44,898 bases of DNA from a virus, in IMG/VR virus record IMGVR_UViG_3300012206_000009, positions 1 to 44,898 of that record; one strand, 5' to 3'. The notes under the pieces were generated by a model, which did not search any database, was not told the origin of the DNA, and saw only the letters and a program-made list of their open reading frames with translations. This document shows, piece after piece, positions 1 through 44,898 of the stretch. Position 1 is the stretch's first letter; each line of letters starts with the position of its first letter. The position numbers and the translations under genes are program-made.

Positions 1-133
1 TAAACTCTGCTTTGTACGCTTTATACACCTCGCTAATATGGTCTATAAGTTTCCTTTCGGTGTAGGTACCAAATAGCGTGATATGATCAACGTTTCCAGT
101 ACGGTAATACAAAGTGACTTGGACATCTTTCAT
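1..133 (-). CDS. Hypothetical protein, 5' part of a gene that spans the window ends
   Basis: The gene starts with ATG at 133 and runs left off position 1 without a stop. Its start overlaps the stop of the upstream gene (130..327) in an ATGA arrangement, which implies translational coupling. Continuing from base 44898 on the minus strand keeps the frame open for 18 further codons to a TAG at 44843, giving a protein of 62 residues. The halves fit one small alpha/beta protein: a beta-rich N-terminus, a helix around TERKLIDHISEVYKAY, then FITGENGKLITV. No family is recognised. Confidence 0.75.
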   Translation of the reverse strand, partial: MKDVQVTLYYRTGNVDHITLFGTYTERKLIDHISEVYKAYKAEF

Positions 134-327
134 ATCTTTGCTCTTTCAGCAGCGTGTGCAACGCAATGGACTGCAAGAACTCCACATATCGGACAGAATT
201 TGTGGAATATCTGTAGCCTTTCCTCGAGTGGAAGTTGAAGCAGGAGCAACATTGCAGAGTCGAAGAGATCACTGTTGAGAATACTCAAAGCCTGGAGCAT
301 ATTACTCTCTCTTATAGCTGTACTCAT
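130..327 (-). CDS. Small early protein with a CxxC and His-rich end
   Basis: This encodes 65 residues. The ATG at 327 is chosen over a longer frame because AGGAG sits correctly upstream of it. The protein is helical and ends with FCPICG followed by HC and HAAE, so a zinc-binding site is possible. It is the first gene after the 14-bp repeat region on this strand and overlaps the next gene by 4 bases. The function is unknown. Confidence 0.65.
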   Translation of the reverse strand: MSTAIRESNMLQALSILNSDLFDSAMLLLLQLPLEERLQIFHKFCPICGVLAVHCVAHAAERAKI

Positions 328-764
328 ATTTAATCTCCTGTCATCTGTGTTTATGGACTGTGAACCGTTCTGTATATACATATATACAGAGTCACATTAC
401 AGAAGACTCTTCTCATATACGCATACATGAAAAGAGATATCGCCTAGAGACCATGTACACCAGTCACTCTTGTAGGATTCCCGGATTACTAGGGGGGATA
501 GAGTCTCTCTCTATGAATGGTCTAGAGAGTAGACTATCACGCTATGATGTTACAACACCATTAACCCTATACAGTATCCTGTCGAGAGAAACAGTAACTA
601 GGGGATATGTCCGACTCCAACTGCCTTCTCTGTTATCCAGAGTGGATAGTAAGAGCATAACCGAAATAGAAGAGTATTGCAAGGAGAATATATGAGATTT
701 TTGCATTATTGGTTAGATTCTTGTATCGGGAGAAAATCTCTACTCTGGCATAACTCTTGCAATT
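328..764. other. Probable non-coding spacer with palindrome and G-run
   Basis: I see no convincing gene here. The plus-strand frame 360-695 lacks a ribosome binding site. Landmarks are a near-perfect palindrome at 370-389 (arms CTGTATATA and TATATACAG, two-base centre), a possible operator for the minus operon starting at 327, and TACTAGGGGGG at 487-497, whose 11-mer recurs in the non-coding stretch at 42129-42139. Confidence 0.45.
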
Positions 765-794
765 TAAGTAGTATTTATACATAAATACTACTTA
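765..794. repeat. 14-bp-arm inverted repeat beside the iteron array
   Basis: Positions 765-778 and 781-794 are perfect inverted repeats separated by two bases (arm TAAGTAGTATTTAT). The dyad abuts the tandem array and shares its TAGTATTTAT core, so it may be a dimeric binding site for the protein that recognises the array. Confidence 0.75.
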
Positions 795-802
795 TTGGTG
801 GA

Positions 803-984
803 TTAGTAGGTATGGATTAGTATTTATGGATTAATAGATAAATACTAATATGTATATATTAGTATTTATAGATTAGTATGTATATATTAGTTACTAAGGA
901 TTAGTAAATATGTACTAGTAAGTATATACTAGTAAATGTAGATTAGTAAAGAAATACTAGTATAGATGTATTGGTATACTATAA
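803..984. repeat. Tandem array of thirteen 14-bp iteron-like units
   Basis: Reading in steps of exactly 14 bases from 803 gives thirteen consecutive units that begin TTAGTA, CTAGTA or a one-base variant (starts 803, 817, 831 and so on to 971). The consensus is roughly YTAGTAnRTATRKA. Units 817 to 849 also form a 12-bp-arm dyad, and TATGTATATATTAGT occurs at 849 and 877, two units apart. Weaker units may continue on both sides (789, 985). The array is non-coding and lies between minus-strand early genes close to divergent promoters. Iterons of an origin of replication are the favoured reading. A partition or regulator-binding array is possible. Confidence 0.85.
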
Positions 985-1072
985 GTTATGTTATGGTATC
1001 AAGTATTAGTTATAATAGTAGTAGTATATCATATACTATATACCTAAACATAACGCTTATAACAGAATTGAG

Positions 1073-1092
1073 ATTCTGAAATATTCTGAAAT
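1073..1092. repeat. Perfect tandem 10-mer
   Basis: ATTCTGAAAT occurs twice head to tail, just beyond the end of the minus-strand gene 1108..1425 and near the iteron array. Confidence 0.6.
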
Positions 1093-1107
1093 TGAAATGA
1101 GAAAGTA

Positions 1108-1425
1108 TTATCCCCTTACTTTCCTACTCTCTTCATCTATTATATCTTGTAAAGACTTGTATTCTATATGTTCTAGTTGTCTATCGAGGTCTTCATGTTG
1201 TAGGGTCTCTGCTAGAGCAAATACCTTCTCTCGTAAGAGAGGATCATAGAAGCATGTATAAATAATTCGTAACCCTAGTACAAAAACTTGTCTAGTACTA
1301 GATAAAGTAGGGGTATATGGAAAGAAGTAGTCTCGTATAGACTTGAAAAGGAAATAGTCAGAAGGCTTAAATCCTGGAAGTTTAAGGAATTTGTAGAAAT
1401 CTTTATGTTTTTTCTCATCAAACAT
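1108..1425 (-). CDS. Hypothetical early protein, 105 aa
   Basis: An intact frame starts with ATG at 1425 preceded by GGAG. The protein is rich in aromatic and charged residues, with an N-terminal FYKFLKLPGF stretch and a helical, acidic C-terminus. It has no recognised motif. It is the first gene left of the divergent early promoters and the last before the 14-bp array, so an origin-binding or early regulatory role is possible but is inference from position only. Confidence 0.6.
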   Translation of the reverse strand: MFDEKKHKDFYKFLKLPGFKPSDYFLFKSIRDYFFPYTPTLSSTRQVFVLGLRIIYTCFYDPLLREKVFALAETLQHEDLDRQLEHIEYKSLQDIIDEESRKVRG

Positions 1426-1435
1426 ATTTTCTCCA

Positions 1436-1464
1436 TTGACATTTTTCTAGAGGTTCTGTATATT
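1436..1464 (+). promoter_or_regulatory. Near-consensus sigma70 promoter for the rightward early operon
   Basis: TTGACA (1436-1441) is followed after 17 bases by TATATT (1459-1464), with TG just upstream of the -10 as in extended -10 promoters. Transcription should start near 1471. The first gene starts at 1510 behind an AAAGGAAG ribosome binding site. Confidence 0.8.
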
Positions 1465-1482
1465 TAAGAAAAGTTAGTATAG

Positions 1483-1491
1483 AGTATAACA
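1483..1491 (-). promoter_or_regulatory. Possible extended -10 promoter for the leftward early gene
   Basis: The minus strand reads TGTTATACT, an extended -10 element, with no good -35. Its predicted start near 1476 faces the rightward promoter, so the two would overlap and interfere. Confidence 0.4.
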
Positions 1492-1509
1492 CAAATAGAA
1501 AGGAAGTAC

Positions 1510-1929
1510 ATGCCAGTGGATGAGGTAGTGGAAAAGGAGAACCTCTTGAAAGATTTCTCATATAGTGCATATGAGAGCATTGTTCCAGAGGAAGTACGAG
1601 AGGTCTTAGCGAAGGTATTTGCCGATCAAGTCTATGGATGGAAGCGAAAAGCAAAGATTATCCTTCGGTTACAGAGTGCTCACATGCGGGTAGTAGAAGT
1701 AGAGAGTGAGCTTATTGACGCTTGTGAAGGAAGGAGTGCAGCTCGTCAACCACGTAGCAGAGAAGACATGGCAAGAGTCTCTGTGAGAAGCTTTCTTGAA
1801 GGTCTTGATGAGAGTAAACTACAACGATTGGCTGAGAAACATTGGGTATCATATAACAGTTTTATCTCTAAGAATGATAGAGTAGGGCTTATTGAAGCCT
1901 TGGTTGATGCGATGCTTGCTGGAGAGTAG
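1510..1929 (+). CDS. Early hypothetical protein with a SAP-like C-terminus
   Basis: This encodes 139 residues. The ATG at 1510 sits behind AAAGGAAG and the strong promoter at 1436, so it is probably among the first genes expressed. The protein is highly charged and helical. Residues of about 95-135 (SFLEGLDESKLQRLAEKHW followed by a helix ending in LIEALVDAML) resemble a SAP or HeH helix-extension-helix nucleic-acid-binding fold, which is a weak similarity. The N-terminal part is not recognised. Confidence 0.75.
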   Translation: MPVDEVVEKENLLKDFSYSAYESIVPEEVREVLAKVFADQVYGWKRKAKIILRLQSAHMRVVEVESELIDACEGRSAARQPRSREDMARVSVRSFLEGLDESKLQRLAEKHWVSYNSFISKNDRVGLIEALVDAMLAGE

Positions 1930-1962
1930 TACATAACCTCTCTACTGAGTATAGAGGGATTA

Positions 1963-2044
1963 TAAAAGGTAGACATTCTTGCTTGTGTATTATATACAGG
2001 ATATGATATACAAGAGTCCTCTAGGATGTCTACCTTTTATTTTA
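1963..2044 (+). ncRNA. Structured RNA or terminator after the first early gene
   Basis: A 14-bp outer stem (1963-1976 with 2026-2039) encloses a second 14-bp hairpin (1982-1995 with 2001-2014, loop ACAGG). The inner stem has one G-U and one U-G pair in the plus-strand RNA, which would be mismatches in the opposite RNA, so the structure is probably used on the plus strand. The outer stem runs into TTTTATTTT, so it may terminate transcription. It could also be a discrete small RNA or an mRNA processing element. A smaller hairpin lies at about 1938-1957. Confidence 0.6.
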
Positions 2045-2063
2045 CCTATTCTAAAGTCTAGTA

Positions 2064-2405
2064 ATGAGACATAGATCAATGAAGTATATAAGAAAGGATA
2101 TGTTTGACTTATTAAGTAATATGGATAAGGTTATAGTGTATCTGTTATTACATAAAGGAAGCTATGTAAAATGCTATAAGATAGAAAGAGCATGTCATTT
2201 AACTAAAGGTACAGCAGGATCGTATATAAAATGGCTAAGGTTTAAGGGAATAGTAAAGAGGAGAAGGGTAAGCGAGGGAAGTAATGTTAAATATATATAC
2301 AGTATTAATAAGTTAGCAAAGAATAAACAGTATCTACAAAGTTTAATAATTACGACAGAGCATGGAAAGATACGAGATGGAAATACTCCCAGCATTACAA
2401 GATAA
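2064..2405 (+). CDS. Winged-helix DNA-binding protein
   Basis: This encodes 113 residues. Residues of about 20-80 read as a winged helix-turn-helix: VIVYLLLHKGSYV, then KIERACHLTKGTAGSYIKWL as the helix-turn-helix, then a basic wing (KGIVKRRRVSEG). A transcriptional or replication regulator is likely. The ribosome binding site of the first ATG is poor, so a start at M6 is possible. The 3' end overlaps the ERF gene. Confidence 0.65.
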   Translation: MRHRSMKYIRKDMFDLLSNMDKVIVYLLLHKGSYVKCYKIERACHLTKGTAGSYIKWLRFKGIVKRRRVSEGSNVKYIYSINKLAKNKQYLQSLIITTEHGKIRDGNTPSITR

Positions 2406-3129
2406 TCAAGTTGCTCTACTTATCTCTCAAGCTATAGACAAGAATGTACCTGTAGAAGCGTTAGAGAAGCTATTGCTCATGAGAGAGAAGCTAAAAGCAG
2501 AAGAAGCTAGAGAGTCTTTTTATAGTAGTATGTCAGAGTTTCAGGGAGAATGTCCTATTATTCCAAAGTCTAAGAAAGTATATGGACAGAGTGGGTTTTT
2601 ATATGCTTACGCTCCTGTTGAATATATACTTTCATATGGAGATCCATGTATTAAAGAGTTGTTAAAGAAACATGGATTTTCATATTCTATGAAGTCGTAT
2701 GTAAATTTTAAGGAGAAGTATGTAGAGGCTTTGTGTGTAGTTAGACATATACGTGGGCATGAAGAAAGTACCTCATATCCTGCCTCGTTTGAGCTAGAAG
2801 AGAAAACGAGAGCTATGACTATGAGTAAGTACATAACTGGTATACAGACATATGCTGCCAGGTATGCATTTAAGAATGCATTTGGTATTATTACAGGAGA
2901 GGTAGATCATGATAATTATGTAGGTAGAAATGTAAAAGAAACTTTAGTAACAGAAGAGGAGGTGATGAGTATTAAAGAGTTATTGGACAAGTCAGGGTTT
3001 GAGAAGGAGGGTATATATAAGGAATTCAAAGTACAGGGACTACATGAGCTAACACTTAAACAAGGGAGTAAAGTTATAGATGCTCTTAAGAGATATATAG
3101 AAGCTCAGCACAGAGACCCATTAACTTAG
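2362..3129 (+). CDS. erf: ERF-family single-strand DNA annealing protein
   Basis: This encodes 255 residues. The pattern is that of ERF recombinases: a helical N-terminus, ARESFYSSMSEFQGECP, then KVYGQSGFLYAYAPVEYI (residues of about 75-90), FSYSMKSY, and AMTMSKYITGIQTYAARYAF. ERF proteins anneal complementary single strands during phage recombination and genome circularisation. The gene overlaps the 3' end of the winged-helix gene and is followed by an acidic protein that may be its partner. Confidence 0.85.
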   Translation: MERYEMEILPALQDNQVALLISQAIDKNVPVEALEKLLLMREKLKAEEARESFYSSMSEFQGECPIIPKSKKVYGQSGFLYAYAPVEYILSYGDPCIKELLKKHGFSYSMKSYVNFKEKYVEALCVVRHIRGHEESTSYPASFELEEKTRAMTMSKYITGIQTYAARYAFKNAFGIITGEVDHDNYVGRNVKETLVTEEEVMSIKELLDKSGFEKEGIYKEFKVQGLHELTLKQGSKVIDALKRYIEAQHRDPLT

Positions 3130-3175
3130 CATCTACTATTCAATCAAAGTAACACAAGTAAAAAGGACAAGAGAA

Positions 3176-3799
3176 ATGAGCGAGAGAGTTGGAAAAGCAA
3201 GTGAAGTAGTAGAAGTAGAGAAGAAAGATGTACGTGAGTTGTTTAATAATGAGAACTCAGTAGAGATGGATAATCCATTTCCTTCTAAGGGAAATGGAGA
3301 ACTAGACGAAGATTTTATTCTAGATCCTCAAAGAACTAAAAGTCTAGAGGATAACCTATCTCTACCTGCTGGACAGTATAAGTGGAATAAAGAGAGAGTA
3401 GCGGAAGCTACTAAAGAAACAGTAAATCCTACTATACGTAAGAGATATATTGAGGATGACAAGGAGATAGGAGACTTATCTTCTAATGGTAGGCTTGTAT
3501 ATAATGTGTCAGGTATAGTAGCTCCAGCACAGGAAGGTAGGAAAGGAAGGTTTTCCTTTGATATCTCTCCTGATATTAGATATAAGAGAGACGATGAAGG
3601 GAATATATCTCAACCCAAGACTAACGACTTTGCTAATGATAACTGGGCTAAGTGTAGTAAGTTATACTTTAGTAAATATGATGGATCTCCTAAAGGGACT
3701 AGAGATGTATTAGATATGCTACAACAGGGTATGTACTTTATGTACATTACGTTAAGTAAGAATGGAGGGAACTTTTTAGGTAATATGAAAGGTATGTAG
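3176..3799 (+). CDS. Acidic replication/recombination-module protein, possibly SSB-like
   Basis: This encodes 207 residues, with a good AAAGGA-type site upstream of the ATG. The N-terminal 80 residues are acidic and low in structure. Residues 100-207 look beta-rich (LVYNVSGIVAP, FSFDISPDIRYK, MYFMYITLSKNGGNFLG), compatible with an OB-like fold. The position after erf and before the polymerase genes suggests a single-strand DNA-binding or recombination accessory role. That is inference, and no family motif is certain. Confidence 0.7.
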   Translation: MSERVGKASEVVEVEKKDVRELFNNENSVEMDNPFPSKGNGELDEDFILDPQRTKSLEDNLSLPAGQYKWNKERVAEATKETVNPTIRKRYIEDDKEIGDLSSNGRLVYNVSGIVAPAQEGRKGRFSFDISPDIRYKRDDEGNISQPKTNDFANDNWAKCSKLYFSKYDGSPKGTRDVLDMLQQGMYFMYITLSKNGGNFLGNMKGM

Positions 3800-3964
3800 A
3801 TGAATATTCCATCTAGAGAGGAGATAAAGCTTATTGCGGAGTATATCTCAGATTGGCTCGATAAGAATGAAGATGAGGCGTCAGGCTACTTCTATAACTC
3901 TCGTAAGGAGGATTTTATAGAGTATATATCTCAGGTAATAAGGGATTATTATAGTACTTTGTAA
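3800..3964 (+). CDS. Small acidic hypothetical protein, 54 aa
   Basis: The ATG at 3800 overlaps the stop of the upstream gene by one to two bases, and the frame is intact to TAA. The sequence is helical and acidic (IPSREEIKLIAEYISDWL near the start). It directly precedes the terminator at 3967-3998 and is the last gene of the erf transcription unit. The function is unknown. Confidence 0.6.
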   Translation: MNIPSREEIKLIAEYISDWLDKNEDEASGYFYNSRKEDFIEYISQVIRDYYSTL

Positions 3965-3966
3965 TA

Positions 3967-3998
3967 TAAAAGGGTAAGGATGAGAACTTACCCTTTTA
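3967..3998 (+). terminator. Rho-independent terminator between erf and polymerase genes
   Basis: A perfect 12-bp stem (TAAAAGGGTAAG with CTTACCCTTTTA) has an 8-base loop and ends in TTTT. By symmetry it could act in both directions. No clear promoter lies between it and the next gene at 4025, so it probably works as a partial attenuator that lowers polymerase expression. Confidence 0.75.
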
Positions 3999-4024
3999 CA
4001 TATATGTTATAGTAAGGATTGAAG

Positions 4025-5560
4025 ATGCCTATTCCAAAGCCTGATAAATGTATAGGGTGTCCTTTCTATGAATTATCTCCGTACATAACACCTGATTATT
4101 ATGTAGAGAATAGTGAGGTATGTATAGTAGCACAAGCTCCGGGAGAGCATGAGGAGTATGGAAAGGAAATAGTGGAGTATATATATGATAATGGTAGAAA
4201 GGTAGAGATGTGTGATAATGTAAGACCACAACCTTTAATAGGACCTACAGGGAGATGGTTGAAAGATGAATTCTGGCCTTTGACTAGGATACCATATGAT
4301 AGAGTGTCAAGAGCGAATATTATAAAGTGTAGACCACATGGAAAGAATGATCTCCCTAGTATCGGCAGTAATAAAGTTGTTAACGGTATTACACCTACTA
4401 TACTTAAAGAGGCTATTGAGCGTTGTACAAGGTTATATATGCATATCCCTGACTCTACTAAATACATTATGGCTATGGGTGGTATATCCCTCTATGCCTT
4501 AACAGAATTACAAGGGAGTAATAACGGTATAACAAGTTGGAGAGGTTGGGTATTAGGCAGGGACACAGAGACAAAACAGATACTAGGATTTGATGGGTAC
4601 TATGACCCCATTAGAAATGATCCTTTTATAAAGAACATATACCCTGTTCTTCATATAGCTTCTCTATTTCAAAGCCCTACTCTTTACAGAGCTACTATGT
4701 TAGATTTTGTGAAGTTTGGTAGATTAGTGGAAGGCACATGGCCTTTACCTATACCACATATGCATATAAACATACAACCTAAAAGTATACCTAAGTATAT
4801 AGGATTTGATACAGAGTATGATATATATGATAATAATAGATTAGAAATGTGGAGTCTAGCAGATGTGGAAGGTAATATTTACGTCATGGATGTTCGGTAC
4901 TCTAGTAGTATTAATATTCTATCTGTTATGTCTGGCACTACAGTAGTAACACAGAATGGTCTTGTAGATCTACCACACTTTACAGAGGTGTTTAATGTAG
5001 AGAGTATAAAGCTAGAGGATTGTATGTTAGCTTGGGCTACTCTATTTCCAGGAGAGCCTACTAATCTTGATTACATGACTTCATGTGTAGGAGCGTATAA
5101 TAGACATAAGCATATAAGGACTACTAGAGATATTAGGGAAAAGTATTTCTATGCAGGACTAGATGCTGATACTACGTTAAATAGTGTATGGAAGTATTTG
5201 TTAAGAGAGTTCAGTAAGGATACGTTATCCTGGCAGGAATATGTGTTACGTAGACAACCTTTGTTATATATAATAGATAAGTTTCAGGAGAATGGTATAG
5301 AAGTATGGAGAGATAGAGTAAATATTGTTGTGGAGTTGTTGAATACAGAGATAGAGAGTATTAAGGAAAGGAGTAAAGAAATAACAGGTAATCCTGACTT
5401 TAATATTGCCAGTCATCAGCAGGTAGGTAGTGCTGTGTATGAAGGGGTGTATGTAACAGAGGGACCTGTAAAGGTCAGGAGAAGTACAAAGTTGAAGTCA
5501 CTAGCAGAGGAAATTATGAGAGAAGCTCAGGAGTATCTAGATTCTATAGGAGCAGAATAG
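4025..5560 (+). CDS. UDG-like / 3'-5' exonuclease fusion, N-terminal half of a family A DNA polymerase
   Basis: This encodes 511 residues from the ATG at 4025, behind AAGGA. Residues 1-235 resemble family 4/5 uracil-DNA glycosylases: AQAPGEHE at 37-44, GPTGRWL at 73-79, NIIKCRP at 98-104, and Cys 9, 12, 102 and 134 placed like an iron-sulfur set. The usual HPS motif reads HIAS (210-213), so glycosylase activity is doubtful. Residues 258-390 are a DEDDy proofreading exonuclease: FDTEYD at 261-266, NGLVDLP at 311-317, YAGLD at 376-380. It ends in the thumb (FNIASHQQVGSAVYE, then about 40 residues). The palm and fingers are in 6053..7255. SPO1-type phage polymerases also carry a UDG-like N-terminus. 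Confidence 0.88.
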   Translation: MPIPKPDKCIGCPFYELSPYITPDYYVENSEVCIVAQAPGEHEEYGKEIVEYIYDNGRKVEMCDNVRPQPLIGPTGRWLKDEFWPLTRIPYDRVSRANIIKCRPHGKNDLPSIGSNKVVNGITPTILKEAIERCTRLYMHIPDSTKYIMAMGGISLYALTELQGSNNGITSWRGWVLGRDTETKQILGFDGYYDPIRNDPFIKNIYPVLHIASLFQSPTLYRATMLDFVKFGRLVEGTWPLPIPHMHINIQPKSIPKYIGFDTEYDIYDNNRLEMWSLADVEGNIYVMDVRYSSSINILSVMSGTTVVTQNGLVDLPHFTEVFNVESIKLEDCMLAWATLFPGEPTNLDYMTSCVGAYNRHKHIRTTRDIREKYFYAGLDADTTLNSVWKYLLREFSKDTLSWQEYVLRRQPLLYIIDKFQENGIEVWRDRVNIVVELLNTEIESIKERSKEITGNPDFNIASHQQVGSAVYEGVYVTEGPVKVRRSTKLKSLAEEIMREAQEYLDSIGAE

Positions 5561-5561
5561 A

Positions 5562-5705
5562 GTGACACTGTACTATCTTAAGCACGCAATAAACTTCTGG
5601 TCATACAGATGCTCTATATTAGAGCATGATATGGAGCTTTACGGGAGGTATGTATTAGATGCGTATGATCCACCAGGAGATGACGAAGCGGATCTATGGG
5701 ATTGA
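5562..5705 (+). CDS. Small protein between polymerase halves, 47 aa
   Basis: GTG at 5562 follows the previous stop by one base, with GGAG about ten bases upstream. An internal ATG at 5631 is an alternative start. The N-terminal half is basic and aromatic (VTLYYLKHAINFWSYRC). The C-terminus is acidic (DPPGDDEADLWD), like the acidic tails that recruit partners in SSB-type proteins. The function is unknown, and the gene may be replication-linked through position. Confidence 0.5.
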   Translation: MTLYYLKHAINFWSYRCSILEHDMELYGRYVLDAYDPPGDDEADLWD

Positions 5706-5744
5706 AGAAGCTATGAGAGTGTTAGAAACAGAGGAGAGTGAGTA

Positions 5745-6053
5745 ATGTTAGCAGATGTTGAAAGAATAGAAGTAGGAGAGATATTTATAATCTCTAATGG
5801 GGAGTGTTCAGACTATTCAGTATTCGGTATTTATAGAGCACTGAGGGAGATTAATGTAGCGGTTGTTATAGAGATATGTAAAAGGTATGAGTATATAGTA
5901 GACTTTATATATGCTCCAATTAACTGTACAGATTTTTATAAAATACTAGCTGACTTGGTAACAGAAGGTTATTGTGAGAAGCTAGAGAGTAAAGAGATAT
6001 ACCTAGGAGCTTGCAACAGACCTAATGTACATATTGTTGAGGTGGGTACGTAA
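5745..6053 (+). CDS. Hypothetical protein between polymerase halves, 102 aa
   Basis: An intact frame with GAGGAG upstream ends in TAATG, shared with the start of the polymerase gene, so the two are probably translated in coupled fashion. Alternating hydrophobic strands and helices suggest a small alpha/beta protein. Four cysteines are scattered rather than paired. No family is recognised. It does not resemble an intein or homing endonuclease. Confidence 0.65.
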   Translation: MLADVERIEVGEIFIISNGECSDYSVFGIYRALREINVAVVIEICKRYEYIVDFIYAPINCTDFYKILADLVTEGYCEKLESKEIYLGACNRPNVHIVEVGT

Positions 6054-7255
6054 TGCCTAAAACTATAAAAGGTAGAACGAGCAGAGATGAGTTATTAAAA
6101 GCTTTACAGAAGGATAATATATCAGGTATACAAAAGGAAGTAGCTAAGTTAAGGCTTGAGTACTCTGATATACATACTCTAAGGAGTACTTTTCTAGAGT
6201 GTTTAAGGTATTCTGAAAGGATAAATCCTGTTATACTCCCTACACAAGCTAGTGGGAGATGGAGTTATATAGACCCTCCTTTATCGGGATTCCCTAAGAG
6301 ATGTATAAATCCTGAGTGCTCTAAGAAAGTACATAGAAAGACAGATACATGTTGGTCTATTAGAGACTGCATAAGGCCTGATAAGAATACATTCTGGATA
6401 GAGCATGACCTGGACGCAGTAGAGCATAGGATATATTGTTTGATATTAGATTGGAAAGAGAGGTTAACGGATTTAAGAAGTGGAAAGGATATTCATACAC
6501 CTGTCACTTGTACTTTGTTTAATCTCCCTATGTGCAGTAATGTATATAATCCTCATACTTCGGAAGAAGATGAAAAATGGAGACAAGAGGTAGGGTGGAA
6601 TGGGAAGGATGATTCTAGAAGAACTATTAGTAAGAACTTTACCTATGGACAAGGACAGTATGCGTATGTTTATTTAAAAAATAAGTATAGTAAAAGAGCT
6701 GTAAAACTACCGTATAGAGAGTATAAAGGGCTTGTATACACACCCGAAGTTGTGTATCTTATACCTAATATAGAGTCGTATTTGATAAAGGACAAAGAGA
6801 CAGGGGAGCTAAGAAGACCTGACTATATAAACTTAGCTATTAAGTTTATGGAAGATAATGTAGAGATACAGAGTAGAAAGGCGGTGGAGATGGAGGTTAT
6901 TAGAAAAGATAAGATAGCTAGGACGCTATATGGGGGGAGAAGACTTTTTTATTTCAGTAACCAAAATACCGCTAAGCAGGGATTTAACCATAGAATACAA
7001 GGTACTGTAGCTAGTTATATTAATGAGTCATGTATATTATTGCAAAAGGAGTTTCCTGATTCATATCTAGTGCAGAATAAGCATGATAGTTTGTCATGGT
7101 GTTTTATATATGAAAGTAGTAGTGTACAAGGTAGAAAGGAAGAAGAGGAGCAGATATTACAAGTGTATAAAAGTATAACACAGAGAGAGCTTGTGTATAA
7201 GAGCAATAGTATCCCAATAACAGCTACTTTTAAGGTTATAAGGAGAGAGGTATGA
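6053..7255 (+). CDS. Family A DNA polymerase, polymerase domain (separate subunit)
   Basis: This encodes 400 residues. The N-terminus (KGRTSRDELLKAL, then LEYSDIHTLRSTFLECL) matches the region after the exonuclease and thumb in Pol I. SGRWSYIDPPLSGFP at 67-81 is the TGRLSS..PNLQNIP equivalent. Motif A is EHDLDAVEHRIY (117-128, Asp 119), the O helix is RRTISKNFTYGQG (189-201), and motif C is VQNKHDSLSW (about 340-349). A cysteine-rich insert (CINPEC, then C and C at 84-106) precedes motif A. With 4025..5560 it reconstitutes exonuclease plus polymerase, so the enzyme is split in two chains. Confidence 0.9.
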   Translation: MPKTIKGRTSRDELLKALQKDNISGIQKEVAKLRLEYSDIHTLRSTFLECLRYSERINPVILPTQASGRWSYIDPPLSGFPKRCINPECSKKVHRKTDTCWSIRDCIRPDKNTFWIEHDLDAVEHRIYCLILDWKERLTDLRSGKDIHTPVTCTLFNLPMCSNVYNPHTSEEDEKWRQEVGWNGKDDSRRTISKNFTYGQGQYAYVYLKNKYSKRAVKLPYREYKGLVYTPEVVYLIPNIESYLIKDKETGELRRPDYINLAIKFMEDNVEIQSRKAVEMEVIRKDKIARTLYGGRRLFYFSNQNTAKQGFNHRIQGTVASYINESCILLQKEFPDSYLVQNKHDSLSWCFIYESSSVQGRKEEEEQILQVYKSITQRELVYKSNSIPITATFKVIRREV

Positions 7256-7524
7256 GTGATAACGATATACCAAGTATAGGACAGGTATTACTCACAGAAG
7301 ATGGGATAGTGTTGGTGTTACATATACTAATATGCGAAGCTTGTTTCTCTTTTGGAGAGGTGTATATAGATATGTCATGTATTAATGAAAGGGATAAAGT
7401 ATGTGGTATAGTATGCCCTGTATGTAAAGGAGAAAGATTAGCATTAGCTACTTATAAAATACTAGATGAGATTAGACAGGAAGGGCTAGATAATGAAGAT
7501 CAAGACAATAGCTATAATATCTAA
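7252..7524 (+). CDS. Small protein with two cysteine pairs
   Basis: This encodes 90 residues and overlaps the polymerase stop by 4 bases (ATGA). CEAC at about 28-31 and CPVC at about 61-64, with a further Cys between them, look like a zinc ribbon around a beta core. The C-terminus is helical and acidic. It is probably a DNA- or protein-binding accessory of the replication module. The family is not identified. Confidence 0.7.
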   Translation: MSDNDIPSIGQVLLTEDGIVLVLHILICEACFSFGEVYIDMSCINERDKVCGIVCPVCKGERLALATYKILDEIRQEGLDNEDQDNSYNI

Positions 7525-7666
7525 TAGCTTAGAGGATTTTAGAGAATCTAAGCGCGTATATCGAGACCTAGAATGGACTTTAGTCACTGAGCAAATACTA
7601 TCTAGCAGGTATATGGATTACTATATAGATAGTTATATACTTATTTTTGTAAAAGAGGTAGATTAA
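7493..7666 (+). CDS. Small hypothetical protein, 57 aa
   Basis: The ATG at 7493 lies inside the upstream gene (32-base overlap), preceded by AAGGG, and the frame is intact to TAA five bases before the helicase ATG. The sequence begins MKIKTIAIISNSLEDF and ends in a hydrophobic strand (YYIDSYILIFVKEVD). The function is unknown. Confidence 0.55.
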   Translation: MKIKTIAIISNSLEDFRESKRVYRDLEWTLVTEQILSSRYMDYYIDSYILIFVKEVD

Positions 7667-7671
7667 TATAA

Positions 7672-8493
7672 ATGATTATTGAACAGTTCGCTAACCTAGC
7701 TAAGAGACAGACTAAGATAGACTGGATTGTGGATGGATTGTTAAGTAGTGGAGCATGGACGTATTTAGTAGGAGAAGCTGGTAGCGGAAAGTCTATGCTA
7801 TGCATACAACTCTGTGATGCTATACAAAATGGTAAGAGCTTTCTAGGCATGAAATGTAAACAGAGGAATTGTTTATATATACAGGTTGATACTGGGAGAT
7901 TAGAATGGCAAGAGCAGGTGACAAGACTCGCTCCACATGGAGTAGCATGGACTATGTATGCTCTTACTGATCAATTTCTTGACAACCCTCAAGAAGTGGA
8001 GAATATTAAAAGTATAATATGGGGTACATATCCTATTTCTGATGAGCCTAGAAGTCCTTCACAGGTGTTAAGGCATATACCCTTTGATTTTATAGTATTT
8101 GATGTATTGAATAAGATGACCAGGTATGATCTAAATGCTAAGCCGAGTATGAATCATGTGCTAGAGAGACTTGAGCATATGACAGTAAGAGGTACAGGAG
8201 AAGCTCAAGAGAGTAAGCATTTTGTACTTATACACCATCCTAGTAAGAGTAAGAAAAGAGGTGTTGATGCTGGTAGTGGATATGGTGGGTTTTCAGGGTT
8301 ATGTGGTAACATGTTAACATTAGGAAATGAGTTATTAGTGTTAGAGAAGAGTAAGGTATTAGGTAGGAAGGAGGTTTTATTAGAGAGGAATACAGATACA
8401 GGAGCATGGAGATTAGCAGGGGAGTTAACAGATACGAATAGTCCTGATAATATACGAGATATAGAGGAAGCATTAGGTATTAGAATATCATGA
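7672..8493 (+). CDS. RepA/RecA-like helicase ATPase (AAA_25 type)
   Basis: This encodes 273 residues. Walker A is GEAGSGKS (34-41), Walker B ends FDFIVFD (138-144), and LIHHPSKS (186-193) followed by a Gly-rich stretch (GSGYGGFSGL, 201-210) matches the sensor and motif H4 region of RepA-type hexameric helicases. It is likely the replicative helicase or loader working with the split polymerase. No separate primase is visible. The next gene overlaps its stop by 4 bases. Confidence 0.85.
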   Translation: MIIEQFANLAKRQTKIDWIVDGLLSSGAWTYLVGEAGSGKSMLCIQLCDAIQNGKSFLGMKCKQRNCLYIQVDTGRLEWQEQVTRLAPHGVAWTMYALTDQFLDNPQEVENIKSIIWGTYPISDEPRSPSQVLRHIPFDFIVFDVLNKMTRYDLNAKPSMNHVLERLEHMTVRGTGEAQESKHFVLIHHPSKSKKRGVDAGSGYGGFSGLCGNMLTLGNELLVLEKSKVLGRKEVLLERNTDTGAWRLAGELTDTNSPDNIRDIEEALGIRIS

Positions 8494-8672
8494 ATTATAA
8501 AGATGAGAATGTACTATCAGATAGGGTATATTTAAAGTATCTAGCTAAACACATGGAGGGAGATTTTGTTAAGATACCTTTTACGCATTTACTAGTTAAA
8601 TTTAAGATTATATTCGCTACGGGGTATGCGAGAGGATATAATAAAGGGTATTTTAAAGATAAAGGGCAATAA
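8490..8672 (+). CDS. Small hypothetical protein, 60 aa
   Basis: The ATGA overlap with the helicase stop indicates coupled translation. The protein is basic and aromatic (YLKYLAKHMEGDFVKIPF in the middle, YARGYNKGYFKDKGQ at the end). No family is recognised. Confidence 0.6.
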   Translation: MNYKDENVLSDRVYLKYLAKHMEGDFVKIPFTHLLVKFKIIFATGYARGYNKGYFKDKGQ

Positions 8673-8691
8673 AACATTTGGAGACACATAG

Positions 8692-8877
8692 ATGAGATTG
8701 AGGAGATTAGAGATTCGCAATGAAGTGGTAAATCTTCTTATATTTGATAAGGGATTCCAAATACATTTCTGTACAGACCATGGATGCCCTATAGTAATTC
8801 TTACTAAGAAGGAGCTAGATTTACTTTATGAAGTTTTAGATAGATATAAGCAAGTTAAAGAGGAGATACACAAATGA
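8692..8877 (+). CDS. Small hypothetical protein, 61 aa
   Basis: The ATG has GGAG upstream, and the gene shares its last four bases with the next start. It encodes a compact beta-then-helix protein: strands RRLEIRNEVVNLLIF and FQIHFC, then a C-terminal helix KKELDLLYEVLDRY. The function is unknown. Confidence 0.65.
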   Translation: MRLRRLEIRNEVVNLLIFDKGFQIHFCTDHGCPIVILTKKELDLLYEVLDRYKQVKEEIHK

Positions 8878-9086
8878 AACTAGACTCTTTTATATCGCAT
8901 TTAAGAAGTATAATGTTAAAAGAAGGGAATTTGGACGTATATATAGTTCCTATGTTTAGGGTAGAGAAGGAGTCTTTGGTAGATAAAGATATTCTATATA
9001 TTACAGACGAGAATAGTACGAAGATATATATAGGGACCTTAGTATTAGAAAGAGTAGATAATGTATCACAGAATAGAGAATCCTAA
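8874..9086 (+). CDS. Small alpha/beta protein, 70 aa, possible relative of 39000 and 39441
   Basis: An N-terminal helix (LDSFISHLRSIMLKEGNL) is followed by DVYIVPMF and later short strands. This is the same helix-strand layout as the proteins at 39000..39314, 39441..39614 and 41595..41753. It is the last gene of the replication operon. Its stop overlaps the stop of the converging tail gene. Confidence 0.65.
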   Translation: MKLDSFISHLRSIMLKEGNLDVYIVPMFRVEKESLVDKDILYITDENSTKIYIGTLVLERVDNVSQNRES

Positions 9087-9628
9087 CCCCATTCTAGTGT
9101 TAGATAGTTTAAGGTAACATTCATATTAGGATTCGGAGTTGTGAAGTGACCTTTAACAGTGTGAGAGCCTATAGAGAGATTATTATGGAAGGTGATAAAT
9201 ACATGGTTAGTACCTAGGGCGATTATTGGATTGTTGACTATGAGGTTATTGTCTAAGTAGGTTAGTAAGCTACCTGAGTGGTAGGTTCCACTAGCATCTG
9301 TAAGGGTAGCCTGAGAGACTATGAGTATAGTAGAGTTCGATTTCTGTGCTGTGAATGTGAGATTAACCATGTCTATAGTAGGGGATGCACTGTTATTTTG
9401 ACTATCATTCCCTACTTGGACATTGAGTAGTCTTCCTAGTATATGTGAGAGGACAGATTTGAATAGTACTCCATCTGTTTGGCTAGCATCCTTTGTTAAT
9501 AAATCTCCATCTATCCCACCTTGAAAAGTATGTCCATGATTCCAGTCTGAAGGTTTAACAAGAGAACCTGATAAATCTGCTATAGCACTTACGAATGGAT
9601 GTATAACAGTAGCATGGTCAGCACACAT
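9083..9628 (-). CDS. Tail-associated protein, possible receptor-binding tip
   Basis: This encodes 181 residues and is the last gene of the late operon. It contains SDWNHGHTFQGG (about residues 27-38), then ASQTDGVLF, a pattern common in phage tail fibre and tip proteins. The C-terminal 80 residues are beta-rich (LTFTAQKSNSTILIVSQATL and following strands). A role in host attachment is inferred from composition and position. Confidence 0.65.
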   Translation of the reverse strand: MCADHATVIHPFVSAIADLSGSLVKPSDWNHGHTFQGGIDGDLLTKDASQTDGVLFKSVLSHILGRLLNVQVGNDSQNNSASPTIDMVNLTFTAQKSNSTILIVSQATLTDASGTYHSGSLLTYLDNNLIVNNPIIALGTNHVFITFHNNLSIGSHTVKGHFTTPNPNMNVTLNYLTLEWG

Positions 9629-9642
9629 GTGTATATACCTCT

Positions 9643-9732
9643 CTATCTATCTTTATATAACTTATAGTCTAAGATACCCACTAGAATAAATAACAGTAAA
9701 AGTATCTCTATAATGTGAAAGAATATGTACAT
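9643..9732 (-). CDS. Single-span membrane micropeptide, 29 aa
   Basis: The frame lies between two tail genes. The ATG at 9732 is chosen because AGGG lies at the right distance (9738 is an alternative). Residues 3-20 are strongly hydrophobic (IFFHIIEILLLLFILVGI) and the end is charged (YKLYKDR). It may be a holin-like or other membrane peptide. The call rests on hydrophobicity and spacing only. Confidence 0.4.
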   Translation of the reverse strand: MYIFFHIIEILLLLFILVGILDYKLYKDR

Positions 9733-9741
9733 ATACATACC

Positions 9742-10095
9742 CTACGTCTGAAAGGTATTACTCTGAAACGCATTCCCTTGAAAAGCAGGTAGCCTTGGCA
9801 CATCTGCTGTATCTAATACAAAACACACAAAAGGTTCTGGTTTATAGATAAAAGAGCCTTGAGTAACAGTAACTCTTGCAGTATATATACCTAGTATAGC
9901 ATCAGTAGAGGTATCATGTGCATATGAAAAAAACCCTACATCTTCTTCTGATAGCATATCAACTTCGTTAACTATTATAGTATCTAGCGAGTCTAGTATA
10001 GTAATAGTTACAGAATCAGGATTCACATATTCATTCTTCTCACCTTTAGTGTCGACTTCTATTATAACAGTAGATCCTCTTACTGTACTGAGCAT
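9742..10095 (-). CDS. Ig-like tail protein, 117 aa
   Basis: The residues form a beta-sandwich pattern: VIIEVDT, SVTITILDS, GFFSYAHD, GIYTARVTVTQ. The C-terminus carries the short repeat AFQGNAFQSNTFQT, a tail seen in other small phage proteins. The domain resembles the C-terminal half of the upstream gene 10111..10959, so it probably stacks on the same tail or fibre structure. Confidence 0.6.
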   Translation of the reverse strand: MLSTVRGSTVIIEVDTKGEKNEYVNPDSVTITILDSLDTIIVNEVDMLSEEDVGFFSYAHDTSTDAILGIYTARVTVTQGSFIYKPEPFVCFVLDTADVPRLPAFQGNAFQSNTFQT

Positions 10096-10110
10096 GTGTG
10101 TAGCCTTGTA

Positions 10111-10959
10111 CTAAATAACAACAAACGCTATAGCATAGGGAGTTACACTTACATCTGTAGCATAGCTCGCTATAGTTTGTACACTCCATGGACCTTTAGC
10201 TGCATTAGTATCTAGTTGATATATATATGAGAATGTACTATCTTCATTCTTTGTAGTAGCGGCACCAAGTACTACTACATTTCCTGATGGATCTTTTAGA
10301 GAGATACTTACAGCGTTTACTGTATTAATATTTCTAGGAAATCCTTTTCTATGTAGAGCGTGTATAGTGAATATAAACGTACTACCTTGATTTACGTCAT
10401 CTACAGCTTTGTTATTGTTAATATCTATTTCTATAACATGTCTTACAGAGTAGATATTAACATTTACCTCAAATGTAGTAGAAGGTATAACAGGTATTAT
10501 ACCTGGTGTGAGGAGTTTATATTGAATAGGCTTGTGGTTGACAGAACTCCATTTGTAGTTATTCTCGTACTGGATATATGTATTGTAAGGGTAGCTTAAA
10601 AGCCTATTAGGCGGATCATCTGGACTTCGAAGGAAAGGAGCTATTGGCCCTCTTCCCATATAGACTTTATGAGAAATATAAGGAGTATACCAAGACTGAC
10701 TAATTAGACTTAGTGTATTCTCCCTTTTAATAGATGCAGAGTCTCCTGTAGTGTCGAGGGGAATGATAGGAATTTTAGGTCTAACGAAATTACCTGTGTA
10801 GAGCGGCTCAGGTTGCCAGCTTTGAGCAATAATATCCTTATACACGTGTGAGAGTAAAGGTGGATTATCAGGTCCAGGTGGAGCGTTAGGGATAGGAGTT
10901 CTTACAAAGGGTGGAATACTTCCCTGAACGCTCGGTGGGGGATAGAAAACATCTCTCAT
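10111..10959 (-). CDS. Tail or fibre protein with proline-rich N-terminus and Ig-like C-terminus
   Basis: This encodes 282 residues. The first 160 are Pro, Tyr and Ser rich with little predicted structure. Residues of about 165-282 form an Ig-like domain (VSISLKDPSGNVV, FSYIYQLD, KGPWSVQTIASY). The layout fits a structural linker ending in a beta domain. Its domain is related to that of 9742..10095. Confidence 0.6.
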   Translation of the reverse strand: MRDVFYPPPSVQGSIPPFVRTPIPNAPPGPDNPPLLSHVYKDIIAQSWQPEPLYTGNFVRPKIPIIPLDTTGDSASIKRENTLSLISQSWYTPYISHKVYMGRGPIAPFLRSPDDPPNRLLSYPYNTYIQYENNYKWSSVNHKPIQYKLLTPGIIPVIPSTTFEVNVNIYSVRHVIEIDINNNKAVDDVNQGSTFIFTIHALHRKGFPRNINTVNAVSISLKDPSGNVVVLGAATTKNEDSTFSYIYQLDTNAAKGPWSVQTIASYATDVSVTPYAIAFVVI

Positions 10960-10994
10960 ACTATACTAATCCTTTCTATTCTATCCCCGATAAC

Positions 10995-11498
10995 TTACCC
11001 TAATTCTCTGTATATAATACCACCAGACCAACTCGTAGTAGCACCAGCAAGAGATGTAGGAAAGTGTAATCCAAACCCATGTGCTGTTGATTGTGGCGTC
11101 TCTACAATTGTTTCATTAGGGTTAGGTACCCATAACCAGCCATTCAATACGTTAAAGTTATCAGGGAGCACTACAGTTTTACTCCCTGCACCTTCAGCAC
11201 TTGCATTAATACCTGTATGACCAGCAGACCCATCTGTAGCACCTGTAAGTAATGAGACAGGATCTCCTGCTTTCATCTTCACAGGAACAGCCGACACAAG
11301 CGTAGGAAACGCAGTTACCTGTGTACTTAACTGCACACCAATCATACCACTTGTACTCGTACCTCTCTGTGAAGCATAGCAACGTAATACTTCAATAGCA
11401 GACACAGGAGCAGTCTGCATAACTTGAAAGTACGCTAATGTCACAGCTTGACTTGCCATAGTAACAGTGTTAGCAATAATACCATACTCTCTAGCCAT
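10995..11498 (-). CDS. Beta-rich structural protein, 167 aa
   Basis: The protein is rich in Ala, Gly, Thr, Ser and Val, begins MAREYGIIANTVTMAS and ends GGIIYRELG, like small phage head-decoration or tail proteins that share a jelly-roll or beta-barrel core. No catalytic motif is seen. It lies among tail genes. Confidence 0.6.
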   Translation of the reverse strand: MAREYGIIANTVTMASQAVTLAYFQVMQTAPVSAIEVLRCYASQRGTSTSGMIGVQLSTQVTAFPTLVSAVPVKMKAGDPVSLLTGATDGSAGHTGINASAEGAGSKTVVLPDNFNVLNGWLWVPNPNETIVETPQSTAHGFGLHFPTSLAGATTSWSGGIIYRELG

Positions 11499-11509
11499 AG
11501 TTTACCCTT

Positions 11510-11803
11510 TTATATAAAAGACTTACCGTTAAATACTCTCCAGCCACTACGGGTAAAGATACGTACTTTCCCATTTCTCCTTTCTATACGAGATGCATAG
11601 TAACCAGTAGGGTGTCCGTTGTATAGTATGTTAAATGCATACTCTCCAATAGGTGCATCGTCCTTTCTCTGGTATTCAAATCCAAGTGTAAATATATTTT
11701 CGTACTCGTCTATAATGAAGGCAGCAGGAGGGCTACTTACGTAGGGCTCACTTATATACTCAGTTCTATGACCTTTCTTCATATAGTCTAAGATTATAGC
11801 CAT
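11510..11803 (-). CDS. Small hypothetical tail-module protein, 97 aa
   Basis: An intact frame follows the tailspike gene after three bases. The protein has alternating strands (AAFIIDEYENIFTLGFEY; GKVRIFTRSGWRVFNG) and no transmembrane segment or signal. It may be a tailspike-associated protein or chaperone. This is inferred from position only. Confidence 0.6.
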   Translation of the reverse strand: MAIILDYMKKGHRTEYISEPYVSSPPAAFIIDEYENIFTLGFEYQRKDDAPIGEYAFNILYNGHPTGYYASRIERRNGKVRIFTRSGWRVFNGKSFI

Positions 11804-11806
11804 ATA

Positions 11807-13693
11807 CTACCTAGCTAAAAAAGGTTGCATCATAGCAGACCGCATATGCCTACCTGTAGGAATAAAATAGTCAGCTATGTAAAATTCGTATTGGCTAATA
11901 GTACCGTTAACTCCACCATCTTGTCTTGGTAGATATGTAAACCCATTCAAAGAATATGTAGTTCCTAAGTCTACTACTATATTATGTGGTTGTATAGCGA
12001 GAGTAGGGCTGTATTGTGTATGCCAGAATGTTGTAGTAATACCATCTATAGCATGTATACCCCTACCGTCCTCTGATACTATCTCTTCACTAGTAACACA
12101 CCATACAGAGTGAGAAAGTATTGTTGACGCTACATTCTGAGCAGTATTGGTCATTGTAGACTCAACACCTTGTATGTCTACTGCTGTAACGTCGTATGTA
12201 TATACTACACCTTGTATAATAGCTGAGTCTAAATATGTAGTCTCAGGATAGAGTACCTCTGCTAGTAGACCAAAGGTACCTGTACCTCCTACTTGTCTAT
12301 AGATACGGAACTTAACCGCTGGATCTACTCCTTGTACGTAATCCCAAGCAAGGAGTGTAGCTTTTGTTTGTAAAAGAGATATCCCATTAACTAACCCTGT
12401 AAACTCAGCACAAGACGCCCAAGGACCACCGTTAATCTCTGAAAGACTTCTTAAGCATATCCATCTTGCTGGTCTTATATTAAAAGTTATATTCTTCACA
12501 AGAGTATTAGGTGTAAATACACCACTTGTTATTAATGTCCATGGTAAAGACATATCACAGGATATAGGCGGAAGTATAATTACTCCAAACTCATATGCTC
12601 CAGCGTCGAAAGGTAGACTACGAGTGTTTCCTAAATAATCTGTAGTGAATACACTTGATAAGTCTACACCAAAGTTAATAGCTCCGCTTGTGCTTTGAAG
12701 TCTATAGTCGTTAGTAGTAGGGTCTACAAAGTTAGGGTCACTAGTAAAGTTATGATCTATAGTTGCAATACCGCTATCATCTCTAATATTTTCTAGTCCA
12801 TTATTGTATGAGATATTATTCCTAACAATCGTACCAGTCCCACCTGAGGCAAAGATATAAATACCTTGTTGATTGTTGGTATAAACAGTATTGTTATATA
12901 ACCGGGTATTAGTTCCACCATTAAGAGATGCTGTTTGTAGTCCATACCCGTTATTACGATATACTACATTATTATATGCAATATTATTACTACCAGAAGT
13001 AAGTGCAACTCCCCCTGTTGTTTCATTAAAGTTAAATCCATTGTTGTATACTCTACAGTTTTTAATAGTATTGTTATTTACATCATTGCTAGCAGAGTGG
13101 TAGAACTGTCCACCATATCCACCGTTATCGTACATACTGCATCCATCAAAAGTCCAATTCTGACCTGCAACATAGAAGGCATAACCTAACATGTGGTGGA
13201 TTAAGCAGTTTTTAACTGTAATGAATGCTCCTGCTCCTTGAAAACCAAGTGCGTTGATAGTAGTATTCCCTATACTACTAGGTGCATATAGCCCTATAAC
13301 TTCTACAGAGGTAAATGTTATGTTGTTTACACTAGAGCCTAAGTATGCGCCTAGAGTAACAGTTTCACTCCCTGCTATAGAAGCGTTTATGATAAAGTTA
13401 CTAAAATCCCAATATGCTATACCAGTACCAGCACTGAAGTCAATACCAGCAACAGTTGGTGCTAGTGTTGGATTTTCGCTAAGATATCCGCTAAGCGTTA
13501 TATGAGCACTAGAATTTCCAGTTCTTATAGTCGTAGTTCCAGTACGGATATCTTCTCTATATATCCCACCTCTTATAAGCAAAGTATCTCCAGGATTTAG
13601 CAGGCTAACTCCATTTCGTACTGTTAAGAATGGACTAGCTTGAGTGCCTGGATTGCTATCATTTCCAGTTGTACTTACAAAGTATGTAGACAT
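11807..13693 (-). CDS. Tailspike-like beta-helix protein with FN3 and a shortened F5/8C domain
   Basis: This encodes 628 residues. The N-terminus (TYFVSTTGNDSNPGTQASPF, then LNPGDTLLIRGGIYRED) is typical of right-handed parallel beta-helix proteins of the DUF1565/pectate-lyase type. Many N-N-T/I-rich coils follow to about residue 370. An FN3-like segment (RIYRQVGGTGTFGLL, then YTYDVTAVDIQGVES) spans about 440-520. Residues 540-610 match the start of F5/8 type C carbohydrate-binding modules (EDGRGIHAIDGITTTFWHTQ; FTYLPRQDG; ISQYEFYIAD), but the last strands are missing. It likely binds and perhaps degrades surface polysaccharide. Confidence 0.8.
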   Translation of the reverse strand: MSTYFVSTTGNDSNPGTQASPFLTVRNGVSLLNPGDTLLIRGGIYREDIRTGTTTIRTGNSSAHITLSGYLSENPTLAPTVAGIDFSAGTGIAYWDFSNFIINASIAGSETVTLGAYLGSSVNNITFTSVEVIGLYAPSSIGNTTINALGFQGAGAFITVKNCLIHHMLGYAFYVAGQNWTFDGCSMYDNGGYGGQFYHSASNDVNNNTIKNCRVYNNGFNFNETTGGVALTSGSNNIAYNNVVYRNNGYGLQTASLNGGTNTRLYNNTVYTNNQQGIYIFASGGTGTIVRNNISYNNGLENIRDDSGIATIDHNFTSDPNFVDPTTNDYRLQSTSGAINFGVDLSSVFTTDYLGNTRSLPFDAGAYEFGVIILPPISCDMSLPWTLITSGVFTPNTLVKNITFNIRPARWICLRSLSEINGGPWASCAEFTGLVNGISLLQTKATLLAWDYVQGVDPAVKFRIYRQVGGTGTFGLLAEVLYPETTYLDSAIIQGVVYTYDVTAVDIQGVESTMTNTAQNVASTILSHSVWCVTSEEIVSEDGRGIHAIDGITTTFWHTQYSPTLAIQPHNIVVDLGTTYSLNGFTYLPRQDGGVNGTISQYEFYIADYFIPTGRHMRSAMMQPFLAR

Positions 13694-13701
13694 TGTATAA
13701 C

Positions 13702-13872
13702 TATTTCTGTTCTATAAAACTAAAACTTAGACTTGCTATTTAGCTTCTTACCCTTCTTAACTCCTACTGCTCTATCGGCTATGTTCTTAGCCTCTGATAG
13801 AGACTTTCCTAAATTCTGCATATGTCCTGCTATTTTACCGTATAAGCTCTGCTTACCTTTAGGTACTGGCAT
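13702..13872 (-). CDS. Small basic protein, 56 aa
   Basis: The frame overlaps the upstream gene by 14 bases and ends eight bases before the tailspike start. The sequence MPVPKGKQSLYGKIAGHMQN, followed by a helix and a KKGKK patch, is typical of small basic phage proteins. The function is unknown. Confidence 0.5.
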
Positions 13873-14032
13873 TCTGTATAACTTTCATAGTCTCATAATG
13901 CATAGCACAAGATTGACAGGATAGAAAGTCGAATAGTCCTTTATATCCATGGTCTTTATGAGAGTGTACTATGTGGAATAGTTCTGTGATGGTATCCTCA
14001 AATATCTCAGACCATACTTTGTATATACTCAT
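13859..14032 (-). CDS. Small protein with CxxC, 57 aa
   Basis: An intact frame from the ATG at 14032 overlaps the next start. It is helical at the N-terminus (MSIYKVWSEIFEDTITELFH), then contains several histidines and CQSC, so it may bind metal. No family is recognised. Confidence 0.5.
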   Translation of the reverse strand: MSIYKVWSEIFEDTITELFHIVHSHKDHGYKGLFDFLSCQSCAMHYETMKVIQNAST

Positions 14033-14084
14033 ATATATTACTTTCCAAATTAATGTACTATATAGAATAGTAGTGTAAGTACAA

Positions 14085-14249
14085 TTACTTTACTTTCTTT
14101 AGTCTCGGATTAGCTTTTTTAGCTTTCTTACTAGCACTACGTGTCTTGCTAGCTAATATAGCTCCTGCACTTTTAGCAGAGTATCCTTCCTTTTCTATAC
14201 TCTTCTGCACAGAGGAGAAGCCAGGATGCTTTTTACCTTTCTTCTTCAT
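14085..14249 (-). CDS. Small Lys-rich phage protein, 54 aa
   Basis: A very strong ribosome binding site (AAGGAGG) precedes the ATG at 14249. The sequence KKHPGFSSVQKSIEKEGYS, then AGAILASKTRSAS and NPRLKKV, follows a pattern I recognise from short conserved proteins of many phages. It is probably nucleic-acid binding. The exact role is unknown. Confidence 0.7.
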   Translation of the reverse strand: MKKKGKKHPGFSSVQKSIEKEGYSAKSAGAILASKTRSASKKAKKANPRLKKVK

Positions 14250-14252
14250 ATG

Positions 14253-14498
14253 TTACCTCCTTCTAGTTCTATCATCTTTATAGGTATATGTTGATTTAAT
14301 ACCCGTAATAGCATTAATAGTACTAGACGTGAGTAGACTAGTGTTCCCTCTACTCGCTCTTTCCATAAGAGCTTTCATAGAACGTGCTAACTCTACTTGA
14401 CCGATACTTACTAAGTAGTCAAGTAGAGTATTTAGTAAAACAGTCTCAGTCATGCTTGACTCACCATCAAGAAACTCTATTAGCTCTTTGGTATTCAT
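14253..14498 (-). CDS. Hypothetical protein, 81 aa
   Basis: The protein has a helical N-terminal half (MNTKELIEFLDGESSMTETV; LLNTLLDYLVSIGQVELARS) and a Ser/Thr-rich basic tail (YTYKDDRTRRR). It is tightly spaced between the endolysin and the Lys-rich gene. No TM segment is seen, so it is not an obvious holin. Confidence 0.6.
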   Translation of the reverse strand: MNTKELIEFLDGESSMTETVLLNTLLDYLVSIGQVELARSMKALMERASRGNTSLLTSSTINAITGIKSTYTYKDDRTRRR

Positions 14499-14503
14499 AT
14501 ATC

Positions 14504-14848
14504 TTACCCTAATGTTTCAAAATGGTTATAGTCTTTGAGATATGGAAAGTCTCCACCCCATCTGTTATCTACATTTAGGGACTTCCAGTACGTCCCTAAT
14601 ATATGCCATTCAGGTGCATCTGTAGAAATATGCCTCCCTTGTAGAAAGAGGTTGAAATCTACAGCAAGCCTTTCTAAATGCTGACTATGTAGCGTTTGAG
14701 TCTTCCCTTCTTTAAAATATATCTCTTGCACAAATAGCGGTCTAAAAGCCTCTCCGAAGGTTAAGGAATATCCTTTACCAAATGCATAAACGATAAGCCT
14801 TGCAATGTCCTCTGCGAAACCGAATTGTTTATATAACAGCTCAGTCAT
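14504..14848 (-). CDS. M15-family peptidase, candidate endolysin
   Basis: This encodes 114 residues. The metal-site pattern of M15 D-Ala-D-Ala or L-Ala-D-Glu peptidases is present: SQHLERLAVDF with His 57 and Asp 64, and DYNHFE with His 109. FGEAFRP (31-37) is the substrate-side strand. Enzymes of this size cleave peptide cross-links of peptidoglycan and serve as phage endolysins. There is no signal peptide, so it needs a holin or other release route. The overlapping upstream lipoprotein gene supports a lysis cassette. Confidence 0.85.
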   Translation of the reverse strand: MTELLYKQFGFAEDIARLIVYAFGKGYSLTFGEAFRPLFVQEIYFKEGKTQTLHSQHLERLAVDFNLFLQGRHISTDAPEWHILGTYWKSLNVDNRWGGDFPYLKDYNHFETLG

Positions 14849-15101
14849 ATATACCCTTCCTTAAACATGTAGCAAAGTCTATATCTCCTAAAGAGGTTAC
14901 ACCTCTTATAGAGACGTATGGTCCTGCAGAACCTGAGTAGTATATACATGTTTTTCTATCGGCTTTGTTTAACAAGTCTGTAAGGCTTTCTAGTTCTTTA
15001 GTAGAAGGGTTATAACATGATGATAGTATACAAAGAGCTATCAGAGTTATTAATACGCAGCCTAAGCAGTATATAATATAGTATACTTTTATAGGTATCA
15101 T
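14841..15101 (-). CDS. Putative lipoprotein next to the endolysin
   Basis: This encodes 86 residues. The N-terminus has a long hydrophobic stretch (about residues 5-28) ending CILSSC, a lipobox-like site, so the mature protein would begin at the second Cys and sit on a membrane. Two further cysteines lie downstream. It overlaps the endolysin gene by 8 bases. A lysis-related (outer-spanin-like) role is possible, but the mature region lacks the usual proline-rich character. Confidence 0.6.
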   Translation of the reverse strand: MIPIKVYYIIYCLGCVLITLIALCILSSCYNPSTKELESLTDLLNKADRKTCIYYSGSAGPYVSIRGVTSLGDIDFATCLRKGIYD

Positions 15102-15838
15102 CTACCAATATCTCCTAGCCAAGCATTAGGGCTATATAGACCTGTGTTGAGTATTATTTGCTCATTCTCAATAGGTACTACATCGTATTCTGTTTCGTTT
15201 AACAAACCCGCAGCTTTTAGCCGAGCGAGTTCTTTCTCTAGAAATGATTGACCTGTACCTATATCTATACTATGGTTCCATTCCATAGCTTTTATATGTA
15301 CGTATTCTATCAAAGTCCATTCGTCTGGGAATGAAGGGTATTGACTTGCTTGTATAAGAGCAGGTAGAGCATAGTACCATAGGATAGCGGATATATTGGT
15401 TAGTGGAATAGGAGCTACTTTTATTCTATTCTGTATTACGCAGTAACAACTAGGAACAGGAACTTTTTGATTTAATGTTGAATTATAGACAGAAAGCCAG
15501 TATTGAAAGGTTCTACGTTTTAGTCTTATAGAACTAGTGCCAGAGGTGTAAAATATACCGTCCTTTACATCTAGTATAAAGTCTGTAGGTAGATATAAAG
15601 AGCTGTTAGATAATAGAGTAACGTCTGTAGTATTACTTGATATAACCACATCTACGCTTTGTATATCTGTAGAGAAAGGGAATTTTCTATGCACTCTGTC
15701 TAATCCACTTTGGAGCCATTTAATAGAGAATGCATTCTGGTCTATAACATCTCCAGGTCTGTCATGCCTATCAAGAGGTGGAGACTGTGCGAGGTCTAGT
15801 GCTTGAGAAAGTACTTCATCTCTTGTATATCTAGGCAT
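15098..15838 (-). CDS. Head-tail adaptor-like tail protein
   Basis: This encodes 246 residues. The layout resembles podovirus adaptor or tail accessory proteins: an N-terminal helix (TRDEVLSQALDLAQ), then KWLQSGLDRVHRKFPFS (about 40-56), strands with YLPTDFI, and a C-terminal helical segment containing WTLIEYVHIKAMEW. These proteins sit between portal and tail tube. The assignment rests on pattern and gene context, and there is no single decisive motif. Confidence 0.55.
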   Translation of the reverse strand: MPRYTRDEVLSQALDLAQSPPLDRHDRPGDVIDQNAFSIKWLQSGLDRVHRKFPFSTDIQSVDVVISSNTTDVTLLSNSSLYLPTDFILDVKDGIFYTSGTSSIRLKRRTFQYWLSVYNSTLNQKVPVPSCYCVIQNRIKVAPIPLTNISAILWYYALPALIQASQYPSFPDEWTLIEYVHIKAMEWNHSIDIGTGQSFLEKELARLKAAGLLNETEYDVVPIENEQIILNTGLYSPNAWLGDIGR

Positions 15839-15845
15839 TTCTTTA

Positions 15846-16619
15846 TTATCTCACATAATCCTGTACAGGACGTATAGAAGGTAGGTAATAGCCTTCTGCT
15901 AGCCCTACTGTTGTAATATCTCGTTTAAAAGATGAGTCTGCTACTATTTTATATATCTCAGTAGTACTAAGACCACGGTTAAAAATACGAAAATCATCTA
16001 TAGCACCATTAAAGTCTAGAGTTGTTCCATTATGACCATGTGAGCCGAAGATTGTATCCACTCCAAGCGTGTAGCTTATAGCACCTGTAAAAGATGAAGT
16101 AGCTTTTAAAGCTCCATTAAGATATACTGCTTGCCTACTATTTCCTGGATCTACTACATATGCAGTGTGCTGCCAGCCTGAACCTGCAAGTATTATAGCA
16201 AAAGATGTAGCCTGCCAGTCTACACCGTCATAATAGAAACCTAATAGACTACGAGGTAGTGCACTGTCGTCTGCTCTTAAAGCTACAGAGTCTCCTAGAG
16301 ATATAATCTCTGACCCACTCGTATCTGAAGTTATAAGATTCATCCATGCCATAACAGTTATAGCTTGTGGGTTACCTAATAAACCTGTTGTACGTACTTT
16401 ATCGTCAGTGCCATCAAAAGCTATATGTCCATACCCTCCTGTTCTGGTTGAAATATTCCAACTTGAGGTACTTGTAGGAGGTGAAGCCATGTTTTCTAAT
16501 GTAGACAGTCTACCTTGTGCAAAGTCATATATCCTTGTACCACCCATCCTTTCTGGTAGAGCTTTGTACATGTATATAAGTCCTGCATTATCCTCTATAT
16601 AACGCAGTAGCTCTATCAT
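15846..16619 (-). CDS. LamG/concanavalin-like lectin domain structural protein
   Basis: This encodes 257 residues from the ATG at 16619, which overlaps the upstream stop as ATGA. Residues of about 60-230 are a laminin-G/concanavalin A-like jelly roll: HIAFDGTDDKVRT, ITVMAWMNL, WQHTAYVVDPGNSRQAVYLN, and FNGAIDDFRIFNRGLSTTEI. Such domains bind carbohydrate and are common in phage adhesion proteins. Confidence 0.78.
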   Translation of the reverse strand: MIELLRYIEDNAGLIYMYKALPERMGGTRIYDFAQGRLSTLENMASPPTSTSSWNISTRTGGYGHIAFDGTDDKVRTTGLLGNPQAITVMAWMNLITSDTSGSEIISLGDSVALRADDSALPRSLLGFYYDGVDWQATSFAIILAGSGWQHTAYVVDPGNSRQAVYLNGALKATSSFTGAISYTLGVDTIFGSHGHNGTTLDFNGAIDDFRIFNRGLSTTEIYKIVADSSFKRDITTVGLAEGYYLPSIRPVQDYVR

Positions 16620-17095
16620 GTATATTGATATCTCATAGTCATTAGTTTTAAGGTCCACGTAGAAGCTATTGTTTGTCCACTTCTGTTTAAAATATATGCT
16701 TTGTATAATAAAGGTCGGAGTCTTTGAAAGATAGAGTGAAACCGCATATTAGTACTTCCAGTAGGTGCTTTAGCACATACAAAGTTACCTAGATAAGCTG
16801 GGTATGAAATAAAAGAAGAAGAACCTGTAAGATCTACATCAGAGTAGTTTGTGCCATCTATTGCCGGTACTGCATATAACTCCGCTGCTACTGTACCAGT
16901 AACTATTCCAGTAACAGTAGACCATTGACATACTAGTTCAAAAATAGCTTCTATGTTTTGCACTACTCCTGCTGAGCCTGCATTACGAGCATCGAATGTA
17001 GTAGTAGCTGCTACAGCGGTTCCTGTAGTTAGAGAGCTACCTGAGCTTTCAAGAGTAAATATTGTACCTTCTTTAAGAAAGATATCACCAGCCAT
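16616..17095 (-). CDS. Beta-rich structural protein, 159 aa
   Basis: The protein is Thr, Ser and Ala rich, with strands such as FELVCQWSTVTGIVTGTVAAEL and a C-terminal RPLLYKAYILNRSG. It looks like a small virion protein of jelly-roll type. It is coupled by overlapping start and stop codons to both neighbours. Confidence 0.6.
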   Translation of the reverse strand: MAGDIFLKEGTIFTLESSGSSLTTGTAVAATTTFDARNAGSAGVVQNIEAIFELVCQWSTVTGIVTGTVAAELYAVPAIDGTNYSDVDLTGSSSFISYPAYLGNFVCAKAPTGSTNMRFHSIFQRLRPLLYKAYILNRSGQTIASTWTLKLMTMRYQYT

Positions 17096-17532
17096 TACGA
17101 ATCCAATGCTTGTGAGATGTAGTCAGGATGCACTACTTCACCTGGAGCGGTCAGTTGCTCATATCTACTTCCTAGTCTATTCCTTAATAAAGCAAAGTTA
17201 CTAAGTGTAGCGGTTTTACCTGTGAATATAGATTGTAGAATATTCCTTACAGATGCGTCGCTAAGATCTACTCTAGGCATTGTTAGTACGACTTGTAGCT
17301 CTTGTAACTGTAGACTAGTAAGGTTTATAAAGTCAGTAGCGTTTATGCTACTAAAAAGTAGCATTGTACTCACAGGTTCTCTAGTAAGTTGAATATTTAC
17401 TCTTTGTGCATTTAACATCACTGCAAGAGTTATGTTGTCTCTTGCAGTGATGGGTTGAATAAAAGTAGCGTACCCTTGACCAGTAGGGTCGTTGAGTAAT
17501 TCATTCTTTAGTTGTAGCAGAGTCAAAGGCAT
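17095..17532 (-). CDS. Hypothetical tail-module protein, 145 aa
   Basis: The protein is helical and soluble and begins MPLTLLQLKNELLNDPTGQG. The following YATFIQPITARDNITLAVML and later QSIFTGKTATLSNFALLRN resemble small phage proteins found among fibre genes. It shares one base with the next gene (TAATG). The role is unknown, possibly assembly or tail completion. Confidence 0.65.
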   Translation of the reverse strand: MPLTLLQLKNELLNDPTGQGYATFIQPITARDNITLAVMLNAQRVNIQLTREPVSTMLLFSSINATDFINLTSLQLQELQVVLTMPRVDLSDASVRNILQSIFTGKTATLSNFALLRNRLGSRYEQLTAPGEVVHPDYISQALDS

Positions 17533-17550
17533 AGTATTAACCTAACAGTA

Positions 17551-17877
17551 TTAACCTAACGTTAACTCGTCTCCATTACATGTTACGACTAGTATGTTAG
17601 TAGTCCCTGCATTTGTTTGAACAATTTCAGCAGCTTCTACAGGTTGGTACCAATAGTCATCTCTTATAGAATTAGCTGCTATACTAAACGCATCGTAGAG
17701 ACGTGTACCTGCTGCATCTGTACCTATTGATAACGTAAACGTTACAGCGCTACCGCTAGGATTAGAGATGTGGACGTGACGTATAATAGTTTTAGTAACA
17801 GCTGGTACTGTATATCGAGTAGTAGCAGAGTTAGAGATTTGTAAAGGACCGAATAGACGTTTAGGTGTACGTGCCAT
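17551..17877 (-). CDS. Small conserved-type beta-sandwich virion protein
   Basis: This encodes 108 residues. The pattern RLFGPLQISNSATTRYTVPA, then IIRHVHISNPSG, FTLSIGTDAAGTRLYD and FSIAANSI is a recurrent small phage structural protein of about this length. It is probably a decoration or fibre-associated beta sandwich. The next two upstream genes are of similar size and composition. Confidence 0.7.
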   Translation of the reverse strand: MARTPKRLFGPLQISNSATTRYTVPAVTKTIIRHVHISNPSGSAVTFTLSIGTDAAGTRLYDAFSIAANSIRDDYWYQPVEAAEIVQTNAGTTNILVVTCNGDELTLG

Positions 17878-17886
17878 TTATATACC

Positions 17887-18207
17887 TTACACGTAATAAA
17901 GCCATGTAGTTACTTGACATCCACCAGCGCCAATACCTGCTGAGGTTATATCAAAACAGAGAATTTCATCTGAGACCAACTCTTGAACAGTATCAAAGTT
18001 GAAAGTAACAAGACCTGAGCTAGTCCAGCTCAACGTAGCTAAAACAGAGTTATCACTAGCTCTACGCATTCTTACAGTAAATGTACCATTTGTAAGTGCA
18101 CGTAAGTATGCACTTATTGAATATACATAGATCTCACTTGGTACAAGTATCTGTACTTGATTATCCCCACCAAGTGTCGGAACTGGAGTTGTAGAAGGAA
18201 TAAGCAT
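17887..18207 (-). CDS. Small beta-rich virion protein, 106 aa
   Basis: The strands (VQILVPSEIYVYSISAYLRA; FTVRMRRASDNSVLATLSW; EILCFDITSAG) indicate a jelly-roll-like fold similar in size to 17551..17877. It is probably a fibre or decoration subunit. No catalytic residues are apparent. Confidence 0.65.
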   Translation of the reverse strand: MLIPSTTPVPTLGGDNQVQILVPSEIYVYSISAYLRALTNGTFTVRMRRASDNSVLATLSWTSSGLVTFNFDTVQELVSDEILCFDITSAGIGAGGCQVTTWLYYV

Positions 18208-18210
18208 ATC

Positions 18211-18828
18211 TTACCTTTCAAACCAATACATTGTATATGTAAAGTAAAACTGAGCTGTTGCTGGACCTAATTGACGTGTACGTAATACTATTCCATCTCC
18301 AGCACTTAATTCTAAAGGTGCAGGAAATTCCATAATCCATTCGAAAGGTGCAGTACTAGTACCAGCAGTAGGTGTCACACATTGTGCTATTTCATCAGTA
18401 AATACAACAGAAGCTACTCCAAGTGCAGTGTTACTGTCTCGTATATCTGTAATATCTGTAGCAGTACCTTTCGTAGGGCCAAGGCGTGTAGACGTCCTTG
18501 TAGTACCACCTGTAAGAGTAGCTGTTGTAGTCTTTTGTAATCCAATTATAGATGGTGTACCTGCACTAGCACCAGCTACAGCATTTACCATCATAACACG
18601 CATACGGGTTATATATGCTTTACGTATCGAAGAAGCTGAAAGCCTTGCTGACATAAGAGATGTATCAGTTGCTAATGCTGCTGCTATGAGCCCTGTACCA
18701 CTTCTACCTGCTACACTATACCATCCTCCAGCACTAGCATAGCCAGGAACAGTTTGAAATATCTGTACATTTCTAGCTTCGTCTACATCTGCCACTACGC
18801 CAGCATTACCAGCTAAAAGAATACTCAT
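18211..18828 (-). CDS. Beta-rich structural protein, 205 aa
   Basis: The ATG at 18828 overlaps the collagen-like fibre stop (ATGA), so I prefer it over an upstream TTG. The protein is Ala, Thr and Gly rich. The C-terminal half has strands (PFEWIMEFPAPLELSAGDGI; FYFTYTMYWFER) like fibre-tip or decoration proteins. Its immediate coupling to the collagen-like gene suggests it caps or accompanies that fibre. Confidence 0.6.
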   Translation of the reverse strand: MSILLAGNAGVVADVDEARNVQIFQTVPGYASAGGWYSVAGRSGTGLIAAALATDTSLMSARLSASSIRKAYITRMRVMMVNAVAGASAGTPSIIGLQKTTTATLTGGTTRTSTRLGPTKGTATDITDIRDSNTALGVASVVFTDEIAQCVTPTAGTSTAPFEWIMEFPAPLELSAGDGIVLRTRQLGPATAQFYFTYTMYWFER

Positions 18829-20336
18829 GCCCAAGACCAGCCTATAGTAAATTGTCCATAGATACTCTGTCGCTGTACTATATTACCAAGACTTGTTGTC
18901 TGATTTATCTCTCGTATAGCTGGATAAGCTGTTATATGTCCACGTATTGTAAAAGTTCCATCTGTTTTATACATAGCAGATACATTTAGGCTCTCTATAG
19001 TATGCTCATCTGCTGAATGGTCTGCTGTTGCTACAGGTAAAATATAAGCATTAACTTCACTTGAGGTTATAAATCCTGCTTGTCCTGTTACGTCTACTTC
19101 TGCAAGTGATACACCAGGAAATGCACCGAAGTCTAAAGTTGCTCTACCAGTATTACTACTACCGCTCCCTCCTGTTCCTGCTGGACCTTGAGGACCAGGA
19201 ATAATATACACCATTTCAGGGTCTTCTGCATCTGTACCAGGTGGACCTGGTATACCATTTACTCCTGGAATACCTTGTATACCTTGTATACCTTGAGGTC
19301 CAGGTATATGTAAAGGTTCATTAGCCTCGTCACTATCCATTCCAGGAGGGCCAGATAGACCTTGTACTCCTTGAACTCCTGGAATACCTTGTATACCTGT
19401 AAGACCTGGAATACCAGGAGTAAAGCTTTCTACTCCATCTTCTCCGTCAAGTCCAGGTGGACCTTGTACCCCTGCTACTCCTTGTAGTCCAGTATTTCCT
19501 ATCGGTCCACTAGGACCAGGTACACCAGGTATAAAGTAGGGTTCCTCAGGTTCGATACCGTCTAGTCCTGGAGGACCCTGTAATCCCATAGGACCTGGAG
19601 AACCTCCTCCTCCACCTGTTACCTCTACCCATTCAGGATTATTCGGTACACTCCCAGTCCCTACTTGTGAAAGATACTTACGTGTAGTTGTTATATTAGG
19701 ATCTAGAGGAGCTATTAAGTTATCACTAGGAGAGTATAGTATATTTCCTCTTCTAATCGCTTTTGTTACGAAGAATAGAATGTCATTATTATTTATATCC
19801 TTACCAAAGTTTACACCTGTATCGTCTATAGAGATAACGACTATTGCTAAGTCGTTAGTTATACGTAGTAAAGGAGCTGTGACTTCTCCTGCATTCCAGG
19901 TTCCTGTTTGTATACTGCCTAGGGTAGTGATAGTATTCTGTCCAGGATATACAGGACTTATATCTATAATACCTACCTGTCCACCTTGACCTATTGTAGT
20001 AGAGCCTAGAACATCTATTCTATTATTAGTACCTGCTATATACAACCCCGTAGATGCTGTAAGGTTAAGATCTAGTGTTAGAACCTTAGGGACAACTCCT
20101 CCTGCTATTGTAAAACCTATATCCTGAGCTGTTAGTGCCAAGTTTGATATAACAGTACTAACAGCATTTACAGACTCTACGCTATTTTGAAATTGATTAT
20201 TTAGCGCATTTAAATATGCAAATATAGCTCTTTCATTTCTTGAGAGTATGTTTATTAAGTCTTGTATTTTTATATCTTTTATATATAAGAGAGAATCATA
20301 TGAGTCTAGTCTTGGTGCTGGTAGTAGAGAAGGCAT
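18825..20336 (-). CDS. Collagen-like tail fibre protein
   Basis: This encodes 503 residues. The N-terminal region (1-240) is helical then beta-rich and presumably attaches to the tail. Residues of about 240-400 are Gly-X-Y collagen-like repeats. The repeats are interrupted four times by an acidic element of the form GPPGxD, five to nine acidic residues, then an aromatic or His and xPG. Residues 400-503 form a beta-rich tip ending FTIGWSWA. Phage collagen repeats form trimeric rods. The fibre probably contacts the host. Confidence 0.82.
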   Translation of the reverse strand: MPSLLPAPRLDSYDSLLYIKDIKIQDLINILSRNERAIFAYLNALNNQFQNSVESVNAVSTVISNLALTAQDIGFTIAGGVVPKVLTLDLNLTASTGLYIAGTNNRIDVLGSTTIGQGGQVGIIDISPVYPGQNTITTLGSIQTGTWNAGEVTAPLLRITNDLAIVVISIDDTGVNFGKDINNNDILFFVTKAIRRGNILYSPSDNLIAPLDPNITTTRKYLSQVGTGSVPNNPEWVEVTGGGGGSPGPMGLQGPPGLDGIEPEEPYFIPGVPGPSGPIGNTGLQGVAGVQGPPGLDGEDGVESFTPGIPGLTGIQGIPGVQGVQGLSGPPGMDSDEANEPLHIPGPQGIQGIQGIPGVNGIPGPPGTDAEDPEMVYIIPGPQGPAGTGGSGSSNTGRATLDFGAFPGVSLAEVDVTGQAGFITSSEVNAYILPVATADHSADEHTIESLNVSAMYKTDGTFTIRGHITAYPAIREINQTTSLGNIVQRQSIYGQFTIGWSWA

Positions 20337-20337
20337 T

Positions 20338-20454
20338 TTACTTTTTATTCCTTCTTAAAGATATAGCGCATGCAGAAATACATATATAAAGTATACATAA
20401 ATAGATTACTATAACAATACCAGCTACACCATAGTTAAGGAGACTTTCTAACAT
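20338..20454 (-). CDS. Single-span membrane peptide, 38 aa
   Basis: The ATG at 20454 is preceded by AAAGGAG at good spacing and lies within the end of the upstream tail gene. The stop is one base before the fibre start. Residues 8-31 are hydrophobic (VAGIVIVIYLCILYICISAC) and the end is basic (LRRNKK), fitting an N-out, C-in single span. A holin or lysis role is possible but unproven. Confidence 0.6.
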   Translation of the reverse strand: MLESLLNYGVAGIVIVIYLCILYICISACAISLRRNKK

Positions 20455-22066
20455 ATATCTCTGCTCCTTTATACTCAACCTTCGCACTAGCATCCCATTC
20501 TAGCTTTAATCCTATAAAAGAGCCAGTTTCATTAAAGCCGTGGTATTCATTAGGAAATGTTAGTGAAAGGTCTATTCTATCTGTTTCGACTACATTTCCA
20601 CTTGTTTCTAGAGAGCTGCTTGTAAGGGGAGATAAGTCTACTAAGCCTCGTGTGTTGTCTCTAGTAGTATATAGCTCTATAGTAGGTTTGTATATACCTG
20701 AGTTATCAGGTTTAGATTTTCCTTGTGAAATAGAACCTTGGTCTACTTGAGAGATAGGTTTAAAGATACCAGTAGAGAAAGAACAAGAGAAAGGTCTTGT
20801 AGAGTCTGTATATGTATCTTCGTCTAAGAGATAAGCTTTAGGGGGAAATACATCTGTACTTGTGTCTGGTAGTAGAGATGAAGCTCCAAAGACTACAGGA
20901 GATACTATATCTTTAAATAAGCGTATAGATAGTCCATAAGAAACAGCAAAGGAAGAGGTGCCTATGAAATATGAGAAAGTCGTAATACCTGCTGTAGGGT
21001 ATGGAAGGTCTATGCAAAGCATACCTTTACAAGCTCCACTATCTCCTTTTCTAGGGTACCAGAATGTTATCTCCGATAGCTTATAGTTATAAACACCAAA
21101 TACGTTTTGTTTATAATTCCTGTCTATATCTTTACGCAGAAAAGGCCATAGTCCATCACATATCCATTCTTGAGTACTCCCATCAAACATACCTATACGT
21201 CCTGTAGGTGTCATATAGACATGTTTTCCATTCACATGGACCACTGAGTTAGGACAACATGGTCCTTCATATTCTCCTCTATGTTCAAATCTAAATGCTT
21301 GACTAGAAGGTCCACCTTGAGCTACACCACAGTATATATTACCTTCTTTATATACTACAAAATTTAATACTCCTAAAGGAGCTATAGCTACAAGAGGATC
21401 TGTAGTTTGTGTAAGTATTGCTTGATTAAGTGCAGGCCAGGAAGTAAAGGCTAGGAAACTATCGTTTATAGACTCTGACCATGCTATAGTAAAAGGAGGT
21501 TGGATTACAACTATTCTGTCAAAGGAAATACATATATCACGAGCTATAGGAGCAGGTAGACTACCAGGTTGGACTGTTGGTATTGTTGATAAGGTCTGTA
21601 AGTTAGTAGAGACTGTAAGTTGCTGTACTCCATTTGTGTATAAGAGATATATACTACTACCTTGCTGTAGCATAGCAAGTCTTACGTTGTATAGAGGAGA
21701 ACCTTGTATTACGTAATTACTACCAATACGAGACCAAGTAGTAGCTATATCTCGCTTAGTCCATATATTTTGTAAAGAAGAGGCTATGAGGTATTTGCTA
21801 CCTGAGATGTCGAGGAATTGAATTCCACCTGAGATACGAGTAGTTCTAGATGGATCTGGAACAGCAAAGTCTAGAAATTGAAAGGTGTCTAGATCTAGTA
21901 GACCAGGTCTACTACGTAAGACACCTTCTATAAGAGATGTGTTATTAGAGTCTTGGATTACATCCTCTGGTAACAGATGTGAGGGTAGAGTCTTCCATGT
22001 ACCTTTGTAAGGTGGAAGAAACGTTTTTACATGCTCTGCTGTATGGTCTAGTTGGTATGTTATCAC
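20435..22066 (-). CDS. Large tail protein, beta-propeller-like
   Basis: This encodes 543 residues made almost wholly of strands, with repeated short motifs typical of propellers (GGIQFLDISGSKYLIAS; MLQQGSSIYLLYTNGVQQL; GVLNFVVYKEGNIYCGVAQ; HVNGKHVYMTPTGRIGMFDG). The start overlaps the TM/coiled-coil gene. The layout resembles tail closure or DNA-stabilisation proteins of podoviruses. The family is not certain. Confidence 0.6.
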   Translation of the reverse strand: MITYQLDHTAEHVKTFLPPYKGTWKTLPSHLLPEDVIQDSNNTSLIEGVLRSRPGLLDLDTFQFLDFAVPDPSRTTRISGGIQFLDISGSKYLIASSLQNIWTKRDIATTWSRIGSNYVIQGSPLYNVRLAMLQQGSSIYLLYTNGVQQLTVSTNLQTLSTIPTVQPGSLPAPIARDICISFDRIVVIQPPFTIAWSESINDSFLAFTSWPALNQAILTQTTDPLVAIAPLGVLNFVVYKEGNIYCGVAQGGPSSQAFRFEHRGEYEGPCCPNSVVHVNGKHVYMTPTGRIGMFDGSTQEWICDGLWPFLRKDIDRNYKQNVFGVYNYKLSEITFWYPRKGDSGACKGMLCIDLPYPTAGITTFSYFIGTSSFAVSYGLSIRLFKDIVSPVVFGASSLLPDTSTDVFPPKAYLLDEDTYTDSTRPFSCSFSTGIFKPISQVDQGSISQGKSKPDNSGIYKPTIELYTTRDNTRGLVDLSPLTSSSLETSGNVVETDRIDLSLTFPNEYHGFNETGSFIGLKLEWDASAKVEYKGAEIYVRKSP

Positions 22067-22404
22067 TGTGGTTGTCTTCTATCACTTGCAGTTAGGAGTC
22101 TCTCATACATACTAGCTAACCTACTTTCTATTACTTTTATAACATTCTCTACAGAAGATACTTTATTAGAGAGTTCAGAGTTTTTAATCATAACTTCTAA
22201 CTTATCACCTGACATGAGTTGTACTGAGTTTTCTAAATGCTTAACCTTCTCTACTAAAGTAGCTTCCGTTACTTCTATTGAACCTAATCTAGTGTTTATT
22301 TGTACTATAGTATTAATGAAAAAAGATATACTTAATAAGAACAGGGTGGCAAATATACCCAATAGCCACCAGGATAGTTTACTTCCATTGCTAGATATCT
22401 CCAT
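22063..22404 (-). CDS. N-terminal membrane anchor plus coiled coil, 113 aa
   Basis: One strong TM segment at about residues 11-33 (WWLLGIFATLFLLSISFFI) is followed by a continuous heptad-rich helix (residues 35-105). This is the topology of inner-membrane spanin subunits, but also of some virion or membrane-associated proteins. No matching outer-spanin gene overlaps it, so lysis is only one possibility. Confidence 0.6.
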   Translation of the reverse strand: MEISSNGSKLSWWLLGIFATLFLLSISFFINTIVQINTRLGSIEVTEATLVEKVKHLENSVQLMSGDKLEVMIKNSELSNKVSSVENVIKVIESRLASMYERLLTASDRRQPQ

Positions 22405-22411
22405 TACATAT

Positions 22412-24118
22412 CTACTCTCTATCCTTTAACGATTTCAATACAGCAGAGTTAATAGGACCTACGAGAGAAAGCTGAGTACCTGTGAGATCTTTATAGTCCT
22501 TACTCATATAGCGTTGTGTAGATGCTAGCGTTCTACCTTGTAGTTCTTGCTGGAGCCTACTACCTCTCTGACCAGCAAGTGTTACAAGCTGCTGAGACAT
22601 AGCATCTACTTTATCGTACTTTTGCAAAGTCTCTAATGCTGCTTTACGTATAGACTGTACATCTTTTAAATCTCCTACATTCACTATACTTTCAGTAACA
22701 GCTTTACTTCTGTTTATATTATTTACTTCCTGTACTAGAGACTGCATATTCTGAGACCAAGCGGGAAGGTTTAGATCTTTTTGTGACTGAAAATTTCTAC
22801 TATTAGCCATGCTGTTAGCATTAGCATTACTTCTTCCTACCACTCTATCAACATCTGCTTGAGTAACGTAGTCTTTCCAATCTGGCATTACTTGCTCTAG
22901 GCCTTTGTTTTTCATAATACTACCAGCTTGATTTTGTGTAATAGCTTTAGAGCTTACTAGCGCTTTTATGAACTGAGGATCTTGTGACAGCTGATATGAC
23001 AATACAGTATCTGATGGGTTGGTAATTCCATATCCTTTTCCACGTATACCGTATACTATGTTTTGTGTGTTATGTAAGTCATCTAGGAAGCTTTTGAATA
23101 TTTCATTATACTTACCAGAGGATTCTTCTAAGCTAGATAGCTTGGTTAAGTTACTGCGTAGAGAACTTATATTTCCAGCGAATTCTCTTTTAACATCATC
23201 TCCAGCGTTTAGCTTTACATAGTTTAGCATATCTTGTATTGAAGTATTAAGCTTCTTTTGACCTACGTCTTGAGCAACAGAGCTTATTTCTTTTATGAAT
23301 AAAGCAGGATTCTTCTCTATACTCCCTGATACTTCGTACTTAGACCATACTTTGTTAAAGCCTTCTAACATGTCGTTATGGAGAGATTCTTGTGCTAACG
23401 TATCTTGTTGAGTAGCTTGCTGCATAGATGCAGAAGAGAGCATTTTATTCCAACCTGTCATTGCGTATTGTAAAGCTGTGGTAACACCTCCTACTGTTAG
23501 AGCCTTTTTAGTACTGTCTTGTATAGAAGCATTAGGGTCGAAGAGTTGGTCTAATGCTAAAGTACCTGTAGCGAGACCTATAGGAAGGCCTAAAGCCTTA
23601 AGAGTACCTTGTAATACTACAGGAGCTACTTTTTGCATTACTGTACCAGTAGCTTTACCTAAAGGACCTCCTGCAAACATAAGCATTGTAGCTACTGGAT
23701 CGTTAATAGTATTTCTTACATAATCACCTAAAGCGTTTATCCCTTGTTTGTTCTCTACAGGATTGAATTGTGTATCTACTCCACCTGTAGGAGTCTGTGT
23801 ATTCACACCAGTAGGTGGAGTAAAGCCAGGACCTACCATACCTTGTACAGTAGGATTACTCTGTATACCCTGTATACCTTTAGACATAGGCCCGGCAATA
23901 TATTGGTCATAAATACTTCTTACATGAGAAGCCATATCTCCTAGGCTAGATACATTCCCTGGAGAAACCATAATAGATTTCTCATCTTGTGGATTAAAGC
24001 TCTGCTTTCCAGAGTTTATATACCCTTCTAGAGAATTAAAGGCCTGATCGTCAGAGAAATCGCTACGTGAGTACATACTATATGGAGTACCGTCGTATGT
24101 AAAAGACTTAGTAGGCAT
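22412..24118 (-). CDS. Internal virion/ejection-type protein, 568 aa
   Basis: The protein is mostly helical with Gln, Ser and Asn rich regions. A Gly/Ala-rich hydrophobic region at about residues 145-205 (TMLMFAGGPLGKATG; LGLPIGLATGTLALDQLF) could insert into membranes. Size, composition and location with two similar genes upstream suggest a protein ejected with DNA. No enzymatic motif is seen. Confidence 0.55.
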   Translation of the reverse strand: MPTKSFTYDGTPYSMYSRSDFSDDQAFNSLEGYINSGKQSFNPQDEKSIMVSPGNVSSLGDMASHVRSIYDQYIAGPMSKGIQGIQSNPTVQGMVGPGFTPPTGVNTQTPTGGVDTQFNPVENKQGINALGDYVRNTINDPVATMLMFAGGPLGKATGTVMQKVAPVVLQGTLKALGLPIGLATGTLALDQLFDPNASIQDSTKKALTVGGVTTALQYAMTGWNKMLSSASMQQATQQDTLAQESLHNDMLEGFNKVWSKYEVSGSIEKNPALFIKEISSVAQDVGQKKLNTSIQDMLNYVKLNAGDDVKREFAGNISSLRSNLTKLSSLEESSGKYNEIFKSFLDDLHNTQNIVYGIRGKGYGITNPSDTVLSYQLSQDPQFIKALVSSKAITQNQAGSIMKNKGLEQVMPDWKDYVTQADVDRVVGRSNANANSMANSRNFQSQKDLNLPAWSQNMQSLVQEVNNINRSKAVTESIVNVGDLKDVQSIRKAALETLQKYDKVDAMSQQLVTLAGQRGSRLQQELQGRTLASTQRYMSKDYKDLTGTQLSLVGPINSAVLKSLKDRE

Positions 24119-24148
24119 TTACATTCTGTCCTGTAAGTGGAGTAAAAG

Positions 24149-24160
24149 AGTTCCTATTCA
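24149..24160. repeat. 12-bp direct repeat, left copy
   Basis: AGTTCCTATTCA occurs here and again at 24432-24443, 283 bases away, bracketing most of the only large gap in the late operon. Confidence 0.7.
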
Positions 24161-24246
24161 CCTAATACACTCTTAAACTTATAACTCTGCTCATCTGTAG
24201 GTTGAGGAGTTGTAGAAGGTAATCTAATAGTGTGGACATTCCACAT
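24154..24246 (-). pseudogene. Micro-ORF or C-terminal gene remnant, 30 aa
   Basis: The ATG at 24246 has GCAGGAG upstream and encodes a short peptide with WNVHTIRLPSTTPQP and YKFKSVLGE. The frame is open upstream to a TAA about 14 codons earlier and reads like the C-terminal end of a larger protein, so it may be the remnant of a decayed gene rather than a real small gene. Confidence 0.4.
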
Positions 24247-24380
24247 TACTCCTGCTTCTCTTTTAGTACTAACAACACTGAACAAACCTTAAACAGAAGG
24301 GTACAAATTCAGCTCTACTCCTCATAACCTATTGATATATAACACACAAATATATTTTCTTTGTTCAACGTTTGTTCACC

Positions 24381-24410
24381 TTGACCACTCTACCACCAAT
24401 CCAGTACAAT
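24381..24410 (+). promoter_or_regulatory. Sigma70-type promoter against the late operon
   Basis: TTGACC (24381-24386) and TACAAT (24405-24410) are separated by 18 bases. Transcription would start near 24417, run through the hairpin region and the 33-aa gene at 24497, and then continue antisense into 24599..26644. Upstream are TTTGTTCA repeats (24358 and 24370 region) and CTGAACAAA further left that could be operator half-sites. Confidence 0.7.
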
Positions 24411-24427
24411 TGGCTTCACAATTGGCT
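24406..24427. repeat. Tandem ACAATTGGCT repeat over the start site
   Basis: ACAATTGGCT occurs at 24406-24415 and 24418-24427, 12 bases apart, overlapping the -10 and the predicted start site. It is a plausible repressor or activator operator. Confidence 0.6.
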
Positions 24428-24474
24428 GAACAGTTCCTATTCAGCTTTGGGAATAGGAATCAAAGCTTCAGGGG
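24425..24474 (+). promoter_or_regulatory. Interlocking hairpins in the leader of the membrane micro-gene
   Basis: Stem A pairs 24434-24442 with 24451-24459 (TTCCTATTC with GAATAGGAA). Stem B pairs 24443-24449 with 24461-24467 (AGCTTTG with CAAAGCT). The arms interleave, so they exclude each other or form a strained pseudoknot. GCTGAA (24425-24430) can also pair with TTCAGC (24440-24445). Such mutually exclusive pairing is typical of leader switches. No terminator T-run follows. Confidence 0.5.
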
Positions 24475-24496
24475 TAGATCTTTCTAAAGGAAACAT

Positions 24497-24598
24497 ATGG
24501 ATCAGCTCGGTAAAGTTTTAGCTAACGTAGTCACAGCCTTTATTACCTTTGCTATTGGATTTATGTTAATAGGCTTACTAGCTGTTATATTTGGTTAA
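24497..24598 (+). CDS. Plus-strand membrane micro-protein in the late operon, 33 aa
   Basis: The ATG at 24497 has AAAGGAA five bases away and its own promoter. The peptide MDQLGKVLANVVTAF continues as one hydrophobic span (ITFAIGFMLIGLLAVIFG), so it should insert in the inner membrane. The stop codon abuts, end to end, the stop of the opposing gene 24599..26644. Opposite orientation and private control are unlike all surrounding genes. Possible roles are superinfection exclusion, a lysis timer or an antisense carrier. None is proven. Confidence 0.65.
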   Translation: MDQLGKVLANVVTAFITFAIGFMLIGLLAVIFG

Positions 24599-26644
24599 TT
24601 ACTCAACTCTCTTAAACTTACTTCTATCAAGTGGACCTTTAGCCTTCTCTTCTTCTACAGGAGCTTTTTTCTTTCTTATTACACCAGGTTCTTGTCCTTT
24701 CTCTAGAGGAGTATTCTCTCCTGTAGTACTTTGTACAGGAACCTGGCTTCTAGACTCCCTTTCTCTCTTTATATCCCTAGCAGTAACACCTTCCTCTACT
24801 GCCCCTTTTGTAGTCCCAACTACACCTTTCACCCCTGCTAAAGCTGTATCGTGTACAGCGTCTAGAGCAGATATAATACCACTAGGCTTAGCATTAGGGC
24901 TTGTTATGTAGTTCTTCAAAGCTCCAATAGCAACGTTATCTTTAAGAGATGGGTTAGATATAGTCTCTACCATCTGTCCCATAGTAGCAAGAGCTGAGGC
25001 TAGGTATTGTCTATCTTCACTACCTACTGCTGTACCACCTAGATTTATAGATGTGAAAGGGATAGGAAGACCTTGCTGGTAGTATGTCTTAGCAATATCC
25101 CACCAGGCTTTATATTTATCAGGTTCTTTAAATACAGGATTAGTTAAAACTTCATTCTTTACATGCTCATACATAGATTGGAATTTAGGAAAGTCCATAA
25201 GACCTTTACGTTCTGCATCTGGGACACTCTCTACATGCCAGTTTGCAGCATTTAACTGATCTACAGACATACCTGTAGGACTTTGTTGTAGGTGTCCATT
25301 CTTATCTACTTTATATCCTACTAGCTGAGCTTGAGGCTTATAACCAGCTTCAGCTACATGTTGAGCAACAGCTTTTCCACCTATCTCTGCTACATTAGCT
25401 TGTGTTTCACTCGCTCTAGCTTCTTGGTAAGGTCCTTGAGGCATAGAAAGCTGTATACCCCTACGAGCATACATAGCATCAGCTTGCTCTCTACTTATTT
25501 CCTTATTAGCTACCATGTCTTCTGTATTTAATATAAAACCTTGTCTAGCTGTGTCTACTTGTTGATTGGCAGGTACATTACTTCTTGATACATTACCTCT
25601 CTTTACAGCACTAGAAGGCTGTACATTACCTTGTTGTGCAGTGCCTTCAGGAGATAACATTTCCTCGGCTAGTCCAGGTCGTAAATTAAGCTTAGCTCTC
25701 TCTCCTGCAGTGAGTTGTTGTAAGGCAACATTCTGTGCTGCTTGTGGACCTATGACACTATTATATGCCTTGAAATCATTCACTTCATCTGGAGTAGCTT
25801 GTCCAGATGATACCTTAGTCTGTAACATAGCATATCTTGGTATAGCATTAGGGCCTATTTTTGTTATTAGAGCATCTTGCGTCACCTTTGGTAGATCAAC
25901 AGGTTTAGTAGCTTCTGGCATTACGTACTGCTTAACAGGTTCTTGCGTAAAGCCTTCTATTGTTGTGTATATACCACCTATTACTTGACCACTTCTCTTA
26001 TATAGCTCTACCTTCTTCTGGACCATATCCTTATCTTGTAATAGTGTACTAGGGTTTGTAAGATCTCTATAAGCAGGAGTACCCTCTTTAATCAATCCAC
26101 TACCTATAAGCCCATTTAGATAGATCTTATTCTGTTGAATATTGTCTTGTCGTTTAGCTATTTCATTTACAAAAGTCTCATGAAGTTTAGCTGCTGTAGG
26201 GCTATAAGAAGTTAAAGGTGCAAGTTGACCTACTAATCTTTGTGCTGTCTGAAAATCTCCTCTATTTAAAGCATCTCTATACCCTAAGTTTATATCTTGT
26301 ACAATAGGTTCTACTTGTTTCTGCATGGTTCTTTGATAGTATTCGTTTACTACTCTAGGACCGCCTAGCATACCTAGTAATAGCATAGTACCAAAATTAG
26401 GCTTTTGTATATCTTGTGTTTTACTTTGTACATCTTGAGAAGATGTTAGTTGTCTACTCTGCATATCTGCTAGAGTAGGTTGGAGATAAGAAATAGGCAT
26501 ACTTTCATATGATCCACCAGTAGAAGGTGTAGAGCTAGGTTTATAGTTATCATTAATAGGTTTTAGACCTTGTGATTCTTGAGATAAAGAAGAACCCTCT
26601 GTAAGTGGTGTATAATCTGAATCTATACCTTGTAGACCTGGCAT
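24599..26644 (-). CDS. Large internal virion/ejection-type protein, 681 aa
   Basis: The protein is helical and Gln, Pro and Ser rich. The N-terminus is low complexity (about residues 1-60), the middle contains many alternating charged helices, and the C-terminus is highly charged (RKKKAPVEEEKAKG). There is no signal or enzymatic motif. It lies with 26669..27664 and 22412..24118 in the slot that holds DNA-ejection proteins in podoviruses. Confidence 0.55.
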   Translation of the reverse strand: MPGLQGIDSDYTPLTEGSSLSQESQGLKPINDNYKPSSTPSTGGSYESMPISYLQPTLADMQSRQLTSSQDVQSKTQDIQKPNFGTMLLLGMLGGPRVVNEYYQRTMQKQVEPIVQDINLGYRDALNRGDFQTAQRLVGQLAPLTSYSPTAAKLHETFVNEIAKRQDNIQQNKIYLNGLIGSGLIKEGTPAYRDLTNPSTLLQDKDMVQKKVELYKRSGQVIGGIYTTIEGFTQEPVKQYVMPEATKPVDLPKVTQDALITKIGPNAIPRYAMLQTKVSSGQATPDEVNDFKAYNSVIGPQAAQNVALQQLTAGERAKLNLRPGLAEEMLSPEGTAQQGNVQPSSAVKRGNVSRSNVPANQQVDTARQGFILNTEDMVANKEISREQADAMYARRGIQLSMPQGPYQEARASETQANVAEIGGKAVAQHVAEAGYKPQAQLVGYKVDKNGHLQQSPTGMSVDQLNAANWHVESVPDAERKGLMDFPKFQSMYEHVKNEVLTNPVFKEPDKYKAWWDIAKTYYQQGLPIPFTSINLGGTAVGSEDRQYLASALATMGQMVETISNPSLKDNVAIGALKNYITSPNAKPSGIISALDAVHDTALAGVKGVVGTTKGAVEEGVTARDIKRERESRSQVPVQSTTGENTPLEKGQEPGVIRKKKAPVEEEKAKGPLDRSKFKRVE

Positions 26645-26668
26645 TTTATATACTTCATATGTTATAGA

Positions 26669-27664
26669 TTATATAAGAGCTGCACCAACTGCTGAACCTA
26701 CACCTGATCCACCACCACTTCCACCTAGGATAGAGCTTACAATTCCAGTATTTCCTGTCCCTGAAGTCTTTTGTGTAGGGGCAGGGCTATATGGCGTTGC
26801 ATTCATTCCTGAAATAAACCCTTGCAATATATTCTGTAATCCACCTGTAGTAGCCTGTCTTTGCACATCTGTACTATTAATACCCTGTAAAACTCTCTGT
26901 AACTGTGCATTCTGTAGTTCTGTAGAAACACCAGGATATGCTTGGTTGATGCTTTGTATGTTCTGTAGATTCTGCTGACCTAGTTGTTGCTGTCCAGCAT
27001 AACCTTGACCTAGCAGACTTTGTACTCCTTGCCCATACTGTCCATAGGCTTGTTGTGTTAATTGAGCCATAAGCTGTGCAATAGGAAGAGAGATAGAAGC
27101 TGCACCTTTCGCTTGTGCTTCTTGATTTGCTCCACTACGTCCTAGACCCATAAGAGAACTTTGACTCTGTAACGTAGGCTGAAGTATTTGTCTGAAATAG
27201 TCATTTCCAGCACCTAGTAACTGTGGTTGGAGAGCTTGTAGACCCATAAGATTTCTATCAAGTACAGTTCTTTCTTGCCCTATTCCTTGCTCTTGTAAAC
27301 TCTGTAATCTTGCTGACTCAGCACTAGGGTTTATAGCATTGATAGCTTGATTATACCAGTCTCCTGCTTGTAGGCCTGGCTGAGCGGCATATTGACCTGA
27401 GAGGTTTATTAGAGCTGTAGTATCAGGAGACATTTGAGTGGACTGCATGTATTGAGGAATAAGATTTTCAAACCCTCCTACTGCTCCACCCATATTCATC
27501 ATGTTATTAAGTCTAAGAGTATTTAATGCTTGAGTAGTGGGGTCAAGAAGTATTTGCTGAGTTTGATTATTTTTTGTACCTGTAAGTCCAAGACCTTCTT
27601 GTCCTATTACATCTCCAGCATTTCCTGTAAATACTTGACCAAATACTCCACCTAATCCACTCAT
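26669..27664 (-). CDS. Gln/Gly-rich internal virion protein, 331 aa
   Basis: The composition is dominated by Gln, Gly, Leu, Ala and Asn (QYGQGVQSLLGQGYAGQQQL; GGSGGGSGVGSAVGA). Predicted amphipathic helices and a Gly-rich end resemble phage ejection or pilot proteins. It starts one base after the upstream stop. Confidence 0.6.
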   Translation of the reverse strand: MSGLGGVFGQVFTGNAGDVIGQEGLGLTGTKNNQTQQILLDPTTQALNTLRLNNMMNMGGAVGGFENLIPQYMQSTQMSPDTTALINLSGQYAAQPGLQAGDWYNQAINAINPSAESARLQSLQEQGIGQERTVLDRNLMGLQALQPQLLGAGNDYFRQILQPTLQSQSSLMGLGRSGANQEAQAKGAASISLPIAQLMAQLTQQAYGQYGQGVQSLLGQGYAGQQQLGQQNLQNIQSINQAYPGVSTELQNAQLQRVLQGINSTDVQRQATTGGLQNILQGFISGMNATPYSPAPTQKTSGTGNTGIVSSILGGSGGGSGVGSAVGAALI

Positions 27665-28123
27665 TTACGTACTCTCTTCTTCTATAGTACTAACAGGCTT
27701 TATCTCTCTTTGCATAAATATCTCTGCTACACTAAAGCCATATTTACGTTCTATAGCTCTGTACTCATCTCTTCTTGTACTAAGAGCTATTCTTGATATA
27801 TAAGGGTGATCTTTTCTAATATCTCTCTCAATGTATTCAAGGCACTCTTCTACGAATGTATTTCCTCTTTTCCTATCTGCCATTGTTTGCTCTATTAAAG
27901 CTATGTCGTTTATAATATTAACAAGACAATGAGATACTATAGAGTTATCTTTGATCTCTACTAGTAAATAAAGCGACTTATCATCTGCTAATAACCTTAT
28001 TATCCTGTTCTTTAAATCCTCTTCCCTAATATTATTCTCTATGCCCATTTCATGTATTCTGTTATATATATCATTGTAGAGGTATCTCCACATAGCCTTA
28101 CTAAAGTCTACTTTATATATCAT
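27665..28123 (-). CDS. GNAT-acetyltransferase-like protein, 152 aa
   Basis: The order is that of a GNAT fold: LYLLVEIKDNSIVSHCLVNI as the central strands, ALIEQTMADRKRGNTFVEEC as the strand and acetyl-CoA-binding helix region, then ISRIALSTRRDEYRAIERKY and GFSVAEIFMQREI. GNAT-like proteins of this type occur among phage structural genes. The canonical Q/RxxGxG/A loop is imperfect (DRKRGN), so activity is uncertain. Confidence 0.6.
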   Translation of the reverse strand: MIYKVDFSKAMWRYLYNDIYNRIHEMGIENNIREEDLKNRIIRLLADDKSLYLLVEIKDNSIVSHCLVNIINDIALIEQTMADRKRGNTFVEECLEYIERDIRKDHPYISRIALSTRRDEYRAIERKYGFSVAEIFMQREIKPVSTIEEEST

Positions 28124-28752
28124 TCTGTATCTCTCTTAATATATACCCCATTAGGTAGTTGTCCTGTTTCTTCTTCTTTCAACCTAGCCATCACTTGCTC
28201 AGGTGACATTCTACCATAGAGGATATCTAGAACCATAGATATTTTAACTTTTAAAGTTGGATCTAGACTGTTGAGGTATTTATTACAAGCTATTTCCCTA
28301 TTATTAGTCTCTACTAGTCTATTATCTACTAACTTCCATATATCTGCTATACTATTCGTTACTGCATCATAGTCATTTGTGTCGTAGATAAATAACTTAA
28401 CAACTTCCCCTGATGGAAGTTGTTTTGTGAAAGCTATCTGTACATTCTCTCCTAAGTCTAGAGATTCTGCGTTTTCTCTACTATAAGGATACAACAAATT
28501 AGCTGCATGTTCAGCTTTTATATACTCCTCTACAGATAAAGAATACGTAAGCTCTGTATCCTCAAAGAGTCTAAACATTTGAGTATTAGCTCTTAGATCA
28601 CATAGTGATAAAGCATTTTTTACTTTAGTGGAAAAGTCTTGAAAGGTGTCTGTGTCGTTTATAATAATCTCAATAGCTTCATCAGCCATTGTTAGCATTC
28701 TTGTAACTAGTGCCTTATATTTCATCCTTAATATCCTTATTATGTCTCTCAC
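28120..28752 (-). CDS. Hypothetical head-module protein, 210 aa
   Basis: The protein is helical, charged and soluble (MLTMADEAIEIIINDTDTFQ; MSPEQVMARLKEEETGQL). It overlaps the GNAT-like gene by 4 bases. A role in head completion or in connecting capsid and tail is possible from position. No motif is recognised. Confidence 0.65.
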   Translation of the reverse strand: MRDIIRILRMKYKALVTRMLTMADEAIEIIINDTDTFQDFSTKVKNALSLCDLRANTQMFRLFEDTELTYSLSVEEYIKAEHAANLLYPYSRENAESLDLGENVQIAFTKQLPSGEVVKLFIYDTNDYDAVTNSIADIWKLVDNRLVETNNREIACNKYLNSLDPTLKVKISMVLDILYGRMSPEQVMARLKEEETGQLPNGVYIKRDTE

Positions 28753-28758
28753 ATAACC

Positions 28759-29394
28759 TTAGAAAAGAGTATTGTTTACTACGTGATATCCTACGTTTGT
28801 AGGTACAGCTATTCCTCTACTCTGTAAGTCTTGCGCTCCTGCTGTTTCTGTAAGAAATCCATCCCATAATGCAGCAGAGTTAAACTGTGCTTCCGTTACT
28901 TCTTTTTTCATGTAGTTATTCCTAGATATCAAAGCTCCTTTCTGTACTATGTAGCATCTACTACTTTGAGGTAGTAAAGGTTCTTGATAGTGCTGGAGAC
29001 ATGTCTGGTCTTGTTTAAGCAGGGACACATAAAGATCTCTCTGTTCTATTTCTAGCTCTATATCTCCAGGTCCATATGTCTCACCCGATACATGATGTGC
29101 GAAGTAGAGTCTACCTCTTAGTTTTGTGTCCTCTACTACTTGTTTGCTTTTCTTTCTACTCCTACTAACCTTTACAGGTTCTTTTGTGATTCCTAATAAA
29201 TCAACAGAGTCTTCATGAGCTTGTATATCTTGTATAGTAGAAGGTGGAGAGACTTTGAAGCCTAGCTTCTGAAGTGTCTCCAGAGCTTGTTGTAGAGACA
29301 CTTCTAGAACCTTAGCATCTTTCTTCTGTATCCCTTCAAACACAGATATATCTTCAGGGTATATTTGCTTCTTTCTTCTACTTCTTTCAGACAT
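28759..29394 (-). CDS. Hypothetical protein downstream of the major capsid gene, 211 aa
   Basis: The ATG at 29394 is chosen because a longer frame would run into the capsid gene. The N-terminus is very basic (SERSRRKKQIYPED), followed by helices, a second KK/R-rich patch (SRSRKKSKQ), and a beta-rich C-terminal half. It could be a head protein that contacts DNA. The ribosome binding site is weak. Confidence 0.6.
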   Translation of the reverse strand: MSERSRRKKQIYPEDISVFEGIQKKDAKVLEVSLQQALETLQKLGFKVSPPSTIQDIQAHEDSVDLLGITKEPVKVSRSRKKSKQVVEDTKLRGRLYFAHHVSGETYGPGDIELEIEQRDLYVSLLKQDQTCLQHYQEPLLPQSSRCYIVQKGALISRNNYMKKEVTEAQFNSAALWDGFLTETAGAQDLQSRGIAVPTNVGYHVVNNTLF

Positions 29395-29432
29395 TACTTC
29401 ATATCTACTTTCTATATATGTGTATACACACA

Positions 29433-30758
29433 CTACGTAGTAGGTAGAAATGCACCAATAGAGGACACAGTTTCCATTCTTATTAAGAATGTCTGGTCTT
29501 GTATAGCACATTTAAACATTGTCTTTGTACCTACCTTACGTCCCTGAGCTAGTGGATTAGAGTATGAAGCACCTGGAGGGGTAATGTATGACTGCATAGA
29601 CATAGCATCAAGCTTTACTCGTGCAAATGCATCCTGTCCAAGTAGCCAGGAGATAAAGACTTCTGTACTTGCTGAAGGAGCTGTAGGAGCAATAGTTTCT
29701 GTTCCTGCTGGCTGTGTAGTTAATACGTAAGACGTATTAGGAGCACCTCTAGACACTACTTTATAAGGAACGGTAAGGTTCACTCTTGTGAGGTAGACAT
29801 CATAGACATACGAAGTAGCAGTAGGCGTAGTAGCTGTTATGGAACCTGTTGTGACAGAGGCAGATACCGCTAAGTTAGCACTGTTTTGAGAAATACGTCT
29901 CTCATAGTCACTTGTAGCATCTCTTGCTACAAAGACAACCTGATAGTTCCCTGTTGCAAGAGCACCACCTGTATCTGCAACTACTACCCTACCTTTCACG
30001 GTCGTAGCTGCTGAGCCATCAGGTGCAGCTTCTCCTCTATAGATAGGTAAAAAGTTCCCACGTATAAACTGTGAGCCCATATAGATACCAATTTCAGCAT
30101 TCTCTAACTTTCGTACACGTGCAAAGTTACTAGAGTTTTGGAATACTGTATCACTAAGAAGCATATCGGCTTCTTGTTGAGGTTGAATAACTGCACCGTA
30201 GAGTTCACCATCAAAAGGTGGTGCTCCTTGTGCTCGTAACTGAGCAGCAGAGGAGATTAACATTGCAGTAGTCATTCTGTCAGTCTTAGGGCTTCCTGTT
30301 GTAACAATACCTGATCTAGCAGCTTGTCCAGCATTTCCATATACAGCACTTGTGCCTGTATTTAACAGAGTGAGAGCCATCTCTCTCTCCATAAGCTCCG
30401 CTATAGCTAACGAACACCTATCAATAGCTATTTGTAGAATAGGGTGAACAATAGTTACCATACTTACATCTGTTAGTAGAGCAACAATACCCCATTGCTC
30501 GAGAGTAATATCTACAAATGTGAAGCCTAACGCTACAGAGTCAGGAGGTACACCTTCTGCAAGCTGAGTATTAGGTAAACTAAACCTGTTATACCTAACA
30601 ATTCTCATAGTCTTAGACATGTAAGACTCTAGAGCATAGTCTTTAGCGAATTGACCTAACGCAAGTTTACGATTTGCTAGCTCATACATTCTCTTAGTAA
30701 TCATTACATTAGGAGCGTCGTTAGCTAGAGAGGAGAAGTTGTTAATTACATCAGCCAT
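29433..30758 (-). CDS. Major capsid protein, N4-gp56 type
   Basis: This encodes 441 residues and forms the icosahedral shell (HK97 fold). The sequence follows the N4 gp56 family: MITKRMYELANRKLALGQFA, FAKDYALESYMSKTMRIVRY, LPNTQLAEGVPPDSVALGF, DITLEQWGIVALLTDVS, ELYGAVIQPQQEADML, and a C-terminal SWLLGQDAFARVKLD then RKVGTKTMFKCAI. Residues of about 255-355 look like an inserted Ig/FN3-like domain (YQVVFVARDATSDYERRIS; YVYDVYLTRVN) that may decorate the capsid surface. AAGGTG precedes the start. Confidence 0.88.
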   Translation of the reverse strand: MADVINNFSSLANDAPNVMITKRMYELANRKLALGQFAKDYALESYMSKTMRIVRYNRFSLPNTQLAEGVPPDSVALGFTFVDITLEQWGIVALLTDVSMVTIVHPILQIAIDRCSLAIAELMEREMALTLLNTGTSAVYGNAGQAARSGIVTTGSPKTDRMTTAMLISSAAQLRAQGAPPFDGELYGAVIQPQQEADMLLSDTVFQNSSNFARVRKLENAEIGIYMGSQFIRGNFLPIYRGEAAPDGSAATTVKGRVVVADTGGALATGNYQVVFVARDATSDYERRISQNSANLAVSASVTTGSITATTPTATSYVYDVYLTRVNLTVPYKVVSRGAPNTSYVLTTQPAGTETIAPTAPSASTEVFISWLLGQDAFARVKLDAMSMQSYITPPGASYSNPLAQGRKVGTKTMFKCAIQDQTFLIRMETVSSIGAFLPTT

Positions 30759-30791
30759 TTCTATACACCTTATAATTAGTAGACATTAGAG

Positions 30792-30822
30792 AGGGTATGT
30801 ATAGTGTGTATATACATACCCT
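30792..30822. promoter_or_regulatory. Perfect hairpin in the capsid-gene leader
   Basis: 12-bp arms (30792-30803 and 30811-30822) with a 7-base loop lie about 30 bases upstream of the major capsid gene. No U-run follows on the minus strand, so an RNA-stabilising or RNase III site is likelier than a terminator. Confidence 0.55.
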
Positions 30823-30835
30823 TTAGTACACACTT

Positions 30836-31117
30836 TTAGTAGACATTTCTACAGGACTGTTTTGTTATACACTCTACTCTAACTACATTACTAGGCTCCG
30901 ATTCATCTCCTTTTAGGTCTGTATGAGTAACTCTATAACAGTATAACCCGTTCGAGACATTTAAATCTGTAAAGTATTCTTGTGGAGCGTATACTGTTCC
31001 TATAAGAGTAAACTTACCTTTACAGTGTACTTGTTTATAAATGTTAGATATCTGGCCTGTGCTATTCCATAGTAGGAGTATAAGAAGTAGCGTTGTACAA
31101 CCTATTCTAGCGTCCAT
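30836..31117 (-). CDS. Secreted FN3-like protein, 93 aa
   Basis: A hydrophobic signal peptide (CTTLLLILLLWNSTGQ) precedes an FN3-like domain: FTLIGTVYAPQEYFTDLNVS, YCYRVTHTDLKGDESEPSNV, VRVEC. It is clearly related to 31291..31638, sharing YCYxVT, ESxPSNxxxVxC and similarly spaced cysteines. It is likely exported. The function may be cell-surface modification or virion decoration. Confidence 0.7.
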   Translation of the reverse strand: MDARIGCTTLLLILLLWNSTGQISNIYKQVHCKGKFTLIGTVYAPQEYFTDLNVSNGLYCYRVTHTDLKGDESEPSNVVRVECITKQSCRNVY

Positions 31118-31274
31118 TCACTTCTCTATGGAGAGCTGCAATAGCTTGTTTACTTTTATCATCTAGTATTGTAGGGTCTAAGGGCTCATCTGCACTAACG
31201 TGTAGTTGACCTATTACAGGAGAAATCATAGAGATAAGCCTTAAGGCTAGTTGCAGAGCTTCAAACCAGCTCAT
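31107..31274 (-). CDS. Small hypothetical protein, 55 aa
   Basis: The frame from the ATG at 31274 overlaps the next start by 11 bases. The N-terminal half is amphipathic to hydrophobic (SWFEALQLALRLISMISPVI) and the C-terminus charged. It could be membrane-associated. It lies between the two FN3-like genes. Confidence 0.5.
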   Translation of the reverse strand: MSWFEALQLALRLISMISPVIGQLHVSADEPLDPTILDDKSKQAIAALHREVNGR

Positions 31275-31290
31275 ATATTCTACACCTCAC

Positions 31291-31638
31291 TTACACACCA
31301 GTACATGTTATTGTTTGATGCGGTCCATGTTTACAGGTTACTGTCAGGATATTACTTGGTCCGGACTCTACTTCTGCTGAGTCTATACCTGTTACTTTAT
31401 AACAATACGTTGCTATGCTAACGTTAGTATCTAAGAAGGTCTGGTTTGGATAGATACTTTCTCCTAGAACAACGTAAGATCCCGTACAGCTTAATTGTCT
31501 GTACATACGATACTTAACAGCAGTGTTGTTTATAGTATCATCCCAGCCTAGAGTAAGAGTTGTAGCGTGTAGCGAGATAGGGAGTAGTAGAAGTAGTAGA
31601 GTAGTAGATAGTTTTTTCATGTTACTAGTAACCTTCAT
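31291..31638 (-). CDS. Secreted FN3-like protein, 115 aa
   Basis: The ATG at 31638 has GGAG upstream. A Sec signal (MKKLSTTLLLLLLPISLHA) is followed by one FN3-like domain: LTLGWDD, YRMYRQLSCTGSYVVLGES, YCYKVTGIDSAEVESGPSNI, LTVTC. It is a diverged duplicate of 30836..31117 and also resembles the FN3 segment of the tailspike 11807..13693. It lies in the secreted-protein cassette before the capsid gene. Confidence 0.72.
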   Translation of the reverse strand: MKVTSNMKKLSTTLLLLLLPISLHATTLTLGWDDTINNTAVKYRMYRQLSCTGSYVVLGESIYPNQTFLDTNVSIATYCYKVTGIDSAEVESGPSNILTVTCKHGPHQTITCTGV

Positions 31639-31931
31639 CACTCACTCCATAATCTATGGCAGAAGGCCCTTTCCTTTGCATCCTTCTCCCTTGCATCCTC
31701 TACAGTCTGCCATTGCATATTATATACCTTATCTATACCACCTGCACAGAGAGGAGTTATATGGTCTACTATATATCCTTTTCTACCATGAGGGTATCCT
31801 GTTTGTTTCATAAACATATACCTCTCATGCATATTTCTCTTATTCTCTACACATTTACTCTCTGTGTAGAGAGGAGTAAATAAAAGTATAGAAAGTAGAG
31901 TGCTAGAAAAGTACATTCCCAAATTGCTCAT
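31638..31931 (-). CDS. HNH nuclease with N-terminal signal-like segment
   Basis: This encodes 97 residues. GYIVDHITPLCAGGIDKVYN, then MQWQT, is the HNH core, with KQTGYPHGRKG just before it. An N-terminal hydrophobic segment (MYFSSTLLSILLFTPLY) suggests export, as in bacterial secreted HNH proteins. HNH proteins beside phage terminase or capsid genes can help packaging, but an exported form fits degradation of outside or competitor DNA better. The start lies inside the scaffold-like gene. Confidence 0.78.
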   Translation of the reverse strand: MSNLGMYFSSTLLSILLFTPLYTESKCVENKRNMHERYMFMKQTGYPHGRKGYIVDHITPLCAGGIDKVYNMQWQTVEDAREKDAKERAFCHRLWSE

Positions 31932-32538
31932 CTATCTTACTCTGATCCATTTTATGAATCTGTTCAGGAGAGAAGTTACTGATATTTCCAGTACTCATAT
32001 CTACTGCTCTTTTAGCCTTGGTTACTTCCATTTCCTTTTTCAAGGAAGATTTCTTAGAAACTCCTTCTATGTATGAAGTTTTATTCTTCTTGATATACTG
32101 TCCTACAGCAAAGTCTGCTATATCTTTACGAGGGATACCCCTACCTTGTTTGACAAGATTAGAGAAGGTAGTTTCTATCTTCTCTCGTACTTCCCTTTTA
32201 GCCTTTGATAAGGCTACCTTACCTTCATCTGTGTCTAGATCTCCAGGGAGCATTTCGTCTAGCTCTGTAAGCCAGTAGTCAGAGGTATAGAAATCTACTT
32301 TATCCTCTGCGGATTGAGCAGTAATGTTAGACTGTTGAGTCCTTTTATTAATCCTAGGCTCTAGTACTTCATCCCAGGGATCTTTTGGTTCTTGTGCAGT
32401 CTGTTGTTGAGACTGTTGCCCAAGAGACTCTAAAGACTCTTTAAACCCTTTCTTAATTAACTCCCCTAGCTTCTCCTCATTAAGAGTAGGTTGTGTAGTT
32501 TCTACATTTTCGCTAGTGCTTTCAATCTCTTCTGCCAT
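31903..32538 (-). CDS. Scaffolding-like protein
   Basis: This encodes 211 residues, highly charged and helical, with a disordered acidic and Gln-rich N-terminus (residues 1-60), VDFYTSDYWLTELDEMLPGD, and a C-terminal basic helix region. Size, composition and placement between portal and major capsid protein match phage scaffolding proteins. No sequence motif proves it. Confidence 0.65.
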   Translation of the reverse strand: MAEEIESTSENVETTQPTLNEEKLGELIKKGFKESLESLGQQSQQQTAQEPKDPWDEVLEPRINKRTQQSNITAQSAEDKVDFYTSDYWLTELDEMLPGDLDTDEGKVALSKAKREVREKIETTFSNLVKQGRGIPRKDIADFAVGQYIKKNKTSYIEGVSKKSSLKKEMEVTKAKRAVDMSTGNISNFSPEQIHKMDQSKIDEQFGNVLF

Positions 32539-32541
32539 ATA

Positions 32542-33048
32542 TTATCCAATCCTTTTTACATCAACTTGTACATGACCGATAAATGACGTAACTGTACCTC
32601 CTATGTTCACTCCAAGAATATTCCCAGGTCCAGCTTGTGTAGGAGCAGCAATAACTACGCCTAGAACATATTTCAAGTTATTACCTGCTGTAGCGCCATC
32701 TATAGTTCCTGTAAGTTGCGTAGTACCAGAGCCAATTGCAGTACCGCTAGCAGCCCATAACACATCAAAGGTAATAGATGTCCCTGCTACTCTTTGATAG
32801 ATAACAGCCTTATCAACTACCCAAATACCTTCTGTGACGACAAATAGTCCATATGCACCTGCTACTGGAGCAGTGATACATGGTAATACTAGCTGGTCTT
32901 TGTCATGAAGGATATTACTATCCTGCATCTGTTTTGTAGGAGAGATAGCTCGTACACCAGCTTGGACAGCTTGCCAGAATAATGTACCTAACCCTGTATT
33001 AGTTCCTGGCCTTGCAAGTGCGTCGTATGATTCTTGCTGCATACCCAT
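32542..33048 (-). CDS. Small head protein, candidate decoration protein, 168 aa
   Basis: AAGGAG precedes the start. The protein is beta-rich and Ala, Gly, Thr and Val rich (GAYGLFVVTEGIWVVDKAVIY; GVVIAAPTQAGPGNILGVNI). It lies between portal and scaffold genes and may be a head decoration or head-closure protein. This is inferred. Confidence 0.6.
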   Translation of the reverse strand: MGMQQESYDALARPGTNTGLGTLFWQAVQAGVRAISPTKQMQDSNILHDKDQLVLPCITAPVAGAYGLFVVTEGIWVVDKAVIYQRVAGTSITFDVLWAASGTAIGSGTTQLTGTIDGATAGNNLKYVLGVVIAAPTQAGPGNILGVNIGGTVTSFIGHVQVDVKRIG

Positions 33049-33082
33049 TTTTATATCTCCTTATATATACATATGTATATAC

Positions 33083-33280
33083 CTAGAACTGCATTTCGTC
33101 TAGACTCTCTTTTCCAGAGCTATCTCGCTTCTGGAACTTTGACTTCTGTGGAGCACCTTTACCACTACCTGAGTCACCTTTCTTCTGTTTAGTCCCTCTC
33201 GCATGAGAGCCAGCTTTATGCTTCATACGAGTAGCACTAGCATCTTCAGGACCACCTGATCTATTATCTGACCTGCCCAT
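33083..33280 (-). CDS. Small basic disordered protein after the portal, 65 aa
   Basis: The start is set at 33280, where AAGGAG lies nine bases upstream. A longer frame exists but has no site. The protein is Gly, Ser and Lys rich and unstructured (RMKHKAGSHARGTKQKKGDS). It overlaps the portal 3' end by 17 bases. It could be a DNA-binding internal head protein. Confidence 0.65.
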   Translation of the reverse strand: MGRSDNRSGGPEDASATRMKHKAGSHARGTKQKKGDSGSGKGAPQKSKFQKRDSSGKESLDEMQF

Positions 33281-35144
33281 TACCTGTAACTCCTTGTAAA
33301 CTCTGTAACATTTGTTGTATTTGAGGTGGAATTTGTGTTCCATTACTCTGTACAGGATTTCCCTGTACTCCGTTTTGTTGTGTATTATTCTGTTGTAACA
33401 TACCTCCAGGCTGAGCTATACCAGGTTGCATACCCTGTTGTGGAGCTTTAGTTATAATATCTACAAGCCCTTCCTCTCCTATACTATACACATATAAAGT
33501 CTGTATTAGTTCTTGAAAGTTAACAGAATATCCTTGTAGTTGTAAAAGCTGCATAGTTTGAGGATTAGCTAGTATTTCGAATAGTTTCATTAAAGAATCA
33601 GCTACTTGCTGAGTGTCTCTAAATTCTAGTGCACACTGCCACTTGAAGGTATATGACCCACGTAGGTCTAGCTTATTAAATGCTCTAGGTGCTTGTCCAG
33701 CTTTTCCAGGGATTTGTAGAATTTGAGAAGTAGGTATGTACTCCATACATACATGATACACATCAGACATACCTGGAGTTAGTAATCCACTTTCTATACA
33801 CTGTGCAGAGTCTTCTGTGTCTGCTAGAGAAAGGTTTACAAGATTGTTCACTGCAAAGCCTGCCCGAGGCATATTTCTACCAGGTTGACCTTCTGCTATG
33901 GTACCGCCATTTCCACGGTCCATAAGACCTAAATATATCTGGAAAGCTCGTATACCCTCAGGTCCAGTATCATGTATATCTACATTCTTAAATACATTCT
34001 TAGGGTCACCTTCTACATCCCATATAGCTCTGGGCTTATAGACATATTGCTCTGTACGTGTTGCAAGATTTCTATCTCTAGCTACTGGTGGCTCAGCTAC
34101 TATACTTCTGTTACTCTCTACTTGAGAAAGAGCATTATTAGATAGAGATTGTAGTTCTCTTATATCATCCATTTGTGAGGATACATATAATTCACCTGGA
34201 AGAGGTCTTTCTGTAGTCCATCTATACAGAGGAGTATTCTCTTCTTCATCTAGTCTCAGTAAACAAGGTTGTTCTAAGTTATGTGCTACTACACAGTAAT
34301 ACCATGTACTTTGTATACGGAAGTATACCTTACTAGCTTGTACGAATTTACGTGATTGCTCTGTTAGAGAAGTGACTACTTTTTTACTGCTTTCTCGTAG
34401 ATCTTCTTCTGTTCTATTTGAGTAGTTATTAGTGCTTTGCACAAAGTCTGAAGGAGATGACAAACCTCTATATGCTAGCCTCTCCACTAAATGATATGGC
34501 CATATAGGGTTATGGAACTTATCTACTGGTATATATCCATATAAAGACTTATCAGGATTATCTCTATCTACAAAGCTGTAATATACCTGATAAGGGATAA
34601 CTATATCTTCAAATATAAGCTGCGCTTCGTCTCTGTTGGTAGATGTGTCAGGGAAGACATAGAAAGAGAAAGGATCCTTAGCTGCCTGAAATGGCCATAC
34701 TTCGTCCTTTTCTACCTTTACACTTGTACCTAAGACTGAGAAGTCGTAGAGCTGTAAGCTACGTACAAGTCCACCTATGACAGAGTTTCTATCTATCTTC
34801 TCTGAGTAGATAAAGTCGAGTAGACCGTCTACTGCACCTGCGTCTGTATGGGCTTCGTAGGATGAAAGGTCACGTGGGATAGTTTGAAAGAACTTATTTC
34901 TAGGTAGTAGTAACTTCTTAATTCTACTACTTCCACGTTCTATTGTTCTACGTGCATGAGGGATGAAGTAGTGAACGCTTCCACCTGGTAGAGGGAGTGT
35001 GTATGAATAAGAAGGCCATCCTTGATAGGCTCTATAGTTCTGTAGCCATTCATACTCAATAAGCTTCCTTCTTTCCCTGGTAGCATTCATCGTACCAAGG
35101 ATAATATCAAGTACCCACTTGGAGTCTTCAGTGCTAATAGGCAT
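33264..35144 (-). CDS. Portal protein
   Basis: This encodes 626 residues and forms the ring through which DNA is packaged and ejected. The N-terminus (ERRKLIEYEWLQNYRAYQGW, then VHYFIPHARRTIERGSSRIK) and central segments (FYVFPDT; MDDIRELQSLSNNALSQVES) follow podovirus-type portals. The C-terminal 70 residues are Gln, Gly, Asn and Pro rich (MQPGIAQPGGMLQQNN). The position directly after TerL supports the call. Confidence 0.85.
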   Translation of the reverse strand: MPISTEDSKWVLDIILGTMNATRERRKLIEYEWLQNYRAYQGWPSYSYTLPLPGGSVHYFIPHARRTIERGSSRIKKLLLPRNKFFQTIPRDLSSYEAHTDAGAVDGLLDFIYSEKIDRNSVIGGLVRSLQLYDFSVLGTSVKVEKDEVWPFQAAKDPFSFYVFPDTSTNRDEAQLIFEDIVIPYQVYYSFVDRDNPDKSLYGYIPVDKFHNPIWPYHLVERLAYRGLSSPSDFVQSTNNYSNRTEEDLRESSKKVVTSLTEQSRKFVQASKVYFRIQSTWYYCVVAHNLEQPCLLRLDEEENTPLYRWTTERPLPGELYVSSQMDDIRELQSLSNNALSQVESNRSIVAEPPVARDRNLATRTEQYVYKPRAIWDVEGDPKNVFKNVDIHDTGPEGIRAFQIYLGLMDRGNGGTIAEGQPGRNMPRAGFAVNNLVNLSLADTEDSAQCIESGLLTPGMSDVYHVCMEYIPTSQILQIPGKAGQAPRAFNKLDLRGSYTFKWQCALEFRDTQQVADSLMKLFEILANPQTMQLLQLQGYSVNFQELIQTLYVYSIGEEGLVDIITKAPQQGMQPGIAQPGGMLQQNNTQQNGVQGNPVQSNGTQIPPQIQQMLQSLQGVTGNGQVR

Positions 35145-35185
35145 TTTTATCTCTAGGTAGATATGCTAAGGGCTCTCTGTACATA

Positions 35186-35215
35186 AGAATACTGTATAGA
35201 ATAGAGTAATGTCAA
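35186..35215 (-). promoter_or_regulatory. Possible internal promoter before the portal gene
   Basis: On the minus strand TTGACA (35215-35210) is followed after 18 bases by TATTCT (35191-35186), in the 72-base gap between terL and portal. It could boost expression of the head genes relative to terminase. Confidence 0.55.
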
Positions 35216-35216
35216 G

Positions 35217-36893
35217 TTAGCCTTTATAATGTTCTCCCATCCATGACCAGGGGTACAGATCTCTATGCATCTGTAGAGACTCATGCCCACCCGCCTCTAT
35301 AGAGAACTGTGTAAAAAGGAAATTCTCTAGAGAGTACCTATCTGCATCAGCTATATCTTCATATCTGTGATCCTCTACTGGTTTATCGGAATGAGTACCG
35401 TCTTTCTTCTTAGGATACCTGTACCCTCCACTATATGCATCTATTAACATAAGACAGTTCCTGTCTATCATTCTTCTTGGTAAATTACATGTACATATTT
35501 CTGTATGCAACTTTTTCATTCTATTTAACGACTGCTCTAGTGCTATGTTAGTCCTTACCTTACATGTTATTCCGTATTCTGTACTCAATACCACCCTAGC
35601 AGACTTAGAGTCTCTATTATTAACACTTCTATTTTCTGAGCTTTTATCTATACAGAAGTATATGTTATAAAAGTGACCTTCTAGTATTCTAGAGTCTATG
35701 TGAGAAGGATCTTGTATGTTTTCTAATAACTTCTCTCTTATTTGTAAATACGCTTCTAGATCAAAGTGTGTAGGATAAAAGTCTCCTAAGTGTTGTAAGA
35801 TACCTAGTTGGTCGCTATTCCTATAGTCTACCAACTCATATGTAGTTTTATCGTATAGATTAGATATCTCTGATAGTGTAATATAATGATCTTTATTATA
35901 TGCACACTGTTTAATTTGACTAAAAGTCACTGCTGGATGTTGTAACCCTTGATCTATGCCTATAAAGAGTGGTAACTCTTTATCTACCTCAAAAGAAGCT
36001 ACATGTATTTCAGGATGGAAGGTATCTATAACACGTATACCTCCATAGTAAGGAACAGTCTTACCTTCGAGTATACGTCGTATATCGTCAGGGTTAGAGT
36101 GAGTAGAAGCTATTTCGAGGACGTAGCTGGAGGGGTTGTGGTCGTTTTGAGTAGATGTTGTTTGTATATGTCTGTATGTAATATATTTGCCTGTAACTGG
36201 ATCAGTTGTTTCTGTAAGGTTACGCACTCCAGGATCTCTACCGAAAAGGGTATGGAGTTCATTAATGTTAGGTGGCGGATTCGTTTCAATAAGAAATCTT
36301 CGCATATCTTTAAACCTTCCATTAGGAAGTCTAAAGAATGAGCTATGTTGTCCACGTAACCTTGATTGGAGCCCTCCAACAACGCCTTCTCCTCTAAAGA
36401 TGTCTCCAAAGTTATTATTCTCCATAGCATCTGAGACGACTATTAGATCATATGTAGGACCCATAAACTCAGACCAGGACTTCGTTTGTCCTGCTCTAGC
36501 TATACTACCGTTAGGTAACTCACAGTATGAATAGTCTCCTTGTTTCTTTCGAGACCATATTTTACGTGTATCTCCCCTTATAATCCCTTGATCTATAGCT
36601 GCTTGGATACTTTGTCTGAAGTAGAGCCAGAGTGTCTCATAGTTAAGGCCGTAGTCTTTACGAAATAGTATAGCCCTACTATAGGGAATAGTAATAATAA
36701 ATGCTGCGCTAAGAGCTGCATAGAGCATAGTTTTAGCACTACCTACCCCACCTTGCCAGTAGATATAGTTCTCATCTCCTGTAAGGATTTGCGTAGCTAT
36801 TTCTTCTTGATGTGGAAGCATATGACGTGTAGCGTATTTAGGGCATGTAGGCTTGAGGCATATAGGGAATAGGTTATGTAGAGACCAGGACAT
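35217..36893 (-). CDS. terL: Terminase large subunit
   Basis: This encodes 558 residues and is the packaging motor. Walker A is GGVGSAKT (48-55). The Walker B region reads DLIVVSDAMENN (149-160), where the usual D-E pair appears as S-D. The nuclease domain starts at FIGIDQGLQHPAVTF (about 313-327), with HFDLEAYLQIREK and a C-terminal DHRYEDIADADRYSLENF supplying further acidic residues. The ribosome binding site is weak, and the gene follows a small gene by one base, so translation is probably coupled. No small terminase subunit is obvious. Confidence 0.88.
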   Translation of the reverse strand: MSWSLHNLFPICLKPTCPKYATRHMLPHQEEIATQILTGDENYIYWQGGVGSAKTMLYAALSAAFIITIPYSRAILFRKDYGLNYETLWLYFRQSIQAAIDQGIIRGDTRKIWSRKKQGDYSYCELPNGSIARAGQTKSWSEFMGPTYDLIVVSDAMENNNFGDIFRGEGVVGGLQSRLRGQHSSFFRLPNGRFKDMRRFLIETNPPPNINELHTLFGRDPGVRNLTETTDPVTGKYITYRHIQTTSTQNDHNPSSYVLEIASTHSNPDDIRRILEGKTVPYYGGIRVIDTFHPEIHVASFEVDKELPLFIGIDQGLQHPAVTFSQIKQCAYNKDHYITLSEISNLYDKTTYELVDYRNSDQLGILQHLGDFYPTHFDLEAYLQIREKLLENIQDPSHIDSRILEGHFYNIYFCIDKSSENRSVNNRDSKSARVVLSTEYGITCKVRTNIALEQSLNRMKKLHTEICTCNLPRRMIDRNCLMLIDAYSGGYRYPKKKDGTHSDKPVEDHRYEDIADADRYSLENFLFTQFSIEAGGHESLQMHRDLYPWSWMGEHYKG

Positions 36894-36894
36894 A

Positions 36895-37074
36895 TTAGTC
36901 TTCTGTGCATTCTAGTGGTAATATATAAGTAGGTTCTTCACTTCTTACCTGTTCTACAAGGTCTAAAAACTCTTCCTCTGTTAAAGTCGCTACTATAAAT
37001 ATATCAGGATTCTTAATCCCTACTGTTACAAAAATTCCATTCTCAGACTTGGACTTATGAAAGTATACTGACAT
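36895..37074 (-). CDS. Small hypothetical protein upstream of terL, 59 aa
   Basis: The ATG at 37074 follows a GGAG site. The sequence has strands (SVYFHKSKSENGIFVTVGI) and an acidic helix (LTEEEFLDLVEQVRSEEP). It stops one base before terL. It might be a minimal packaging accessory, but the sequence does not resemble a DNA-binding small terminase. Confidence 0.6.
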   Translation of the reverse strand: MSVYFHKSKSENGIFVTVGIKNPDIFIVATLTEEEFLDLVEQVRSEEPTYILPLECTED

Positions 37075-37106
37075 TTTCTCTACTCCTTCAATAATACATG
37101 TTAGAG

Positions 37107-37307
37107 CTAGTCTCCTAGAGAGAGCATTTCTTGGGGAATATCTATTCCATCTTCTACAGCACTACTAGAGACCTTTTTGTCTAATATGTATTTAATAACT
37201 GTAATAATTTGACTTGCGGTAAGCTCTAGTACTCTATTATTTAGAGTAATAGTCCCTTCTGTAATAGCTTCTTCTAGTAATTGTTCAGATAAGAGAGAAA
37301 TATTCAT
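37107..37307 (-). CDS. Small hypothetical protein, first gene of the late operon, 66 aa
   Basis: The protein is helical and acidic (MNISLLSEQLLEEAITEGTI; LELTASQIITVIKYILDKK). It is the first late gene downstream of the inverted-repeat region at 37369-37411. The function is unknown. A small-terminase role cannot be excluded. Confidence 0.6.
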   Translation of the reverse strand: MNISLLSEQLLEEAITEGTITLNNRVLELTASQIITVIKYILDKKVSSSAVEDGIDIPQEMLSLGD

Positions 37308-37344
37308 ACTTTTTCACTCATTTTGTATATTTTCCTTGTATTTT

Positions 37345-37411
37345 CTCTCATATTGAGGTATTCTTTTCAAGAAAGATATGAGAGACGCTCTAATCCTCTC
37401 ATATCTTTCTT
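37345..37411. promoter_or_regulatory. Inverted repeat and third half-site in the late/accessory divergent region
   Basis: Perfect 16-bp arms (37369-37384 and 37396-37411, spacer 11) carry ATATGAGAG and CTCTCATAT. A third CTCTCATAT lies at 37345-37353. The three sites sit between the divergent late (minus) and accessory (plus) operons, where no good sigma70 promoter is visible. They suit an activator or repressor operator. A bidirectional terminator is the alternative. Confidence 0.6.
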
Positions 37412-37459
37412 TACAGCCACTCCACAAGGCGAGTATACTTATACAGAAAGAGAAAAGCA

Positions 37460-37636
37460 ATGCTGAGTATTGAGAATTTTGCAGAAGAATGCTTAGATGC
37501 TGTACTTAAAAGGTATGAAGCCATTGAAGCTAGGAGTATGGCTACTAAGGCTGTTAGGTATAGAGAGAAAGTGAAAGGGTATCAAGATAGAAGTAGAAGA
37601 AAGAGACATAGTAATGGAACTTTTAGACGGAAATAA
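37460..37636 (+). CDS. Small basic protein, first accessory gene, 58 aa
   Basis: An intact frame starts with ATG at 37460. It has a helical N-terminus (MLSIENFAEECLDAVLKRYE) and a very basic C-terminus (RSRRKRHSNGTFRRK), so nucleic-acid binding is likely. Nearly all its Arg codons are AGA or AGG, the normal pattern for this strand. Confidence 0.55.
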   Translation: MLSIENFAEECLDAVLKRYEAIEARSMATKAVRYREKVKGYQDRSRRKRHSNGTFRRK

Positions 37637-37641
37637 CAGAT

Positions 37642-37974
37642 TTGAAATACCCGAGACTTGGCGTCTCTAAGTGTGTTGTAGAGATAGAGAAGTTATTCCT
37701 TAGAGAAGGATGGTTTCATAGTACTCTATACAAAGTGTGGCTATCTCTCTCTACGAGAGATAAGACTTATGTAAAGAATAAAATAGGAAGGATTATATGT
37801 AGGTATGTATTGAAAGACCTATGGCTAGCTATTGCTAGAGATATATTAAAAGAAGGAGGTATAAATACAGAATTAGAGATGTATAAGTATATTAATAGGT
37901 ATGTATTTTATGGAAATACTAGGAAGATGTTAGTATTTTTGAAGGATGTATTAGAGAAGGAGGTAAGTAAGTGA
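37642..37974 (+). CDS. Hypothetical basic helical protein, up to 110 aa
   Basis: The frame opens with TTG at 37642 and has no internal ATG near the start, so TTG is probably used. The protein is helical and basic (WLSLSTRDKTYVKNKIGRII; YVLKDLWLAIARDILKEGG). Its stop overlaps the next gene by 4 bases. Confidence 0.55.
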   Translation: MKYPRLGVSKCVVEIEKLFLREGWFHSTLYKVWLSLSTRDKTYVKNKIGRIICRYVLKDLWLAIARDILKEGGINTELEMYKYINRYVFYGNTRKMLVFLKDVLEKEVSK

Positions 37975-38222
37975 AGAAGGTAATGTTTGTGTTTATTATA
38001 GTAGGATTGTTAAGTGTAAAAGGAGTAAATGCAGGAGAAGGTGGAGGTGGAGATTCAGGGGGAGATGATGGTACAGACGGGTTTGTACAGGTCTGTATAA
38101 AACCTATCCATGTAAAGTCAAGACAACCTGTAGATACAAGTAGTGACAATGGAGGAGATAGTAATAGCGGAGATTCTACAGGAGATGGATGTACATCTGA
38201 TGGAGATGGAGGAGAGTTTTAA
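37971..38222 (+). CDS. Secreted Gly/Asp/Ser-rich acidic peptide, 83 aa
   Basis: A clear Sec signal (MKKVMFVFIIVGLLSVKGVNA) is followed by a mature part of low complexity: GEGGGGDSGGDDGTDGF, then a short central VQVCIKPIHVK, then GGDSNSGDSTGDGCTSDGDGG. The two Asp/Gly stretches could bind calcium. Two cysteines may pair. No family is recognised. It is coupled to both neighbours by overlapping ends. Confidence 0.65.
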   Translation: MKKVMFVFIIVGLLSVKGVNAGEGGGGDSGGDDGTDGFVQVCIKPIHVKSRQPVDTSSDNGGDSNSGDSTGDGCTSDGDGGEF

Positions 38223-38428
38223 TGGGTGAGTATACTAATCATGAAAGTCTCTTTGAAGTGAAAGGACCAAGTGGTACCTTTATTTTGAAGAAAGAGATGC
38301 TTACAGGATTACGTATAGTCTTTGATGTTGAAGGTAAGAAAAGGTTACGTATTTTATTAAGTAATGGTGTAGAGGAGGTCTATGAAAAGTACTTACCACT
38401 TATCATCGCAATACTAGAAGATGTGTAA
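38222..38428 (+). CDS. Hypothetical protein, 68 aa
   Basis: A compact beta-then-helix protein: HESLFEVKGPSGTFILKKEM, RLRILLSNGVEEVY, then a hydrophobic helix LPLIIAILEDV. It starts on the last base of the upstream stop. The function is unknown. Confidence 0.6.
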   Translation: MGEYTNHESLFEVKGPSGTFILKKEMLTGLRIVFDVEGKKRLRILLSNGVEEVYEKYLPLIIAILEDV

Positions 38429-38431
38429 CAT

Positions 38432-38632
38432 ATGGATGATATAACAAGATACAAGCATGAAGTGTTTAAGTGTACTAAGACTACATGTAACTTTATATGC
38501 TATACTGTGAACCAGCTACAAGAGCATACGTTAGATAGACATAGTACACTTGTTGTACCAACGTATACTGTAAATGGTGTAGAGCATGGTAAGACATTAT
38601 GTGAAAAGGATATACACGATGAGCATACTTGA
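38432..38632 (+). CDS. C2H2-like zinc-finger protein, 66 aa
   Basis: The sequence HEVFKCTKTTCNFICYTVNQ, then LQEHTLDRH, gives a C-x4-C then H-x4-H pattern (Cys 14 and 19, His near 32 and 37) with an aromatic and a leucine in the usual places. Such single fingers in phages bind DNA or host proteins. The C-terminal half has further Cys and His residues. Confidence 0.6.
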   Translation: MDDITRYKHEVFKCTKTTCNFICYTVNQLQEHTLDRHSTLVVPTYTVNGVEHGKTLCEKDIHDEHT

Positions 38633-38855
38633 GCAGTGTGAGAAGTTTCATAGTAGGTTATATGAGAATACAGGTGTAACATGTAGTGTTATACGGCTAT
38701 GTGAGACACATAACCTAGCATTAGCAGAGGAGATAAATAAGACACTGAAAGATACCAGATTACATACAAAGAGAGTACGTGAGTTATTTGGTAAGCCTGT
38801 TATAGAGGAGAGTAAGCAGGGAAGAACGCTATGTTTGATATGTGAGAATTTATGA
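38619..38855 (+). CDS. Hypothetical protein, 78 aa
   Basis: The ATG at 38619 is chosen because AAAAGGA lies upstream. It overlaps the zinc-finger gene by 14 bases. The protein is helical with several cysteines, ending CLICENL. The function is unknown. Confidence 0.55.
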   Translation: MSILEQCEKFHSRLYENTGVTCSVIRLCETHNLALAEEINKTLKDTRLHTKRVRELFGKPVIEESKQGRTLCLICENL

Positions 38856-39055
38856 AGCCTACTTTACCTAAGGTAAACAAGAATAAAGAGAAGGAGTATT
38901 TGAGGATAGTATGTAGAGGTTTAGGGCTTGAAGTAAAGCCTAGACATATGTGGGATTTGTTTATTAACGTTTCTGTAAATATGTATAGGATGTTTAACAA
39001 TGCTAATCTCACAGGTTATACAAAGACTGGAAGAGTTGAGAAGGGTAGAGAGTGA
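38852..39055 (+). CDS. Small basic hypothetical protein, 67 aa
   Basis: The protein has a Lys-rich N-terminus (KPTLPKVNKNKEKEYLRIVC) and an amphipathic centre (RHMWDLFINVSVNMYRMF). It overlaps the previous gene by 4 bases and the next by 56. No family is recognised. Confidence 0.5.
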   Translation: MKPTLPKVNKNKEKEYLRIVCRGLGLEVKPRHMWDLFINVSVNMYRMFNNANLTGYTKTGRVEKGRE

Positions 39056-39314
39056 TATACATGTTGTTATATTTGATGACTATGCTGGTGGAGTAGTAGA
39101 AGGTCTTTTCATTGATATAGATGCTGATATACTAGATACAGGAGTGAGGAGAGTTATAATTGCACCTTTAGATTCTCTTATACAGTTAGACTTACTACCT
39201 CATGAGGTAGTACCTACTGAAGAGAAAGTAGAAGTAGTGGAAGAGCCCGTAGTAGTAGAGAGTAAGAGCAGGCCAAGAGTGAGAAGGCATAGTACACAAG
39301 ATACTTCAGAATGA
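39000..39314 (+). CDS. Small alpha/beta protein with acidic and basic tail, 104 aa
   Basis: The N-terminal half (MLISQVIQRLEELRRVESDI, then HVVIFDDY) is a paralogue of the protein at 39441..39614 (MLLSQAIARLEEIIKVEGDI). The C-terminal 40 residues are Val/Glu-rich then basic. AGGAT precedes the start. The function is unknown, and the layout is common among small phage proteins. Confidence 0.65.
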   Translation: MLISQVIQRLEELRRVESDIHVVIFDDYAGGVVEGLFIDIDADILDTGVRRVIIAPLDSLIQLDLLPHEVVPTEEKVEVVEEPVVVESKSRPRVRRHSTQDTSE

Positions 39315-39496
39315 CTATAGAAAAACCTTGTAGTGTGTGTAAAGGGAGTATGTGTATAGTACTTACACTAGAAGAGATGGTACGTAGTACTATAGCAAGA
39401 AATGTGTGTATAAGAATAGTGGTTACAGAAGGATTAGAAAATGCTGCTATCACAAGCTATAGCAAGACTAGAAGAGATAATAAAAGTAGAAGGTGA
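39311..39496 (+). CDS. Small zinc-ribbon-like protein, 61 aa
   Basis: CSVCKGSMC near the N-terminus gives a cysteine cluster, followed by a helix and a basic tail (SYSKTRRDNKSRR). The start overlaps the previous stop by 4 bases. It may bind nucleic acid. Confidence 0.5.
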   Translation: MTIEKPCSVCKGSMCIVLTLEEMVRSTIARNVCIRIVVTEGLENAAITSYSKTRRDNKSRR

Positions 39497-39614
39497 TATA
39501 CAGTGTTTTGTGTATGCTGAATACGATGACCAAGCAGAAGAACCTGTGATTAGTGTTTATACAAACTCTGTAGGGAAGAGAGAGGCTGTAATACAAGCTT
39601 TATCAGATGGTTAA
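39441..39614 (+). CDS. Small alpha/beta protein, paralogue of 39000..39314, 57 aa
   Basis: The ATG at 39441 has AAGGA upstream and overlaps the previous gene. MLLSQAIARLEEIIKVEGDI, then QCFVYAEYDD, matches the 39000 protein position by position. The tail of that paralogue is absent. Confidence 0.65.
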   Translation: MLLSQAIARLEEIIKVEGDIQCFVYAEYDDQAEEPVISVYTNSVGKREAVIQALSDG

Positions 39615-39667
39615 AAAGATGTGTGTATACAACGGTAAATAGTTCAAATAAGAAACGGAGTAGTACT

Positions 39668-41209
39668 ATGAAAAAGAGCTGGCTTTTCACTGCAGTTTGT
39701 CTTCTTAGCCTAGTGTGTGTAAGTAATATCTCTGCACAAGGCTGGTCTGAACCTGTTATTGATGGGTCATTGCGTAGTGGACCATTAACGCCCCCACCTG
39801 TTACAGGTACAACGTTTTATGTAGATAAAAATAGTCTAGGTGGTACGTGCAATGATTCAAATACAGGTACCACACTTGCTACTCCTTGGTGCACAATTGG
39901 TAAAGCAGTATCAACCCTTACCGCAGGACAACAAGTACTTGTAAGAACTGGAACATATAACGAAGGAGATTTCCTTTCTCACTCTGGGAGTGCAGGTAAT
40001 TACATTACATTTCGTGCGTATACAGGTGAAGTACCTGTTCTTAACTGTAGTGGGCATACCTGGTGTCTTGATGGTTATGATACTGGTGCAGCGTCCTATG
40101 TGGTATGGAATGGATTCGAACTCTTGAACCCTATACAAGAGTTTCTCTCTTGTTTATTAACCTCTGGATGCCACCATATCTGGTTTATTAACGGAAAGTA
40201 CCATGACAACGGTATAAACTCAGCGGGATTTCGGTTTGATAGTACAAATAACGTTTTTTCCAATAATGAAATATATAACTCTGCAACTGCACCTCTTTTA
40301 ATGGGTGCAGGAGGTGGGTTTAACAACATTGCTGAGTTTAATATTGTCCATGATAATGGGCGTGCAAGTGATGATGAAGGTGGTTTTAAATGTGGCGGAC
40401 AAGGGTACAATTGTATACTCCGTTATAATACGGTGTATAACAATTGGCGTGATCCTGCTGCACTCTGGTGTTTCAGCCCCGGAAATTGTAAGGGTATTTC
40501 TGGATTGTACATTGATACAGGTGCTGATACCGCTAATGGTGGTACAAGTTATATCTACAATAATACCGTACACGACAATGATATTGGTATCGAAGTCTTT
40601 AACTCTTCTGGTGTACGAGTATTTAACAATGTTGTGTATCATAATGGGTTTACCCCTGGACAATATACAGGTAATCCCACGTATGGTGATGGGATGACAC
40701 TCCAGGGATTTACAGCTCAAGACTTACAAGTCTACAGCAATACAGTCTACAATAACCAGAATATAGGAGTACAATTTGGTCCAACTCCGACAGCAGGTAT
40801 TACTACCCGTAATAATATTATGATGAATAACGGGAATTATGAAATTGAGTCTAACGGTGGAGGGAGTAATGGTAATTTTGACTATGATCTTATTGCAGAT
40901 AGTAGTGGAGTAACACTTATACGGTGGAATAATACAAACTATAGCTCTCTAGCAAATTTCTTAGCTCGTGGAGGTAACACTACCTGGACACATGCTGTAG
41001 GGACCAATGCAACCTTTGTTGATGTCGCGGCAAATAACTATCATCTTACCAGTACAAGCGCTGGGAAAGATGCAGGAGCAACTGTAGCTCTATTTAGTTA
41101 TGACCGTGATAACGTATCTCGCCCACAGGGATCATTTTGGGATATAGGTGCATACGAGTTTGTAGCAGCAGGACCACAAGCACCCACGAATCTACATATT
41201 ATTCCATGA
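39668..41209 (+). CDS. Secreted right-handed beta-helix protein, probably acquired from a bacterium
   Basis: This encodes 513 residues from the ATG at 39668 (GGAG upstream). A Sec signal (KKSWLFTAVCLLSLVCVSNI, cut after SAQ) is followed by a DUF1565/pectate-lyase-like beta-helix: TTFYVDKN, CNDSNTGTTLATPWCTIGKA, LTAGQQVLVRTGTYNEG, then NNxxY/V coils to WDIGAYEF. It ends APTNLHIIP, which reads like the first strand of an FN3 domain that is then absent. Twelve of its 13 Arg codons are CGN (mostly CGT), whereas neighbours use AGA or AGG. Polysaccharide binding or cleavage outside the infected cell is likely. No catalytic residues can be assigned. Confidence 0.8.
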   Translation: MKKSWLFTAVCLLSLVCVSNISAQGWSEPVIDGSLRSGPLTPPPVTGTTFYVDKNSLGGTCNDSNTGTTLATPWCTIGKAVSTLTAGQQVLVRTGTYNEGDFLSHSGSAGNYITFRAYTGEVPVLNCSGHTWCLDGYDTGAASYVVWNGFELLNPIQEFLSCLLTSGCHHIWFINGKYHDNGINSAGFRFDSTNNVFSNNEIYNSATAPLLMGAGGGFNNIAEFNIVHDNGRASDDEGGFKCGGQGYNCILRYNTVYNNWRDPAALWCFSPGNCKGISGLYIDTGADTANGGTSYIYNNTVHDNDIGIEVFNSSGVRVFNNVVYHNGFTPGQYTGNPTYGDGMTLQGFTAQDLQVYSNTVYNNQNIGVQFGPTPTAGITTRNNIMMNNGNYEIESNGGGSNGNFDYDLIADSSGVTLIRWNNTNYSSLANFLARGGNTTWTHAVGTNATFVDVAANNYHLTSTSAGKDAGATVALFSYDRDNVSRPQGSFWDIGAYEFVAAGPQAPTNLHIIP

Positions 41210-41238
41210 GGTATATTAGGTAGATTAATAGGACGTAT

Positions 41239-41282
41239 GTATATACAAGAGTAGACTCTGTGTCATCTACTCTTGTATATAC
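41239..41282. terminator. Perfect 17-bp palindrome after the beta-helix gene
   Basis: Arms 41239-41255 and 41266-41282 pair perfectly around a 10-base loop, 30 bases after the beta-helix stop. No U-run follows, so it may be a terminator-like or RNA-stabilising hairpin, or a boundary of the acquired gene. Confidence 0.55.
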
Positions 41283-41337
41283 TGGAGAAAGGACACGACA
41301 CAGAAGAAGTGTAACAGCTTCTTCAAGAAATGACAAG

Positions 41338-41592
41338 ATGCTATGTGCATGTATGGTTATGCTAGGATATGGATTAGGGGTATTTAGTGTATTATTTTTT
41401 ATAGCATGGCTTGACGAGAGAGAGGATATGTATAGCAATATATCTTATAAAGAACAGTTAGCTACTTGTATAGAATGGTCTTTAGTGCTACAGGATATTC
41501 CTGTACAGAAGGTAAGTATGAAAGGGTATAGGTCTTCTAGCTATAGATATAAGAAGAACGTAGAGAGGATTGCTGTTTTACAGGAGTATTAA
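41338..41592 (+). CDS. Small membrane protein, 84 aa
   Basis: The frame opens earlier with a GTG inside the palindrome loop, so I take the ATG at 41338. One TM span (MLCACMVMLGYGLGVFSVLF) is followed by an acidic then basic soluble part ending VERIAVLQEY. The topology suggests a short membrane-anchored protein. The function is unknown. Confidence 0.5.
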   Translation: MLCACMVMLGYGLGVFSVLFFIAWLDEREDMYSNISYKEQLATCIEWSLVLQDIPVQKVSMKGYRSSSYRYKKNVERIAVLQEY

Positions 41593-41594
41593 GC

Positions 41595-41753
41595 ATGACT
41601 AAAGAAGCTTTTGTAGAATTTATTATGTCTATTCCAGGGAATGGAGAGGTATATATAACAGTAGATAGACATGCTACACTTGTCACAGGTGCTACATATA
41701 CTGAGAAGTATATACTGCTCAATTGTAATGAGGTAGAGGTAGGAGAGGAATGA
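41595..41753 (+). CDS. Small alpha/beta protein, 52 aa
   Basis: An N-terminal helix (KEAFVEFIMSIPGNG) is followed by EVYITVDRHATLV and further strands, the same layout as 39441..39614 and 8874..9086. It overlaps the next gene by 4 bases. Confidence 0.5.
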   Translation: MTKEAFVEFIMSIPGNGEVYITVDRHATLVTGATYTEKYILLNCNEVEVGEE

Positions 41754-41911
41754 TTATCTCTTTTATGATCTGGTATCTCAGGAAAAGAGGATGGTTAGTG
41801 TTCTATCTTAAAGATAAGAGATGTACAGGTAATTGGTGTTGGGTCCAGAGGTATACTACCAATCTTGTAGAGTATCCAGAAGCTTTTATGCTGAATGGAT
41901 ATGGTGAGTAA
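41750..41911 (+). CDS. Small basic hypothetical protein, 53 aa
   Basis: MIISFMIWYLRKRGWLVFYL at the start is hydrophobic and basic, followed by CTGNWCWVQ. It overlaps both neighbours. The function is unknown. Confidence 0.5.
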   Translation: MIISFMIWYLRKRGWLVFYLKDKRCTGNWCWVQRYTTNLVEYPEAFMLNGYGE

Positions 41912-42098
41912 ATTGAAGATGAAGAAGTGGAAGAAGAGGTATCTTAAAGATCACAGGGTAACTATTATACGTTATGCTCCATTCGAACTTCCTACAGAGC
42001 TAATACATGGAGGTATACCATTTGGAAAGCTGGTACCTCAAGAGATTATCTACCAAGGAGAGAGATATCTCAGATGTGTACCAGAAAAAGAAATTTAG
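41895..42098 (+). CDS. Small basic protein, last accessory gene, up to 67 aa
   Basis: Several start codons are close together (41895, 41901, 41919). The N-terminus is Lys-rich (KLKMKKWKKRYLKDHR), the remainder beta-like (VTIIRYAPFELP; IIYQGERYLRCVPEKE). It is followed by the hairpin cluster. Confidence 0.5.
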   Translation: MDMVSKLKMKKWKKRYLKDHRVTIIRYAPFELPTELIHGGIPFGKLVPQEIIYQGERYLRCVPEKEI

Positions 42099-42199
42099 TA
42101 TAGTGTTATATATATGTGTGTGTGTTACTACTAGGGGGGTAAGGGGGGATATACGGTCTTTATGGGTTCCCTGGACTGTACTTAACTATACTGTACTAA

Positions 42200-42223
42200 T
42201 AGTGCTATATTACTATAGCACTA
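42200..42223. terminator. Hairpin, 10-bp stem, 4-base loop
   Basis: TAGTGCTATA and TATAGCACTA flank TTAC, followed by CCTTTCT on the plus strand. It probably helps stop accessory-operon transcripts. Confidence 0.5.
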
Positions 42224-42231
42224 CCTTTCTA

Positions 42232-42280
42232 AAGCTTCCTATTAGACCTGTATACATAGATACGTACTCATAGGAAGCTT
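42232..42280. terminator. Hairpin with 11-bp arms
   Basis: AAGCTTCCTAT (42232-42242) pairs with ATAGGAAGCTT (42270-42280) across 27 bases. It is part of the bidirectional termination cluster. Confidence 0.4.
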
Positions 42281-42284
42281 AGAG

Positions 42285-42361
42285 AGAGTAGTCTGTATGG
42301 ACTACTCTAGCTCTACTAATCTGTAGAGAATAGTAACTCTAGATTAGTCTGTATGGACTAC
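42285..42361. repeat. Duplicated hairpin sequence
   Basis: TAGTCTGTATGGACTAC occurs at 42289-42305 and 42345-42361. Each copy folds as TAGTC and GACTA around TGTATG. The first copy extends to a 9-bp stem (42285-42308). The repetition suggests a protein-binding or termination role. Confidence 0.65.
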
Positions 42362-42446
42362 CTCTAGAGTAGAGATACCTCTGATAGAGAGGTACTGCAA
42401 CAATCAATCCTGTCTATTCTCCTCTCTGATATATAGATATATAGAG

Positions 42447-42662
42447 CTACAGTCCAGATTGAGCAAAGTCGTGAAGGATGGACACAAGAGAGACAGTATC
42501 GTTACAGTGAGGACAAGAAGACATCTCATGGACGTCCATCACCCACCATCCTTCCATACTACAGCTATCAGGATAGCTATCTGTGAAGTAGATGCCTGGA
42601 ACAAGTGTAGGGTTATCTGAGTTGAAAAAGTCCTCTGTAATACCGATCACTTGATAGCGCAT
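42447..42662 (-). CDS. Small protein with CPHC motif, 71 aa
   Basis: The ATG at 42662 is chosen because GGGAG lies upstream, whereas the longer frame needs a TTG start inside a hairpin. YPDSCSMEGWWVMDVHEMSS, then CPHC, suggests a zinc site. It is the last gene of the leftward early operon. Confidence 0.55.
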   Translation of the reverse strand: MRYQVIGITEDFFNSDNPTLVPGIYFTDSYPDSCSMEGWWVMDVHEMSSCPHCNDTVSLVSILHDFAQSGL

Positions 42663-42723
42663 GAGATCTCCCATGTAATTTGTATTACAGCAATACTGTA
42701 ATACGCTATTTACCCACAGCACT

Positions 42724-42786
42724 CTAGAAGAGTGAGTGAATACTCCAAGGCACGAAATGGCACTCGCAGCACGTCCATAAAGCCAT
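42724..42786 (-). CDS. Possible cysteine-rich leader peptide, 20 aa
   Basis: The ATG at 42786 has GAGGAG six bases upstream and encodes MALWTCCECHFVPW and six more residues. Its ribosome binding site lies inside the 3' arm of the inverted repeat 42792-42845, so translation may be structure-controlled. It is very short, and the call is tentative. Confidence 0.25.
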   Translation of the reverse strand: MALWTCCECHFVPWSIHSLF

Positions 42787-42791
42787 GTGAA

Positions 42792-42845
42792 ACTCCTCTG
42801 TAGGGTAGAATAGCTTGACAAGACTGAGTGGTCCTACAGAGGAGT
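42792..42845 (-). promoter_or_regulatory. 13-bp inverted repeat in the leftward operon
   Basis: ACTCCTCTGTAGG (42792-42804) and CCTACAGAGGAGT (42833-42845) are perfect complements with a 28-base spacer. In the minus-strand RNA the second arm contains a Shine-Dalgarno sequence, giving a possible translational switch or attenuator between 42887..43159 and 42447..42662. Confidence 0.5.
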
Positions 42846-42886
42846 ACAGAGGGGAATTTAGCTTGTAGTGAGTGGAATAGTACTAC

Positions 42887-43159
42887 TTACTCTCCTTGAG
42901 GCTCATCCTCAACCTGCATATCCTCAATCGGCTCATAGGCTGTACGAGCCACATCAGCAAGAAAGCCATTGATATTAAACTCAGCATTCAGCTCATACAA
43001 AGCCTTAGCGAGTAGGTCGGCACAGTACCTAAACCCTCCTAGTTGATTCCTCTCGTACCCTGGAACAGCATACACCTCACCAGTTCCCCAATGTGGACAG
43101 ATCTTTCTGAGACCTTCAGCAAGCAGGTCAACTACTATCGTATACTCTGCTGGATTCAT
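42887..43159 (-). CDS. Hypothetical protein, 90 aa
   Basis: GAAGGGGA precedes the start. The helices (AEYTIVVDLLAEGLRKICPH; YCADLLAKALYELNAEFNIN) and the acidic C-terminus (EPIEDMQVEDEPQGE) give no known family. It is part of the leftward early operon. Confidence 0.65.
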   Translation of the reverse strand: MNPAEYTIVVDLLAEGLRKICPHWGTGEVYAVPGYERNQLGGFRYCADLLAKALYELNAEFNINGFLADVARTAYEPIEDMQVEDEPQGE

Positions 43160-43531
43160 TTACTTATCCCCTTCAGGATTAATATGACTATCCTCTACTA
43201 TACTAACAGAAATCCCATCCTTCCTCTGTAGGTTAATACTATTAAGTATCAAGCTCACAATAAGCCTGTGTTTACACAGTATATCAGTATCCGGGCATGT
43301 ACATAGCCTTTGGCTATTAATAACAGTATACGTATCGTTAGGTCCTTTCACTTGAAACGTCACAGGATTACCGGATATATACTCTACAGTATATCTCTTA
43401 TCTCTTGTAAGGATATCATAGGCTCTATCAAGCCTTTCTACTGTTCTAATGTTAGAGAGAACAGAGTTGAGGAGTGTGTGATACGCTTCCTTGAGATGGT
43501 ACGTTGTGAGCTTTGAGAGGAGGTCTTTCAT
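43160..43531 (-). CDS. SWIM-type zinc-finger protein, 123 aa
   Basis: The motif CTCPDTDILCKH (Cys 77, 79, 86 and His 88) is a CxCxnCxH SWIM finger, preceded by the usual strands (VEYISGNPVTFQVKG; YTVINSQR) and followed by a helix LIVSLILNS. SWIM domains bind DNA or proteins and occur in recombination and transposase partners. The start overlaps the upstream stop (ATGA). Confidence 0.78.
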   Translation of the reverse strand: MKDLLSKLTTYHLKEAYHTLLNSVLSNIRTVERLDRAYDILTRDKRYTVEYISGNPVTFQVKGPNDTYTVINSQRLCTCPDTDILCKHRLIVSLILNSINLQRKDGISVSIVEDSHINPEGDK

Positions 43532-43734
43532 GAGCGTATACGTCTCTTATTAGGGTTACTTACTTCTCGCTGTAGCGTTAGGATTCGTAGACATTCTTTG
43601 CATTCGCATTCATCTCTATCCCCAAGCAGAATCGCCGCAGTGGGAGATAATATCCCACAAATAGTGCAACAGGTTTGTACACATGGGCTATAGAACAGGA
43701 CCATGTGAATTGTTAAATCTTCTGTAGTCTCCAT
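43528..43734 (-). CDS. Small cysteine-rich protein, 68 aa
   Basis: SPCVQTCCTICG and ECECKECLRIL give several cysteine pairs consistent with a zinc ribbon or treble-clef-like fold. A strong GAGGGGAG site and the long hairpin 43745-43788 lie just upstream. It is probably an early host-interaction or transcription-targeting protein. That role is inference. Confidence 0.65.
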   Translation of the reverse strand: METTEDLTIHMVLFYSPCVQTCCTICGILSPTAAILLGDRDECECKECLRILTLQREVSNPNKRRIRS

Positions 43735-43744
43735 AGCTCCCCTC

Positions 43745-43788
43745 TATATAGCCTCTGTATTATTGATATATAATACAGAGGCTATATA
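43745..43788 (-). promoter_or_regulatory. 19-bp perfect hairpin upstream of 43528..43734
   Basis: Positions 43745-43763 pair with 43770-43788 around a 6-base loop. It lies directly upstream of the Shine-Dalgarno of the next gene and has no U-run, so an RNA processing or stabilising site is more likely than termination. Confidence 0.6.
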
Positions 43789-43792
43789 TATA

Positions 43793-44119
43793 CTACTCCA
43801 CAACATGAGCAGAGAAGGACTCCCTATTCTTCTCCTGAAACTCTCTCTCACAGTCTACAACGATATCTAGGCAACAATCACAGAGATTAATATAATGGGT
43901 ATGCTTTCCATTCCAGAGGATTTGTAGCTGAAACCGAATAGCGAAAGACCCTTCCACTATCTCACATCTCTCACAGTACACAGTAGGATCATATCCGACA
44001 ACCAGCATACCAGAAGGGCACATTTTCGTTGCATGATAGAGTGACATAATCACCTCATTCAAGATATGCTCGTTGTGGTATTCAACTTCACTCTGTGAAA
44101 ACATATCTAACTGATTCAT
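43793..44119 (-). CDS. Small protein with CERC and CDCC motifs, 108 aa
   Basis: AAAGGGGAC precedes the ATG. CERC at about residues 49-52 and LCDCCLDIVVDC at about 79-90 suggest two zinc-ligating pairs around a beta core (FAIRFQLQILWNGKHTHYIN). It is in the leftward early operon with similar small zinc-site proteins. Confidence 0.68.
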   Translation of the reverse strand: MNQLDMFSQSEVEYHNEHILNEVIMSLYHATKMCPSGMLVVGYDPTVYCERCEIVEGSFAIRFQLQILWNGKHTHYINLCDCCLDIVVDCEREFQEKNRESFSAHVVE

Positions 44120-44148
44120 GTAATGTCCCCTTTACATGGTTGCAGATA

Positions 44149-44343
44149 CTACTTGAACAGCGTATTTGAGAGAACACCTGTATAAACGACCACTCGACAC
44201 ATAGAGCAGTCTTGAGAGTACGGCGAGAGAGTACGAGGATAGATACGTACTCCATTCCTCTCTTGTTGGGCATAGCAGTCTGGGCATAGTACTTTCCCAG
44301 AGACGAGATAACCTCTCACACGGTCCACGTCTTCTAACTTCAT
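44149..44343 (-). CDS. Small zinc-ribbon-like protein, 64 aa
   Basis: AGGAG precedes the start. CPDC (about residues 19-22) and CSMC (46-49) form a two-pair ribbon. The N-terminus is charged (MKLEDVDRVRGYLVSGKVL). Confidence 0.68.
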   Translation of the reverse strand: MKLEDVDRVRGYLVSGKVLCPDCYAQQERNGVRIYPRTLSPYSQDCSMCRVVVYTGVLSNTLFK

Positions 44344-44352
44344 AACGCTCTC

Positions 44353-44853
44353 CTATGAAATCGACTGTAGAACACCTGTTATCTGTTTTGTGGCTATCAC
44401 AACGGGTAATTCATCCTTTGTGTAGTCTCCTTGAACATCTCCTATGATGTTCACAGCAAAGGTACGTAACATCTTTTCATCAGGAAATGCTTTCCGGTAT
44501 GACTCAGCAGTAGAGTTGATAGACCTTTGTTCAGCAAGAGCTTCAGCCTCTCGCACAGACACTCTACCTACTTTCTCTCTTGGCTGGAGTATTTCACGAA
44601 TAGCCTCTATATGCTCTAACAGACCATTCTTGAAATACGCTACTTTCTCTATCTCCTTCTTCAGCGCTGAGCCTCCACTACGAGACTTAGGATTCAAGTC
44701 ATAGTCATGGATCTTCGTACGTATCTCTGCTTTCTGTGCATCGGTAAAGAAGCTGAGAGACTCAAACATTCCCTTGTAGTCTACTGCTGCAATAGGAAAC
44801 ATCTCGATAGACATAGAAACAGTAGCATCAAAGCCTTCTTTACTATTCAGCAT
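44353..44853 (-). CDS. Hypothetical helical protein, 166 aa
   Basis: The protein is a mixture of charged helices with no Cys pairs (SFFTDAQKAEIRTKIHDYDL; KEIEKVAYFKNGLLEHIEAI). Its start overlaps the stop of the gene that wraps round the window ends, so it belongs to the same leftward operon. No family is recognised. Confidence 0.7.
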   Translation of the reverse strand: MLNSKEGFDATVSMSIEMFPIAAVDYKGMFESLSFFTDAQKAEIRTKIHDYDLNPKSRSGGSALKKEIEKVAYFKNGLLEHIEAIREILQPREKVGRVSVREAEALAEQRSINSTAESYRKAFPDEKMLRTFAVNIIGDVQGDYTKDELPVVIATKQITGVLQSIS

Positions 44854-44898
44854 TTACACTCCCTTTCACAGTAATGAGCTTACCATTCTCTCCAGTAA
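44843..44898 (-). CDS. Hypothetical protein, 3' part of the gene that begins at 133
   Basis: The minus strand from 44898 continues the frame left open at position 1 (the codon is split, one base at position 1 and two at 44898-44897) through FITGENGKLITVKGSVNAE to TAG at 44843. The stop overlaps the next gene's ATG at 44853, the same tight packing as elsewhere in this operon. Confidence 0.75.
   Translation of the reverse strand, partial: TGENGKLITVKGSVNAE

Follow-up and report, generated by a model that had tools for sequence, protein, structure and literature searches.

The early control region and its surroundings

The stretch of DNA analysed here (the window) is a virus record of 44,898 bp and probably represents a whole, circularly permuted genome, since a homologue of its last gene (44353-44853) adjoins the control region described below in two relatives, G002 and G006. 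No close relative was found among 50,697 phage records, and the terminase of the window was assigned from an annotated one with which it shares 26% identity. Terminase searches yielded seven related loci and three more, no terminase relative turned up in the genome contigs searched for a host, and protein searches with the DNA polymerase, the ERF protein or the 1510-1929 product alone returned no further relatives. The syntenic region was read in G002, G005, G006 (identical to G005 here), G008, G009 and G010; five relatives were informative, and the two identical ones count effectively as one. The early region and the replication genes of the window are laid out as follows:

399-650, minus strand: leader RNA of the leftward early operon, its structure conserved in G002 and G005/G006
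654-682, minus strand: leftward early promoter, sigma70-like, TTGCAA-N17-TATGCT (three-genome alignment; function predicted from the consensus match)
746-763, plus strand: sigma54-like -24/-12 site TGGCAT-AACTC-TTGCAAT, GG-N10-GC (consensus scan and conservation)
765-794, no strand: perfect dyad TAAGTAGTATTTAT-AC-ATAAATACTACTTA at the predicted transcript start (repeat finder)
803-984, no strand: tandem array of 13 x 14 bp, consensus about TAGTAWNTATRKAY (direct reading, TRF)
831-1030, no strand: least stable 200 bp of the window, candidate DNA-unwinding stretch (nearest-neighbour energy scan, z=4.8)
1108-1425, minus strand: conserved early protein of 105 aa, convergent with the array (alignment across relatives)
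1436-1464, plus strand: rightward early promoter, sigma70-like, TTGACA-N17-TATATT, 11/12 consensus positions
1510-1929, plus strand: first gene of the rightward operon, 139 aa, conserved in G002, G005/G006, G008 and G009
2064-2405, plus strand: probable winged-helix DNA-binding protein, candidate array binder (weak MarR/ArsR/Lrs14-type profile matches, E 0.001-0.07)
2362-3129, plus strand: ERF-type ssDNA annealing protein (PF04404, E=3e-16; phrog_155)
4019-7255, plus strand: family A DNA polymerase (PolA) split over two ORFs, 4019-5560 and 6053-7255
7672-8493, plus strand: RepA-type helicase/AAA_25 protein (PF13481, E=5e-19)

The array thus sits between the leftward (682-654) and rightward (1436-1464) promoters, upstream of the replication operon, and the first-pass annotation was right to place it beside divergent early promoters. 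The leftward promoter has a TTGACA-N17 counterpart in G005 and G002. Two blocks of the leader RNA are well conserved in sequence, its inner stem varies and its last hairpin covaries. Among three sequences, 15 base pairs of this RNA are doubly substituted, and it matches no Rfam family at the gathering threshold. The two early proteins that the first-pass annotation had put forward as partners of the array, encoded at 1108-1425 (a helix-rich, low-confidence model, pLDDT 57) and 1510-1929 (moderate confidence, pLDDT 75), correspond to no known family or fold, their models being unmatched in the PDB. A ribbon-helix-helix assignment of the former, suggested by an RQ-x-x-x-L-G-x-R pattern seen by eye, was rejected, as it found no Pfam, NCBIfam or PDB support and no Foldseek match at this pLDDT. 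A long inverted repeat between 1510-1929 and 2064-2405 (1955-2048) is probably a terminator or attenuator.

Further along the genome lie a major head protein, tail proteins and endolysin-type matches, the latter suggesting a lytic phage; no integrase was matched among the window ORFs scanned, and neither a phage RNA polymerase nor a replication initiator was found in the window. The polymerase matches also come in two-part order in G002, G006, G008 and G009, and towards its N-terminus the first part (4019-5560) weakly matches type-4 uracil-DNA glycosylases. Tandem repeats of 9/18 bp occur in a tail fibre gene with collagen-like matches (18825-20336, minus strand).

Periodicity and substitution pattern of the array

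The array consists of 13 units of 14 bp with zero insertions or deletions, a strict phase that had been claimed from the letters and is borne out by direct reading and TRF, a repeat finder recovering the array as well. Units 1-7 start with TTAGTA, TTAGTA, TTAATA, CTAATA, TTAGTA, TTAGTA and TTAGTT, and units 8-13 with TTAGTA, CTAGTA, CTAGTA, TTAGTA, CTAGTA and TTGGTA, all 13 being at most one base away from YTAGTA. Identity at lag 14 amounts to 0.702, against 0.345 +/- 0.039 in 2000 dinucleotide shuffles; the autocorrelation signal proposed as a check therefore exceeds the shuffle maximum of 0.470, and the highest identity that the shuffles reached at any lag from 7 to 39 was 0.5375. Within the window, the array is also the strongest lag-14 stretch (0.745 over 120 bp, the next best being 0.491). 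No ORF of at least 20 aa lies inside its core, which agrees with its earlier description as non-coding.

Substitutions relative to the consensus are distributed non-uniformly over the 14 columns of the unit (0, 1, 2, 0, 1, 7, 7, 3, 2, 4, 6, 6, 0 and 5; p=0.007), falling mainly in columns 6, 7, 10, 11, 12 and 14 and sparing the TAGTA core and A13. Units next to each other have a mean identity of 0.70 and those up to eight units apart one of 0.61-0.68 (0.67 at eight), falling to 0.54-0.57 at nine and ten units apart. Such a weak decay of similarity with distance, together with core-sparing substitutions, hardly points to recent duplication within the array: period and core persist and the spacers vary, as the first-pass annotation had maintained. 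The 14-bp unit was also considered as a palindrome, a candidate dropped because its best dyad phase does not rise above column-permuted controls (p=0.23).

Two dyads previously noted at the array (765-794, with a 14-bp arm, and 816-849, with a 12-bp arm) were both retrieved by the repeat finder. The first pairs 765-778 with 781-794 at 14 of 14 positions across a 2-nt gap, and has the TAGTATTTAT core in common with the array; the second pairs 816-832 with 833-849 at 88%, the 12-bp arm lying inside it.

A blastn comparison of the array with phage and plasmid databases gave no match of note. A scan of IMG/VR for four TAGTA at 14-bp spacing returned 67 contigs; many of these are cases of 7-bp microsatellites. 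In one viral contig (L054, 1849-1945), an intergenic spacer contains very similar 14-bp units (TAGTATGTATAGAC, TAGTAAGTATAGAT); no terminase or polymerase relative was found in this contig or in L090, L032 and L056. In the window itself, the 14-bp motif recurs in a weaker cluster at 42289-42372, where TAGTCTGTATGGACTAC occurs twice at a distance of 56 bp, keeping the 14-bp phase. This cluster, within a strong hairpin that separates convergent genes, is the second-best lag-14 stretch of the window.

Turnover of the array between relatives

The closest relatives keep the polymerase (67-71% identical), the helicase (63-75%) and the ERF protein (44-52%). The syntenic stretch of G005/G006 is A+T-rich, with a period not beyond chance (p=0.11), and that of G002 has no period (p=0.63) and carries a small HTH-type ORF instead. 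Absence of the array from relatives that keep the replication genes had been set beforehand as refuting, and it is what both of these lineages display: since G005/G006 and G002 retain helicase, split PolA and ERF without the array, the 14-bp repeat cannot be a conserved origin determinant. The ORF that replaces the array in G002 (L017 3557-3943, plus strand) encodes a protein of 128 aa whose HTH weakly resembles sigma70 region 4. In G008, an unrelated 8/16-bp array (p<0.001) stands at the syntenic place (L106, about 2355-2610), with TTACGTAA alternating with ACACTCA-like modules; TTACGTAA occurs eight times in the 40 kb scanned, always within this array. G009 has a short 8-bp periodic stretch (p=0.004), and G010 has no array at the syntenic region.

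A lineage-specific array, absent from G005/G006 and G002, could have arisen neutrally by slippage and drift in an A+T-rich spacer, its role being limited to base composition, and unrelated viral contigs often contain short microsatellites based on TAGTA. We nevertheless hold this explanation to be unlikely in view of the uneven column substitutions, the slow decay of similarity and the lack of indels over 182 bp, as well as of the presence of an array at the same place in G008.

The main rival to the transcription-primed origin presented below is an iteron or operator array, whose 14-bp unit would be bound cooperatively by a phage protein, either to initiate replication or to regulate the early promoters on both sides, with unit and protein changing together rapidly between lineages. 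The conserved core, variable spacers and unbroken phase would suit such a role, as would the different array at the syntenic place in G008, and the 13 units are direct repeats in a non-coding early region with fast unit turnover, as in the iteron origins of lambda (O repeats) and of PLE satellites, in which iteron sets are replaced between relatives under selection (PMC8263062). However, those origins contain 3-4 longer repeats instead of thirteen 14-bp units, and here the repeats are lost in close relatives with the same replication genes. As for an initiator gene nearby, the winged-helix protein at 2064-2405, with its weak profile matches, is a candidate, and G005/G006 encode a homologue of it (found in G006 by tblastn) yet have no array. 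The conserved neighbours 1108-1425 and 1510-1929 matched no protein family and the symmetry of the unit is not significant, so that we regard an iteron or operator function as possible, if doubtful.

The first-pass annotation had also envisaged a segregation site. As a centromere-like partition site, the array would be bound by a repeat-binding protein that tethers the phage DNA to a segregation motor. Long contiguous arrays of short units near promoters do recall parS of pSM19035, with its 7-10 heptads (PMC9499535), 14 bp being two heptads. But that parS is bound by a ribbon-helix-helix ParB, differs in unit sequence and period, and has no ParA/ParB counterpart found in the window. ParABS, ParMRC and TubZRC systems moreover include a motor protein in the same genome, and Pfam and PHROGs scans of most of the longer window ORFs matched no ParA, ParM or TubZ family, nor an integrase, in what the endolysin-type genes suggest is a lytic phage. 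The segregation claim was thus not upheld, and a partition role appears highly improbable.

A promoter-like site, the weakest duplex and a possible origin

Ahead of the array, the 746-763 site, which has the GG-N10-GC spacing in a TGGCAC/TTGC context, is conserved in four genomes, one of which has it inverted, and its predicted start (~771) reads into the array. In a sigma54 consensus scan, the window, G002 and G006 each gave a single high-scoring TGGYAY-N5-TTGCAAT site, which lies at the left edge of the control region and faces the candidate unwinding stretch, the same holding for G005. The best match in G008 lies at the same edge, inverted and pointing away from the array of that genome, and the scan found none in G009. 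Consensus and conservation suggest that 746-763 may be a sigma54 promoter. Promoters of this class require an activator, and the phage ORFs scanned contained no match to the sigma54 activator family.

The genome-wide minimum of duplex stability coincides with the control-region locus in the window (z=4.8), G006 (4.7) and G002 (3.2). The 200 bp downstream of the sigma54-like site rank among the least stable 0.11% (window), 0.28% (G005) and 0.06% (G002) of 200-bp windows, when the 200 bp upstream are not extreme in any of the three. In G008, the stability minimum lies elsewhere and the array is not the least stable DNA; the downstream ranks that correspond to those above are only 2.3% for 100 bp and 54% for 200 bp. 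GC skew, another proposed check, follows gene orientation throughout the window and provides no independent origin signal.

A promoter next to A+T-rich DNA is an arrangement known from origins of phages T7 and T4. The primary origin of phage T7 comprises T7 promoters and an A+T-rich stretch. With this origin and its A/T-rich cluster (PMC12839067), the window has in common a promoter-like site adjoining A+T-rich DNA and a replication module with a family A polymerase; unlike it, the window has a strict repeat array and no phage RNA polymerase that we could find. T4 oriF and oriG resemble each other little in sequence, yet in each a promoter is combined with an A+T-rich unwinding element; foreign elements can take the place of the one in oriF (PMC3016281). 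Likewise, as judged by sequence, one promoter-like site lies directly upstream of the least stable DNA in the window, G002 and G005/G006, and the downstream sequence varies between relatives. The differences are that the T4 promoters are MotA-dependent whereas the site here is sigma54-like, and that the candidate unwinding stretch of the window is a regular 14-bp array.

On this basis, we tentatively propose that the locus is a replication origin primed by transcription, or an origin-proximal control region, in which the array forms the A+T-rich unwinding stretch peculiar to this lineage; we would give this reading somewhat less than an even chance. The putative sigma54 promoter would start a transcript at ~771, running rightward through the dyad and the array. 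An R-loop would be favoured there by the easily melted DNA and by the make-up of the non-template strand, on which G is five times as frequent as C (31 against 6 in the array). The transcript would then serve the family A polymerase as primer and separate the strands for the RepA-type helicase. A conserved core in so strict a 14-bp unit suggests binding by a phage protein, and one such as the winged-helix product of 2064-2405 may also coat or open the array.

The same transcript could alternatively function as a non-coding RNA folded from dyad and repeats, with an antisense or protein-binding role. The 746-763 site faces the array, its transcript would be non-coding, the plus strand of the array region folds better than shuffles (z=-3.2), and the site of G002 faces the HTH gene on the opposite strand. 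Repeats able to pair with one another, though, are bound to fold well, the relatives have unrelated putative RNA bodies and the site is reversed in G008, and an RNA function accordingly seems improbable.

The transcription-primed origin has evidence on both sides too. The stretch lies between the early promoters and adjoins the polymerase, helicase and ERF genes; the G008 site, facing away from its array, misfits the simplest model, G009 has no site, and the stretch in G002 is largely a gene. The earlier proposal that the array is a probable origin hence stands in part: its place in the early control region and the least stable DNA of the window speak for it, and the loss of the array in G005/G006 and G002 speaks against it. 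We favour a promoter followed by a variable unwinding element, which would fit the kept and the lost features better than an origin defined by the repeat, and the replaceable element of T4 oriF would explain why the array is free to change between relatives. Bolder and quite unlikely is a phage origin fired by host sigma54 RNA polymerase, with an unwinding stretch made of lineage-specific arrays that are replaced between relatives.

If the origin reading is right, it provides a precise origin candidate for a phage group in which we found no cultured members, and it separates the conserved parts of the origin (the promoter signal and the weak duplex) from a repeat that turns over. If the origin were indeed fired by sigma54, the start of replication would depend on an enhancer-binding activator of the host, hence on its nutrient or stress state; whether sigma54 drove an origin or an early promoter of the phage, phage replication would be linked to the nutrient state of the host.
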